Below, piece after piece: positions 1 to 54,904 of a stretch of DNA of 54,904 nucleotides. Under the pieces are notes generated by a model. It saw only the letters and a list, made by a program, of their open reading frames with translations. It searched no databases and was not told the origin of the DNA. The DNA comes from Eubacteriales bacterium. Lineage in GTDB: Bacteria > Bacillota > Clostridia > Oscillospirales > Butyricicoccaceae. Each line of letters begins with the position of its first letter. The stretch's first letter is position 1. A program made the translations under genes and the position numbers. The stretch lies in contig JAUNGZ010000003.1 in the NCBI GenBank assembly GCA_030524205.1, positions 89,828-144,731 on the forward strand. The letters are read 5' to 3'.

Positions 1-407
1 TGCTGCTGGGCGCGGAGGGCGTGCAGTGCGGCACGGTGTTCCTCGCGACCCCGGAATGCCAGATCTCCGAAAAATACAAGGAGCTGGTGCTCAAGGCCAG
101 CGATATTTCGACCGTCGTGACCGGCCGCCCGTCCGGGCATCCGGTGCGCGCGCTCAAGACCCCGCTGACGCGCAAGTGCTTGGAGCTGGAAAAGGAAGTG
201 ACCGACCAGACGCTCGAGGAGATCGAGGCTGCGACCGCCGGCTCGCTGCGCAAGGCCGTGCAGGATGGCAATTACGACGAGGGCACGTTTATGTCCGGCC
301 AGATCGCGGGTATGCTGACAGAGCTGCGTCCGTGCGCGGACATCCTCAGCACGATGACCGCCGAGGCGGAAACGCTGCTGAAAACCGCGTACAAGCGCTT
401 TGAATAA
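1..407 (+). CDS. fabK: Enoyl-ACP reductase II, C-terminal part
   Basis: Only the last ~135 residues are inside the window; the frame runs open from position 3 to the stop at 405-407. The visible part contains the FMN-barrel motif LLGAEGVQCGTVFL and a typical FabK tail. FabK is the flavin-dependent enoyl-ACP reductase that does the last reduction of each fatty acid elongation round in many Firmicutes. The next gene, fabG, begins 11 bases after the stop, so the two are co-transcribed. fabD, which often lies between fabK and fabG in Clostridia, is not here. Nitronate monooxygenases share this fold, but the operon context makes FabK the far better call. Confidence 0.9.
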   Translation, partial: LLGAEGVQCGTVFLATPECQISEKYKELVLKASDISTVVTGRPSGHPVRALKTPLTRKCLELEKEVTDQTLEEIEAATAGSLRKAVQDGNYDEGTFMSGQIAGMLTELRPCADILSTMTAEAETLLKTAYKRFE

Positions 408-418
408 GGGGTAAGAGC

Positions 419-1147
419 ATGGGATTTGCAATCGTAACCGGCGGCTCGCGCGGCATCGGCGCGGCCATTTCGGAAAAATTAGCGCAGGAAGGCTATGACT
501 TGGTGATCAACTGCGCGTCCTCGGTGCAGAAGGCCGAGGCTGTCGCGGAAAAGTGCCGCGCGCACGGCGTGAAGGTCACGGTCAAGCAGTGGAACGTCGC
601 GGATTACGCCGCGTGCGAGGCCGCGATGAAGGAGATCAAGGACGAGCTCGGCGCGCCGAGCGTTTTGGTCAACAACGCGGGCATTACCAAGGACGGCCTG
701 CTCGTCCGCATGAAGCCCGAGCAGTTCGACGACGTGATCGCCGTTAACCTGAAGGGCACGTTCAACATGACGCAGCTCGCGGGCGCGATGATGATGCGCG
801 CCAAGGCGGGCAGCATCGTCAACCTGTCCTCGGTCGTCGGCGTGACGGGCAACGCGGGACAGGCCAACTACGCGGCCTCCAAGGCGGGCGTGATCGGCCT
901 GACCAAGTCCGCCGCCAAGGAGCTTGGCGCGCGCGGCGTGCGCGTCAACGCGGTGGCGCCCGGCTTTATCGAGAGCGATATGACCGACGTGCTGCCTGAG
1001 GCGGTCAAAACCGCCATGCTGGGGCAGATCGCCATGAAGCGCTGCGGCAGGCCGGAGGAGATCGCAAATCTCGTCGCGTTCCTCGCGTCGGATGCGGCCT
1101 CCTACGTCACGGGACAGGTGATCGTCGCGGACGGCGGCATGATATGA
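419..1147 (+). CDS. fabG: 3-oxoacyl-ACP reductase
   Basis: A 242-residue short-chain dehydrogenase/reductase that uses NADPH to reduce 3-oxoacyl-ACP in fatty acid elongation. The cofactor glycine motif TGGSRGIG is at residues 7-14, NNAG at 85-88, and the catalytic Ser138, Tyr151 and Lys155 fall at the same numbers as in E. coli FabG. Length is normal for the family. The start ATG follows an AGGGG-type ribosome site and sits 11 bases after fabK. Followed by 212 bases of intergenic hairpins before fabF. Confidence 0.96.
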   Translation: MGFAIVTGGSRGIGAAISEKLAQEGYDLVINCASSVQKAEAVAEKCRAHGVKVTVKQWNVADYAACEAAMKEIKDELGAPSVLVNNAGITKDGLLVRMKPEQFDDVIAVNLKGTFNMTQLAGAMMMRAKAGSIVNLSSVVGVTGNAGQANYAASKAGVIGLTKSAAKELGARGVRVNAVAPGFIESDMTDVLPEAVKTAMLGQIAMKRCGRPEEIANLVAFLASDAASYVTGQVIVADGGMI

Positions 1148-1160
1148 CGCTGACGCGTCT

Positions 1161-1220
1161 TATAGGGGGCTTCAAAAGCCCCCTATATACGAAAGCCGGT
1201 TCCGAAGAAACCGGCTTTCG
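1161..1220 (+). terminator. Tandem perfect hairpins after fabG
   Basis: Two perfect inverted repeats stand directly after fabG. The first is at 1161-1187, with 12-bp arms and a 3-base loop. The second is at 1190-1220, with 12-bp arms and a 7-base loop. Neither has a clean T-run, so they may be attenuators or mRNA-processing or stability elements inside the operon rather than full terminators. They begin the 1148-1359 intergenic region, whose remaining part holds further hairpins. Confidence 0.6.
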
Positions 1221-1260
1221 ATACCCGAATGACGCCGCTCAGGGCGGCTGGGTCGGGGTA

Positions 1261-1307
1261 TAAAAAGTCCGGCGGAGCTGGACTTTTTAGGGAAATGCAA
1301 TTTCCCT
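1261..1307 (+). repeat. Intergenic hairpin element, copy 1 (GGCGGAGCT loop)
   Basis: A hairpin with arms 1261-1270 and 1280-1289 closes on the loop GGCGGAGCT. A second hairpin follows with arms 1289-1296 and 1300-1307 and loop GCA, then a GCGC-TGCG-GCGC hairpin near 1317-1328. The same order of parts, with different stem sequences but the same first loop, recurs at 7168-7220, and the loop core recurs at 3171-3213. The element lies just upstream of the fabF ribosome site. Confidence 0.6.
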
Positions 1308-1359
1308 ATTTGAAACGCGCTGCGGCGCGGGGATACCTTTGATAAAAGGAGAGGTGTAA

Positions 1360-2589
1360 ATGGAACGAGTAGTCATTACCGGTATGGGCGCGGTAACGCC
1401 CGTCGGCAACGATGTGAAGACGTTTTGGGAAGCGCTCAAGGCGGGCAAGTGCGGCATTGGGCCGATCACCAAGTTTGACGCGAGCGAATTCAAGGTAAAG
1501 CTTTCCGCCGAGGTCAAGAACTTTAGCGTCGAGGACTATGTGGAAAAGCGCGAGGCGCGCCGGATGGATGAGAACTGCCATTTCGCGCTCGCGGCGGCGC
1601 AGCAGGCGGTCGATCAGGCTGGACTGACCGAGGGCAGCTTCGATCCCTTCCGCACGGGCGTTATTTTCGGCTCGGGCGTGGGCGGCCTGAAGGTGGCCGA
1701 GGACGAGGTCACCAAGATGAACGAAAAAGGCCCGGGCCGCGTGTCCCCGGTCTGCATCCCCGAGATGATCGCCAACATGGCGGCGGCTTATATCTCGATG
1801 CGCTTCGGCTTTAAGGGCGAGAATTTCTGCCCCGTATCCGCCTGCGCGACGGGCAACCACGCCATCGGCGAGGCCATGCGCGCCATCCGCCACGGCTATC
1901 AGGACGTGGTGGTCTGCGGCGGCACGGAAAACGGCATCATCCCGATTTCGATTGCGGGCTTCCAGAATATGAAGGCCGTGCACACGGGCGACGATCCCGC
2001 CTGCGCGTCCGTTCCGTTTGACGCGCGCCGCTCGGGCTTCGTCATGGGCGAGGGCGCGGGCTGTCTCGTGCTTGAAAGCCTGACGCATGCCGAGAAGCGC
2101 GGCGCGAAAATTTTGGCCGAGGTCGCGGGCTACGGCGCGACGGGCGACGCGTACCACATCACCAGCCCCGACCCGTCGGGCGAGGCGGCGAGCCGCGCGA
2201 TTTTGGGCGCGATCACCGACGCGGGGCTGACGCCCGCAGACGTGGACTATATCAACGCGCACGGCACGTCCACGCCGATCAACGAAAAGTATGAGACGAT
2301 CGCGATCAAAAAAGCGTTTGGAGACGCGGCGTACAAGGTAAAGATCTCGTCGACCAAGTCGATGACCGGGCATCTGCTCGGCGGCGCGGCGGCGGTTGAG
2401 GCGATCGCCTGCGTGATGGCGATACAGGAGGGCGTGATCCCGCCTACCATCGGCTACAAGGAGCCCGATCCGGACTGCGATCTCGACATTACGCCGAATA
2501 CGGCGGTCGAAGCGCCGGTGAACGTTGCAATTTCCAACTCGCTCGGCTTTGGCGGCCATAACGCCTGCGTACTCTTTAAGAAGGTGTAA
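1360..2589 (+). CDS. fabF: 3-oxoacyl-ACP synthase II
   Basis: A 409-residue beta-ketoacyl-ACP synthase II, which condenses malonyl-ACP with the growing acyl-ACP. The Cys-His-His triad is visible: Cys162 in SACATG, His301 in NAHGTSTP and His338 in SMTGHLLG, with Lys333 beside the last. Length and numbering match E. coli FabF closely. The start follows a strong AAAGGAGAGG site. accB begins six bases after the stop, so the two are translated from one message. Confidence 0.96.
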   Translation: MERVVITGMGAVTPVGNDVKTFWEALKAGKCGIGPITKFDASEFKVKLSAEVKNFSVEDYVEKREARRMDENCHFALAAAQQAVDQAGLTEGSFDPFRTGVIFGSGVGGLKVAEDEVTKMNEKGPGRVSPVCIPEMIANMAAAYISMRFGFKGENFCPVSACATGNHAIGEAMRAIRHGYQDVVVCGGTENGIIPISIAGFQNMKAVHTGDDPACASVPFDARRSGFVMGEGAGCLVLESLTHAEKRGAKILAEVAGYGATGDAYHITSPDPSGEAASRAILGAITDAGLTPADVDYINAHGTSTPINEKYETIAIKKAFGDAAYKVKISSTKSMTGHLLGGAAAVEAIACVMAIQEGVIPPTIGYKEPDPDCDLDITPNTAVEAPVNVAISNSLGFGGHNACVLFKKV

Positions 2590-2595
2590 GAAACT

Positions 2596-3063
2596 ATGGA
2601 TATCAAGGAACTGAAGGACGTCGCCGTCGAGCTGATGGACGCGCTCAAGACGAGAGGTCTGGGCGAGGTTACCATCGAGACGGACGAGGTCCGGCTGAAG
2701 ATCAAGTCCGCGCCGCCGGCGCCGGTGGCTTCCGCCATAGCGGCGCCCGCCGCTCCGGCGGCGGGTGCGTCCGCCCCGGCCGCCGCGCCGCAGGCTGAGG
2801 CGGCAGCGCCCGCAGAGGAGCTGCCGGCGGGCACGCCGGTCGTTTCGCCCTTGGTCGGCACGTTCTACTCGGCGGCCTCGCCCGACGCGCCCCCGTTCGT
2901 GCTGGTCGGGCAGAAGGTGCATGAGGGCGACACGCTGTTCATCATTGAAGCGATGAAAACGATGAACGAGATCAAGGCCCCGTGCGACGGCACGGTCGTG
3001 CGCATTCTCGCGCAGCCGGGCGACATGGTGGAATATAACCAGACAGTCGTAATTATCGAATAA
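2596..3063 (+). CDS. accB: Biotin carboxyl carrier protein of acetyl-CoA carboxylase
   Basis: 155 residues: an N-terminal helical part (1-37), a long Ala/Pro-rich linker (about 39-80) and a C-terminal biotinyl domain. The biotinylation site is EAMKTMN with the target Lys121; the more usual form is EAMKLMN, so Thr replaces Leu here. BCCP carries carboxybiotin between AccC and the AccA/AccD transferase to make malonyl-CoA. Its TAA stop is the first base group of a hairpin (3061-3083). Confidence 0.95.
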   Translation: MDIKELKDVAVELMDALKTRGLGEVTIETDEVRLKIKSAPPAPVASAIAAPAAPAAGASAPAAAPQAEAAAPAEELPAGTPVVSPLVGTFYSAASPDAPPFVLVGQKVHEGDTLFIIEAMKTMNEIKAPCDGTVVRILAQPGDMVEYNQTVVIIE

Positions 3064-3122
3064 AAGGCGCTTCGCGCCTTTTATTCGAGGGGACGCCCTT
3101 GCCGGCCTTCGGCCGGAAGGGC
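3061..3122 (+). terminator. Hairpins after accB
   Basis: A perfect 10-bp stem (3061-3070 with 3074-3083, loop TTC) overlaps the accB stop codon and is followed by a short T-run inside its right arm. A second GC-rich hairpin at about 3095-3122 has the loop TTCG/TTC. Its sequence context (GAGGGGACGCCC...) matches the one after acpP at 7078-7113. This may act as a partial terminator that lowers expression of the downstream acc genes. Confidence 0.55.
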
Positions 3123-3132
3123 TATTGCGCCT

Positions 3133-3285
3133 ATTCTTACAAAAAATTTTGATTTTTCGTAAGAATAACCTTTGAATAAAAAACACGGGCGGAGCCCGCG
3201 CTTTTTATTCAAACCGCTGGAGGCGCGAGCCCGTAAGGCGCGCGGCGTAAGCGGAACACTCCTTTGCAAGCGGTGCTTGCAAAGG
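3133..3285 (+). repeat. Intergenic hairpin element, copy 2
   Basis: The rest of the 3064-3327 intergenic region is a chain of inverted repeats. One is at 3133-3166 (arms ATTCTTAC/GTAAGAAT with A/T tracts inside). A second is at 3171-3213: 19-bp arms with two mismatches around the core GGGCGGAGCCC, the loop motif also found in copies 1 and 3. A third is a perfect 11-bp stem at 3261-3271/3275-3285. No open frame with a credible start is seen here. Confidence 0.55.
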
Positions 3286-3327
3286 ACGTAAGCGCCGCTT
3301 GCAAATGAATAAAAATGGGGTTATACT

Positions 3328-3753
3328 ATGCTGAACAAAGAACAGATCATGGAGATTCTGCCGCACCGCCCGCCGATGCTGCTGGTCGACGAGATCGTCG
3401 AGATGGACGAGGACCACGCGGTCGGCACGCTGCATTTGACAGGCGACGAGTTCTTCTTCCAAGGGCACTTTCCGGGCAACCCGATCATGCCCGCCGTGTT
3501 CCGGCTGGAGGCGCTCGCGCAGGTGGGCGGCGTGGCGCTGCTGTCCATCCCGGAATTCAAGGGCAAAACGGCGGTCTATACCGGCATCGACAAGGCCAAA
3601 TTCCGCGCGATGGCAAAGCCGGGCGACACGCTGCGGCTGGAAGTGACGTTTACCAAGCGCCGCGGCCCGATGGCGGTGGCCGAGGGCGTGGCCTACGTCG
3701 GCGATCAAAAGGCCGCCGAGGCCGAAATCAAGTGCATGGTCATCATGGACTGA
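3328..3753 (+). CDS. fabZ: 3-hydroxyacyl-ACP dehydratase
   Basis: 141 residues of the hot-dog fold dehydratase that removes water from 3-hydroxyacyl-ACP. The active-site pair is His47 in GHFPGNPIMP and Glu61 in RLEALAQ. The residues between them (AVFRLE) differ slightly from the commoner GVLIVE. The ATG is preceded by a GGGG site. accC begins 13 bases after the stop. Confidence 0.95.
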   Translation: MLNKEQIMEILPHRPPMLLVDEIVEMDEDHAVGTLHLTGDEFFFQGHFPGNPIMPAVFRLEALAQVGGVALLSIPEFKGKTAVYTGIDKAKFRAMAKPGDTLRLEVTFTKRRGPMAVAEGVAYVGDQKAAEAEIKCMVIMD

Positions 3754-3766
3754 GGCAGGGGAAAAC

Positions 3767-5113
3767 ATGTTTCAAAAGGTACTCATCGCAAACCGCGGCG
3801 AAATCGCGGTCCGCATTATACAGGCCTGCCGCGATTTAGGGGTCATCTCGGTCGCGGTCTATTCCGAGGCCGACCGCGAGGCGCTGCACGCGCAGATCGC
3901 GGACGAGGCCGTGTGCATCGGCCCGGCCCGCGCGGCGGACAGCTATCTGAATATGGACAATATCATCTCGGCGGCGCTCGCTTCGGGCTGTCAGGCGATC
4001 CATCCGGGCTTCGGCTTTCTGTCGGAAAATCCAGACTTTGCCGAGCGGACGACGCAGGCCGGTCTGGCCTTCATCGGCCCGACCTCCGCGACCATCCGCC
4101 TGATGGGCGATAAGTCGGAGGCCAAGCGCAACGCCATCGCGGCAGGCGTGCCCGTCGCCCTCGGCACAGACGGGCCGGTGCGCGACTTTGACGAGGCGAT
4201 AGCAGAGGCCGAGCGCATCGGTTACCCGGTGATGCTCAAGGCTGCGTCGGGCGGCGGCGGCAAGGGTATCCGCGTGGCGCACAGCTTTAAGGAGCTGAAG
4301 GACGCTTACGACGGCGCCGCGGCCGAGGCGGTCGCTAATTTCGGCGACGGCCGCCTGTACATGGAAAAATACATCCTGAACCCGCGCCATATTGAGGTGC
4401 AGATTCTGGGAGACCATTACGGCAACGTGGTGCACCTGTTCGAGCGCGAATGCTCGGTGCAGCGCCGCCACCAGAAGCTGATCGAGGAAAGCCCGTCGGC
4501 CTTTGTCACGCCCGAGCTGCGCGAGCGCATGACGCGCGCGGCGGTCGATTTGGCAAAGCGCGTCGGCTACCGCAACGCCGGCACGATCGAGTTTTTGGTG
4601 GACGCCGACCGCAATTTCTATTTCTGTGAGATGAACACCCGCATTCAGGTAGAGCACCCGGTTACCGAGCAGGTCACCGGCGTCGATTTGGTGTGCGAGC
4701 AGATCAAGGTCGCGGCGGGCGAGCCGCTGTCCTTCACGCAGGAGGAGCTGACGCTGCGCGGCCACGCGATCGAGTGCCGCATCAACGCCGAGGACCCGGC
4801 GCGCGGCTTCGCGCCCTGCCCGGGCACGCTGGTTTCGATGCATCTGCCCGGCGGGCCGGGCGTGCGCATGGACACGGCGGCGTATCAGGGCTACAAAATC
4901 CCGCCCTACTACGACTCGATGATCGGCAAGCTGATCGTCTACGGCGCCGACCGGCGGCAGGCCATCGTGCGCATGCGGCGCGCGCTGGCCGAAACGCTGT
5001 TTGAGGGCGTTGTGACCGGAACGGATTATCAAATGCACATTCTGCGCTCCGAAGCCTTTGAGCGGGCGCAGTTCAACGTAAACTCCATAGAAAATGGGGA
5101 CTTTGACTCGTAA
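3767..5113 (+). CDS. accC: Acetyl-CoA carboxylase, biotin carboxylase subunit
   Basis: 448 residues with the full biotin carboxylase layout: N-terminal pre-ATP-grasp domain (KVLIANRGEIAVRII at residues 5-19), the ATP-grasp glycine loop ASGGGGKGIR near residue 165, and the catalytic stretch EMNTRIQVEHPVTEQ at about residues 287-301. It carboxylates biotin on AccB with ATP and bicarbonate. Length is normal (E. coli 449). Placed between fabZ and accD with short gaps, in the standard clostridial order. Confidence 0.96.
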   Translation: MFQKVLIANRGEIAVRIIQACRDLGVISVAVYSEADREALHAQIADEAVCIGPARAADSYLNMDNIISAALASGCQAIHPGFGFLSENPDFAERTTQAGLAFIGPTSATIRLMGDKSEAKRNAIAAGVPVALGTDGPVRDFDEAIAEAERIGYPVMLKAASGGGGKGIRVAHSFKELKDAYDGAAAEAVANFGDGRLYMEKYILNPRHIEVQILGDHYGNVVHLFERECSVQRRHQKLIEESPSAFVTPELRERMTRAAVDLAKRVGYRNAGTIEFLVDADRNFYFCEMNTRIQVEHPVTEQVTGVDLVCEQIKVAAGEPLSFTQEELTLRGHAIECRINAEDPARGFAPCPGTLVSMHLPGGPGVRMDTAAYQGYKIPPYYDSMIGKLIVYGADRRQAIVRMRRALAETLFEGVVTGTDYQMHILRSEAFERAQFNVNSIENGDFDS

Positions 5114-5130
5114 GAGAGAGGGGGAGTATC

Positions 5131-6006
5131 ATGCTGCTTGATTTGTTTCATAAAACGCGGGAAACCTCGATGGAAATGAAGCCGCAGGAGGAGAGCGACA
5201 GCCGCGTGGTCACCTGTAAGGGCTGCGGGGCCGAGTTGAAAGCCTACGCCTACGGTAAAAACCTATATGTCTGCCCGCACTGCGGGCGGTACGGGCGGCT
5301 GCTGGCGCGCACCCGCATCCGTCAGATCGCGGATAAGGACAGCTTCGAGGAGCTGTACGCCAATCTGGCGCCCGCCGATCCGATTGAATTTCCGGGCTAC
5401 GCGGACAAGGCCGCCGAGCTTGCCGAAAAGCTCGGCATGCCGGACGCAGTCAAGACCGGCGTGTGCAGGATCGGCGGGGTGGAAACCTGCCTCGGCGTGA
5501 TGGACAGCCATTTCATGATGGCGTCGATGGGCTCGGTCGTCGGCGAGAAGCTGACGCGTCTGTTCGAGTACGCGACCGAGAAAAGCCTGCCCGTGGTGAT
5601 CTTTACCTGCTCGGGCGGCGCGCGCATGCAGGAGGGCATGTTCTCCCTGCTGCAAATGGCCAAGGTGTCCGCCGCGGCAAGGCGGCATTCGGACGCGGGA
5701 CTGCTTTACATCACCGTGTTGACCGACCCGACGACCGGCGGCGTGACCGCGTCGTTCGCCATGCTGGGCGACATCATCCTCGCCGAGCCGCGCACCACCA
5801 TCGGCTTTGCCGGCCGTCGCGTGATCGAAGGCACGATCGGCCAGACGCTGCCGGAGGATTTTCAGTCCTCCGAGTTCTTGCTTTCGCACGGCTTCTGTGA
5901 TAAAATAGTTCCGCGCAATATGCTGAGAGGCACGCTGGAAACGCTTCTAAAGCTCCACCGGCAGCCCAAACCGAAGAAACGGCAGGTGTGGCACAATGAC
6001 AAATAA
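5131..6006 (+). CDS. accD: Acetyl-CoA carboxylase, carboxyltransferase beta subunit
   Basis: 291 residues. The N-terminal zinc ribbon has four cysteines, at 29, 32, 48 and 51, followed by the crotonase-fold carboxyltransferase domain with SGGARMQEG and DPTTGGVTASFA. It works with AccA to move the carboxyl group from biotin to acetyl-CoA. The ATG at 5131 follows a GGGGAG site. The gene overlaps accA by 11 bases, which points to coupled translation and equal amounts of the two subunits. Confidence 0.95.
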   Translation: MLLDLFHKTRETSMEMKPQEESDSRVVTCKGCGAELKAYAYGKNLYVCPHCGRYGRLLARTRIRQIADKDSFEELYANLAPADPIEFPGYADKAAELAEKLGMPDAVKTGVCRIGGVETCLGVMDSHFMMASMGSVVGEKLTRLFEYATEKSLPVVIFTCSGGARMQEGMFSLLQMAKVSAAARRHSDAGLLYITVLTDPTTGGVTASFAMLGDIILAEPRTTIGFAGRRVIEGTIGQTLPEDFQSSEFLLSHGFCDKIVPRNMLRGTLETLLKLHRQPKPKKRQVWHNDK

Positions 6007-6817
6007 TAAGCCTGCAAGCGAAAAAATGCGCATCATCCACGATACCAAGCGGCCGATGCTGAGCGACTATATCAGCGACGTATTCGATGATTTCGTCGAG
6101 CTGCACGGCGACCGGTATTTTGGCGACGATCACGCGATCACGGCGGGGATCGGCTATCTGAACGGCATGCCGGTGACCGTGATCGGCCACCGCAAGGGCC
6201 GCACGATCGAGCAGAACATGGATGCGAACTTCGGCATGGCGCACCCCGAGGGCTACCGCAAGGCGCTGCGCCTTGCGCATCAGGCCGAAAAGTTCCACCG
6301 GCCGGTCATCAACTTCGTCGACACCGGCGGCGCGTTCTGCGGCGTCGGCGCGGAGGAACGCGGGCAGGGCGAGGCCATCGCCCGCTGCCTGTACGACTTT
6401 ATCGAGCTGAAAACGCCGGTTGTCTCCATCGTCACAGGCGAGGGCGGCTCGGGCGGCGCGCTGGCGCTTGCCGTTGCCGACCGTGTTCTTATGCTGGAAA
6501 ACGCCCTGTATTCGGTGATTTCGCCGCGCGGCTGCGCCTCCATCCTGTGGAAGGACCCCAAGCGCGAGGCCGAGGCCGCCGACACGCTGCGCATCACGGC
6601 GGACGACCTGTATTCGTTCGGCATGATCGAGGGCGTGATTCCCGAGGGGCAGTCGGGCGCGCAGCTTGTCCGCAATGTGGGCCGCGCGATCCGCGACGCG
6701 CTCGACGAGCTGGCAAAAGAGCCGGACATGGATACGATGCTGCAAAAACGGTATGAAAAATTCCGTAAAATCGGAGTTTTCAGACAAATAAATCAAGAAG
6801 AAATTGAAGGAGTGTAA
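5996..6817 (+). CDS. accA: Acetyl-CoA carboxylase, carboxyltransferase alpha subunit
   Basis: 273 residues, the shorter form usual in Clostridia (E. coli has 319). The carboxyltransferase core is clear: a helical start (KRPMLSDYISDVFDDFVELHGDR), FVDTGGAFCG and GEGGSGGALALAVAD. It forms the heterotetramer with AccD. The start lies within the end of accD. acpP follows after five bases. Confidence 0.95.
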   Translation: MTNNKPASEKMRIIHDTKRPMLSDYISDVFDDFVELHGDRYFGDDHAITAGIGYLNGMPVTVIGHRKGRTIEQNMDANFGMAHPEGYRKALRLAHQAEKFHRPVINFVDTGGAFCGVGAEERGQGEAIARCLYDFIELKTPVVSIVTGEGGSGGALALAVADRVLMLENALYSVISPRGCASILWKDPKREAEAADTLRITADDLYSFGMIEGVIPEGQSGAQLVRNVGRAIRDALDELAKEPDMDTMLQKRYEKFRKIGVFRQINQEEIEGV

Positions 6818-6822
6818 TTCCA

Positions 6823-7047
6823 ATGTTTGAGAAAATTTGTGAGCTGCTGGCCGATAAGTTTGACGCCGACGCTTCCACCATGACGATGGACACCAAGGTA
6901 AAGGAAGACCTGAATGCGGATTCGCTGGACATCGTCGAGCTGATGATGGACCTTGAGGAGAATTTCGGCATCACTATCCCCGATGAGGAAGCCACCCAGA
7001 TGAGCACCATCGGCGATATCGTCAAGTATATCGAAGCGAATAAATAA
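6823..7047 (+). CDS. acpP: Acyl carrier protein
   Basis: 74 residues, acidic and helical. The 4'-phosphopantetheine attachment site is Ser34 in NADSLDIVEL. ACP carries all acyl intermediates of the fab enzymes encoded upstream. The AAGGAGTG ribosome site lies within the end of accA. Placing acpP last in this cluster is less common than the position near fabH/fabK. Confidence 0.95.
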   Translation: MFEKICELLADKFDADASTMTMDTKVKEDLNADSLDIVELMMDLEENFGITIPDEEATQMSTIGDIVKYIEANK

Positions 7048-7053
7048 AAGCTT

Positions 7054-7161
7054 CGTTTGAAGCGTACAGCTTCAAACGAGGGACGCCCTACCGGCCTGCG
7101 GGCCGGAGAGGGCTGCTGCAGGAAAACGGCCACGGAATTGCGATTCCGTGGCCGTTTTCCT
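7054..7161 (+). terminator. Terminator region of the fatty acid operon
   Basis: Three hairpins follow acpP. One is at 7054-7078 (10-bp perfect). Another is at 7085-7113 with inner stem 7091-7106 and a TGCG loop. The last is a perfect 19-bp stem at 7120-7138/7143-7161, again with a TGCG loop and ending in a T-rich stretch. The last one is a strong intrinsic terminator. TGCG belongs to the UNCG class of very stable RNA tetraloops. Confidence 0.85.
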
Positions 7162-7167
7162 GTTTGT

Positions 7168-7220
7168 ATCAAAAGACCGGGCGGAGCTCGGCCTTTTGAT
7201 GAAAATGGCAGGGCCATTTT
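7168..7220 (+). repeat. Intergenic hairpin element, copy 3 (GGCGGAGCT loop)
   Basis: Arms 7168-7179 and 7189-7200 (one mismatch) close on the 9-base loop GGCGGAGCT, identical to copy 1 although the stems differ. The next hairpin at 7202-7220 (AAAATGGC-AGG-GCCATTTT) and the following CGCC-TGCG-GGCG hairpin (about 7231-7242) keep the same order as at 1261-1328. Confidence 0.6.
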
Positions 7221-7305
7221 CGGATTGGATGCGCCTGCGGGCGGGGATGCGGGGACGGGGGACGTAGCGCCCACGGGGCGCGGGGATGGACGAGGGGACG
7301 AGGGG

Positions 7306-8352
7306 TTAAGGGGCGGCGGGGGAGAGGCGGAAGGTGACGCGCCAGTCGCCCTCGATCAGGGTGTCCGAGGTGGAGAGGTCGCCGGTGACCATGCAGCCGG
7401 ACAGGTCGCCGCTTGGCAGATCGTAGACGTACTCGACAGTGTAGGACAGGCCCGCGTCGTCGTTTGGGTGGGATACGGTGTAAGCGGGGGCTGCCTCGCT
7501 GCCGTCGGCGGCGTAGAGGGTATACCACGCATGGTTGTCATAGCCGCGCTGGGCGGTGTACTGCATGTGGAGCCGGCCGTCCGTATAGCCGACGGCGGTC
7601 AGGGCGAACAGGCCGTCCTCGCTCTGCCAAAGCGTGCCCTGCGGTTTGAGGAAGGGGTAATCCTCGGAAAGGTCCACGTCAGGCTCGGTCAGGTAGCTCG
7701 CGCCGTTGACGGGATGCGTTTCAGTCGGCGGGTCGAGCGGCACGTTTGACAGGCTGGCGTCGACCAGAATGCCGTCCTGATTTTGCCGTCCGGTCAGCAG
7801 CTGCCGCACGGAAAAGGTGTATTTGCCGCCGCGGAATTTTTCGCCGTCCAGATTTTTGATTTCGATCAAAAAGGTCGTAGCGTCTGTTTCGGCATCGTAG
7901 CCGACCAAGGTACAGTGGCCTGACTGTCCGCCGCGCACCGGGTAGTGCAGCGAATAACTGTCGAACAGATCGAGCGTACCATCGAAACGCTCGCCCGTCA
8001 GGTCTTTCATAGCAATGTAGATTTCGGCGGTGTCGTTTTGTACATAAGCCGAGACGACCTCCATTTTGACCCCGCTGTCCTCGCAGGCCTTGTTAACCGG
8101 CATAAAAAACTGAGCGGTCGCGGGCGAAACCATGTACAGCGTTTCATACACGGCCGGGATGTTTGCCGCAAGCGCGGGCGTGCCGCAGCCGATCAGCACG
8201 GCGGCGGCCGCGGCGATGGCGGCGCAGCGGCGCAGGCGGTGGGAACGTCCCGGCCGCTGCGTTTGCCGCATGCGGACAAGCGTCTCCTCGACCAGCGCGC
8301 CGTCCGGCGCGACGGCTTCATTCAGTTTGCGGTACCGGGTCTGGAAATTCAT
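7306..8352 (-). CDS. DUF4179-type membrane protein, probable anti-sigma factor
   Basis: 348 residues. A basic cytoplasmic N-terminal part (1-41) is followed by one hydrophobic segment (about 42-62, Ala-rich) and a large extracytoplasmic domain with the DUF4179 pattern (PAVYETLY at the domain start, then FMPVNKACEDSGVKMEVVSAYV). In Firmicutes such proteins sit next to ECF sigma factors and are thought to hold them at the membrane. The ATG at 8352 is chosen because AAGGAGAG lies eight bases upstream. The start overlaps the end of the sigma gene by 35 bases, indicating translational coupling. The sensed signal is unknown. Confidence 0.75.
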   Translation of the reverse strand: MNFQTRYRKLNEAVAPDGALVEETLVRMRQTQRPGRSHRLRRCAAIAAAAAVLIGCGTPALAANIPAVYETLYMVSPATAQFFMPVNKACEDSGVKMEVVSAYVQNDTAEIYIAMKDLTGERFDGTLDLFDSYSLHYPVRGGQSGHCTLVGYDAETDATTFLIEIKNLDGEKFRGGKYTFSVRQLLTGRQNQDGILVDASLSNVPLDPPTETHPVNGASYLTEPDVDLSEDYPFLKPQGTLWQSEDGLFALTAVGYTDGRLHMQYTAQRGYDNHAWYTLYAADGSEAAPAYTVSHPNDDAGLSYTVEYVYDLPSGDLSGCMVTGDLSTSDTLIEGDWRVTFRLSPAAP

Positions 8353-8818
8353 CGTCAAACTCTCCTTTCAGTAGCTCGCCGAGCTGCCGCCGTCCACGGG
8401 TCAGCCGCGTGCGCACGGCGGAGGGCTTTTCGCCCGTCATCCGTGCGATCTCCTCGGCGGAATAGCCCTCATAGTAAAACAGGTGAATGGCGGCGCGGTA
8501 TTTGGGTCCCAAACGCCGCAGCGCTTCGTCCAGTGCGCCGTCCTCGGGCGCGGGAAACGGGATGCGGTCGTCGAGCGGCGCGTCGTGCCGCCGCCAAGCC
8601 ATGCGCCAATGGCTTTTCAAGCAGTTGAGCGTGACGCGGAGCAGCCATGCTTTTTCGTGCGCCTCGCTGCCGAACGGCGGCGTGCCGCGCACCACGCGCA
8701 GAAAGACCTCCTGAAAAATATCGTCCGCGTCGCTCCGGCTGCGCGTCTGCGCGTAAGCCAGACGGTAGACCATATCGCCGTGGGCGGCTACGAGCTGCTC
8801 GGGCGTTTTTTCTGCCAT
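8318..8818 (-). CDS. ECF-type RNA polymerase sigma factor
   Basis: 166 residues with sigma-70 region 2 (YRLAYAQTRSRSDADDIFQEVFLRV, residues about 18-42) and region 4 with its helix-turn-helix (YSAEEIARMTGEKPSAVRTRLTRGRRQL). No region 1 or 3, so it is an extracytoplasmic-function sigma factor. Its 3' end overlaps the DUF4179 gene, the usual sigma/anti-sigma pair. Start preceded by AGGAGGAGAGG. Confidence 0.92.
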   Translation of the reverse strand: MAEKTPEQLVAAHGDMVYRLAYAQTRSRSDADDIFQEVFLRVVRGTPPFGSEAHEKAWLLRVTLNCLKSHWRMAWRRHDAPLDDRIPFPAPEDGALDEALRRLGPKYRAAIHLFYYEGYSAEEIARMTGEKPSAVRTRLTRGRRQLGELLKGEFDDEFPDPVPQTE

Positions 8819-8882
8819 CCTCTCCTCCTCCTTTCACCGGTAATACGCCGCAGAAGGGCATATTGCTACAAGGGATAGAAAA

Positions 8883-8911
8883 AAGCTGCCGCAGGTATGC
8901 TGCGACAGCTT
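8883..8911 (-). terminator. Terminator after the DUF1653 gene
   Basis: Arms 8883-8894 and 8900-8911 pair with one mismatch. Read on the minus strand the stem is followed by a run of T (complement of the A-run at 8879-8884). It lies directly beyond the DUF1653 stop codon and ends the ridA-DUF1653 transcript. Confidence 0.8.
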
Positions 8912-8914
8912 CTT

Positions 8915-9130
8915 TTATTCGCCGATATACTGAAACCGGGGGCCGTGATAACCGTCCCGGTCGACGGTTTCCGTCCACATGGCGGCGGGGCGCGCCCATA
9001 GGCCGCGCGCGCCGTACAGCGCGCGGTAGACGACCATTTCCTCCAGCGTTTCGGAATGCTTGGCCGTGCCGATCACCTCATATTCGCCGCCCTTGAAGTG
9101 GCGGTAGCGGCCGGGCCTGATCTCCGCCAT
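8915..9130 (-). CDS. DUF1653 domain protein
   Basis: 71 residues, nearly all one DUF1653 domain (RPGRYRHFKGGEYEVIGTAKHSET, ending in WTETVDRDGYHGPRFQYIGE). Function unknown; the domain is widespread as a small single-domain protein. The ATG at 9130 overlaps the ridA stop in a TGATG arrangement, so it is translated by coupling to ridA. Longer upstream in-frame codons are low-complexity Arg-rich and are rejected as coding. Confidence 0.85.
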   Translation of the reverse strand: MAEIRPGRYRHFKGGEYEVIGTAKHSETLEEMVVYRALYGARGLWARPAAMWTETVDRDGYHGPRFQYIGE

Positions 9131-9519
9131 CAGCCCTGAACGGCGATGACTTCCACCTCGACCTTTGCGCCGAGCGGCAGCGCGGCAACCTGCACGCACG
9201 AGCGGGCGGGCGCGTTTTCGGGGAAGTACTTGGCGTATACGCCGTTGAAAGCCGCGAAGTCGTTCATGTCCGCGAGAAAGCAGGTGGTCTTGACCACGCG
9301 GTCAAAGCCGACGCCGCCCTGCGCGAGCACGGCCTTCAGGTTCTGCATGACCTGCTCGGCCTGCTCTTCGATGGTTTCCGCGACGATCTTACCCTCCTTG
9401 GGGTCGATCGGCACCTGACCGGAGGTGTAAATAACGCCGTTCGCGGCGATCGCCTGCGAATAAGGGCCTACCGCCGCGGGGGCAAGCTCGGTGTGCAGCA
9501 CTTCTTTTTGAATAGCCAT
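9130..9519 (-). CDS. ridA: RidA family enamine/imine deaminase
   Basis: 129 residues, the normal length. Family signatures are YSQAIAANGVIYTSGQ, the catalytic-pocket Arg in PARSCVQVAALP, and VEVEVIAV at the end. RidA hydrolyses reactive 2-aminoacrylate made by PLP enzymes, giving 2-ketoacid and ammonia. A TTGACA box lies at 9559-9564 on the minus strand, upstream of the AAGGAG site, but a convincing -10 is not seen. Coupled to the DUF1653 gene downstream. Confidence 0.92.
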   Translation of the reverse strand: MAIQKEVLHTELAPAAVGPYSQAIAANGVIYTSGQVPIDPKEGKIVAETIEEQAEQVMQNLKAVLAQGGVGFDRVVKTTCFLADMNDFAAFNGVYAKYFPENAPARSCVQVAALPLGAKVEVEVIAVQG

Positions 9520-9605
9520 TGGGGAAAAACTCCTTTATAAAAAGATAATGGTAAACAGTGTCAAGCGCGTATTTGATCAGGGCTTCTGAAGTCCCGCATA
9601 CGTTT

Positions 9606-11432
<1,827 letters not shown>

Positions 11433-12037
11433 GTATATTCCTCCATAAAGCCGGATATTTTCGTACGGATATTATTATACTTTGTTTTTAAGTGCATTTC
11501 TACTTGTTTTATCATCAAAATTGCGCGATTATGCGGACGAAAAACTGTAAAAAAAAGCGGAAAACAGATATGTGCGCTAAAACCGGGGTCATCATTAGAT
11601 TTTCCGCAAAGAAAAACCGTGGGCGCCGTCCGCCGCCCGCACGTACCAAGAACCCAATCCGCCGTGCAAAATGCCGATTTCGCAAAATGGTAAATAAATC
11701 GCAACATTCCAGCTCTTTATCATGGTGAGAAATCCCCCCTGAGGAGCAGGGAATTACACAAAAAATCAGTAAAATTACGCAAGAAAATCACTTTTTCCCT
11801 TTACAAACTCGTGCAATATCGCTATACTGTATGTAAGAAACGTTGAAAAATGGCGAAAAAAGCGTACTTTTTTTGACGGTTATTTTTTTGCTGTTTTCGA
11901 GGGGTGGGGGGTCAAAAACGCTGGTTACACAGTATATTGCGGTTACATAAGTATTTCCATTTTTTTCACCTGTCGGTTTAAGTAACTATTTTAACCGCAC
12001 AGTTTTTATATATAGGACAATGAAAGGAGAAATAATC
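11433..12037 (+). promoter_or_regulatory. Promoter and long leader of the surface-protein operon
   Basis: A 605-base gap between the divergent typA and the giant surface gene. On the plus strand there is a strong sigma-A promoter: TTTACA at 11800-11805, 17 bases, TATACT at 11823-11828. Transcription from it would give a leader of about 200 bases before the ATG at 12038. The leader is AT-rich, with poly-T tracts and two direct copies of GGTTACA-N(1-2)-AGTAT starting at 11923 and 11941, 18 bases apart. It also has a short dyad CGGTT...AACCG at about 11974-11997. No gene with a good start is seen in this gap. Confidence 0.7.
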
Positions 12038-15000
12038 ATGGTGCGCAAGCAACTAAGCAAAAATGGTGCGGAAGCACGCTCCGGGGCGGGCAAACGGCTG
12101 CTGTCCTTGCTGCTGACCGCGGCGATGCTGACGGGTCTGCTTCCGTCGATGTCGTTCACGGCCGCGGCGGCGGATTATACAATTGTGCCGGGAAATGGTT
12201 CCACTTATACGATTTCAGGCACAAATAATTACACGATCAATACCTCCGGTACGTTTACGAATTATAGTATAACGGCAAGCGGCAGCTCGACGCTGACCAT
12301 ACCCGCAGGGATAACTCTGACCATTGACAACCGTACAGCGGGTGGGGGGTCTCCTATTAAGGTGACTTCGGGCACGCTGAATCTGGTGGTCAATGGTTCT
12401 TTGACTGTTTATGGGCAGGTAGGCGGCACGGGTGAGGAAAACTGGACAGATCCCACGCCGGGTGGCGCAGGCGCTTATGCAGGTCTTGAAGTACCAGCGG
12501 GCAGTAAGCTGACCATCGGCGGCGTAGGCACGCTGAAAGCATATGGCGGCGACGCTGGTGACGGTGGCGACAGTGTATATAATCCAGCCGAAAGCCGCAC
12601 AGATACTGGTGGTGGCGGCGGCGGCGGTGCTGGCGCAGGTATCGGCGGCAATGGCGGCGTGGGCGGCAACGGTGGATTAGGCGCTGGTCCTACATGGACT
12701 AGTGGTGGACAGGGAAATTCAAGCGGTGCAGTCCAAATCAGAGACACGGTCAAAGTAACAGCATATGGCGGCGGCGGTGGCAACGGCGGTGACGGCGCAA
12801 TTTTAAATAATTTGGCTGGCGGTGGCGGTGGCGGCGGTTATCCAGCGGCTGGTATTGGCGGCGGCGGTGCTGGCGGCGGCGGCGGCAGTAATGGTGCTGG
12901 TTGCGGTGGCTTTTCGGGCGGTGCTGGAGAGAACCTGTATGTGTCTCACAAAATACCAATTCCGGGCGCTTCGAATGGTATGGGCGCACCGGGCGGTTAT
13001 TCGTCAACTGGTGCCGCAGGAACACAGAATATCGGCGGCGGCGGTTATTTTGAAGCGGGAAAATATGCCAGCGGCACGTACGGTTCTGACGGACCTATTG
13101 GCGGCGGCGGTGTGACAAGTGGCGGTGTCGGTGGCTCGGGCGGCACGGTTGCAAAGGGCAATCTAGCTACGCTAACCGCTTTTAATGGTTCGTATACTAC
13201 GACATCTGCCAATCAATATGGAACGAACCAAACTCCGATTTATGCACAGTTGGGCTATGCGTTGGATGATATCCGAGCGACAGGTATTAAGGAGATCGAC
13301 GGTCGCAGCGCATCGGCAATTACCAGTGAACTGAGCAGTGTTTCTAAAACGATTGGTACGACCAGCTTTGGTATCGGTATCGGTTCCGGTGCGGGATATA
13401 GGGAAGGCACAAACGGTTCGTACACGATCGGCAACGTGCCGACGACAATAAACGGCGCGGCCAGCGTTGCATCTACCACGTCCATCAATTTTACCGGCCT
13501 GTCCGGTACGGGCGGCACGGGCAACGCGACAAGCTTCCGTATTTATAATGTGACGGATAACAAAAATACGGTAATCAACGGTGCTTCCGGAACCGTTACC
13601 GGTCTGTCGATAGGCAAAAAATACACGTTCCGTGTTTACGCAACCAATGAATACGGCGAAAGCACAGCGTACAAGGAAATACCTAGCGTTGCAACGGTGC
13701 TTGCCCCCGGCGCGGTGACGATTTCGACCATCACGCGCGGCAACAAGCAGCTGACCGTCAACTGGACGGCCCCGGCGGGCAACGGCGAAAACGCCAGCAA
13801 GTACAAGCTGGAATCCAGCACGGACGGCAAGACGTGGACGACGGTAAGCGATACCATCACCGGCACAAGCCACGCGCACACCGGGCTGGCAACCGGCACG
13901 ACCTATCAGTACCGGGTATCTGCGTACAACTCTGCGGGGTGGGGGGCTGCCGGCGCTGTGAAGAGCGCCAAGACCTACGGCCTGCCGGGAACGCCCACGC
14001 CGACCGTTGCGGCGGATACCAAGGCGCTGAATATCAGCTGGTTGGCGGTCGACGGAGACGGCCAAACGGTTACGTATGAAGTGTACGAGGTGGACGGCTC
14101 CACCGAAACCAAGGTCAGCGGCAATACCGCGCTGACCGCCACCAGCTTCAAGCATACGGGTCTGGAGAACAACTCGACCCATACGTATAAGGTAAAGGCG
14201 ATCACGCCGGCGGGCACGGTCATGTCCGGCACGGCGTCCGGCACGACGCACAGCGTGCCCGCCGTCCCAACCGACGTAACCGCCGCGGTGACCAAGGTTT
14301 ACACGGATGGTGACAGCGTTAAAAAGGCGCAGGTAACGGTCACCTGGAACGCGCCGACCTCGAACGGCGGCACGGCGGTGACCGGCTACAAGGTAAGCTG
14401 GTACGCCAACGGCACGTTCGCCGGGTCGGAAACGGTCGGCAGCGTATCGCAGTACGTCAAGGACGGCCTGCCGCTCGGCACAAGCTATACGTTCCGCGTG
14501 GCCGCGCTCAACGCGGCGGGCGAAGGGCCGGAGGGGTACGGCACCAATTCGATGGTGACCACTTGGAACGTGCCCGACCCGGTGCGCAGCGTTACCGGTA
14601 CCTCTGATAACGGCGCTTTGACGCTGAATTGGCAGGAGCCCGCGAATAACAACGGGCAGGCGGTCACCCAGTATGCGATTTACGTTTTTGCGAACAAAGA
14701 GGACGCGGACGCGGACAACAGGGATAAGCTGGTAAATATTCCGGGAAGCTCCAATCCGGTTATCGTGTCCGCAGACGGCAGCACCTCGAAAACGATCCAG
14801 AACCTGCCTGTGGGCGAAACTTACTTTGTGCGCATATCGGCGACCAACAGCGTGGGCGAAAGCACGCGCAGCCCGTCGTATGAGGTTGGCGTGAACGGGC
14901 CGCCGTCGGCGGTGTCGGGCATCAAGGCAACGGCGGTTAGCGATACCGAAATCGAGGTCACATGGTCGCCCGCCAACGCGAACGGCCAGCCGATCACCAA

Positions 15001-18000
15001 ATACGTGGTCGAGGCGCTCGATGTGAACGCCAGCAACAAGGTCGTCGGCACGGCGGTCTTCGCGGATGGCGATAAGCTGGGCACGGAAACGCAGAAAGCG
15101 ACGATTTCCGGCCTGACGACCTACCGCGATTATAAGATCCGCATTTACGCGGTGAACGCACAGGGCGACGGCGACAAGCTGGAATCCACGCCCTGCACCA
15201 CACTGCGCGTGCCGTTCGAGCCGCAGGGCGTTTCCGCCAAGCCGACCGGACGGTCGGGCGAGGTGGAGATCACTTGGCAGCCTCCGGAAAAGAACGGCGG
15301 CACGCCGGTGACCGGCTACAACATTTACCGGCTGAAAACGGAAAACGGCGTGGAAACGCTGGAAGAAGTGGTCATCAAGCTGGATTCCAACGTGCGCAGC
15401 TACACGGCGAAGGATCTGGTCAACGGCACGGATTATACCTTTGTTGTGACGGCGGTCAACGCAATCGGCACGACCCGCGTGGGCGAGCCGGGCGATGATT
15501 CGGTCGCCAATCAGCACAACGGCAACAACACGGACGCCGCGACCCCGCGCCGTCCCGCGGACGGCCCAGCGGCGGTGCGCGCGGTCATTAAGAGCGGCCA
15601 ATCCGTGCAGCTGACATGGAGCGCGCCGGAGGATCTCGGCGGCGCGGCGCTCGAGAAATATACGGTGACGGTCGTTCCGGTCAACGCCGAGAGCGCGGGC
15701 ACGGTCGGCGAGATCGTCAAGACCGACAGCGCGGGCAGCACGACCGTGACCGGCCTGACGATGGGCGGCACCTATCAATTTAAGGTGCACGCGGTCACGG
15801 TGGACGACGACGCGGACACGCCGCTGCTCGACGGTGCGGACACGGAAAGCAACACGGTTGTCATGTGGCGCCTGCCCAATGCGCCCGACGTGTCCCGGAT
15901 GACGGCCGAGCCGACCAACCGCACGGGAGAGACCAAGGTGACTTGGTACTACCCGGAGGACGACGGCGATACGGTGGACACGGAAGCGGTCAACGAGAAC
16001 CACACGAGCGTGAGCAAGTACCACCTCTATTACCGCGTCAAGGGAGAGAGCTCGTACAGCGAGCCCATCGAGATCGCGCAGGGTGAGGACCAGTCTGCGG
16101 CGCTTGACTATACGGTAACAGGCCTGACGGACGGAACAGAATACGAATTCGTCGTAGCGGCGGTGAACGGCGCGGGCGAGGGCGAAAAGAGCCAGCCTTC
16201 GCTGACCGCAACGCCGCGCCGCGCGCCCGAAGCGCCCGGCGTGGACGGATACGCGGAATTGAACGCGGACGAGACGCTCAATACCGAAACGCCGTACGGC
16301 GCGGTGACCGGCGACGGCCGCGCGACGCTGCGGCGCATCATTCCCGCGCCGGAGAACGACGAGGGCAAGCTGGGCGACGGCGGCGACCCGATCACCGAGT
16401 ACCGCGTGTACGCGACCGAGGCGACGGCGACGCTTGTCAACGGCTTTGTGACGGCGGCCAAGGCAAAGCTGATCGGATCGGACGGCGAGGGCCAGCCGGT
16501 GTACGCCAAGCCGGTGCTGAAAACAACCATTCCGGTGGCGGGGCTGACCGAGGACGCGCGCCGGCAGGCGCTGACCGATATCCTTGTGCCCGAGCTGGAA
16601 AACGGTAAGGATTACATCCTGAGCGTTACCGCCGTCAACGGCGCGGGCGAGGGCGCGGCCTCCAATGAGACCGGCGTGCGCGTCGGCATGCCGGAGACGC
16701 CGGACGACCTGCGCGTGGCGCTGGCAACCAGCAGCGCGACCGCGAGCAACCTGCTCGTGCAGATCGAATACAACGACGCAAACGGCAACGGCAGCGCGGT
16801 GACGCAGTACGACGTCGAGGTCGTTTCCGAAGAAGGCACCAAATACGGCGACAACGGCGTGATGCACTACACCTCGACCAGCAACCTGTTCACCGGCACG
16901 ATGTTCGGCGAAACGCTGACCCTGCGCGTGCGCTCGGTCAACCAATACGGCGCGAGCACTTGGTCGGAACCGGTGCGGGTGATCGTCGGTTCGCCCGAGA
17001 TCCCCGTGATCACCAACACGGTGCTGCATACGGACAGCGTGGATATCAGCTGGGAGGCCGTCAGCAACAACGGCAGCAAGCTGGAGCGCTATCTCGTTTA
17101 TCTGGACGGCCAGCTGATCAAGGCGCTCGGCCGAGGGGACGCCGGCTATGCGGCGGACGGCGTGATGACGCTGAACATCCCCAAGGACGGCTCGAACAAC
17201 GCGGGGGCGATCACGGGCGAGCTTTCAACCGTGAATTACGGCCCGCTGAAAGCGGGCAGCACCTACCGCCTGCAAATCGCCGCGCAGAACGTCGCGGGCG
17301 TCAGCCCGCTGTCCAAGGCGGCCGAGATCACCTTCGGCGTGCCGCAGGCGCCGGCGGTGCAGAGCGTGCAGTTCGCGGACGGCAGCCTGACCGTGCGCTG
17401 GAAAGCGCCGGCGGACGACGGCGGCAGCCCGATCACCGCGTACCGCCTGTACGCGAACGGCGCGCTGAAAAACGAGCTGCTGCTGACCGATACGGTCGCC
17501 TCGCCGGACGAGCTGACGGCGGGCAAAATCTATTACGACGAGGCGAGCGGGGAATATGCCGCCAAGGTGACCGGCCTTGCCAACGGCGTGGATTACAACA
17601 TTCAGGTCTCCGCCGTCAATGCCAACGGCGAGGGCGCGCTTTCCTCCGCGGCGAACAACGAGACGCCGGCAAAGCTGGCCGAAGCGCCGCGCAATCTGGT
17701 CGCGCAGCCCACCTCGGACACAACGGCGGGGCTGACCTGGTTCGCGCCCTCTTATAACGGCGGTTCGTCAATCACCGATTACGTCGTAAAGGCGTACAAG
17801 GTGGCGCAGGACGGAACCGCGACGCAGGCGACCGACGTAACGGTCGAGCTGGCGGAAAACAAGCTGTCGGCCTCGGTCAGCGGGCTGACGCGCGGCGGCA
17901 CGTACTATTTCACCGTGCACGCGGTCAATAAGGTCAACGCGGCCGCGCCCGACGAGGGGAACTACGCGTCCAGCGAGCAGATCACGACCTTCCGCCTGCC

Positions 18001-21000
18001 GGGCGCGCCCGAGATCGTAAAGCTCGAGAGCATCGCGCCCGATGTGGACAACAAGAACAACTGGAGCGTGCGTGTGACCTGGGACGCGCCGGCGGATAAC
18101 GGCGGCACGCCGATCACGGGCTATCAGGTGTATTTGGGCACGGTGCGCAAGAGCGGGCTGATCGACCAGCAGTCGTTTGTGCTGACCGGCCTGAACTACA
18201 ACCAGAAGTACGACCGCATCACGGTCGAGGCGGTCAACAGCGTGGGCGCGACTAAATCCGGGCTGGGCTCCATTCTGGTCGGCCAGCTGACGCCGCCCGA
18301 GGTGACCAGCATCACAACCACCATACCCGCGGACGACGATACGGACACCTCGATCGACGTGCGCTGGAACAAGGTGGACGGCGTGGTGGACGGCTACCGC
18401 ATCTTCACCCTGCCGGAAACGGTGACGACGACCGCGGAGGCCGACGCTTATCTGCGCTCGCACACGGCGGACGTAACCACCAAGGAGCTGTCGGGACAGC
18501 TGTTCAGCCGCTGGAGCGGCGAGACCGTGCGGCTGTGCGTTGTGGCGTACAATGCCGATATGGGCAACAGCCCGGTCGGCAGGATTCATGAATTTGTCAT
18601 GGGCGCGACAAGCGAGCCGCGCGGCCTGCACGCAACGCCGGGCAAGCAGGCGGTCACCCTGAACTGGGGCGCGCCCGCTTCGGACAACGGCGGCACGATC
18701 AAGGGCTACCAGATCTTCGTCAACGGACAGCTGTATCAGGAGGCTGGGACCGACACGTTCAGCGGGCTCGAAAAGACCATCCCGGGCTTAACCGGCGGCG
18801 AAAATTACACCTTTACCGTGCGTGCGGTCAGCGAGCAGAGCAAAAAGACGGACGGAGACAAGACGGTCGTCTGCCACAGCCTGCCAAGCGCGGCGGCGGA
18901 AGCGACCCCGTGGGACGCGCCCTCCGCGCCCAAGCTGAAGAGCGTTACCCCGGGCGACGGCAGCTTTACGCTGACCTTCGCCGCAGCGGACGGCAAGGGC
19001 CTGACCGTGACGACCGCCAACTATGATATCTACCTGCGGGCGGTGGACGACGAGGCCGCTTCGCCGGTCAAGTGGGAACAGCTCAACTTCCAAGAGAACG
19101 GCGACGGCACGGTTACGGTAACCGTGGCGGACGTGGAAAACGGCAAGGACTACTATGTGTACGCGGTCGCTTGGACGCAGTATAACAGCGCGTCCGACGT
19201 CAATTACAGCGCCGCGCCCGATCTGTCCAATCCGGCGGTTACGGCGAACGCCGAGCTGGTGCAGAAGGTGCGCACGGGCGCGCTGGCCGCGCCGGCCATC
19301 ACCGGCGTGACGGCGGGCGTCGCCGCGGCGACGGTGACCTACTCCGCCCCCAGCGACACGACGGGAAGCATCCGGCACTATGTGGTATCCTACCAGACCG
19401 GCGGCGAGCCGGCGAAAACCGTCACCTCGACGACGACCTCGTGCCATATTACGGGCCTGACCAACGGCCTGCTGTACAAGGTCACCGTGCGCGCGGTCAA
19501 CGACAACGGCGACGGCGCGGAGAGCGAGGCGGTCGAGGTGCGGGTTGGCACGCCGCTGGCGCCGCGCATCGGCACGCCGCAGAGCGGAGACGGCGAAGCC
19601 AAGATCGTCTGGGACCCGCCCGCGGCCAATAACGGCGGCGCGGTGCAGATGTACAAGGTGTACATGACCGACGAGCATGGCGCGACCAGCTTTGTCTACG
19701 CGGACGCAGGCAAGACCGAGGCCGTGCTGGACGAACTGAAAAACGGCGTGCGCTACACCGTGCAGGTGGCCGCCATCAACGTATGCGGCGAGGGCGCGAA
19801 ATCGGCTCCGGTCGAGGTCATGCCGGGCACGGTGCCGGGCGCGGTCGACGCGGCGGGTATCAAGGCGACCGCCATGGGCGCCGATTCCGTGCAGCTGACA
19901 TGGTCCGCGCCCGACGACACGGGCGGCCTGCCGATCACGGGCTACCGGATCGCGGGCGGCAATCTGACCGAGCCGCTGTTCGTCACCGACACCACCAACA
20001 CGCTGGTGCAGGGCTTGACCAAGGGCGAGACCTATACCTTTAGCGTCAGCGCGGTCAACGTGGTGGGCGCGGGTCCGGCGGTGAACAGTCCGGCCGTGCG
20101 CACGCTGACCGAACCCGGCGCGCCGGCTTGGCGCGCATTGAGCTCGGCCAACGGCACGTTCAACGCGCGCTGGCAGACCCCGTCCTCCGACGGCGGCGCG
20201 CCGGTGCTCGAATACCTGCTGCGCGTATACAAGGCGGGCGAGCAGACGCCGCTGAGCGATCCGATTTCGGTGACGCCGGACGACAGCAACACCGCCGACA
20301 ACATCGTGCAGTACACCGGCGAGCCGGGCAGCTATGAGATCGGCACCGAATACGAGGTGACGGTCACCGCGCGCAACAGCGTCGGCACGAGCGGCGAATC
20401 AAGCCGTCTGGCGGTGCTGATCACGGGCGCGGTCGCCGCGTCGGTTCCCGGCAAGCCGTACAATGTGACGGCAGCCGCGGGCAACGCGACCATCAGCGTT
20501 TCGTGGAGCAAGCCGCTGTACGACGGCAACCTGACGATCGACGGCTACCGCGTGTACTACTACGAGACGGACAATAAGGACGAAACGCTCAAGAGTCAGG
20601 CGGTCAACGGCGGCGGCACAACGTCGGCGACGATTGGAAACCTGAAAAACGGCGTGGCGTATTCGGTTTACGTGCTTGCCAATAACGCAAAGGGCAACAG
20701 CGTGCCGTCCGACACGGCGGAGGCGACGCCGTACTACATCCCCGCGCCGGGCAAGCCGACCGGCTTGACCTACAAGAACAATAACACCTTCAACATCATG
20801 ACGATTTCCTGGAACGCGCCCGAGGGCAAGGCGGGAGAGCTTCGGTACAACGTCTATATCAACGGCGAGCTGATGACGACCGAGGACTATACCTCCACCT
20901 CTTACACGTTCCAAGTGCCCGACGCCAATATCGGCGCGCTGTACAACATTCAGGTGGAAGCGGTCAGCGAGGGCGGCGTGTCCGAGAAGGAGTATATCAA

Positions 21001-24000
21001 GGCGCGCTCGACGCTCAACGTCATGTCGAACAACATTGGCGAGCCGGATACCAACCTCGATCTCAACCCGCTCGACGGCGAGCTGGACGAAGCGGCCGCC
21101 GCGACCGCGCCCGGCGCGCCGGTGCTCGACACGGAGAATTCCCGCATGCTCAGCGCCGGCCGCAAGCTGCACCTTGAATGGGCGGCTCCCGGCAACGACG
21201 GCGGCGCGAGGATCGAAGGCTACCGCATTTACATCAACAGCTCCAAGGGCGGCACCGTGTACGATTTCAGCCCGGAGAACGGAAACGACCTGTCCGCGCT
21301 GGAATATGAGGCGCCGATCGAATCGGGCGTCATCTATGTCGTGCGCATCTCGGCGTATAACGAGGCGGGCGAGGGCGCGAACTCCGATTCGCTGCAAATG
21401 TATCTGGCCATGAGCAACGCGCCGACCGATCTGCGCGCGGCAAAGACCAGCAAGACGGGCATCAAGCTTACTTGGAGCGCGCCGAACGCCGAAGAGAAGC
21501 CGACGGAATACGTGATTCAGATGAACGGCGAGGATCAGGCGTGGAGCGTGGGCACGGAAACCAGCTACCAGTTCGGCGGCGCGGTAAACAAGAACTACAT
21601 CTTCCGCGTCTACGCAAAGTACGGCGAAGGCGAGCAGGCGGAAACCAGCAAGACCACGGACGCGGTGCGCGTTTCGACCGTGCTGCTGCAGCCGTCCGCG
21701 CCGACGGGTCTGACCGCCGAGGTGGAGAAGCAGGCCGACGTGCCGACCGGCAAGGTGGAGCTGAAATGGAACGCTTCCGCCGAGGACGCGAAAGCGGCCG
21801 ATTACAGCGCGAAGGTCACCGGCTACGAGGTTTACGTCAACAATACGCTGGCGGAAACCGTTGCGGCCGACGGCAGCGCGTCGTATACCTACACATATGA
21901 GGGCATGGCCAATGAGGACTATGTGATCCATGTGACCGCGATCAACGCGGCGGACAGCGAGAGGAGCGTAAGCGCCAAATCCAACGTGGTTTCGGCTACC
22001 ACGCAGGTGCCCAAGCCGAACGCGCCCAGCCAGATTTCCGATCTGACGGCGGCGGCGGAGCAGTCGGATATTGACGACCGCAATCTTTCCATCGTGCCGG
22101 TCACGCTGACTTGGACGCCGTCCACCTTGGAAACCGGCGCGCAGACAATGGAGGAGCCGCCGGCGCCCGACAACAGTCTGGACGTTCCGGAACAGACGGA
22201 ACCGACGGAACCGCCCGCGCCGGATGACAGCGCGGACACGACGGATTCGACGGAGCCGCCCGTGCCGGACGACAGCGCGGACACGACGGATTCGGTAGAA
22301 CCGCCCGCGACGGAAGGCAGCGCGGATTCGACGCAGCCGCCCGAGCAGAGCGGCGCGGACGACGGGCAGCCGCCTGCAAACGATCAGATTTCCGACGGAG
22401 AAACGGTCGAACTGACCGACGGCGCGACGCCGCTTGCCGCAATCGCGCAGCGGATCGCCTATGCGATCAGGTACAGCACGGACGGCGGCGCGACATGGGA
22501 TACGCTGTCGATCGAGCAGTCGGATATCGGCGTTGTGGACGGCAAGTGCGTGTACCAGTGGAACGACGAGCAGGGCGGCGCGCCTGCGCGCGGCGAATAT
22601 ACCTTTGTTGTTGTTCCGACCGCTTATGTGGACGATGTGGCAAACGGCACGGACGGCCTGTCCTCCAACAGCGCGACGGTCAGCACGGTGCGGCAGGTGC
22701 CGCTGCCGGACGCGCCGAAGAACGTAAAGTCCGTCTTTGCGGACGATCAGGACACGGCGCAGCGACCGAGCGGCACGATCACCGTAACATGGGACGCGCT
22801 GAGCGGCGCGGAGGATATTCAGGATTACAACCTCTATATCGACAGCGTCAAGCAAAACAGCGCGGTGCGCGATGGGAATCAGTTTACGTTCCGCGCGCAG
22901 GCGGATAAGTACGCATACGCGATTCAGGTTTCCGCCGTCAATGAGAACAGTGCGGAGGGCCCGCTCAGCGAAGTGAGCCAGCTCAATATTCCGCGGGACG
23001 GCGAGACCGATCTGACCGTGCCCGACGCGGCGGAGGCCGTCAAGTTCGAGCGCGCCGCCTCCAACGGCACGGACGAAATACGGCTCTTCTGGACCGCATC
23101 CGGCGATCCGCAGACCGCGGGCTATCAGATCTATGTCGACGGCAAGCTGCTGGTTACGGCGGACGGCACGGCGGTTACGCTTGGAACCGACGCGCGCGCC
23201 TATACCTTCGGCGGCAAGGACGGCGACAACCTGCTTCCGTTCTACGTGCTTGACGGGGACAGCAAAGTGGAGCAGTATGTGACCTCGGGCAAGCACACAG
23301 TGCAGGTTTCGGCGATCAAGTATTTCTCGCCGACCGAGGGCGTGCTGACCGACGCGGACAAGATCGCGGCAAGCGCGGATAAGATCATCGTGCCCGGCGC
23401 GCTGAGCAATGCCAAGCTGTACGAGTGGACGATGGTCGTCGGCCTGAACGTCGCGACCAACACCGATAAGCCGGAGGAAAAGGATTACTGGGTGGCCGAC
23501 ACCAATATCGACGCGGACGGCGACGGCACGCGCGATACGATCGGCAAGGTCGTCCGGCTGACCGGCAAGGTCACGGCAACAGGCAGCGCGGCTTCCGTCG
23601 CCCCGGTGATCACGCTGACGGACGCATACGATAACCAAACCGCGGGTACGTACGACGCGGAGACCGGCGCCTTTGCGGTCGAGGTCAACCTCGGCACGGT
23701 CGCCGGCGACGAAGCCGCCGGAACGTATACGCTGACAGTGAGCAAGGACAAGTGCACGACGTTCACCATGACGGATATCGACCTGTCCGGCGTGACGGAC
23801 AGCGCGGATATCGGCGAGGCTTTGCTGTATGCGGGCGATTTAGATGGCAATAACGTAATAAACGTTGATGATCTATTGACCATAAAGGCAAATCTGAACA
23901 AGCGCGGTGAAAATGTTCCAGGTGATATTGACGGCAATAATGTTACTAACGTTGATGACCTGCTGACGGTAAAGATGAGCTTGAATAAACGCGGTATAAA

Positions 24001-24016
24001 TAAAAAGTGGGCGTGA
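12038..24016 (+). CDS. Giant secreted fibronectin-III repeat protein with C-terminal dockerin
   Basis: 3992 residues. The ATG at 12038 is used because AAAGGAG lies just upstream. The signal peptide (residues 1-48, ending AAAAA-DYT) is followed by a Gly-rich region with long GGGG runs (about 170-440). From residue ~467 to ~3787 there are about 30 fibronectin-III-like domains, recognised by repeated LTVNW/LTWSAP, ITGYxV, GLTxGxxYxFxVxAVNxxGEG and linker VPxxP patterns. One domain near 3360-3520 is split by a Pro/Asp/Thr-rich tandem repeat. A carboxypeptidase-regulatory-like module (~3790-3930) precedes a two-repeat dockerin (GDLDGNNVINVDDLL and GDIDGNNVTNVDDLL). No SLH, sortase signal or enzyme domain is visible. 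The likely role is a long surface stalk or adhesin that docks through the dockerin to a cohesin partner. The 5' and 3' ends are richer in AT than the middle. Confidence 0.85.
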   Translation: MVRKQLSKNGAEARSGAGKRLLSLLLTAAMLTGLLPSMSFTAAAADYTIVPGNGSTYTISGTNNYTINTSGTFTNYSITASGSSTLTIPAGITLTIDNRTAGGGSPIKVTSGTLNLVVNGSLTVYGQVGGTGEENWTDPTPGGAGAYAGLEVPAGSKLTIGGVGTLKAYGGDAGDGGDSVYNPAESRTDTGGGGGGGAGAGIGGNGGVGGNGGLGAGPTWTSGGQGNSSGAVQIRDTVKVTAYGGGGGNGGDGAILNNLAGGGGGGGYPAAGIGGGGAGGGGGSNGAGCGGFSGGAGENLYVSHKIPIPGASNGMGAPGGYSSTGAAGTQNIGGGGYFEAGKYASGTYGSDGPIGGGGVTSGGVGGSGGTVAKGNLATLTAFNGSYTTTSANQYGTNQTPIYAQLGYALDDIRATGIKEIDGRSASAITSELSSVSKTIGTTSFGIGIGSGAGYREGTNGSYTIGNVPTTINGAASVASTTSINFTGLSGTGGTGNATSFRIYNVTDNKNTVINGASGTVTGLSIGKKYTFRVYATNEYGESTAYKEIPSVATVLAPGAVTISTITRGNKQLTVNWTAPAGNGENASKYKLESSTDGKTWTTVSDTITGTSHAHTGLATGTTYQYRVSAYNSAGWGAAGAVKSAKTYGLPGTPTPTVAADTKALNISWLAVDGDGQTVTYEVYEVDGSTETKVSGNTALTATSFKHTGLENNSTHTYKVKAITPAGTVMSGTASGTTHSVPAVPTDVTAAVTKVYTDGDSVKKAQVTVTWNAPTSNGGTAVTGYKVSWYANGTFAGSETVGSVSQYVKDGLPLGTSYTFRVAALNAAGEGPEGYGTNSMVTTWNVPDPVRSVTGTSDNGALTLNWQEPANNNGQAVTQYAIYVFANKEDADADNRDKLVNIPGSSNPVIVSADGSTSKTIQNLPVGETYFVRISATNSVGESTRSPSYEVGVNGPPSAVSGIKATAVSDTEIEVTWSPANANGQPITKYVVEALDVNASNKVVGTAVFADGDKLGTETQKATISGLTTYRDYKIRIYAVNAQGDGDKLESTPCTTLRVPFEPQGVSAKPTGRSGEVEITWQPPEKNGGTPVTGYNIYRLKTENGVETLEEVVIKLDSNVRSYTAKDLVNGTDYTFVVTAVNAIGTTRVGEPGDDSVANQHNGNNTDAATPRRPADGPAAVRAVIKSGQSVQLTWSAPEDLGGAALEKYTVTVVPVNAESAGTVGEIVKTDSAGSTTVTGLTMGGTYQFKVHAVTVDDDADTPLLDGADTESNTVVMWRLPNAPDVSRMTAEPTNRTGETKVTWYYPEDDGDTVDTEAVNENHTSVSKYHLYYRVKGESSYSEPIEIAQGEDQSAALDYTVTGLTDGTEYEFVVAAVNGAGEGEKSQPSLTATPRRAPEAPGVDGYAELNADETLNTETPYGAVTGDGRATLRRIIPAPENDEGKLGDGGDPITEYRVYATEATATLVNGFVTAAKAKLIGSDGEGQPVYAKPVLKTTIPVAGLTEDARRQALTDILVPELENGKDYILSVTAVNGAGEGAASNETGVRVGMPETPDDLRVALATSSATASNLLVQIEYNDANGNGSAVTQYDVEVVSEEGTKYGDNGVMHYTSTSNLFTGTMFGETLTLRVRSVNQYGASTWSEPVRVIVGSPEIPVITNTVLHTDSVDISWEAVSNNGSKLERYLVYLDGQLIKALGRGDAGYAADGVMTLNIPKDGSNNAGAITGELSTVNYGPLKAGSTYRLQIAAQNVAGVSPLSKAAEITFGVPQAPAVQSVQFADGSLTVRWKAPADDGGSPITAYRLYANGALKNELLLTDTVASPDELTAGKIYYDEASGEYAAKVTGLANGVDYNIQVSAVNANGEGALSSAANNETPAKLAEAPRNLVAQPTSDTTAGLTWFAPSYNGGSSITDYVVKAYKVAQDGTATQATDVTVELAENKLSASVSGLTRGGTYYFTVHAVNKVNAAAPDEGNYASSEQITTFRLPGAPEIVKLESIAPDVDNKNNWSVRVTWDAPADNGGTPITGYQVYLGTVRKSGLIDQQSFVLTGLNYNQKYDRITVEAVNSVGATKSGLGSILVGQLTPPEVTSITTTIPADDDTDTSIDVRWNKVDGVVDGYRIFTLPETVTTTAEADAYLRSHTADVTTKELSGQLFSRWSGETVRLCVVAYNADMGNSPVGRIHEFVMGATSEPRGLHATPGKQAVTLNWGAPASDNGGTIKGYQIFVNGQLYQEAGTDTFSGLEKTIPGLTGGENYTFTVRAVSEQSKKTDGDKTVVCHSLPSAAAEATPWDAPSAPKLKSVTPGDGSFTLTFAAADGKGLTVTTANYDIYLRAVDDEAASPVKWEQLNFQENGDGTVTVTVADVENGKDYYVYAVAWTQYNSASDVNYSAAPDLSNPAVTANAELVQKVRTGALAAPAITGVTAGVAAATVTYSAPSDTTGSIRHYVVSYQTGGEPAKTVTSTTTSCHITGLTNGLLYKVTVRAVNDNGDGAESEAVEVRVGTPLAPRIGTPQSGDGEAKIVWDPPAANNGGAVQMYKVYMTDEHGATSFVYADAGKTEAVLDELKNGVRYTVQVAAINVCGEGAKSAPVEVMPGTVPGAVDAAGIKATAMGADSVQLTWSAPDDTGGLPITGYRIAGGNLTEPLFVTDTTNTLVQGLTKGETYTFSVSAVNVVGAGPAVNSPAVRTLTEPGAPAWRALSSANGTFNARWQTPSSDGGAPVLEYLLRVYKAGEQTPLSDPISVTPDDSNTADNIVQYTGEPGSYEIGTEYEVTVTARNSVGTSGESSRLAVLITGAVAASVPGKPYNVTAAAGNATISVSWSKPLYDGNLTIDGYRVYYYETDNKDETLKSQAVNGGGTTSATIGNLKNGVAYSVYVLANNAKGNSVPSDTAEATPYYIPAPGKPTGLTYKNNNTFNIMTISWNAPEGKAGELRYNVYINGELMTTEDYTSTSYTFQVPDANIGALYNIQVEAVSEGGVSEKEYIKARSTLNVMSNNIGEPDTNLDLNPLDGELDEAAAATAPGAPVLDTENSRMLSAGRKLHLEWAAPGNDGGARIEGYRIYINSSKGGTVYDFSPENGNDLSALEYEAPIESGVIYVVRISAYNEAGEGANSDSLQMYLAMSNAPTDLRAAKTSKTGIKLTWSAPNAEEKPTEYVIQMNGEDQAWSVGTETSYQFGGAVNKNYIFRVYAKYGEGEQAETSKTTDAVRVSTVLLQPSAPTGLTAEVEKQADVPTGKVELKWNASAEDAKAADYSAKVTGYEVYVNNTLAETVAADGSASYTYTYEGMANEDYVIHVTAINAADSERSVSAKSNVVSATTQVPKPNAPSQISDLTAAAEQSDIDDRNLSIVPVTLTWTPSTLETGAQTMEEPPAPDNSLDVPEQTEPTEPPAPDDSADTTDSTEPPVPDDSADTTDSVEPPATEGSADSTQPPEQSGADDGQPPANDQISDGETVELTDGATPLAAIAQRIAYAIRYSTDGGATWDTLSIEQSDIGVVDGKCVYQWNDEQGGAPARGEYTFVVVPTAYVDDVANGTDGLSSNSATVSTVRQVPLPDAPKNVKSVFADDQDTAQRPSGTITVTWDALSGAEDIQDYNLYIDSVKQNSAVRDGNQFTFRAQADKYAYAIQVSAVNENSAEGPLSEVSQLNIPRDGETDLTVPDAAEAVKFERAASNGTDEIRLFWTASGDPQTAGYQIYVDGKLLVTADGTAVTLGTDARAYTFGGKDGDNLLPFYVLDGDSKVEQYVTSGKHTVQVSAIKYFSPTEGVLTDADKIAASADKIIVPGALSNAKLYEWTMVVGLNVATNTDKPEEKDYWVADTNIDADGDGTRDTIGKVVRLTGKVTATGSAASVAPVITLTDAYDNQTAGTYDAETGAFAVEVNLGTVAGDEAAGTYTLTVSKDKCTTFTMTDIDLSGVTDSADIGEALLYAGDLDGNNVINVDDLLTIKANLNKRGENVPGDIDGNNVTNVDDLLTVKMSLNKRGINKKWA
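22211..22340 (+). repeat. 45-bp tandem repeat encoding a Pro/Asp/Thr linker
   Basis: Two full 45-bp units (22211-22255 and 22256-22300) encode PPAPDDSADTTDSTE and PPVPDDSADTTDSVE. A shorter degenerate third unit follows to about 22340. The repeat lies inside one fibronectin-III domain of the giant protein and could vary in length by slippage or recombination without breaking the frame. Confidence 0.85.
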
Positions 24017-24032
24017 AGTGGAGGCGTGGAAT

Positions 24033-27000
24033 ATGAAAGAAAAGCTGAAGAGAGCAATAGGCAGTTTGCTTTGCCTATGCTTCGGACTGACGCTGCTGCC
24101 GGTATTGCCGGCGGCAGCGGCGGCCGATGTCAATGGTTCTGAATGGGGGAATATTCCGAGCGATTATCAAGGGCAAGTGCTCAAATTGGAGGCGGCGAAG
24201 AACGCGGGAGTAGGCGATATTGTTCAAATAAAAGTAGGTGCTTTTAATGTGCCGCCTTCCGCTTCATATCGTTTGCGTTTAAAGTATGATTCGGAAAAGG
24301 TGCAATTGGTAACTTCGTCGGGAGGCACGCGCGGCGCGCTATCCGCCAAGCTGGGGATTGCGAAAACAACCGCAGAAATGTATACGCCGGAAGCGGCCGA
24401 ATATGGATTTGCACCGGGAGCACTATTGACAGATCCGGAGAAGGGCTACTTAGAGTTAACCGGAGGAGACGGCAGTGATGCCGAAAGCGGTTTACAGCCC
24501 GGACAACTGCAAATCGATTTAACAACGCAGAATGGAATAACAAGTTCAAGCGATAGAGAAGGCGTCTTTAAAGGGGCCGAGGGAATGAATGTTCCTTCAC
24601 AACCGCAGGACTCGGTAATGGATTTGTACACCATTTACTTTAAAATACTAAGCGGTTCAATTGAATACTCTACCTTTTCATATTGGGCTGATGAGGGATG
24701 TGAAGAGGAGTATAAGGGCGCAAAAACAACAGCGATCGATAAAACGACTACGACGTCTGGAGCATTGTGGATGGGTTTTCCTGCCGAGCCCGACACCTTC
24801 ACCGACGTAGCCGTCACGGTCAAGGCGGGAGAAACGCCGCTTGAAAAAGCGACGGTCACCGTTACCGGCACGAGCCAGCGCGGCAACGCGGTAAACGTTA
24901 CCTCCGGCCAGACCGATGCAAACGGTCAAGTCACTGTTAACCTGCCGTACAGCGATAACAGCGGATACACGCTCAAGGTAAACGAAGTTACAGTGGGCGA
25001 CGAGATGTACACCATGAAAACGGCTGACGGCAAAACCTTTACGGTTTCCGGCGACGGCACGGCGGTGGAATACACCGACATGCAGAAGGTCGAAATATCT
25101 TACGAAATTCCGGTAAAGGTATTTGACGCGGCTGGGAACGCGGTGGATCTTTCGTCCGGGGCGGAAATCAGCTTGGGCGGCACCTCGGCCGCTACGTACA
25201 ACGCCGACGGCACGGCGACGGTCAAGCTGACCAGCACCGGCGGCAAGGAACTGCTGGTCAGCGTGCCCGGCTATCAAAAGGTGACGGCGGGACAGGCCAA
25301 CATCACGGTGGGCGTGTCGGGCAGCGACGTTACGCTGGATACCGGCGCGATGAACAACCCCGCCGCCGCAATTTCCGTCGATAAAACCGGAACCCCCTTC
25401 ATCAAAATCGTGCTGAAAAAGACGGTCACCAACGTGACCTTCCCGCTGCCGGTGCCGGAGGTATCGGCGGGCGAGCCGATCAACGAATCGCAGGCGGCCG
25501 GTTTGACCGTTACGCTCACGCCGAACGTCGGTTCCTCCGCGGATACCGAGCTCGGCGGCGCGCTCACGCTGTCCGTAGGCAAGGGCGTTGAGCTTGCGAA
25601 GGATGAAAACGGAAAGGTCACCGGCATCACGGTAACCGCGCCTCTGCCGGACGGCGCGTACGCGATGCAGGTCGCGGGCGCGGGCTTTGAAGAGGTGAGC
25701 AACACGGTCAACGTCGTCACGGTGAACGGCAAAACGCTGGTCAACATCGGCGGCACGGCCACGACGGACGAAAACGGCGAAATCACCGGCATCACCGGCG
25801 GCGCGACAGGCACGACCAACACCACGCCGGACGGCGCGGGCAACGGCTCGATCGACCTCGGCGGCGCGGTGACCGACGGCGGTACGATCGACGTGACGCA
25901 GGGCACGGTAACCGGCGGCACGGAGCAGTCCGGCGGCCTGAACGACTCGAGCGAGGCGGGCAATCTGAAGCCCGGCGTCGTCACCGACCCGATCTACCGC
26001 GTGGTCGTTGATAAGGCCGCGGACAGCACGGAGTCGAAGCCTGTTTTTGAAGCCAAGGTGTATTTGAAAAACGCCGTGGCCGGTTCGGGCACGTTCGGCT
26101 TGTATTTTGATCCCGCGCTGTTTGACGTGGGAGCGGACTTTGGAAGCGTCGTTACCTTTAACGGCACGGTGAAAGCCAGCGACGCGCCGGCAAAGACGGT
26201 CAGCGCCGCGCGCGGCTACGTAACCTTCGGCTGGGAAGTTCCGGCAAGCGCGGACAAGATCGACGCGAGCGCGGCGGAGCAGCTGCTGGCGACGATCAAG
26301 CTGCCGGTCAAGAACGATTCGACGATCGTCAATAACCTGTCCACGTATTTTGACAAATACGCGGTTTACACCATGGATTACGCGCAGACGGCGGACGGCA
26401 TGAACATTCTCGGCAAGGGCGACGACGCGGTCGTCGACGCGCTGCTCAGCCCGATCTGGCGCCGCATCGGCCACGACGCGGCGGACGCGGACGCGGTGAC
26501 GCTTGGCGACGGCAAGGCGACACGCGGCGGCTTCTATCAGATCATGGTCGCGCAGGCGGACGCGGCAAAGGCCGACGTGACGAGCGATATCCGCATGGAA
26601 TTTGTCCTGCCGGACATCGCGACCAAGCTGCGCGCCGATTTCCACGTGTCCGACACGCTCGGCAGTGATATTTCGGGCGCTGAGATCAAGGTTTACAGCA
26701 AGACGGATGGCTTCGTTCTGGCGGACGCCACGCCCGCCGCAACCGTTAAAACGGACGAATACGGCCGCGCTTACGCGCGCGTCGACGCGGGCGACTACTA
26801 CTACACCGTCGAGCACGCAAGCTTCTGGGCGTATCCGAACGGCACGGTCAACACCGACAGCGACGGCAAGGACTATGACGCCTTCTCCATCGGTGAAAAC
26901 GTGCTGACCACCTCGGGCAATAATGCGGCGGACGGCTCGAACACCGCGGTCGTCGGCCAGTACATCAGCCCGGTGATGGGCGCGAAGAGCTACCACAAGG

Positions 27001-28985
27001 CGGCGCTGGACGTGGTAAAGGACGGCGGCGCGTCGGCCGATAAGCAGACCGCGACGCTTTCCGGCTTGGCGCAGGCGTACAACGATGTGGACTACTACTT
27101 CACCATCGCGCCCAAGGCGGGCTATGAGTGGGCCGCGGACAAAGACGCCTACAACACGATGGACAAGATCGCCGCGGCGCTGAGCGTCACGCTGTTTGAC
27201 GCGGACAAGGAAGGCGCCGACGAAGCCGGCATGTACCGGACAAAGAAGCAGCCCGACGCGCCCACCGTTTCGTGGGACGCGGAAAGCAGCCGCTTTAAGC
27301 TGGTCGGTACGGCCATCAAGGGCAACGCGGTCGGCGCGGTCGACGGCAAAACCGACGAGTGGTTCGACGCGCTGCGCGCGGGCGACGTTGTGATCGCCGC
27401 CAAGGAAGATATGTTCAAAACCGCCGATATGACGCTTACCATTGGGGCGGGCGCGGGCGGCAAGGTTTCCGCCGCCGAGCCGGATCCGGCGCGCGCGGAT
27501 GGAAGCAGCACGTATGAGAAGGACGGCGTCTCTGCCGATGCCCTGCCGATCACAAATGCGGACACGATCACCGAGACGCTCAAGGACGGGCGCACCGACT
27601 CGGCCGTGTTGACGTTCTCGGCCGACGAGGGCAATAAGATCGACAAGGTCATCGTAAACGGCGTGGAGGTCGCATTGACCGAAGCGCAGAAGCAGGCGAA
27701 CTTCACCTACCAGTTCCACAACGTGATGGGCGACGAAAGCATTATTGTCACCTTTGCGGACGCGGAGACCGGCAAACCGGTTTCCGATCCGGTCGTCACG
27801 GTGACGCTGGGCGCGAACGGCGCGGCGGAGAGCGATTACACCGCGGCCGGCGGCACAAATGCCAACGACACGCTGGCCGGTCCGGCGAACAAGGCGTATG
27901 TCGCCAAGGCGGGCACGGCGTTTACCGTTACGCTGACCCCGGACAGCGCGACGCCCGGCTATCAGTTCGACACCGTGCTGGTCGACGGCGCGGCGGTCTC
28001 GAGCATTCCGACGACCAACGAAAACGGCTTTTTGACGGACGCTTACACCGTGACCTTTGACGAGGCCGCGATGGCGGCGGGCGGCAGCCACACCGTGGTC
28101 GTCACCTTCAAGCAGGCCAAGGAGAACGCGCCCAGCACGCAGGCGATCGTCACCTCTAAGATCGCCGAGGGCTTCGGCCTGATCAGCCCGGTGGGCGTGA
28201 GCATCCACGGCGTGGGCGATACGCCGACGTTCGCCATCGTCCCGTCCGACAACTGGACGATGCAGACCAAGGCGGACAGCGAAGCGGTCGTCGTCAACGG
28301 CGCGGATAAATCCGCGGCGGTCAAACCCGCGGCGGACGGCACGTTCGTTTATACCACCGATCCGCTGTCGGCCGGCAATACCGACCTGACGGCCAAGCTG
28401 GTCGAAAAGACCAACCGGGTGATCGGCAAGATCAAAACCGTGGCGGTTTCCGCGTCGGGCAAGACGATCAAGCCCGCAACGCTGACCTTTGTGCGCGCGG
28501 CGCAGCCGGGCGGCACGGACGAAAAGAAGCTGGTCCTTCCCAGCGGCGCGGCCGCGACGAGCGGCGGCGTGCTGTCCTTCGACGTGCAGCTTCCGGCGGG
28601 CGAGTGGACGCTGACCGTTTCCAAGGCGGGCTATCTGAACTACACGGTATCCGGCTTCAAGGTGTCGGACGCGGCGGTAAACACCATTTACTTCGGCGAC
28701 GGCACGGACGGAACGGACACCGCCAAGACCGAGGCCGACATCAAGACGATCGAGCTGATCCCGGGCGACGCCTCGGGCGACGGCACGGCGATTTCGAGCA
28801 ACGACGTCGGCATGGTCGTTTCCGGCTGGATCAAGGACGCGAAGCAGGTCAATAAGGACAAGGCCGACATCGACGAAAGCGCGTCGGTCACAACGGACGA
28901 TATGACCAACGTCACGGCGCACTTCCTCGCGCTGCGCGTGATGCAGACGTACGACGAGTTCTGCGCGCCGGCGCCGGTTGTTTAA
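24033..28985 (+). CDS. Large secreted protein with cohesin-like modules and C-terminal dockerin
   Basis: 1650 residues. GGAGG lies eight bases before the ATG at 24033, only 16 bases after the giant gene stops. Signal peptide 1-30. A cohesin-like sandwich (about 33-245: RLRLKYDSEKVQLV... TIYFKIL) and a CnaB/Ig-like module (about 250-350) follow. A low-complexity Gly/Thr region comes next, then a second cohesin-like module (about 653-820: GTFGLYFDPALFDVG... YVTFGWEVP). Several InlB-like or Ig-like segments lead to a carboxypeptidase-regulatory-like module (about 1463-1560), and a degenerate dockerin (GDASGDGTAISSNDVG; ADIDESASVTTDDMTNV) closes the protein. Having both cohesin-like and dockerin ends suggests an adaptor in a surface complex. 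The cohesin call is from pattern only. The first ~750 bases are clearly AT-richer than the rest. Confidence 0.7.
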   Translation: MKEKLKRAIGSLLCLCFGLTLLPVLPAAAAADVNGSEWGNIPSDYQGQVLKLEAAKNAGVGDIVQIKVGAFNVPPSASYRLRLKYDSEKVQLVTSSGGTRGALSAKLGIAKTTAEMYTPEAAEYGFAPGALLTDPEKGYLELTGGDGSDAESGLQPGQLQIDLTTQNGITSSSDREGVFKGAEGMNVPSQPQDSVMDLYTIYFKILSGSIEYSTFSYWADEGCEEEYKGAKTTAIDKTTTTSGALWMGFPAEPDTFTDVAVTVKAGETPLEKATVTVTGTSQRGNAVNVTSGQTDANGQVTVNLPYSDNSGYTLKVNEVTVGDEMYTMKTADGKTFTVSGDGTAVEYTDMQKVEISYEIPVKVFDAAGNAVDLSSGAEISLGGTSAATYNADGTATVKLTSTGGKELLVSVPGYQKVTAGQANITVGVSGSDVTLDTGAMNNPAAAISVDKTGTPFIKIVLKKTVTNVTFPLPVPEVSAGEPINESQAAGLTVTLTPNVGSSADTELGGALTLSVGKGVELAKDENGKVTGITVTAPLPDGAYAMQVAGAGFEEVSNTVNVVTVNGKTLVNIGGTATTDENGEITGITGGATGTTNTTPDGAGNGSIDLGGAVTDGGTIDVTQGTVTGGTEQSGGLNDSSEAGNLKPGVVTDPIYRVVVDKAADSTESKPVFEAKVYLKNAVAGSGTFGLYFDPALFDVGADFGSVVTFNGTVKASDAPAKTVSAARGYVTFGWEVPASADKIDASAAEQLLATIKLPVKNDSTIVNNLSTYFDKYAVYTMDYAQTADGMNILGKGDDAVVDALLSPIWRRIGHDAADADAVTLGDGKATRGGFYQIMVAQADAAKADVTSDIRMEFVLPDIATKLRADFHVSDTLGSDISGAEIKVYSKTDGFVLADATPAATVKTDEYGRAYARVDAGDYYYTVEHASFWAYPNGTVNTDSDGKDYDAFSIGENVLTTSGNNAADGSNTAVVGQYISPVMGAKSYHKAALDVVKDGGASADKQTATLSGLAQAYNDVDYYFTIAPKAGYEWAADKDAYNTMDKIAAALSVTLFDADKEGADEAGMYRTKKQPDAPTVSWDAESSRFKLVGTAIKGNAVGAVDGKTDEWFDALRAGDVVIAAKEDMFKTADMTLTIGAGAGGKVSAAEPDPARADGSSTYEKDGVSADALPITNADTITETLKDGRTDSAVLTFSADEGNKIDKVIVNGVEVALTEAQKQANFTYQFHNVMGDESIIVTFADAETGKPVSDPVVTVTLGANGAAESDYTAAGGTNANDTLAGPANKAYVAKAGTAFTVTLTPDSATPGYQFDTVLVDGAAVSSIPTTNENGFLTDAYTVTFDEAAMAAGGSHTVVVTFKQAKENAPSTQAIVTSKIAEGFGLISPVGVSIHGVGDTPTFAIVPSDNWTMQTKADSEAVVVNGADKSAAVKPAADGTFVYTTDPLSAGNTDLTAKLVEKTNRVIGKIKTVAVSASGKTIKPATLTFVRAAQPGGTDEKKLVLPSGAAATSGGVLSFDVQLPAGEWTLTVSKAGYLNYTVSGFKVSDAAVNTIYFGDGTDGTDTAKTEADIKTIELIPGDASGDGTAISSNDVGMVVSGWIKDAKQVNKDKADIDESASVTTDDMTNVTAHFLALRVMQTYDEFCAPAPVV

Positions 28986-29080
28986 GCCGGTCTGGCGGAA
29001 CAGGCTGCGGGGGAGGGCGGCAGCCCTCTCCCGGCAGTGGGCTAAAAAGGGATAACGATGAAACGAAAGGATACAGCGCT

Positions 29081-30775
29081 ATGAAAAAGAAACGGATCAG
29101 CGCGCTGCTGCTGGTCGCGGCGCTCGCCGCCGCGACGTCCGTATGCGCGGGCGCGGCAGAGCAGGCCGGTTATGTGGTTCAGGGCGCTGCGGAGAACGGC
29201 GGGCTGTCGGTCACTGTTTCCGTGCGCGGCGACACCGCGTACGGCGGCAGGCTCGCGCTCTGTTACGACACGGATAAGCTGACGCTTACGGGCGGCGATT
29301 CCCTTGCGGCGGTGGCCGCCCTGAACGATTCGTCCTTCACGGGCGACCATGTGGAGGAGGACGAGCTGATAAACGCGGCAGGCGGCTGCGTGGGCTTTGC
29401 TTGGTACGGCTACGGCGTCAAGGACGGCGGCATTGCCAAGCTGCGCTTTGCTTTCGCGTCCGGCGCGTCGACGGACGATCTGGACGGCGGCTCCATCCGG
29501 CTGCGCTATGTGCCGGACGAGGGGTTCGGCGATTGGAATTCCCCCGCCGCGCTGCGCACCAAGGGAAGCGGCGTTTACCTGACGACGCATGCCTATCTGG
29601 CGGACGGCGTGGACGATCTCGCGGTCACGTTCGATTATCCGGGCAGCGCTCGGGAACCCGAGGCGGGCCGCGCGGTCTGGATATCCTGCCGCGACGCGGC
29701 GGGCAAGCCGGTCGCCGCAAAGCTGGAAGCGAACGGGCAGAGCTGGACGGGCGGTGCGGACGGCCAAATCGCCCTGCGCCTGCAGGACGGCGACTACAAC
29801 TACCGCGCCACGGCGGACGGCTTCGGCGCACAGTACGGCAAATTGACCGTGTCGGGGGACACCGAGCTGCCGGTCGTGTTCGTCAACGACCAGACGCTGG
29901 TCGAGCAGGCGGCGCAGCAGCTGCAAATCGGCTTTGCGGGCACGGACACCGCGTCGCGCGTGACCGACACGCTCGGCCTGCCCGAGCGGACGGAGAACGG
30001 CGTGGCGGTTTCATGGAAAAGCAGCGACACCGCCGTGGTGAGCGACAGCGGGCTGGTTTACCGGCCGGCGCGCGACACTAAGGTGACGCTGACGGCGACG
30101 CTTTCGCACGGCGCGGCGCATATGGAAAAGACCTTTACCGTAACCGTTCGGGCAAAGGAAACGGGCGGCGGCGCGCCGGGCGGCAGCGGCGGGAGCATCC
30201 CGAGCGTGCCCGAAGCGCAGCGCCGGTTCACCGATTTGGACAGCGTGCCGTGGGCGCGCGACGCGATCGAGCTGCTGGCGGGCGAGGGCGTGATCAACGG
30301 CACGTCAAAGACGACGTTCACACCCGAGGCACAGATCAAGCGGGGCGACTTTCTCGCGCTGGTCATGCGCATGGCCGCGCCCGGCGCGAAGGCGGACGGA
30401 CAGGCGTTTGCCGATGTGCCGGCCGGCAGCTACTACTATAAGGAGATCACCGCGGCGCGGGCGCTCGGCATTACCAACGGCGTGGGCGGCAACGCCTTCG
30501 CGCCCGAGCTGCCGATCACGCGGCAGGAAATGGTCACGCTGACGGCGCAGGCGGCGGACAAGCTCGCCTACCTGCCGGAGACGGGCGCGGCGGGCGATTT
30601 GACCGCGTTCTCTGATCACGGGCAGATCGCGGGCTGGGCCAAGCAGGGCATGGCCGACATGGTCGGCCGGGGCATGCTCGTCGGCAGCGGCGGACAGATC
30701 CGTCCGCAGGCCAACACGACGCGCGCGGAGGCGGCGGTGTTCCTGTGCCGCGTTTATCTGTCGCACCAGCCGTGA
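29081..30775 (+). CDS. SLH-anchored surface protein with cohesin-like N-terminus
   Basis: 564 residues. Signal peptide 1-26 (cleavage after CAGAAE-like residues). A cohesin-like domain (about 27-185) shows LSVTVSVRG, GRLALCYDTDKLTL, CVGFAWYGYGV and IAKLRFAFA. A small sandwich module (about 190-270), an atrophied bacterial Ig-like domain (about 275-360, VSWKSSDTAVVSDSG) and a Gly-rich linker (362-374) follow. Three SLH repeats (about 383-564) bind secondary cell-wall polymer and so anchor the protein in the envelope. It is the natural cell-wall anchor of the complex, offering a cohesin-like module outward. A weak GC hairpin (about 29011-29032) lies in the 95-base gap before it. The next gene starts 14 bases after its stop. 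Confidence 0.82.
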   Translation: MKKKRISALLLVAALAAATSVCAGAAEQAGYVVQGAAENGGLSVTVSVRGDTAYGGRLALCYDTDKLTLTGGDSLAAVAALNDSSFTGDHVEEDELINAAGGCVGFAWYGYGVKDGGIAKLRFAFASGASTDDLDGGSIRLRYVPDEGFGDWNSPAALRTKGSGVYLTTHAYLADGVDDLAVTFDYPGSAREPEAGRAVWISCRDAAGKPVAAKLEANGQSWTGGADGQIALRLQDGDYNYRATADGFGAQYGKLTVSGDTELPVVFVNDQTLVEQAAQQLQIGFAGTDTASRVTDTLGLPERTENGVAVSWKSSDTAVVSDSGLVYRPARDTKVTLTATLSHGAAHMEKTFTVTVRAKETGGGAPGGSGGSIPSVPEAQRRFTDLDSVPWARDAIELLAGEGVINGTSKTTFTPEAQIKRGDFLALVMRMAAPGAKADGQAFADVPAGSYYYKEITAARALGITNGVGGNAFAPELPITRQEMVTLTAQAADKLAYLPETGAAGDLTAFSDHGQIAGWAKQGMADMVGRGMLVGSGGQIRPQANTTRAEAAVFLCRVYLSHQP

Positions 30776-30789
30776 GAAAGGGGGATGCC

Positions 30790-32040
30790 ATGCAAAAGAA
30801 AAAGCGATTGTACGCGGCCGCGCTCGCCGTTTTGACGGCGGTAAGCTGCACGCCGGGCGCGTCCGCGGAGGACGCCGGGGATACGGCGGAGTACGTCTAC
30901 CGGTATGAGCTGGCGTTTGAGGGCACGTCCGGAACGAGCAGCACGTTTGCGCTTTCCGTTTTGGGCACGGCCTCGGACGGCGGCGCGGCCCCGGTGCTGC
31001 ACACGGGCGCGGCGGCGCTGCAGGCGGCGCGCCTCAATGCGGCGGACGGGGACGGCGCGCTGCTGTCGTTTACCCCGGCCGCGGGCATCGAGGTGCGCGC
31101 GCTGGACGGCAAGGCGGGCATTGAGCGCGGCACGCCGGAGGACGCGGAGGGCAAGGGCTCCTACGCGGGCTTCGTATGGAGCGCCGCGCAGGACGCCGAC
31201 CTTGCGGCGCTGGCGGACGGCGGGCGGCTGCCCTTGGGCACGCTGACCGTGCCGGTCGGCAAGGCCGACGCTTCGATGATTACGCTGCTGCCGTGGACGC
31301 AGACCAAAACCGGCTGGGCGCAGTACGGCAGGCTGGCCGCGTCCGGCGCGGACAAGGAGGCGCTCGCCCAGCTCATCGGCGCGAACTGGCGCATTGAAAA
31401 CGGCATCGAGGGCGATCCGCACGTCGGCTGCTATCAGGGCTATTACGCCTCGGACGACGGGCAGCGAGCGGTCGATATCGGCTGCGGCTGGCAGTCGCTT
31501 GTCGTGCGGTCGTACCGGCCGCAGAGCGAGCTGACGCTCGAACTGTACCGGGACGGGCAGACGGCGCTTGCCGCCAAGGCGGTCGTACCGGCGCACACGG
31601 GGCAGACCGGCCGGGTATCCGACGCGGTGCGCTTCGAGTCGCTGGACTATTACTCGGCGGGCGGCTCCAAATACGACAAGCTGCCCGACGGCGCCTACCG
31701 GCTGGTGCTGAAAAAAACGTCCCACGCGGCGGTGGCCGTTACGGGCGTAACCGCCGCAAACGGCAGCATTTTCCCGCAGCTTACCGGACAGACCATCACG
31801 CTGCCCTGCGGCGATTTGAACGGCGACGACCGGGTCAAGCTCGCAGACCGCGCGCTGCTGACCGCGCGCGGCCGCTATGGCGCGCGGCGGGGGACGGCGG
31901 CCTATCAGACCTATGAAGCTTACGATTTGGACGGCGACGGGCAGATCGGCCAGCGCGATCTGGCTATTCTGACCGCGCCCGGCAACTACGGCGCCGAGGG
32001 GCGGACTCTGGCATTGGGAGAAACGGGAGGCACGACGTAA
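30790..32040 (+). CDS. Secreted dockerin-containing protein
   Basis: 416 residues. The ATG at 30790 follows AAAGGGGG. Signal peptide about 1-27 (ends GASAED). A beta-rich N-terminal region of uncertain family follows. The C-terminal part has a sandwich module (DGAYRLVLKKTSHAAVAVTGV) like those before the dockerins of the two big proteins upstream. The dockerin itself begins at residue ~339, with Ca-binding loops GDLNGDDRVKLAD and YDLDGDGQIGQRD. It is not membrane-anchored itself and probably docks to a cohesin-like module of a neighbour. The next gene's ATG directly follows its stop codon. Confidence 0.78.
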   Translation: MQKKKRLYAAALAVLTAVSCTPGASAEDAGDTAEYVYRYELAFEGTSGTSSTFALSVLGTASDGGAAPVLHTGAAALQAARLNAADGDGALLSFTPAAGIEVRALDGKAGIERGTPEDAEGKGSYAGFVWSAAQDADLAALADGGRLPLGTLTVPVGKADASMITLLPWTQTKTGWAQYGRLAASGADKEALAQLIGANWRIENGIEGDPHVGCYQGYYASDDGQRAVDIGCGWQSLVVRSYRPQSELTLELYRDGQTALAAKAVVPAHTGQTGRVSDAVRFESLDYYSAGGSKYDKLPDGAYRLVLKKTSHAAVAVTGVTAANGSIFPQLTGQTITLPCGDLNGDDRVKLADRALLTARGRYGARRGTAAYQTYEAYDLDGDGQIGQRDLAILTAPGNYGAEGRTLALGETGGTT

Positions 32041-33669
32041 ATGAGACGAAACCGAATTCTGGCGGCGCTGACGGCCGCTATGCTTTTACTGGGCCTCCCG
32101 CCTTCCGCGTTTGCCGCCCCGCGCGAAGGGGAAGCCGTCCCGCAGGTGACCGTGCAGGGCACCCGCGTGACCGGCGGCAAGTATTTTGAGCTGGGCCTGC
32201 GGGTCAAAACCGAAGCCTTTCAGAGCGTCGGCGCGGTGCTGTCCTACGATCCGGACCAGCTCGTGCCGGTCGACTGGACGGCCGGCGCGGCGGCCGCGGT
32301 GGGCAAGGGCTCGTGGGACAATTCGACCGCCATGCTGACGCGCGGCGCGGACGGTCTCGCGGGCAAGCCCGCGCTGGCGTATCGGGATGAAACAGCGGGC
32401 GGCCGCGCCTATCTCTATTTGGGCGCGGACAGTCTGGTGCGGACCGATTTGAGCGCGGAGACGCAGGTCGTGACCGTGCGCTTCGCCTACGTGGGCGAGA
32501 CCAAGCAGGAGGATATCACCGTCCCCGGCACGCAGGACGCTTCGGCGCCCTACACCGTCGAGCTGGCGGAGGGCGAGGCGGCGCGGGCGTCCATTCCGGG
32601 CGCGTCCGCCGTGCTGACGCAGGACGCGGACACCGTTTGGCAGACGGAGGATGAAAACCGTCCGCTCGAGGTGGCCTTCCGGCTGACGGACGGCGAAGGC
32701 ATTGCCACGCCGGGCGGCGGCGGGATGACCGGCGCGTACGCCGTCACGCTGTTCGATTGGGACGGCACGGTGGTGGACGCCATCTGCGCGGACGCGGACG
32801 CGAGCGAAGCGCTGCAAACGGCGCAGGGCAAGCTCACGGGCAAGCCCGGCTATGCGTTTGACCGCTGGCTGGTCGTCACGCAGGGCGCGGACGGGCTGCA
32901 AACCGCTTACGGCACGTTTTCCTCAAACGACGCGCCGCTTGCGGCGGACTGCCCCGACGCGGTCGACCCGGCCAACATCGCCGCGCGCGCGGCGAACGGG
33001 TACAGCCTGCTGCTGCAGGCGGCGTACAAGGCCAAAACGGCGGAAAACGGCTTTGACAGCGATCTGGTCAACGCCGGGCTGGACAGCAACGCCGCGCGGT
33101 ACTACACGATCTCCGAGCCGGTCTACACGCGCTACGGCGCGGCGGACAGCGGCACCGGCCAGTATTCGCTGACCATGCACGCCTACCGCAGAAACCGGGC
33201 GGACGGCGCGGACTACGGCGTGACGCGGCTCAAGCGTCCCGCGGTGGTCGTGGTCATGCGGCCGGTCGAGGGCACGCAGAACATCGTTTCGCTGATCGAG
33301 CTGAAAAACGCCGACGACGCGGTGTTCGAGGTCGTGCCGACCAAGGCGATCGCCTCGGTGAGCTACAAGGTCGTCGATCTGGACGGCGTGACCAACTGGC
33401 CGGGCGCGGCGGCGAAATCCGATCCGGATTTGCAGAAGGACAAGGCGACGTTTGTCAAGCAGGGCTCGCTCGGCTATCTGGCCGATCAGGCCTACGCGGT
33501 CTGGAAGGGCGGCGAATGGGAAACCTACGTCGACGCGCAGCTGTTGGCGGACGCGGGCTTTGCCGGGAAAAATCTGGACGGCGCGAAAGCCGCGCTTGCC
33601 GCGAAAACCGGCGAGACAGGCCGCAAACTGACGAACGCCGAAGTAACGGCAGCATTGCAGGGGGTGTGA
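32041..33669 (+). CDS. Secreted surface protein, unknown function
   Basis: 542 residues. Signal peptide about 1-26 (LPPSAFA). The next ~160 residues are cohesin-like or at least a similar beta sandwich (FELGLRVKTEAFQSVGAVLSYDPDQLVPVDW). A segment near 235 (VTLFDWDGTVVDAI) resembles one in the following protein (CTVVFYDWDNTLLGS), so the two share an InlB-like beta-grasp module. No anchor motif is visible at the C-terminus. ATG is immediately after the previous TAA, with the ribosome site inside the upstream gene. Confidence 0.65.
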   Translation: MRRNRILAALTAAMLLLGLPPSAFAAPREGEAVPQVTVQGTRVTGGKYFELGLRVKTEAFQSVGAVLSYDPDQLVPVDWTAGAAAAVGKGSWDNSTAMLTRGADGLAGKPALAYRDETAGGRAYLYLGADSLVRTDLSAETQVVTVRFAYVGETKQEDITVPGTQDASAPYTVELAEGEAARASIPGASAVLTQDADTVWQTEDENRPLEVAFRLTDGEGIATPGGGGMTGAYAVTLFDWDGTVVDAICADADASEALQTAQGKLTGKPGYAFDRWLVVTQGADGLQTAYGTFSSNDAPLAADCPDAVDPANIAARAANGYSLLLQAAYKAKTAENGFDSDLVNAGLDSNAARYYTISEPVYTRYGAADSGTGQYSLTMHAYRRNRADGADYGVTRLKRPAVVVVMRPVEGTQNIVSLIELKNADDAVFEVVPTKAIASVSYKVVDLDGVTNWPGAAAKSDPDLQKDKATFVKQGSLGYLADQAYAVWKGGEWETYVDAQLLADAGFAGKNLDGAKAALAAKTGETGRKLTNAEVTAALQGV

Positions 33670-33672
33670 CGG

Positions 33673-36192
33673 ATGAAACAAAAATGGATATCCCGCTTGC
33701 TGGCGTCCGCCATGCTGCTGAACCTGCTGCCGGCGGCGCTTGCGGCGCAGACCGTCGCGCCGGTCGTCTCCTACGCGGCCGACCCGGACAGCATCGTCAC
33801 TAAGATCGAGCCGGTGCAGAGCGGCACGGCATGGAAGACCGGCCTTGAAATCACCACGAAAGCGGACGGCAAGGTATACGCGGTGCTGCTGCAAACCGGC
33901 GACCGGTCGAAAATCACCGATATTGCGACGATTACGGACGGCACCTACGACAGCCTGCCCGCGCTTGCGGGCAACGCCCACTATCGTTCGGGCTCTGCTT
34001 CCTTCGCCGGGGCGGGCACGCAGACGATCGACCTCGGTGCGGCGCTGCCGTCGCTGACGGTGAACGAAACCAGCACGACGTACCACCGCTCCTACACGTT
34101 CATCGTGTTCGACAGTGCAACCAAGCTGGAAAACGCGAGCGACTATGCCGAAGGCACCTTCCGCATCGACAGCCAAGGCAAGCTGCAGCGCGACTCCTAC
34201 ATGGTGCGCTACATGAAGAACGGCGCGTCCGCGGGCGGCGCGTCGAGCACGCCCGCGCCCATGCCGGCCTATCAGATCACCGACTGGGGCAGCGCGACCA
34301 CGCTTTCGAGCACAAAGCCCGTCAGAGCGGGCTATGACCTGCTCGGCTGGGATGAGAACAAGGATCTGCTCGGCACCGTCCCGAATACGGCGGCGGCCAG
34401 CACCGCGGAACCACAGTATAAGGCGGGCGGCAGCTATCCCGCGCCGGGCGGCGCGCATAACCCGGCGGCGGACAAGATCGTCAGCCTGTACGCGATCTGG
34501 AAGCCCAAGCAGGTGCAGTTCGAGGGCGAGACCAAAACCTTTGACGGGGATAAGACCCCGCAGGTCGGCGTGGCGTTCGACAGCGGTTCGATCGCGCTCG
34601 CGTCCTCGTCCGCGACGGACACCGCCAAGACGTACACCGTCACCGCAGGGACGCTGCCGGCGGGCCTCAAAGTCAGTCAGGTGGACAACACCCACTGGCA
34701 TATTACCGGCACACCCACGCAGGACAGCGCCGGTCAGCCCGTGACCGTTACGCTGCAGGTGCAGGACAACGGCAACAAAACCACGGACACCGTAACCGTC
34801 ACGTTCCACGAGGTCAAACGCGGCCTGCGGCCCGCGCCCGATTTGGATGTGAACACCGGCCTTGCCAGCCAGATCGAAACGGTGGGCGAGGGCGAAGACG
34901 CCGCGTCCGACGGACAGATCATCGGCTTTTATTCGGCCGGTCAGGAGCAGAAAAGCGACGAGGCAAACAATTCCATGACCGATGGAACGGGCAGCTACGC
35001 GGCTTACTATCTGCAGCAGGGCATGGTGTACGAGTACCGTCCCAAAATCGTGTCGGGCGCGGCGTATGACAATGACGGCGACGCTTCGACCGAAACGCCG
35101 TGGCGCGAAGTGCCCGCACCGGAAAGCTATTATGCGGACTTGGACGACGCGGGAAAAACTGCGCTGGCCGATTCCATGGCGAAAGGCGCGGCGACGGCGG
35201 TTCAGACAATGATCGCGGACGGCAAAGCGACGATCGTTTCCCGCGCGCTCGATGAGGGTTGGGGGGACGAATACGGCTATCTGCAATTCGACGAGGGACT
35301 GCCTGTGGTGCACGGCCTTGCGGCGGACGACGTGTATGAGATCCGGTTCCGCGCGAGCGACACCTTCGACGCGAGCACGGCGGCCGAGGTAACGATCGGC
35401 GGCGCGAAAGGCGGCGGAGGCGGCACAAGCGGCCCGCCGAGCACGGACGATTTCTGCACGGTGGTGTTCTACGACTGGGACAACACGCTGCTGGGCAGCC
35501 GCATCGTGGCAAAGGGCGGGAGCCTGAAGGGCGAAACGCTCGACGACTGCGGCGACAGCGCGGACCAAGCGCCCAAGCCGCCGGAAGGCGAACTGCTGTA
35601 TGACGCGAACGGAAACGGCGAATACGACTTTATTGGCAATAACAACGCGGGAAACGACGTAAAGAATAAAGCCGGATACACGTTTGCGGGCTGGGTCGAT
35701 TATGAAACAGGATATTCGGTGCCGAATGTGGCGGCGAGTGCAGTTAGAGGACAAGCTATTCCCAAAGAGGAAATAATTAGCTTATCCAGTATTACAGAGA
35801 ACTTAATAGTGAAAGCCGCATATAATGAAGACGCTTTAATCATTGGTACAACGCCGGTAAATAGACGATATTTGATTTCGTATACACCATTTAAAGCAGT
35901 AAACGGTGCTTTGCAAACTGAAATAACAGTACGACGTCCTCAAAATGCGCGCCGTGCGGTAGATGGAAAGATTTATTTGCAAATTGCACTGCAACCTGCG
36001 GACAGAGGGCAAACAAACGTTGAACTACCATTAGGAACAAGTGATGTAGAGCGGGTCACCTTTTCCATGCCAGCAACAGCATCGGGTTCATATCATGCAT
36101 CGGCAGCGCTGAGCTTTACTGTTGGCGATGCAAGCGGGACAGGTCGAAGTGATACCTTGACAGTTCGGGCAGAAGATATCGTTGCTCACTAA
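33673..36192 (+). CDS. Secreted protein with InlB-like and putative-Ig repeats
   Basis: 839 residues, starting three bases after the previous stop. Signal peptide about 1-25. InlB/Listeria-Bacteroides-type repeats lie near 187-276 (MVRYMKNG... RAGYDLLGWDEN... YAIWKPK) and again in the C-terminal part (VVFYDWDNTLLGS, AGYTFAGWVDYETG). A He_PIG-like putative Ig domain is at about 277-380 (LPAGLKVSQVDN... ITGTPTQDSAGQ). No SLH or dockerin is seen. The last ~170 codons (from about 35690) switch to AT-rich codon use. Confidence 0.7.
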   Translation: MKQKWISRLLASAMLLNLLPAALAAQTVAPVVSYAADPDSIVTKIEPVQSGTAWKTGLEITTKADGKVYAVLLQTGDRSKITDIATITDGTYDSLPALAGNAHYRSGSASFAGAGTQTIDLGAALPSLTVNETSTTYHRSYTFIVFDSATKLENASDYAEGTFRIDSQGKLQRDSYMVRYMKNGASAGGASSTPAPMPAYQITDWGSATTLSSTKPVRAGYDLLGWDENKDLLGTVPNTAAASTAEPQYKAGGSYPAPGGAHNPAADKIVSLYAIWKPKQVQFEGETKTFDGDKTPQVGVAFDSGSIALASSSATDTAKTYTVTAGTLPAGLKVSQVDNTHWHITGTPTQDSAGQPVTVTLQVQDNGNKTTDTVTVTFHEVKRGLRPAPDLDVNTGLASQIETVGEGEDAASDGQIIGFYSAGQEQKSDEANNSMTDGTGSYAAYYLQQGMVYEYRPKIVSGAAYDNDGDASTETPWREVPAPESYYADLDDAGKTALADSMAKGAATAVQTMIADGKATIVSRALDEGWGDEYGYLQFDEGLPVVHGLAADDVYEIRFRASDTFDASTAAEVTIGGAKGGGGGTSGPPSTDDFCTVVFYDWDNTLLGSRIVAKGGSLKGETLDDCGDSADQAPKPPEGELLYDANGNGEYDFIGNNNAGNDVKNKAGYTFAGWVDYETGYSVPNVAASAVRGQAIPKEEIISLSSITENLIVKAAYNEDALIIGTTPVNRRYLISYTPFKAVNGALQTEITVRRPQNARRAVDGKIYLQIALQPADRGQTNVELPLGTSDVERVTFSMPATASGSYHASAALSFTVGDASGTGRSDTLTVRAEDIVAH

Positions 36193-36214
36193 CTCATGTA
36201 ATTGGAGAATAAAA

Positions 36215-39200
36215 ATGAAAAGATGTATAAGCATATTTTTATCGGTTGTTATGGTACTGTCTATGTCATGCAGTGCATTGGCGGTGCTAACGCCTCCGAT
36301 AGGTAGCAGCAACTATGAGAATTTGAATGTTACAGGATTACAATTAAAGGAGGGCTCTAGCGACCAAAATTGGGTTGTTGAAGCATCAGGCACCTTGGAA
36401 ACTGGTCCAGACAGCTATTGGGGTGACGACAAAATCTCTATTTATGTCGTCGATATCGATACAGTGGGCGAACTTATTGATTCAAAGAATGCAAGCGAAA
36501 AATTGGCAGTGAATACCAACAATAGCTGGGTAGCTACGACAGGGGATATTCTAAAAGTTAATATGCCTGTGGCTCATGAGTTTAAAGTAGGTGTTTACTG
36601 CAATAGTGATGGTAAAACCGGCGATACGCTGGTAACGGCCACATTCAAAATAGATGCTGAGGGTAATGTTCTTGCGGGCTGGGACGCATTGCCTCCCTCC
36701 TCCGCTCCGACCGGCGCGGCGGCCGTTACAGCCAGCGCAACAAATTCCGGCGACGTCAGTGGCAGCGCGATCAAATCCGGTGCGGCAGGCGTTAAGCTGA
36801 CCGCTTCGGGCGCGAGCGCGGCTTCTGGCGGCACGCTGTCTTACAAGTGGTACAAGGGCACTGTCTCTGAGAGCACGGAAATCACAGAGAATGTATCGAA
36901 GACGTCGGCGGAGGGCGATACCCTGACCCTTGGGGAATACCGCCATGCGAAGGCCGGCACCTATATCGCTGTGCCGTACAACACGGAGACCGGCAAGTCG
37001 GCGACCGCGGGCACACAGGGTTCGATTACCCTGACCACCACCAAAATCGCGCAGGCCACCGCTGTCACGGTTTCTAAGGTAGGCAGCGAAACCACGACCA
37101 CGGTTAAGGTGAAGGCTGCGGGCGGCGACGGCACGGGCGGCTATCAGGTCGCCATCGTCGCAAACGATGTGGGCAGCACGGGCGCGTCTTGGCAGAACTG
37201 CGACGCTTCCGGCGAATTTACGTTTACCGGTCTGACGAAAAACACCGATTACGACGTATATGCCAAGCGGCTGACAGACAATGATTACGAGGAATCCGCC
37301 GTTTCGACTAAGCTGGACGTAAAGACCGCCGATGAGAACGGCTATCTGGTATCGGTCGCCAAGTCCGGCGACGGTACGGACAAGCACACCGTTACGGTTG
37401 ATGGCGGCGCAAGCGCGGCGATTGCGGCGAATACGCAGAAAACCATCGTGGCGACTGCGGCGGCCGGATACAGCTTTAACGGCTGGACGGCCAGCGTTGG
37501 GGGCGGCACGTTTGGCAGCGCCAGCACGGCCAGCACAACCTACACCACGCCGTCCGCGATTCCGTCCAGCAATAATTCTCCGATCACGCTGACGGCGGCC
37601 TTCAAGGCCAACGAGCTGGTTTGGTCGGACGCGACGCTGACGGCGGGCACGATCAACACGGCGTACAACCAGACGCTGACCGCGCCGACGAACGGTACGG
37701 GCACGTATACCTATGCGCTGAAAGCCGGTTCCGCTCTGCCCGAGGGCTTGAGCCTGAACGGAAGTACGGGCGCGATCACCGGCACCCCGACGAAGGCGTA
37801 TGCCCCCACCGGCAAGAGCTTTACCATCACTGCCACCGATACCGGCAGCAGCAAGACCAAGGATGCGACGTTTACGCTGGTGATCGGCAAGCAGGCGCTG
37901 GACGGCACCGCGCAGTTTACGGCGGGCGGCACCGCGCCGGTGATCGGCACGCAAATCACGGCGGAGCTGAATACCACCAGCGCAGCATCTTCGGATTACA
38001 CGGTAAGCTGGTACCGCAGCGACGACAACGCGCTGGACGCCGGCGACACAAAAATCGAGGGAGCGACCGCGCTGTCGTACACGCCCGTCGCGGCGGATGC
38101 CGGCAAGTATCTGATTGCGGTATTTACGGGTACGGACGTCAATTACACCGGTACGAAGAGCGTTGCCACCGGCGCGGCGGTCAGCAAGAAGACCCAGAGC
38201 GCGGTTGTGACCAATGTTACCATCGACGACGATAAAAACGAGATCACCTTCACTAAAAATGCCGATACTGCGCTGACCTATGAGTACACGGTGAATAACG
38301 GCACGAATTGGTATCCCGTCAAGCTCGACGGCAAGGTGATCGGCATTACGGGAGGCACGTATGCGAACACCGACGTGCAGATCCGTGTGGCGGAAACGGC
38401 TGAGGCAAAGGCCGGTAGTGGCGTAGCGGCGAACTCCGGTTCGTTTACCGTTCCGGCGCAGGTGACCGGTACGCCCGCCGATTTGGCACTGACTAAGGGT
38501 GTGCAGAGCATCAAGGCCGAGTGGAGCGACTACGCGAACACGGTGTCGAATACGAAGCCCGCGGCAAAGTACATGGTGTATGTGTACGACGGCAACGTAG
38601 CCATCAGCAAAACGGAAGTCGCGGCGCCCGACCCGCTGACCGGCAAGGTGAGCACAACGCTTACCGGCCTGACGGGCGGCAAGACTTACGGCGTGGCAGT
38701 TTCCGCGGTCGTAAATGATACGCAGGATTATGAAGGCGACCAGTGTGGCGTTGCGACGGCAACCCCCGATTCTTCGGCTCCGTCTCCGTCCGGCGGCGGT
38801 GGCGGCGGCGGAACGACCTCCTACAAGGTGACGTTCAGCGCCGGCGCGGACGGCAAGATCACCAAGGGCGGCGAGACGGTTTATGTGAACTCCGGCTCCA
38901 AGCTCGCGAAGGATAAGCTGCCGGCCGTGACCGCGAATGACGGCTACAAGTTCCTCGGCTGGTCGCTGGACGGCAAGACCGTCGTTGATCCGACCGAAGC
39001 CAAGGTCACCAAGGCGGTTACCTACACCGCGCTTTACGAAAAGACGGAAGCGCCGGCGGAACCCAAGGCCGAAGGCTTTGTCAAGGACCGCACGGAAGGC
39101 TATATCAACGGCTATCCGGACGGCACGTTCCGTCCCGAGGCGGGCGTTACCCGCGGCGAAGTCGCGGCGATGATCGCGCGCACGATCCTGCCCTCCTTCC

Positions 39201-39655
39201 CGGCGGGTCAGGCGTTCGATTCGGCTTATAACGACCTCGGCGGCCATTGGGCGGCCAAGTATATCGGCTATTTGGAGAGCTTGGGCGTTGTCAACGGTTA
39301 TCCGGACGGCAGCTTCAAGCCCGACCAGACGATCAGCCGCGCGGAGTTCGTCGCCATGGTCATCCGTGTGGACGGTCTGGTAAGCGGTGCGAATGCGTTT
39401 ACGGACGTACAGGATAGCTACTGGGCTGCCGATTACATTATCGCGGCGGCGGAAAAGGATTATGTGGGCGGCTATCCGGACGGCACCTTCCAGCCCCTGC
39501 GCGATATCACCCGCGCGGAAGCGGCCAAGATCGTCAACAGCGTGCTTGGCTGGGCGGATAAAAAGGCCGACGGCGAAATGCGTTTCAGCGACGTGGCGGA
39601 AGGCTTCTGGGGCTGGACGGATATCGTCAAGGCGTCCAACGGCGTCGAAGCGTAA
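36215..39655 (+). CDS. SLH-anchored surface protein with Ig-like and InlB-like domains
   Basis: 1146 residues; the ATG at 36215 follows TTGGAG. Signal peptide about 1-24 (SCSALA). The middle region has several Ig-like sandwiches, including a He_PIG-type domain (about 469-555: ALPEGLSLNGSTGAITGTP). It also has a fibronectin-like domain near 755-850 and a Gly-rich linker (GGGGGGG, about 862). An InlB-like repeat (YKVTFSAGADGKITKGG... FLGWSLDG) follows. Three SLH repeats close the protein (about 950-1146; GYINGYPDGTFRPEAGVTRGE, VNGYPDGSFKPDQTISRAEF, VGGYPDGTFQPLRDITRAE), which anchor it to the wall. The first ~475 bases are AT-rich and match the AT-rich end of the previous gene. Confidence 0.82.
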   Translation: MKRCISIFLSVVMVLSMSCSALAVLTPPIGSSNYENLNVTGLQLKEGSSDQNWVVEASGTLETGPDSYWGDDKISIYVVDIDTVGELIDSKNASEKLAVNTNNSWVATTGDILKVNMPVAHEFKVGVYCNSDGKTGDTLVTATFKIDAEGNVLAGWDALPPSSAPTGAAAVTASATNSGDVSGSAIKSGAAGVKLTASGASAASGGTLSYKWYKGTVSESTEITENVSKTSAEGDTLTLGEYRHAKAGTYIAVPYNTETGKSATAGTQGSITLTTTKIAQATAVTVSKVGSETTTTVKVKAAGGDGTGGYQVAIVANDVGSTGASWQNCDASGEFTFTGLTKNTDYDVYAKRLTDNDYEESAVSTKLDVKTADENGYLVSVAKSGDGTDKHTVTVDGGASAAIAANTQKTIVATAAAGYSFNGWTASVGGGTFGSASTASTTYTTPSAIPSSNNSPITLTAAFKANELVWSDATLTAGTINTAYNQTLTAPTNGTGTYTYALKAGSALPEGLSLNGSTGAITGTPTKAYAPTGKSFTITATDTGSSKTKDATFTLVIGKQALDGTAQFTAGGTAPVIGTQITAELNTTSAASSDYTVSWYRSDDNALDAGDTKIEGATALSYTPVAADAGKYLIAVFTGTDVNYTGTKSVATGAAVSKKTQSAVVTNVTIDDDKNEITFTKNADTALTYEYTVNNGTNWYPVKLDGKVIGITGGTYANTDVQIRVAETAEAKAGSGVAANSGSFTVPAQVTGTPADLALTKGVQSIKAEWSDYANTVSNTKPAAKYMVYVYDGNVAISKTEVAAPDPLTGKVSTTLTGLTGGKTYGVAVSAVVNDTQDYEGDQCGVATATPDSSAPSPSGGGGGGGTTSYKVTFSAGADGKITKGGETVYVNSGSKLAKDKLPAVTANDGYKFLGWSLDGKTVVDPTEAKVTKAVTYTALYEKTEAPAEPKAEGFVKDRTEGYINGYPDGTFRPEAGVTRGEVAAMIARTILPSFPAGQAFDSAYNDLGGHWAAKYIGYLESLGVVNGYPDGSFKPDQTISRAEFVAMVIRVDGLVSGANAFTDVQDSYWAADYIIAAAEKDYVGGYPDGTFQPLRDITRAEAAKIVNSVLGWADKKADGEMRFSDVAEGFWGWTDIVKASNGVEA

Positions 39656-39702
39656 ACGCGGCGGGACATAACAGATAACGACACAGCGGGAAAGGCAACC
39701 GA

Positions 39703-40083
39703 ATGAAAAAGCTGTTTTCAGAGGAAGAAATCCGGATGCTGAGCTGCAATTCGTACGTTTGCTCCGTCAGCCCGTATGAAATCCGGTACACAAATGAATT
39801 CAAGCTGTTGTTCATCGAGCAGTATTTGCGCGGCAAAGGGCCGATGTGCATTTTTCAGGACGCCGGACTGCCGGTTGAGGTGCTGGGCTATAAACGCATC
39901 GAGCGGGCGGCCTACCACTGGAGGCACGCATACGAGGAGGGCCGTCTTGGGCAGGTGTCCGCACATGCCGGCAGCCGCAGCCCTTCACAGACGCTGATGG
40001 CGATTATTCGGGAACAGCGCACGGAAATCAGGCGGCTGCGGCGCGAGCTGCACAGCTGCAGAAATGAACGAAAAGACGCTTAG
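39703..40083 (+). CDS. Small IS3-OrfA-like HTH protein, copy 1
   Basis: 126 residues. The N-terminal HTH region follows the pattern seen in IS3-family OrfA proteins (LSCNSYVCSVSPYEIRYTNEF, then YKRIERAAYHWRHAY). The C-terminal part is charged and helical, probably a coiled coil (IREQRTEIRRLRRELH). No OrfB (integrase core) and no terminal inverted repeats lie nearby, so this is not a live insertion sequence. It starts 47 bases after the SLH gene with no terminator between, so it is the last gene of the surface operon. It closely resembles the protein at 52715-53095. A DNA-binding regulatory role is an inference. Confidence 0.75.
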   Translation: MKKLFSEEEIRMLSCNSYVCSVSPYEIRYTNEFKLLFIEQYLRGKGPMCIFQDAGLPVEVLGYKRIERAAYHWRHAYEEGRLGQVSAHAGSRSPSQTLMAIIREQRTEIRRLRRELHSCRNERKDA

Positions 40084-40093
40084 CATTCCGCAT

Positions 40094-40125
40094 GAAGAAG
40101 GCCGCCCGTTTGGGCGGCCTTCTTC
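40094..40125 (+). terminator. Terminator of the surface-protein operon
   Basis: A perfect 14-bp GC-rich stem (40094-40107 with 40112-40125, loop GTTT) begins ten bases after the HTH stop and can be extended by outer pairing CCGCAT/ATGCGG. It is followed by little T, but the stem is very strong. The region to 40192 has no gene. Confidence 0.8.
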
Positions 40126-40192
40126 CGTATGCGGCGCGCGGCGCGGGCGTTTGCACAGCTTGCGGGCGTTCGGTAGAACCTATTGTGCGAAG

Positions 40193-40224
40193 AAAAGCCC
40201 CGGAACAGATGTTCCGGGGCTTTT
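40193..40224. terminator. Bidirectional terminator between convergent operons
   Basis: A perfect 14-bp stem (40193-40206 with 40211-40224, loop AGAT) has AAAA on the left and TTTT on the right, so it can work on both strands. It lies 47 bases beyond the end of the minus-strand epimerase/aldolase gene and probably ends that operon. Confidence 0.9.
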
Positions 40225-40271
40225 CCTTTGCCGGGGTGTGGGAAAAAGGGGGGGATGAAAACGCCGGACGG

Positions 40272-40964
40272 TTAATCCAGCCGTTTTACCATATCTTGCG
40301 GGATGGTCGCGGTGCCCTGTCCGTAATAGCGGAACACATCGACCATCTGCTGGATCTGCGCATCGCTCATCTGCTTGATCTCGCCGTTCGGCGACGCGGC
40401 GCGCGCGGCCAGATAGCACTTGGCCGCTTCCTCCAGATAGACGGCGGCGTACAGCGCCTGATTCAGATCCTTGCCGCAGGTCATGACCCCGTGCTGCGAC
40501 AGGATGACCGCGTGGCCGCTGCCGATGTATTTGACCGTATCCACGCCCATATCAATCGAGCCGGCGGCCGAATAGGGCGTGATCGGCACGTTGCCGCCCG
40601 CCGCGTTGGCGAGCGCCGTGATGCATACGCGGAACTCGGTCAGCCCGGGGATGAGCGAGATCGCGGTGGCGTAGGGCTGGTGGGTGTGGATGACGGCGTT
40701 GATATCCGGCCGCTCGCGCAGGATGTGCAGGATGGCGGGGGTGTCTGAGGAGGGCTTGCGCGTCCCCTCGATGACCTTGCCGTCCAGATCCATGACGATC
40801 ATATCGTCCTCGACCATTTTTTCATACATCATGCCCGACGGCGTGACCAGAATCTCGCCCGACGGCATGCGCACGCTCAGGTTGCCGCAGGTAAGCGAGA
40901 CCAGCTCGTAGCGGTCCAGCATCATGCCGGCTTCGATGATTTCTTTTTTCATTTCGGAAAACAT
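40272..40964 (-). CDS. Class II aldolase/epimerase family protein (AraD-like signature)
   Basis: 230 residues. The ATG at 40964 has AGGAGGG six bases upstream. The class II aldolase/AraD fold is shown by CGNLSVR, TPSGMMYEKM and the zinc ligands His93 and His95 in VIHTHQPYA, with a third His in LSQHGVMTCG. Position 74 is Asp in RKPSSDTP. L-ribulose-5-phosphate 4-epimerases have Asp here, while fuculose-type aldolases have Glu. An epimerase or an aldolase for a phosphorylated keto-sugar is therefore expected; the substrate is unknown. It is the last gene of the minus-strand transketolase operon. Confidence 0.8.
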   Translation of the reverse strand: MFSEMKKEIIEAGMMLDRYELVSLTCGNLSVRMPSGEILVTPSGMMYEKMVEDDMIVMDLDGKVIEGTRKPSSDTPAILHILRERPDINAVIHTHQPYATAISLIPGLTEFRVCITALANAAGGNVPITPYSAAGSIDMGVDTVKYIGSGHAVILSQHGVMTCGKDLNQALYAAVYLEEAAKCYLAARAASPNGEIKQMSDAQIQQMVDVFRYYGQGTATIPQDMVKRLD

Positions 40965-40975
40965 GGCGTTCCCTC

Positions 40976-41635
40976 CTAAAATAGCGGAATAAGCTCGGCC
41001 GGCGCGCGCACGACGAATGCGGGCGCGTAGGGCGCGAGCGCCTCGATCGGCTGATAGCCCCACAAAGCCGCTGCGGCGGCGACGCGGGTGTTTTTCGCGG
41101 TCTGCATGTCCACGTCGGTGTCGCCCACGTAAAGCACCTCGCCGCGGGAGACGGAAAGCGCGTTCAGCACGCCGTCCATCGAGCGGGGATCGGGCTTGGA
41201 GATGCTGTCCGGTGTTTGGCCGACGCACACGTCGATCAGGCCGCCGAGGAACCGTTCGACGAGCGAGCGGGCGATCGCGTCCGGCTTGTTGGTCAGCACG
41301 CCGTTGCGGATCCCCTTGCTTTGCAGCGCGGCGAGCGTTTCGCGGATCCCCTCGTACGGCTCGGTCAGGTAGGCGAAATCGGCGAGATAGCTTTCGCAGT
41401 CGTAATCGCGGATGCGCGGCGAAAGCCGCTCGATCTCGTCTGCGGGGCAGCCGCCCAGCTCGAGCAGGCGGTGGTAAAAGTGCGCGATGGACAGCCGGCA
41501 CAGGTCGCGGCATTCATCGAGCGAAATCTCGTGAAAGCCGAAGTGCCGGAGCGAGGCGTTGCAGTAATGGTGGATGGTCGGCAGCGTGTAAAAAAGCGTG
41601 CCGTCCAAATCCCAGACGCAGGCGCGGAAGGCCAC
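40976..41635 (-). CDS. HAD-family sugar phosphatase
   Basis: 219 residues, subfamily IA with a helical cap. Motif I is DLDGT with Asp9 and Asp11, motif II is around VLTNKPD, motif III Lys in SKPDPRSM, and motif IV in YVGDTDVDM. It resembles phosphoglycolate phosphatase and could remove phosphate from a sugar-phosphate dead-end product of the pathway. It starts next to the end of the transketolase C-terminal subunit gene and is followed by the aldolase-family gene after 11 bases. Confidence 0.85.
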   Translation of the reverse strand: MAFRACVWDLDGTLFYTLPTIHHYCNASLRHFGFHEISLDECRDLCRLSIAHFYHRLLELGGCPADEIERLSPRIRDYDCESYLADFAYLTEPYEGIRETLAALQSKGIRNGVLTNKPDAIARSLVERFLGGLIDVCVGQTPDSISKPDPRSMDGVLNALSVSRGEVLYVGDTDVDMQTAKNTRVAAAAALWGYQPIEALAPYAPAFVVRAPAELIPLF

Positions 41636-41636
41636 G

Positions 41637-42623
41637 TTATACCTCCAGAAAATCCACGAAACGAACTTCGTCCAGATCCTTTTCCTCGATGCCGAGCGTT
41701 TTGCCGGTCAGTTCTTCGACAGCGCCGACCAGATGCATCGCGTCGATGCCGTATTTCTTCATCAGGTACATCTTGGACGCGCCGTGCGGATAGCCGGGCA
41801 GCCCGATCTTGACCAGACGCTTGGCAAGGCCGTTTTCCGCGATCACGTCGGCGACAGCCGAGCCGAGGCCGCCGATATCCAGATGGTTCTCGATCGTGAC
41901 GACGCCGTATTTGCTCTTGCGGATGGCCTCGACGATGGTCGGGTCGGTGAACGGCTTGAGCGTGGAAACGTGCATGTGCTGCACGGAAACGCCCTTATCC
42001 TTCAAAACAGCGGTTGCGCGCATGGCTTCCTCGGTGCAGATGGAGGAGGAGAGCAGCACGATATCGTCGCCCTCGGACAGAACGCGGGCGCGGTTGAACT
42101 GCATGGGCTCGTTGGCCGGGAACAGGCGCGGCACCTCCTTGCGGAGCATGCGGATGTAAACCGGGCCGTTTTGGGCGTAGGCCAAATCGAGCACGCCCTC
42201 GATCTCGGTCGCGTCGCCGATGTCAAAAATGGTCATATTGGGCACGGTGCGTAAAACGCCCACGTCGTTTACCGACTGGTGGGTGACGCCGCCCGGCGTG
42301 GTGATGCCCGGCACAAAGCCGACAAACACGACCGGCAGGTTGGGATAGGCCACGCTCATTTCGAGTTGGTCGAGGATGCGGCGGTACAGGAATACCGCGA
42401 ACGTGTGCAGGAACGGGCGGTAGCCCTCGCGCGCCATGCCGGCGGCCCACGAGCACATGTTCTGCTCCGCGATGCCCATGGTCAGGTAGCGGTCGGGATA
42501 GACCGCGCGGAACTTTTTAACCTCGCACGAGGAGCCCAGATCGGCCGACATGACGACGACCTCGGGATGCTCCGCGGCGAAGCGGATCATATTTTTTTCA
42601 TGCGTATTGACTTCGATTTTCAT
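41637..42623 (-). CDS. Transketolase-like, C-terminal subunit
   Basis: 328 residues covering the pyrimidine-binding domain (MGIAEQNMCSWAAGMA carries the cofactor-activating Glu) and the C-terminal transketolase domain. The ATG at 42623 follows GAGGTG. It forms one thiamine-diphosphate enzyme with the N-terminal subunit encoded just upstream. Split transketolases in catabolic islands often act on special keto-sugar phosphates rather than in the pentose phosphate pathway; the substrate here is not known. Confidence 0.88.
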   Translation of the reverse strand: MKIEVNTHEKNMIRFAAEHPEVVVMSADLGSSCEVKKFRAVYPDRYLTMGIAEQNMCSWAAGMAREGYRPFLHTFAVFLYRRILDQLEMSVAYPNLPVVFVGFVPGITTPGGVTHQSVNDVGVLRTVPNMTIFDIGDATEIEGVLDLAYAQNGPVYIRMLRKEVPRLFPANEPMQFNRARVLSEGDDIVLLSSSICTEEAMRATAVLKDKGVSVQHMHVSTLKPFTDPTIVEAIRKSKYGVVTIENHLDIGGLGSAVADVIAENGLAKRLVKIGLPGYPHGASKMYLMKKYGIDAMHLVGAVEELTGKTLGIEEKDLDEVRFVDFLEV

Positions 42624-42639
42624 TCGGAACACCTCTTTC

Positions 42640-43548
42640 TCACATCGCGTCGTAAACGGCCTGGAACTCAGCGCGCTCCGCCTCGGGGATGCGCACAAAG
42701 TGCAGGAACGGCCAGCGCTTTTCGAGCGGCGCAACGCCGGTCGTGCCGCGCGTGCGGGCCAGAACGACGAGCGGGCGGCCCTCGTGCGGCGTTTCAAACG
42801 CCTTGGAGAATTCGTCGATATCGTGCCCGTTGCAGGTGACGCAGGCTGCGCCGAACGACTCGAAGCGCTTGACGAGCGGCTCGATGGTCATCTGATCCTC
42901 GATCCTGCCCTCGACCTGCTGGTCGTTCGCGTCGACCACGACGATGAAGTTGTCCAGATGATAGTGCGCGGCGGTCTGGATGCATTCCCAGGTCTGGCCT
43001 TCCTGCAGCTCGCCGTCGCCCAGCAGGACGAATACCTTGCCGGTGTCGCCGCGGCGCTTGCGCGAATGAGCCGTGCCGCCCGCGATCGAAATGGTCTGGC
43101 CGAGCGAGCCGGCGGTGTTTTCAAAGCCGGGCGAATGCTCCGCGCCGATCATTTCCATGTTCCAGCCGTCCACATTGAATTTGTCCATGCAGTCCGGGCT
43201 GATGCGGCCGGTCGCCGCGAGCGCGCAGTAAATCACCGACGCATAGTGGCAGCAGGAAACAAAGAACCGGTCCTTGTCGGCCGCCGGCGCGCCGTTATAG
43301 GCGGAACCGCGCTGGTAATCCATATTGTCGGGGCCGGGCACGCCGGGGAACGGGATGGGCTCCCAGTTGCCGACCGAGGGGCCGAGGTTCATCACGCGGG
43401 TGTACAGCGCCGCGATAATGTCCGCGGACGAGCAGGCCTGCGCCAGATAGCAGCCGCCCGTTTTGAGCGCCACGCCGAGAATCTGCTTGCGGATGCTGTT
43501 CGCCACCTCCTGAATTTCTGCGGTGGAATAGATCTTTTCCGCCATCAT
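42640..43548 (-). CDS. Transketolase-like, N-terminal subunit
   Basis: 302 residues with the thiamine-diphosphate binding domain: GDGELQEGQTWECI followed about 20 residues later by VVDANDQQ, and an active-site His in SCCHYASV. It is the first gene of the minus-strand operon (two transketolase subunits, HAD phosphatase, AraD-like protein). A second in-frame Met directly follows the first, so the start may be 43545. A CTCCTTT complement (AAAGGAG) lies upstream. Confidence 0.88.
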   Translation of the reverse strand: MMAEKIYSTAEIQEVANSIRKQILGVALKTGGCYLAQACSSADIIAALYTRVMNLGPSVGNWEPIPFPGVPGPDNMDYQRGSAYNGAPAADKDRFFVSCCHYASVIYCALAATGRISPDCMDKFNVDGWNMEMIGAEHSPGFENTAGSLGQTISIAGGTAHSRKRRGDTGKVFVLLGDGELQEGQTWECIQTAAHYHLDNFIVVVDANDQQVEGRIEDQMTIEPLVKRFESFGAACVTCNGHDIDEFSKAFETPHEGRPLVVLARTRGTTGVAPLEKRWPFLHFVRIPEAERAEFQAVYDAM

Positions 43549-43846
43549 ACATGCTCCTTTCCTGTCAAACCATAGGGCTTTTACAGATCAAAATGCAATT
43601 GTTGTTCACTGTTGTGAATATTATTTCATATTAAAGAACAAATGTCAATCGAGAAAGCTAGTGAAAAACTGCCAAATTTCCAGAGCGCTTCTTATGGAAA
43701 TAGTGAAAATAAACAATGAATCAGAAAAAATGCCTTGACCAATTAACAAAACATGCAATATAATGAGGCGAACAAATGAGAACAAGTGTGTTTAAAGTTT
43801 AACAAAATTTCAAATGGTGCACAGCTGTTCAGAAGGAGGCTCAAAT
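43549..43846. promoter_or_regulatory. Divergent promoters with SorC-type operator half-sites
   Basis: On the minus strand, TTGACA is at 43643-43648 and AATAAT at 43620-43625 with a 17-base gap, reading into the transketolase operon. On the plus strand, TTGACC is at 43735-43740 and TATAAT at 43759-43764 with 18 bases, reading into the dehydrogenase gene. TGTTCA/GAACA-like half-sites lie just beyond both -10 boxes (TTGTTCAC...GTGAATA at 43602-43620 and GAACAAATGAGAACAA at about 43770-43785). They match the palindrome next to the regulator gene at 45919. No gene lies in this 298-base gap. Confidence 0.75.
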
Positions 43847-44893
43847 ATGAAGGCTGTTGTTAAAACGGAACCCGGCATGGATCATATGGAATATATGGAT
43901 ATTCCGCTGCCGGAGGCCGTGGGAGATCTGGTGCAGATCAAAATCGCCTATTCGGGCATTTGCGGCACCGACTTGCATGCATTTAAGGGTACATACCCAA
44001 GCACCAAGCCGCCGGTCGTGCTGGGCCACGAGTTTTCCGGCGTGGTCACCGCCGTCGGGCCGGAGGTCCGGCATATCCGGGTGGGCGACCGGGTGACGAG
44101 CGAAACCACCTTTAAAACCTGCGGCGTCTGCCCGATGTGCAAATCCAAGGATTACAACCTCTGCGGCAACCGGCAGGGCATCGGCACCCAGATCAACGGC
44201 TCGATGGCCGAATATCTGGTCAGCCGCGAGGAGAGCGTGCATGTGCTGCCGGATAACGTCAGCCTGCTGTCCGCCGCGCTGACCGAGCCGCTCGCCTGCG
44301 GCGTGCACGCGACGATGGAAAAGGGCGGCGTGCAGGCCGGCGACGTCTGCGTGGTGTTCGGCGCGGGCGCGATCGGGCAAATGGTGGCGCAGGTCGCCAA
44401 AAGTCAGGGCGCGACCGTCATCATGGCCGGCTTGACGCACGACGCGGAGCGCTTCGAGATCGCAAAAAGCAGCGGTGTGGATCGCTGCGTCGACCAGATG
44501 ACCGAGGACCTGAAAGCGGTCGTCATGGAGCTGACGGATCACGTCGGCGCGGATAAATGCTTTGAATGCTCGGGCGCGGTGCCCGCCGCAAACAAGGCGC
44601 TCGAGATCGTCCGCCGCAAGGGGACGGTCGTCCAGATGGGCGTTTTCCCGGAGTCGCACGAAAGCATCTGGACCGATTTGATCCTGCATAAGGAGATCGT
44701 TTATGTCGGTTCGCGCAGCCAGAAGCCCAGCTCGTGGGTCACCTCGCTTGAACTGATGGCGGCGGGCACCGTGGTGCCTGAAAAGATCGTCACCTCGATC
44801 GACCCGCTCGAAAAATGGCGGGACGGCTTTGACAAGATGATCCGCGGCGAGGGCGCCAAGGGCGTGATCGTCTGCGACGGCAGCCTGAAATAA
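43847..44893 (+). CDS. Zinc-dependent sugar/polyol dehydrogenase
   Basis: 348 residues of the medium-chain dehydrogenase family. Catalytic zinc ligands: Cys39 (GICGTDLH) and His61-Glu62 (GHEFSG). The structural zinc cysteines are 92, 95, 98 and 106. A Rossmann motif GAGAIGQ lies in the middle. It is most like galactitol-1-phosphate or sorbitol dehydrogenases, in line with the galactitol-type PTS nearby, and would oxidise an imported polyol phosphate to a keto-sugar phosphate with NAD(P). The ATG at 43847 has AAGGAGG at the ideal distance. Confidence 0.88.
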   Translation: MKAVVKTEPGMDHMEYMDIPLPEAVGDLVQIKIAYSGICGTDLHAFKGTYPSTKPPVVLGHEFSGVVTAVGPEVRHIRVGDRVTSETTFKTCGVCPMCKSKDYNLCGNRQGIGTQINGSMAEYLVSREESVHVLPDNVSLLSAALTEPLACGVHATMEKGGVQAGDVCVVFGAGAIGQMVAQVAKSQGATVIMAGLTHDAERFEIAKSSGVDRCVDQMTEDLKAVVMELTDHVGADKCFECSGAVPAANKALEIVRRKGTVVQMGVFPESHESIWTDLILHKEIVYVGSRSQKPSSWVTSLELMAAGTVVPEKIVTSIDPLEKWRDGFDKMIRGEGAKGVIVCDGSLK

Positions 44894-44894
44894 A

Positions 44895-44917
44895 AAAGAG
44901 GCCCGGAGGGCCTCTTT
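44895..44917. terminator. Bidirectional terminator
   Basis: Arms 44895-44904 and 44908-44917 pair perfectly with an A-run before and a T-run after, between the convergent dehydrogenase gene and the regulator gene. The T-run works for the plus-strand gene and the A-run for the minus-strand gene. Confidence 0.88.
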
Positions 44918-44936
44918 AAGAAAAGGATACGGTTTT

Positions 44937-45893
44937 TTATTCCGGCACGTGCCGTCCGGCAAGCCGGAGCATCTCGCGGGCGAGCGGCTCGTCGACGATC
45001 AGCGTGTTCAGATAAAGCCCGCGCACCGCGGCGAGCGTGCATTCGGCTTTTTCGCGGCTGGCGTTGATGCCGATTGACCAGGACGGATACCGCATCGCTT
45101 CGAGCGGCGCGGAAATCACATAGCGGTTGTCGAGCGTGACCTCGTTCCCCTCTGCGTCGAGCATGCGGCCGAGCAGGCTGGACACCGCGCCGCGGCGCAT
45201 CAGCTCGGCGCGGTCCTCGGGCGTGTAGCAGCCCGATTGGTAAAGCGAGCCGTTGGGATCGTCCAGCGAGCCGATGCCGGACAGGACGATGTCCACCGAC
45301 AGCGCCTTTTTGAGCGTCATTTCAATCTGCGGCTCGGATACGAGATAGGTGTAAACCAGCTCGCTGTCCACATAAACGGGCGCGTAGATATTGGAATAGG
45401 TGCCGCCCAGCTTTTTGGAGATGCGAAGCGCCAGCTCAAGCCCGTCGACGCGGGGATTGCCCGTGCCCAGACAGCCGACCATCTGCACGACGTTTACATT
45501 ATAGTACTCCGCGGGTTTAATGGCGTCGCAAAGCGCCTCGAGCGCGCGCCCCCACGAAATGCCGATCGACTGGTTGTTGTCGAGCACGGTGTTCAGGAAA
45601 TGGGCGGCCTCTTCGGCGCAGCGGGTCAGGGATTTGGCGTATTCGTAATCGCCCGCGAGCACGACCGCGTCGCGTAAGCCGAACTCGGTGCGCAGCGCGT
45701 AGGAAAGCTGGGCGTGCTTGAGGATCGGGCTGTGTACGATGATTTCGACCACGCCGGTCTCCTTGGCTTCGTCGAGCAGGCGGGAGATGGTCGGGCGCGA
45801 CATATCCATGATCTTGCTGATCTCCTGCTGGCTCAGCCCTTGCTGATAGTACAGCTCGGAGACGTGCACGAGCAGTTCGGTCCGGTTATCCAT
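44937..45893 (-). CDS. SorC/DeoR-type sugar-binding transcriptional regulator
   Basis: 318 residues. N-terminal helix-turn-helix at about 20-41 (LSQQEISKIMDMSRPTISRLL), then the SorC sugar-phosphate binding domain (GISWGRALEAL, VQMVGCLG, VLSGIGSL). The ATG at 45893 has AAGGAG eight bases before it. Such proteins bind a phosphorylated pathway sugar and release or activate the operon. It lies between the dehydrogenase gene and the PTS genes, and TGAACA-type operators are seen at its own promoter and at the divergent promoter near 43600-43785, so it very likely controls the whole island and itself. Confidence 0.9.
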   Translation of the reverse strand: MDNRTELLVHVSELYYQQGLSQQEISKIMDMSRPTISRLLDEAKETGVVEIIVHSPILKHAQLSYALRTEFGLRDAVVLAGDYEYAKSLTRCAEEAAHFLNTVLDNNQSIGISWGRALEALCDAIKPAEYYNVNVVQMVGCLGTGNPRVDGLELALRISKKLGGTYSNIYAPVYVDSELVYTYLVSEPQIEMTLKKALSVDIVLSGIGSLDDPNGSLYQSGCYTPEDRAELMRRGAVSSLLGRMLDAEGNEVTLDNRYVISAPLEAMRYPSWSIGINASREKAECTLAAVRGLYLNTLIVDEPLAREMLRLAGRHVPE

Positions 45894-45918
45894 AAGAAAC
45901 ACTCCTTTGAAAAAGCGG

Positions 45919-45973
45919 TGAACATATGTTCATCACATGAACACAGTATAACCCGGTTTTTTTCAGTTGTCAA
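45919..45973 (-). promoter_or_regulatory. Regulator promoter with TGAACATATGTTCA operator
   Basis: A near-ideal minus-strand sigma-A promoter: TTGACA at 45968-45973, 17 bases, TATACT at 45945-45950. Just downstream, across the start point, lies a perfect 14-bp palindrome TGAACATATGTTCA (45919-45932) and one more half-site TGAACA (45938-45943). This layout fits autorepression by the SorC-type regulator. Confidence 0.85.
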
Positions 45974-46039
45974 ACCGCATTGGATTTGATACGCTGGAAA
46001 AGTCCGTACAATTACAAAAAGAAAGTAGAGGAGCGAAAC

Positions 46040-46300
46040 ATGTTCAGCCAGCAGTTTACCATTCAGAATCCAACCGGCCTGCATGCGCGTCCGGCGGGAC
46101 AGCTTGTGGCGCTGTGCAAAGCCATTCCGGACGATATCCGGCTGATAACGGCCAAGGGCCCGGTCAATCCCAAGAACATTCTGGGGATTTTGACCGCCGG
46201 ACTGAAAAAAGGTTCAGAAATCACCGTTGAGGTGGAAGGCGGCAGCGAACAGCAGTCCGGAGAGAAGATCATCGCGTTTCTCAGCGGGCTGACCGAGTAA
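46040..46300 (+). CDS. HPr-like PTS phosphocarrier, Asn at position 46
   Basis: 86 residues. The phosphorylated His15 is in NPTGLHARPAG. Standard Gram-positive HPr has Ser46, the target of HPr kinase in carbon catabolite control; here the aligned residue is Asn46 (VNPKNILGIL). It therefore looks like a dedicated phosphocarrier for this PTS that cannot be switched by HPr kinase. The ATG at 46040 follows AGAGGAG. It is first in the order HPr-EIIA-EIIB-EIIC. Confidence 0.88.
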   Translation: MFSQQFTIQNPTGLHARPAGQLVALCKAIPDDIRLITAKGPVNPKNILGILTAGLKKGSEITVEVEGGSEQQSGEKIIAFLSGLTE

Positions 46301-46315
46301 AGGAGGGCGGTTGAA

Positions 46316-46774
46316 ATGGAACAGGCGACATTCCGCGAGCTGATCGCGCGGAACGTGGACGCAAAGGACGCGGAGGACGCGATCCGGCAGGTCGGCCGGC
46401 GTTTTCTGGACGCGGGCTTTGTCAAGGATACGTACATCGACGCGGTGGTCAAACGCGAGGCGGTCTATCCGACCGGGCTGCAGCTGGCTGAAATCGCGGT
46501 GGCCATGCCGCACACCGACCCGCAGCATGTCAACAAGCCGGGCGTTTGCATCGCGCAGCTCGCCCACCCGGTCACGTTTGCGCACATGGGCGAGCCTGAG
46601 GTAAAGGTTGAAGCGGAAATGCTGTTCATGATGGCGATCCAAAACCCGGATGAGCAGGTCGAGCTGCTGCAAAAGGTGCTCAGCGTGTTCCAGCAGCCCG
46701 AGGTAGTCGCGGCTTTCCGCGCGGCGGACAGCGAGGAAAAGCTGTTCGAGGCCGCGCAGAAATATATTGGGTAA
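46316..46774 (+). CDS. PTS EIIA component, galactitol/fructose type
   Basis: 152 residues of the EIIA-fructose/mannitol fold. The phosphorylated His66 is in AVAMPHTDPQH. It passes phosphate from the HPr-like protein to EIIB. Starts 15 bases after the HPr gene with GGAGGG in front. Best relation is to single-domain EIIA proteins of galactitol-like systems. Confidence 0.88.
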   Translation: MEQATFRELIARNVDAKDAEDAIRQVGRRFLDAGFVKDTYIDAVVKREAVYPTGLQLAEIAVAMPHTDPQHVNKPGVCIAQLAHPVTFAHMGEPEVKVEAEMLFMMAIQNPDEQVELLQKVLSVFQQPEVVAAFRAADSEEKLFEAAQKYIG

Positions 46775-46811
46775 ACAGAACAAGGCTTAAGGTTGAAGGA
46801 GGAAATGGGTT

Positions 46812-47108
46812 ATGAAAACGTGTAACATTCTGTGTGTCTGCGGTTCGGGCACGGTCAGCTCGGCGATGGTGGCGGGCAAGCTAAAGGAAAAGCTTCAGGA
46901 AAAGGGCTGGGACGCCCATATGGTGGAGGCCAGCCCGAACAGCATCTCGTCCGAGGTAACGGGCAAAAAGTTTGATTTGATCGCGTGCGTCAGCCCGGTT
47001 TACGAGGAGTTCGGCATTCCCAAGGTCAAGGCGGTCGGCATGCTGACCGGCATGTCCGAGGATAAGGTTGTCGCAGATTGTCTGGCAATTCTGGAGGCCA
47101 AGGAATAA
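46812..47108 (+). CDS. PTS EIIB component, galactitol type
   Basis: 98 residues. The phosphorylated cysteine is Cys10 in the N-terminal loop ILCVCGSGTVSSAMV. This loop form is typical of galactitol-family EIIB. It hands phosphate to the sugar as EIIC transports it. GGAGGA lies upstream of the ATG. Confidence 0.88.
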   Translation: MKTCNILCVCGSGTVSSAMVAGKLKEKLQEKGWDAHMVEASPNSISSEVTGKKFDLIACVSPVYEEFGIPKVKAVGMLTGMSEDKVVADCLAILEAKE

Positions 47109-47218
47109 GCGTTTGCAAAGCGAAATCCTGTCGTCAGCAGAGATTCCCAAATCCCGCCGTCAAGCGGGGGGATACAGAAAAGAAGAAAAAGCGAATCGCG
47201 TAAGGGGGTAAAAATTCT

Positions 47219-48631
47219 ATGGCTAGTTTTTTTGAAACGTTAAGCAATGTGTTCTCAGCGTTCGGCGCGGCGGTATTCGTACCGGTCATGCTGTTCATCA
47301 TCGCGAAATGTATGGGCGTATCGGGCAAAAAGGCGTTTAATACGGCGCTGCTTTGCGCGGTCGGCTTGACGGGCTTTACGCTTGTTATCAACAGCTATTC
47401 CGGCATCATCGCCCCGGTTGTCAACCAGATGGTCACCAACTCGGGCGTCAACCTGCCGGTGCTCGATACCGGCTGGCAGTCGACCTCGGTAATCGCGTAT
47501 TCCACACAGGTCGGCCTGATCTTCATCGGCGTGGCAATCGTGCTGCAGCTGGTGCTGTTCTTCCTCAAATGGACCAACGTCTTTATGGCCTCCGATTTGT
47601 GGAACAACTATTCGTTCATGGTATGGGGCTCGCTGCTTTACGCGCTGACCGGAAGCATGATGCTGGCGATGGTGCTGATGGTCACCCAGCTTCTGTACAT
47701 CCTGCTGTTCTCCGAGGCGTGCGCCAAGCGCTGGTCGACCTATTATGAATACGAAAACTGCTGTATGACCGCGCCGCACCATTTGGAAAGCCTGCCGTTC
47801 GCCGTTTTGATGAACTGGCTGCTCGGCAAGATCGGCTTTAACAAAATCAAGCTCAACGCGCAGACCCTGCAGAAGAAGCTCGGCCTGCTGGGCGAGCCCA
47901 TGTTCATCGGTCTGGTGATCGGCGCGCTGATCGGCATTATCGGCAACTTCAATGCGCTGTTCGGCGCGGGCGCGCTGACCGCGTGGGGCACGGTCACCTC
48001 GGCGGCGGTTTCGACCGCGGCGATCATGGCGGTATTCCCCAAGGTTGCGGGCATCTTCGCTTCCGCGTTCACGACGCTGACCGACGCCTACAAGTCCCGC
48101 GCCTCCAAATCGGGCGAGGGCCGCGAGTGGTACCTCTCCGTCAACGACGCCTGCGGCTACGGCGAGCCCAACACGCTGGTTACCGGCATCATCCTGATCC
48201 CGATTATGCTCGGTCTTGCGTTTGTTCTGCCGGGTAACACCATCCTGCCCATGGCCGACCTGTGCGCGCTGCCGTACATGGTGGAAATCTTTGTGTGCGT
48301 TTCCAACGGCAATATCGCCAAGAGCGTTGTTTCGGGCGCGATCTGGTTCTCGCTCGGCATGGTCGTCTGCTCGCAGCTCGCTCCGACGTTCACGCAGGTC
48401 GCGGTCGACGCGGGCTTCCAGCTTTCGCAGGCGGGCGTTTATGTTATCAGCTTCGGCATTATGTGCCATCCGCTGATCGCGGGTCTGTTCTACGCGTTCT
48501 GGTCCCAGAACCCGATCATCATCGGCGCTGTGATCGTGTTGTACTTCGTGCTGTATTTCCTGTTCAAGAAGAACCGCGCGCGCTTTGTCGATTATCTGGA
48601 GCGCAGCGCAAACGAATACGTCGCGGGCTGA
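47219..48631 (+). CDS. PTS EIIC permease, galactitol type
   Basis: 470 residues, strongly hydrophobic with around ten membrane segments. It matches the galactitol EIIC family in its opening (FGAAVFVPVMLFIIAKCMGVSGKKAF) and in the conserved DACGYGEPNTLVTG stretch. It forms the channel that imports and phosphorylates the unknown sugar or polyol. 110 bases without a gene separate it from EIIB; AAGGGGG precedes the ATG. Confidence 0.9.
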   Translation: MASFFETLSNVFSAFGAAVFVPVMLFIIAKCMGVSGKKAFNTALLCAVGLTGFTLVINSYSGIIAPVVNQMVTNSGVNLPVLDTGWQSTSVIAYSTQVGLIFIGVAIVLQLVLFFLKWTNVFMASDLWNNYSFMVWGSLLYALTGSMMLAMVLMVTQLLYILLFSEACAKRWSTYYEYENCCMTAPHHLESLPFAVLMNWLLGKIGFNKIKLNAQTLQKKLGLLGEPMFIGLVIGALIGIIGNFNALFGAGALTAWGTVTSAAVSTAAIMAVFPKVAGIFASAFTTLTDAYKSRASKSGEGREWYLSVNDACGYGEPNTLVTGIILIPIMLGLAFVLPGNTILPMADLCALPYMVEIFVCVSNGNIAKSVVSGAIWFSLGMVVCSQLAPTFTQVAVDAGFQLSQAGVYVISFGIMCHPLIAGLFYAFWSQNPIIIGAVIVLYFVLYFLFKKNRARFVDYLERSANEYVAG

Positions 48632-48671
48632 CAGGCCGCGGACTCTCTGACGACAAAACAGATACCCGCAA

Positions 48672-48707
48672 GGCCGCTGCTGCGTTTCGCCGCAGCGGCC
48701 CTGTTTT
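48672..48707 (+). terminator. Terminator after the PTS genes
   Basis: A nine-bp stem (48672-48680 with 48692-48700) can extend inward with GCG pairing and is followed by TGTTTTT. It lies between EIIC and the dehydrogenase gene and probably ends or reduces transcription there. Confidence 0.75.
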
Positions 48708-48728
48708 TGAAAAAGGATGAACTACGCT

Positions 48729-49817
48729 ATGAAAGATATTTTGCAAACCCCGCAGAAGATCGTCGTGGTGGGCGACGCGTTCGTTTCGCCCGACACGATG
48801 GCGCAGGCGCTGCGCGAGAGCGCGGTATGCTGCGGCGAGATCGTGAAATGCTTCTGGGGCACGCCGGATAAGCAGGAATTCACCGCCCGGCAGCTCAAGC
48901 TGGAACGCGGCGGGCCCGAGGCCGTGCCGTATGCCGAGGGGCTGGACGAGGCGATTGCGGATGCCGATATCCTGCTGACCCATTTCGGCCCGGCGCCGCG
49001 CGCGCTGCTGGATAAAGCGCCGAAGCTGCGCCTGATCCTGACCTGCCGCGGCGGCATGGAGCATATCGACCTCAAGGCGGCGAGCGAAAGGAACATCCCG
49101 GTGCTCAACGTCATCCGCAACGCGGAGCCGGTGGCCGATTTCGCGCTCGGTATGATGCTGTGCCTGACGCGCGACATCGCGCTGTCCCACGCGCGCATCA
49201 AGCAGGGCGAGTGGATGAAGAGCTTTTACAACTCGGATTTTCTGATGACGCTGAACAGCCATCTGGTCGGTCTGGCCGGGCTGGGCAACGTCGGCGTCGC
49301 GCTCGCGCGCCGGCTGAAGGCGCTCGGCGTGCCGATGATCGCGTTTGACGCGTATACCTCGCGCGAGCGGCTGGAAAAGGCAGGGCTGGACGGGATCGAG
49401 CTGACGGGCTCGCTCGAGGAGCTGTTTGAACGGGCGGATATCGTTTCGCTCCATCTGCGCCTGACGCCCGAAACCGAGCACATGATCGGCGAAACATATT
49501 TCTCGCGCATGAAAAAGACCGCGTATTTCATCAACACCGCGCGCGGCGGTCTGGTCGACCAGCAGGCGCTGGCGGACGCGCTCGCGCGGGGCTGCATGGC
49601 GGGCGCGGCGCTCGACGTGTACGACGCCGAGCCGCTGGAGGCGGACAGCCCGCTGCTGCGGATGGACAACGTGCTGCTGACCCCGCATATCGCGGGCACG
49701 ACGGTGGACGCGATCCCGAAATCGCCGTTTATGCTGATGCGCGAGGCCGACCGCTTTCTGCGGGACGGCGTTACGGACCGCGTTGTAAACCACGGGCAGA
49801 TCACGCTGCCCGTATAA
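48729..49817 (+). CDS. D-2-hydroxyacid dehydrogenase (phosphoglycerate dehydrogenase-like)
   Basis: 362 residues. Signatures of the family: TCRGGMEHIDL (substrate Arg region), the NAD motif GLAGLGNVG, the catalytic Arg/Glu region TARGGLVDQQALADAL, and the proton-donor His in LTPHIAGTT. It interconverts a 2-keto acid and a D-2-hydroxy acid with NAD(H). Its place next to aldolases suggests it reduces or oxidises a short acid formed in the pathway. The ATG at 48729 is preferred over 48717 because the AAGGA site is then at a working distance. Confidence 0.85.
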   Translation: MKDILQTPQKIVVVGDAFVSPDTMAQALRESAVCCGEIVKCFWGTPDKQEFTARQLKLERGGPEAVPYAEGLDEAIADADILLTHFGPAPRALLDKAPKLRLILTCRGGMEHIDLKAASERNIPVLNVIRNAEPVADFALGMMLCLTRDIALSHARIKQGEWMKSFYNSDFLMTLNSHLVGLAGLGNVGVALARRLKALGVPMIAFDAYTSRERLEKAGLDGIELTGSLEELFERADIVSLHLRLTPETEHMIGETYFSRMKKTAYFINTARGGLVDQQALADALARGCMAGAALDVYDAEPLEADSPLLRMDNVLLTPHIAGTTVDAIPKSPFMLMREADRFLRDGVTDRVVNHGQITLPV

Positions 49818-49830
49818 AGGAGGAACTGCT

Positions 49831-50472
49831 ATGCTGCTGCAAGCGGAACGCGAGCAGGTGGTCGAATACGGAAAAGCGATGATCGAGCGCGGCCTGACGG
49901 TCGGCACCTTCGGCAACCTGAGCGTTTACAATGAAAAAGAAAACCTGTTCGCCATCAGCCCGAGCGGGATGGATTATTTTAAGACCGAGCCCGCCGACGT
50001 GGTCGTCATGACGCCGGACGGGGAAAAGGTGGACGGCGACCGCAAGCCCTCGAGCGAGGTCGATATGCACCGCATTTTCTATCAGAAGCGACCGGGCATC
50101 CGGTCGGTCGTGCACACGCATTCGCGCTTTGCGACCACGCTGGCCTGCCTCGGCCTCGGCATCCCGCCGCTGCATTATCTGATCGCCTATGCGGGCCGCG
50201 AGGTGCCCTGCACGCCCTATGTGCAGTTCGGCACCTATGAGCTGGCGCAGTGCGCGCTCGATACGATGGGCGAAAGCTATGCCTGCCTGCTCGGCAACCA
50301 CGGCCTGCTCGCCTGCGGCGGCAATATCAGCTATACGATGGACGTGGCCGAGCAGATCGAGTTCTGCGCCGAGCTGTGTTACCGCGCCCGCGCGGTGGGC
50401 GAGCCCAAGCTGCTGAAGGACGACGAGATCGGCGTTGTGCTGGAATCGTTCAAGAGCTACCGGCAAAAATAA
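49831..50472 (+). CDS. Class II aldolase (L-fuculose-phosphate aldolase-like)
   Basis: 213 residues, close to FucA length (215). Zinc ligands His95 and His97 in VVHTHSRF and His157 in LGNHGLL. The catalytic Glu76 is in RKPSSEVDMH, the residue that marks true aldolases in this fold (epimerases carry Asp). It would split a ketose-1-phosphate into dihydroxyacetone phosphate and an aldehyde. It begins 13 bases after the hydroxyacid dehydrogenase with AAAGGAGG in front. Confidence 0.88.
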   Translation: MLLQAEREQVVEYGKAMIERGLTVGTFGNLSVYNEKENLFAISPSGMDYFKTEPADVVVMTPDGEKVDGDRKPSSEVDMHRIFYQKRPGIRSVVHTHSRFATTLACLGLGIPPLHYLIAYAGREVPCTPYVQFGTYELAQCALDTMGESYACLLGNHGLLACGGNISYTMDVAEQIEFCAELCYRARAVGEPKLLKDDEIGVVLESFKSYRQK

Positions 50473-50482
50473 GGAGAACACC

Positions 50483-50893
50483 ATGGAAAAATGCGTTTAC
50501 TGCGGCAGGGAACTGCCGGAAAAGCCGCTGAAAGCAAAGGCGCACACGCGCTCGTTCAATGTTTGCAGCGAGGAGTGCCGCGCGCGCACCGAAGAATATG
50601 TGCAAAAGGACAAACGGTTCAAAACCGCGATGTATCTGCTGATCTTCGTGGGTGGTCTGGGCTTTCTCGGCAGCGCGTTTTTCGGCGGGAACGGGCCGCT
50701 GTATATGCTCGCCGCCTATATCGGCCAGCTCGTGGCAGGGCTTGCGTTCCTGCTGCTGCCGTATCCGGTGATTTCGTTTGAATCGTTTCACGCGGTAAGC
50801 ATCCGCGGTGTGACCAGACTGTCGCGGATCATTGGCGCACTGCTGTCGGTATCGGCGGTCGTGCTGATGGTGCTGACCCTGCGCGGCGCATAA
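50483..50893 (+). CDS. Small zinc-ribbon membrane protein
   Basis: 136 residues. N-terminal CVYC (Cys4, Cys7) and VCSEEC (about residues 28-33) make a likely four-Cys zinc site, followed by three hydrophobic segments (about 51-71, 75-95 and 116-135). No family is recognised with certainty. The ATG at 50483 follows AAGGAG and lies 10 bases after the aldolase stop, so it is co-transcribed, but a link to sugar metabolism is not evident. Confidence 0.75.
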   Translation: MEKCVYCGRELPEKPLKAKAHTRSFNVCSEECRARTEEYVQKDKRFKTAMYLLIFVGGLGFLGSAFFGGNGPLYMLAAYIGQLVAGLAFLLLPYPVISFESFHAVSIRGVTRLSRIIGALLSVSAVVLMVLTLRGA

Positions 50894-50920
50894 AAGAGAG
50901 CTTGAGAAGAGAGAAGAAGA

Positions 50921-50964
50921 GCGCCCCGGAGCCGTTTGGCCTCGGGGCGCTTCGGCGCTTTTAT
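50921..50964 (+). terminator. Terminator of the aldolase transcript
   Basis: The stem GCGCCCCG/CGGGGCGC (50921-50928 with 50943-50950) encloses a weaker inner stem. It overlaps a second small hairpin GCGC-TTCG-GCGC (50947-50958) followed by TTTTATT. This ends the plus-strand catabolic transcript. Confidence 0.85.
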
Positions 50965-50996
50965 TAAAATTTGGACCGGCAAGCCGCATACATAAG

Positions 50997-51044
50997 AAAA
51001 AAGCCCTTGAAGCCGCAGTATATCTGCGTTACAAGGGCTTTTTT
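50997..51044 (-). terminator. Terminator of tRNA-Gln
   Basis: 13-bp arms (50997-51009 with 51032-51044), with an inner CGCAG/CTGCG hairpin and a T-run on the minus strand, directly after the tRNA 3' end. Confidence 0.9.
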
Positions 51045-51047
51045 CGT

Positions 51048-51121
51048 TGGCAGCCGAAGAAGGATTCGAACCCTCACAAACAGAGTCAGAGTCTGTCGTG
51101 CTACCTTTACACAATTCGGCT
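51048..51121 (-). tRNA. tRNA-Gln (anticodon CTG)
   Basis: A complete 74-base cloverleaf on the minus strand. The acceptor stem is AGCCGAA/TTCGGCT, the anticodon stem ACAGA/TCTGT with loop CTCTGAC gives anticodon CTG, which reads CAG (Gln). The T arm contains GGTTCGAATCC, the discriminator is G73, and CCA is encoded in the DNA (51048-51050). Confidence 0.95.
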
Positions 51122-51154
51122 ATAAAAGAAGTGTCATCCAAACTGACGAAAATT

Positions 51155-51184
51155 ATTATACAATATACTATGGCAGAAAGTCAA
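51155..51184 (-). promoter_or_regulatory. Promoter of tRNA-Gln
   Basis: Minus-strand TTGACT (51179-51184), 18 bases, TATAAT (51155-51160), about 30 bases before the tRNA. Confidence 0.8.
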
Positions 51185-51292
51185 GCGTTTATACAAAAAA
51201 ATCGAGAAAATATATGAAATAGAATGACACGAACCACCGGGCAGCGGGAAAGCGGCCGGCAAGAAATAGGAAAAATTTTCAAAAAGACAAAA

Positions 51293-51401
51293 TAGACAAA
51301 ATATGGTATGCTAATATAAAAAAGGAAACAAAAGAAATCTGGTGAGTGCGGGAAAAGCGGTACGCCGCCGACCTTAAAGTGGGTTGGGGGGGTGGTATAA
51401 T
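51293..51401 (+). promoter_or_regulatory. Promoters upstream of the tyrosine recombinase
   Basis: In the 397-base gap between tRNA-Gln and the recombinase, two plus-strand promoter candidates are visible. One is TAGACA (51293-51298), 16 bases, TATAAA (51315-51320). The other is an extended -10 TGGTATAAT with TATAAT at 51396-51401. The second has no strong -35. No other gene is seen in the gap. Confidence 0.55.
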
Positions 51402-51518
51402 ACGATATGCCGGAGGCAAACCTAAGGTGTATATTGGTAAACGCCGCAGTACGTGACGAAAGCCGATAGAATAAACCCTGATTTAGCCGTTGGTGAATCG
51501 GGAACGGAGAGTGATTGC

Positions 51519-52367
51519 ATGCAGGAAAAACAATTGACGCCCGGACATTGCCGGGCGTTTGCGCAGTATTTGCGCGAGCAGGAGCGGAGCGCAAGCACCA
51601 TAATGAAGTATATGCACGATATCGGGTTGTTTATGGCCTCGCTTGACGGCGGCCTTGTAAACAAGGAAGCTGTTATCGCATTTAAACACGGCCTGACCGA
51701 ACGGTACAAGCTGTCGAGCGCAAATTCAATGCTGGTGGCGGTTAACAGCTTGTTTTCGTTTCTGGGCTGGTATGAAATGCGCGTTAAGCTGTTTAAGATG
51801 CAGCGGCAGAGCTTTCGTCCCTCCGACCGCGAGTTGAGCAGAACGGAATATCAGCGCCTGCTGCATGCGGCCAAAAGCCGGAGCAACGAACGTCTGTACC
51901 TGCTGATGCAGACCATTTGCAGCACGGGGCTGCGGGTAAGCGAGCATCGGTTTGTCACCGTAGAGGCGCTGCGAACAGGCCGCGCGCGCGTTCATAATAA
52001 AGGAAAGCAGCGGCTGGTGTTCCTGCCCGGAGAGCTGACGGCGCGCTTGCTGCAGTATTGCAAGCGCGTGGGAATCGCTTCCGGACCGGTTTTTGTGACG
52101 CGCACGGGAAAACCTCTGGATCGCAGCAACATTTGGGCTGCGATGAAGCGCCTGTGCAAAGAAGCGCGGGTTGATGCGGCAAAGGTGTACCCGCATAATC
52201 TGCGGCATCTGTTTGCAGTGACATATTATAGGCTGGAGCGCGATCTGGCGCATCTTGCGGATGTGCTTGGCCATGCCAGCGTTGAAACCACACGAATTTA
52301 TACGGCCACCAGTGCGAAGGAGCATGAAAAGAAGCTGTCCCGCTTAGGGCTGCTATGCTCCGGTTGA
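51519..52367 (+). CDS. Tyrosine recombinase (XerC/D-like), probable DNA invertase
   Basis: 282 residues. A SAM-like N-terminal core-binding domain (about 5-95) is followed by the catalytic domain. All active-site residues are present: Arg139 (STGLRVSE), Lys163 (NKGKQR), His226 and Arg229 (PHNLRH), His252 (LGHAS) and the nucleophile Tyr261 (TRIYTA). Such enzymes cut and rejoin short dyad sites. The start ATG at 51519 follows CGGAGAG; an upstream in-frame extension to 51453 is less likely. The gene ends nine bases before the first of two inverted 22-bp sites, which points to a local invertase. Chromosome-dimer XerC/D is an alternative, but true XerC/D genes do not sit beside such sites. Confidence 0.88.
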   Translation: MQEKQLTPGHCRAFAQYLREQERSASTIMKYMHDIGLFMASLDGGLVNKEAVIAFKHGLTERYKLSSANSMLVAVNSLFSFLGWYEMRVKLFKMQRQSFRPSDRELSRTEYQRLLHAAKSRSNERLYLLMQTICSTGLRVSEHRFVTVEALRTGRARVHNKGKQRLVFLPGELTARLLQYCKRVGIASGPVFVTRTGKPLDRSNIWAAMKRLCKEARVDAAKVYPHNLRHLFAVTYYRLERDLAHLADVLGHASVETTRIYTATSAKEHEKKLSRLGLLCSG

Positions 52368-52376
52368 CGGGCAAAA

Positions 52377-52398
52377 CCACATAATCTGTATTATGTAG
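52377..52398 (+). repeat. Inverted repeat, left (recombination site)
   Basis: A 22-bp site made of arms CCACATAAT and ATTATGTAG around the core CTGT. Its reverse complement matches the right site (52610-52631) at 21 of 22 positions, including the core. The dyad-plus-core design is that of tyrosine recombinase sites. Confidence 0.85.
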
Positions 52399-52609
52399 TA
52401 AGCATGTGCTGAAAGCTCTCGAACACAGGTCTGGCCGGAAATGGAAAGCGCGGTCAGGCCTCGTCTGCATGTCCGCACAGGGAATTCAGCGGATAATATG
52501 CGTTTGTTACCGCACACGGCAGACGCTTTTTGCGTCAAACCTCTTGCGTTGCAGAGTCGGATACGGCATAATATAAGTATTCAGTATCGGAAATCAGGCG
52601 CTGCCCCAA
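52399..52609 (+). other. Candidate invertible segment carrying an outward promoter
   Basis: 211 bp between the inverted sites, with no credible gene. Near its right end are two overlapping sigma-A-like promoters reading rightwards: TTGCGT (52544-52549), 17 bases, CATAAT (52567-52572); and TTGCAG (52549-52554), 17 bases, TATAAG (52572-52577). A comparable promoter reading left was not found. In the present orientation transcription would cross the right site into the HTH gene; after inversion it would point back into the recombinase gene. Confidence 0.7.
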
Positions 52610-52631
52610 CTACATAATACAGATTATGTAG
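52610..52631 (-). repeat. Inverted repeat, right (recombination site)
   Basis: A 22-bp site with arms CTACATAAT and ATTATGTAG around the core ACAG, which is the complement of the core in the left site. The two sites are therefore in inverted orientation, and recombination would flip the 211-bp segment. Confidence 0.85.
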
Positions 52632-52714
52632 TAACCCGCCGCCCAATAAGGGTGGGGGTTATGCCGCGCGGTTTCCATCGTAAACCCGACACGAAGGAAA
52701 TGGGGGCATATGCG

Positions 52715-53095
52715 GTGAGAAGAACATTTACAGCGGAAGAACAAGGCATGCTGGCGCGCAATCCCAACGTCTGCTCGGTCAATGAAACGCAGATATGCTA
52801 TACAAATGAATTCAAACAGCATTTTATGAAGCGGTACTTGGAGGGCGCGGGGCCTCAGCAAATCTTTGAGGAAGCCGGTCTGCCGACCCGGGTGCTGGGC
52901 TACAAACGCATCGAGCGCGCGGCCTATCATTGGCGCAAAGCCTATGAAAAGGGCACGCTGGGGCTGTATGCGGAGCATGAGGCCATCAGCACGCCGCAGG
53001 AAACCATGGCGCAGATTATTGCACGGCAGCGCAACACCATACAATATTTAGAGCGTGAATTGGAGCGGCTCAAAGCAACGGCCGGGCAGAAGTGA
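52715..53095 (+). CDS. Small IS3-OrfA-like HTH protein, copy 2
   Basis: 126 residues from the GTG at 52715, which has GGGGG eight bases upstream and lines up with the start of copy 1. Starts at 52700 (ATG), 52661 (ATG) or 52652 (GTG) are possible. The protein matches copy 1 (39703-40083) along its length, e.g. VCSV...YTNEF, IFEEAGLP and the identical VLGYKRIERAAYHW, then a helical tail (RQRNTIQYLERELERLK). No OrfB or terminal repeats are nearby. It lies immediately downstream of the candidate invertible promoter, so it is the likely target of the switch. Confidence 0.75.
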   Translation: MRRTFTAEEQGMLARNPNVCSVNETQICYTNEFKQHFMKRYLEGAGPQQIFEEAGLPTRVLGYKRIERAAYHWRKAYEKGTLGLYAEHEAISTPQETMAQIIARQRNTIQYLERELERLKATAGQK

Positions 53096-53164
53096 GCGTC
53101 TTGTTTGCCGCGCCCAAACGGCCGGCGTCAAGGATTCCGCTTCGCCGGATCCGCAGGGCGGCAA

Positions 53165-53214
53165 AAAGAGCAAAAGGTCAGCGGCGTTTTCGCACATCGG
53201 ACCTTCTGCTCTTT
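53165..53214. terminator. Terminator between HTH copy 2 and sigK
   Basis: 15-bp arms (53165-53179 with 53200-53214) with one mismatch, with A-rich sequence on the left and CTTTATTATT on the right. It separates the convergent HTH and sigK genes. The rest of 53096-53320 is GC-rich and shows no gene. Confidence 0.82.
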
Positions 53215-53320
53215 ATTATTGTTATTGAGCCGCCCCGCCGTTGATGCAGCGCTTCCCACGCCGTCTCGTACACCGCGCGGGCTGCCGGCAGCCCGCCGCG
53301 GCGCATGCTGCGGGGCGGCG

Positions 53321-54022
53321 CTATTTCTCGTTTTTCTCAAATTCCGCCTTCAGCTTGGACAGGGCTTTGGATTCCAGTCTGGATACGTAAGACCGGGAGA
53401 TGCCGAGCCGCTTTGCAATTTCGCGCTGGGGCATGGGGGCGGGAATGCCCAGTCCGTAGCGCAGCCGGATGATTTCGCGTTCGCGCGGCGAGAGGCAGCA
53501 GGCGAGCGCATGGTGCATGGCGTCGTAGCGGTCGTGCTCGTCGACGGCGGAAAGCCCGTCGTCCTCGCAGCAGATCACGTCCTGCAAAGCGAGGGCGTTG
53601 CCGTCGCCGTCGGTATCGAGCGCGTCGGATAACGACAGCTCGCCCGCCGATTTGCGCTTCTGCCGGAAATGCATGAGCAGTTCGTTTTGGATGCACTTGG
53701 AAGCGTAGGTCGCGAGCTTGATGTTTTTATCCGGCTTAAAGGTGTTCACCGCTTTGATCAGGCCGATTGTGCCGATCGAGATTAAATCATCCTGCTCGGC
53801 GCTCGCGGCGTAATACTTTTTGACGATATGCGCGACCAGCCGCAGGTTGTGCTCGATCAGCGCTTCACGGGCCTTTTCGTCGCCCTCCTCGCGCATTTTG
53901 ACCAGATAATCGTGCTCCTCCTCGGGGGAAAGCGGCTTGGGGAAAGAGCCGTCTGCGCCCTGCACGCGCAGGACGAAAAAAAAGAACGCGCCGCCAAGCG
54001 CGAACAGGGCGGGAAGCAACAT
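53321..54022 (-). CDS. sigK: Sporulation sigma factor pro-sigma-K
   Basis: 233 residues. The N-terminal hydrophobic stretch (LLPALFALGGAFFFFVL, residues 2-18) is the membrane-held pro-sequence that must be removed to activate sigma-K in the mother cell late in sporulation. Then follow region 2 (IEHNLRLVAHIVKKYY, DLISIGTIGLIKA, KLATYASKCIQNELL) and region 4 with HTH (QREIAKRLGISRSYVSRLE). The ATG at 54022 has GAGGTG at the right distance; an upstream Met lacks a ribosome site. The gene is whole, not split by a skin-like element. Its presence shows descent from spore-formers. Confidence 0.93.
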   Translation of the reverse strand: MLLPALFALGGAFFFFVLRVQGADGSFPKPLSPEEEHDYLVKMREEGDEKAREALIEHNLRLVAHIVKKYYAASAEQDDLISIGTIGLIKAVNTFKPDKNIKLATYASKCIQNELLMHFRQKRKSAGELSLSDALDTDGDGNALALQDVICCEDDGLSAVDEHDRYDAMHHALACCLSPREREIIRLRYGLGIPAPMPQREIAKRLGISRSYVSRLESKALSKLKAEFEKNEK

Positions 54023-54099
54023 GGGAAACGCACCTCGTTTCATCAGAATAAGGTACCCTATGCGGCGCAAAGGCTGTCCTATTCCGGCGAAAATAGGGC

Positions 54100-54128
54100 T
54101 TGTAATTTACCGCCGAATCCAGTATAAT
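54100..54128 (+). promoter_or_regulatory. Promoter of yajC
   Basis: TTGTAA (54100-54105), 17 bases, TATAAT (54123-54128): a strong sigma-A promoter about 40 bases before yajC. Confidence 0.88.
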
Positions 54129-54168
54129 ACTTAGTATTAACGGCAAAATGCACAAGGAGGTGTAACAA

Positions 54169-54501
54169 ATGCCAAGTGGACAGCAATATCTTCAGGCGAT
54201 CGGCAGCTTTGCGCCGCTGGTCATCATTATCGTTCTGTTCTATTTCATGCTGATCCGTCCGCAGCGCAAGCGCGATAAGGCCGAAAAGGAAATGCGCAAT
54301 TCGATCGCGGTGGGTGATGAAATTTCGACTATCGGTGGCTTTATCGGCCGCGTCGTCAACATTAAGGACGATGTGCTGATTATCGAAACGTCGGGCGACC
54401 GCACCAAGCTCAAGGTTTACCGCTGGGCGATCCGCGGCAAGGAAGCCGAGCCGGTCGAATCGGTCGAAGCTCCCAAGGATGCCGATAAGGGCGCCAAGTA
54501 A
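54169..54501 (+). CDS. yajC: Preprotein translocase accessory subunit YajC
   Basis: 110 residues: one N-terminal membrane helix (about 13-31, PLVIIIVLFYFMLIRPQRKR) and a small cytoplasmic domain (VGDEISTIGGFIGRVVNIKDD, then IETSGDRTKLKVYRWAI). YajC associates with SecDF in protein export. AAGGAGGTG precedes the ATG. Confidence 0.94.
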   Translation: MPSGQQYLQAIGSFAPLVIIIVLFYFMLIRPQRKRDKAEKEMRNSIAVGDEISTIGGFIGRVVNIKDDVLIIETSGDRTKLKVYRWAIRGKEAEPVESVEAPKDADKGAK

Positions 54502-54560
54502 TAAACCCGTATCTTGCCGAATAGGATAAACCATCTATATTTCGGCGGGAGGTTGCGCAA

Positions 54561-54904
54561 ATGATGAGAAAAACCAATGAGGGCCGGTCGCCCGTCGGCA
54601 TACTGCTGCCGGCGGCGGCAGCCGGCTTGTTGACGACGCTGCTGCTCATGCTGGCAGGTTCGATCCTTGTACAGCGGGGGACGCTGGGTGAAGGCGCGGT
54701 TGCGCCGTGTGCGCTCGCTTTTTTGGCGGCCGGCTGTGCGATTGCGGCTCTGATTTCCGCAAAGCGCGCGCCGGGCGGTAAATTTATCTGGGCGGTCGGC
54801 GCGGGCGCGCTGGTTTTTCTGATCCTGCTGGTTGTCGGCTGTCTGCTGCTCAGCCAGCCGGTACATATCGTCCGTGTGGCGGTCAGCCTGCTGTGCACGC
54901 TGGC
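54561..54904 (+). CDS. TIGR04086-type membrane protein, 5' part
   Basis: The window ends inside this gene; 114 codons are visible from the ATG at 54561, preceded by GGGAGG. Hydrophobic helices are seen at about 15-35, 49-67, 76-97 and onward. Small membrane proteins of the TIGR04086 family are often next to yajC in Clostridia, which supports this name. Function unknown. Confidence 0.6.
   Translation, partial: MMRKTNEGRSPVGILLPAAAAGLLTTLLLMLAGSILVQRGTLGEGAVAPCALAFLAAGCAIAALISAKRAPGGKFIWAVGAGALVFLILLVVGCLLLSQPVHIVRVAVSLLCTL

Follow-up and report, generated by a model that had tools for sequence, protein, structure and literature searches.

The window spans the last 54,904 nucleotides of a contig of 144,731 bases, from a genome of 2.2 Mb (82% complete), and very probably holds an invertible-promoter phase switch worked by the tyrosine recombinase encoded beside it. 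The first-pass annotation of this DNA had proposed such a switch and a wider survey supports it: the paired sites are conserved at 57 of 66 loci of related recombinases, the cores of the sites covary within loci, and the segment between them is found flipped in four related lineages. In the mechanism proposed, the recombinase would bind the dyad arms at both sites and pair the sites, strands would be exchanged across the identical central core and, with the sites in inverted orientation, the roughly 210 bp between them (52400..52608, no strand assigned) would flip. In the sequenced orientation the promoter would point out of the segment and drive a downstream helix-turn-helix (HTH) gene (ON); in the flipped orientation it would face the recombinase gene and point into its 3′ end, leaving the HTH gene without a promoter (OFF) and presumably giving antisense transcription over the recombinase. 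Assignment of the enzyme to its sites is suggested by linkage and covariation, while transcription from the switch promoter and flipping in the source strain are predicted from the sequence.

The left site (52376..52399, + strand, core CTGT at 52386-52389) reads CCACATAAT-CTGT-ATTATGTAG and lies nine bases past the recombinase stop, as first described (the stop ends at 52367 and the 22-bp site starts at 52377). Its inverted partner, the right site (52609..52632, + strand, core ACAG at 52619-52622), reads CTACATAAT-ACAG-ATTATGTAG, and both are kept in relatives. As inverted repeats the two extend over 24 nt (52376-52399 and 52609-52632) with 96% complementarity (23/24) and 209 nt between them; the pair of 22-mers originally noted, 52377-52398 and 52610-52631 with 211 bp between, lies within these repeats and stands. 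The 9-bp dyads claimed for each site hold for the right site, which is a perfect 9+9, and not for the left, where 8 of 9 positions pair. The cores CTGT and ACAG are indeed mutual reverse complements that differ in the direct sense. Both sites match the pattern ACATAAT-N4-ATTATGT perfectly, and at up to 3 mismatches they are the only two in the window, where shuffled windows contain a mean of 0.39 sites and reach two in 7 of 100 cases. They are also the only two perfect matches in the 82% complete genome, and allowing up to 2 mismatches brings no genome-wide enrichment: the pattern then has 4 matches and its reversed control 7.

The recombinase gene (51453..52367, + strand, starting at ATG 51519 or GTG 51453) encodes an Xer-type tyrosine recombinase that matches Phage_integrase with E=1.9e-25 in a profile search. 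XerA, XerD and XerC are its best sequence matches, yet its scores lie far under the curated cut-off of each model (128 against 220 bits, 106.8 against 329.6 and 97.6 against 335.15, respectively), and it does not qualify as an equivalogue of any of the three. Xer recombinases act at one dif-type site, whereas the switch here has two inverted local sites. The full catalytic set that had been read from the translation was confirmed, with all six residues (R, K, H, R, H, Y) present, and these six are invariant wherever an aligned letter exists among 69 aligned proteins, the window's own included (L092, which stops inside its match, was excluded).

Relatives of the recombinase number 61 in a species-level genome collection, and 19 near-full-length matches (47-100% identity, own included) were found in 9 of 25 genomes of the genus. 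Seventy loci were used, 56 from the species-level collection and 14 from the genus genomes; the five of the 61 that were unused (L088, L090, L091, L093 and L094) have incomplete matches. Sufficient downstream DNA was available at 66 loci, L066, L080, L083 and L087 being left out for having too little, and nine loci whose recombinase is encoded on the minus strand (L005, L006, L007, L010, L011, L012, L026, L027 and L028) were turned before counting. A pair was called when neither site had more than 3 mismatches over its 14 arm positions, whatever the cores; by this rule paired sites follow the recombinase at 57 of the 66 loci, the window's own included, on one side of it and in inverted orientation, at distances of 119-418 bp. 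Conservation of the sites beside the recombinase, which had been put forward as a check, is thereby borne out. No pair was found by this arm threshold at nine of the 66 loci (among them L006, L010, L013, L029, L055, L072 and L086), some of which have diverged arms or a single site. At L055 (4842) and L072 (4864) one good site was noticed whose partner was not found, possibly marking locked switches.

The outward sigma-A-like promoter reported to aim at the HTH gene is present in the sequence and is weak. It lies at 52544..52572 on the + strand and consists of TTGCGT (52544-52549) and CATAAT (52567-52572) separated by 17 bp, an 8/12 match to consensus with a score of 8.6, and a standard promoter scan did not report it. 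Its distance to the facing site is 39 bp, and distances of 35-39 bp occur at 19 of 55 loci, own included. Across the family, 38 of 57 loci have a best in-segment promoter with a score of 11 or more, a level reached by 1.7% of shuffled spacers. The better promoter faces the target at 18 of the 57 loci, among them the window, and the recombinase at 37, with two unclear; these orientations are those of the assembly consensus and not population frequencies. In neither strand of the window segment does a hairpin or terminator fold better than shuffles; hairpins were noticed by eye in spacers of relatives.

The switched gene (52715..53095, + strand, GTG start with an in-frame ATG at 52700) encodes a small HTH_Tnp_2 protein that scores 28.9 bits against PF20310, above the gathering cut-off of 23.8. 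It is followed by a terminator hairpin (53165..53214, + strand, fold z=-4.89, with none of 200 shuffles as stable) and then by T-rich sequence; given this strong hairpin, the switched unit looks like a single gene, apart from a convergent SigK-like gene. A link to that SigK-like neighbour was considered and none was found, the two being convergent with the strong hairpin between them. Across the switches more generally, a co-directional open reading frame of at least 90 aa lies within 900 bp of the right site at 54 of 57 loci, and by a crude hydropathy rule 33 of these 54 first targets have a strong N-terminal hydrophobic segment, so that the targets look often to be secreted. The first genes at L071 and L089 (833 and 683 aa) are helicase-like, with an HPTGTGKS stretch seen by eye, and are perhaps switched DNA-processing or defence genes.

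The HTH gene itself is not a conserved target. It occurs in two of 87 family genomes, in two copies in G005 and in three in the source genome, and within 4 kb at each locus it was not found downstream of the other switches. The four other copies all come after surface-protein genes. One of them is in the window (39703..40083, + strand), where it ends a surface-protein run at 12020-39655 and has no adjoining switch; this run, through to 40083, comprises large surface-protein genes of 3998, 1655, 564, 431, 542, 839 and 1157 aa and then the HTH_Tnp_2 gene, and SLH domains are encoded at 36182-39655. A phase switch ahead of this operon was also considered and was rejected, as no inverted repeat was found at 11201-12300, the region around the start of the run at 12020. 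The two recombinases of G005 closest to that of the window share 62-63% identity with it, and this genome twice shows a recombinase followed by paired sites, then giant surface-protein genes, the HTH gene and after it one gene of another kind; two of the giant proteins behind these switches carry List_Bact_rpt repeats, one of them also MucBP.

Since the other copies come after surface genes and the gene ends the switched operons of G005, the HTH gene may not have been the original purpose of the switch, and from gene order the window locus looks like a switch of which only the operon end is left. This raises the possibility that the segment still inverts but that surface genes were deleted from before the terminal HTH gene, so that inversion now has little effect. 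Such a remnant, which is compatible with a phase switch, has a little less than an even chance of being correct: the G005 order and the position of the other HTH copies argue for it, but the HTH gene, the promoter position and both sites are intact, and no surface-gene remains are discernible by eye at 52633-52714. Alternatively, the HTH protein could regulate in trans the unlinked surface operons that end in its paralogues, making the window locus a master switch. Two surface-gene runs in the source genome do end in HTH paralogues (50-52% identity), and switched regulators are not unusual, since a TetR-like first gene was recognized by eye at six of 54 other switches; nevertheless, the HTH family may serve another role and its Pfam label is transposon-related, and this regulation in trans is considered unlikely.

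The wider consensus of the sites in relatives is about ACCACATAAT-N4-ATTATGTGGT, and 39 different cores occur between these arms. Within loci the two cores match in the inverted sense at 56 of 57 loci and in the direct sense at none, the one non-matching pair being that of L085, whereas re-dealing the right-hand cores among loci gave a mean of 2.2 matches and a maximum of 10 in 10,000 shuffles. Identity at core positions is 0.98-1.00 within loci against 0.27-0.33 between loci. A pattern search found perfect sites in 57 of 394 genomes of the order, and among the matches listed, in other genomes there are 30 cases of neighbouring perfect sites at 100-500 bp, of which 29 are inverted-core pairs, one of these repeating a locus of the 57. 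At G363:C6 27963-28254 three perfect sites were noticed, of which the middle one has a differing core, TGCC, so that neighbouring cores do not match.

In the four lineages with flipped segments, the recombinase end and the left site are co-directional between relatives while the segment, over its full length between the sites, aligns in reverse. This is the case for L034 against L040 and L052, for L035 against L039, L041 and L043, for L057 against L037 and L064, and for L054 against L047 and L051. The last group represents a copy-to-copy difference, since its three members have the same core and belong to a single genome; in each of the other three, the loci compared come from different assemblies. 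The opposite orientation foreseen for related genomes is thus found, with its breakpoints at the sites.

Each site is itself a dyad, and it might be argued that the pair serves as operators for a dimeric regulator and that nothing flips. This is very improbable for two reasons: first, strand exchange requires cores that are alike in the inverted sense within a locus, and operators would not lead to cores that match in this way at each locus while differing from one locus to the next. Second, operators leave the inverted segments between relatives unexplained. That the enzyme is a mobile-element integrase, with the sites as element ends or attachment sites, is scarcely credible, for despite its general family (Phage_integrase) and the relatives (50-58%) encoded by 4 viral-collection contigs, its better family matches are Xer-type, and the sites are inverted, local (119-418 bp apart) and on one side of the recombinase, with targets that differ. 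The observations that count against a phase switch are the weak window promoter, the lack of a hairpin beyond chance in the window segment, the nine of 66 loci where no pair was found, the mismatched cores of L085 and the lack of conservation of the HTH target.

The variation of cores on shared arms has a possible consequence for genomes with several switches. Among the matches listed, eight genomes have at least two inverted perfect pairs, and in six of these (G099, G100, G091, G093, G097 and G193) each pair has its own core; G005 has five pairs with one core repeated in two recombinase-less copies, and in G094 a single core serves all four pairs. Distinct cores would keep sister switches apart, although G094 indicates that this is not universal. 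If most cores pair only with their own partner, sister recombinases could coexist without rearranging the genome. The four switches of G094 (L047, L051, L054 and G094:C163) share the core TTTC/GAAA, and three of them have homologous spacers, one flipped, and could recombine mutually. In G005, the arms of the paired sites are altered at some of the more distant recombinases, ACAAAAT being an example. Three further pairs in this genome, L109 (2397991-2398195), L110 (2903311-2903529) and L111 (3745337-3745520), precede surface-protein-like genes, and no recombinase of the window family was found within 5.5-6 kb around each; the inner flanks of L109 are also long inverted repeats with 78-nt arms. 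It is possible that these three are trans-acted or miniature switch copies.

The distance between the sites follows the helical repeat of DNA. At the 57 loci the inter-site distances have a period of 10.4-10.5 bp with a phase of -0.16 bp at 10.5, that is, whole turns, and a strength of R=0.575 that none of 20,000 jittered sets equalled; with homologous spacers collapsed into 38 clusters R is 0.51, again with 0 of 20,000. This null uses jitter of up to 10 bp and treats the distances as independent, and spacer lengths may be partly shared by descent. Having first shown up in the 57 loci, the period was checked against further pairs from pattern searches of 20 genomes and of the 394 genomes of the order, among the matches listed, where 26 pairs less one locus of the first set and two possible duplicates left 23. 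These gave R=0.64 (0 of 20,000), with 21 of the 23 no more than a quarter turn off a whole number. In the pooled set the same holds for 69 of 80 pairs, and of the periods tested (4-40 bp) the strongest is 10.45 bp. The window's own distance of 233 bp corresponds to 22.19 turns. The recombinase-less pairs of G005 (160, 181 and 193 bp) fit whole turns more poorly, and when these three were included in the small further set, before duplicates were removed, the best period was 11.3 bp.

The period is absent from the distance between the recombinase end and the left site (R=0.20, 515 of 5,000) and is present in the distance from the promoter to the facing site (R=0.70, n=55, 0 of 20,000). Extra site copies in the same orientation were observed at one end in L038, L046, L059, L068, L077, L079 and L009, and also in G359, G122, G249, G239, G193 and G090; they are perhaps accessory binding sites or alternative partners. 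Their spacing is 32 to 94 bp, near whole turns, and 13 such spacings gave R=0.72 at 10.5 and 0.80 at 10.0-10.25, values for which no null was computed; a 33 bp spacing in G090 is outside the 13. The simplest explanation of the period would be a protein-held loop in which both sites face the same way, and that the site, promoter and extra-site spacings share it may reflect a synaptic loop that is torsionally strict. A similar length period is known for the eliminated sequences of Paramecium.

Tyrosine-recombinase invertible promoters are known, also in Clostridia. Inverton group 139, with 32 of 33 members from the class Clostridia, is linked to tyrosine recombinase invertase group 35 (PMC11892184), and like the window switch it comprises intergenic or genic Clostridia invertons with a tyrosine-type recombinase close by. 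By description, these groups are probably the same family as the window switch; the sections of PMC11892184 on group 139 mention neither variation of the cores nor spacing. In Clostridioides difficile, the pdcB switch Cdi2 is 174 bp with imperfect 19-bp repeats and holds a promoter, and the flagellar switch depends on the tyrosine recombinase RecV and acts after transcription initiation (PMC9286219, PMC7446863). Both resemble the present switch in having a short segment with inverted repeats, and the flagellar one also in its tyrosine recombinase; the window switch differs from the flagellar one in that it would be expected to act through its promoter. One RecV serves several, distant C. difficile switches, whereas in the window family each switch usually has its own recombinase alongside. 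The invertible promoters of Bacteroidales, as Jiang et al. reportedly described in 2019 (cited in PMC11892184), are often at surface genes with invertases near. Promoter flipping with a nearby invertase is common to these and the window switch. The Bacteroidales promoters have other repeat motifs and are of another promoter type.

Promoter flipping is already well described in Bacteroidales and C. difficile, and a literature search met no description, for such switches, of either the core rule or the whole-turn rule. There is about an even chance that the observations together describe an addressed family, in which most switches have their own cores and form a torsionally strict whole-turn loop, with the window switch maybe commanding a regulator of distant surface-protein operons. 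The variable cores offer a simple test of cross-talk avoidance among sister recombinases, and whole-turn spacing, as a rule of geometry, is open to experimental testing. Members of the family to which the window locus belongs occur in many genomes of gut Clostridia, frequently ahead of genes for secreted or surface proteins, and their sites can be found by a simple pattern.
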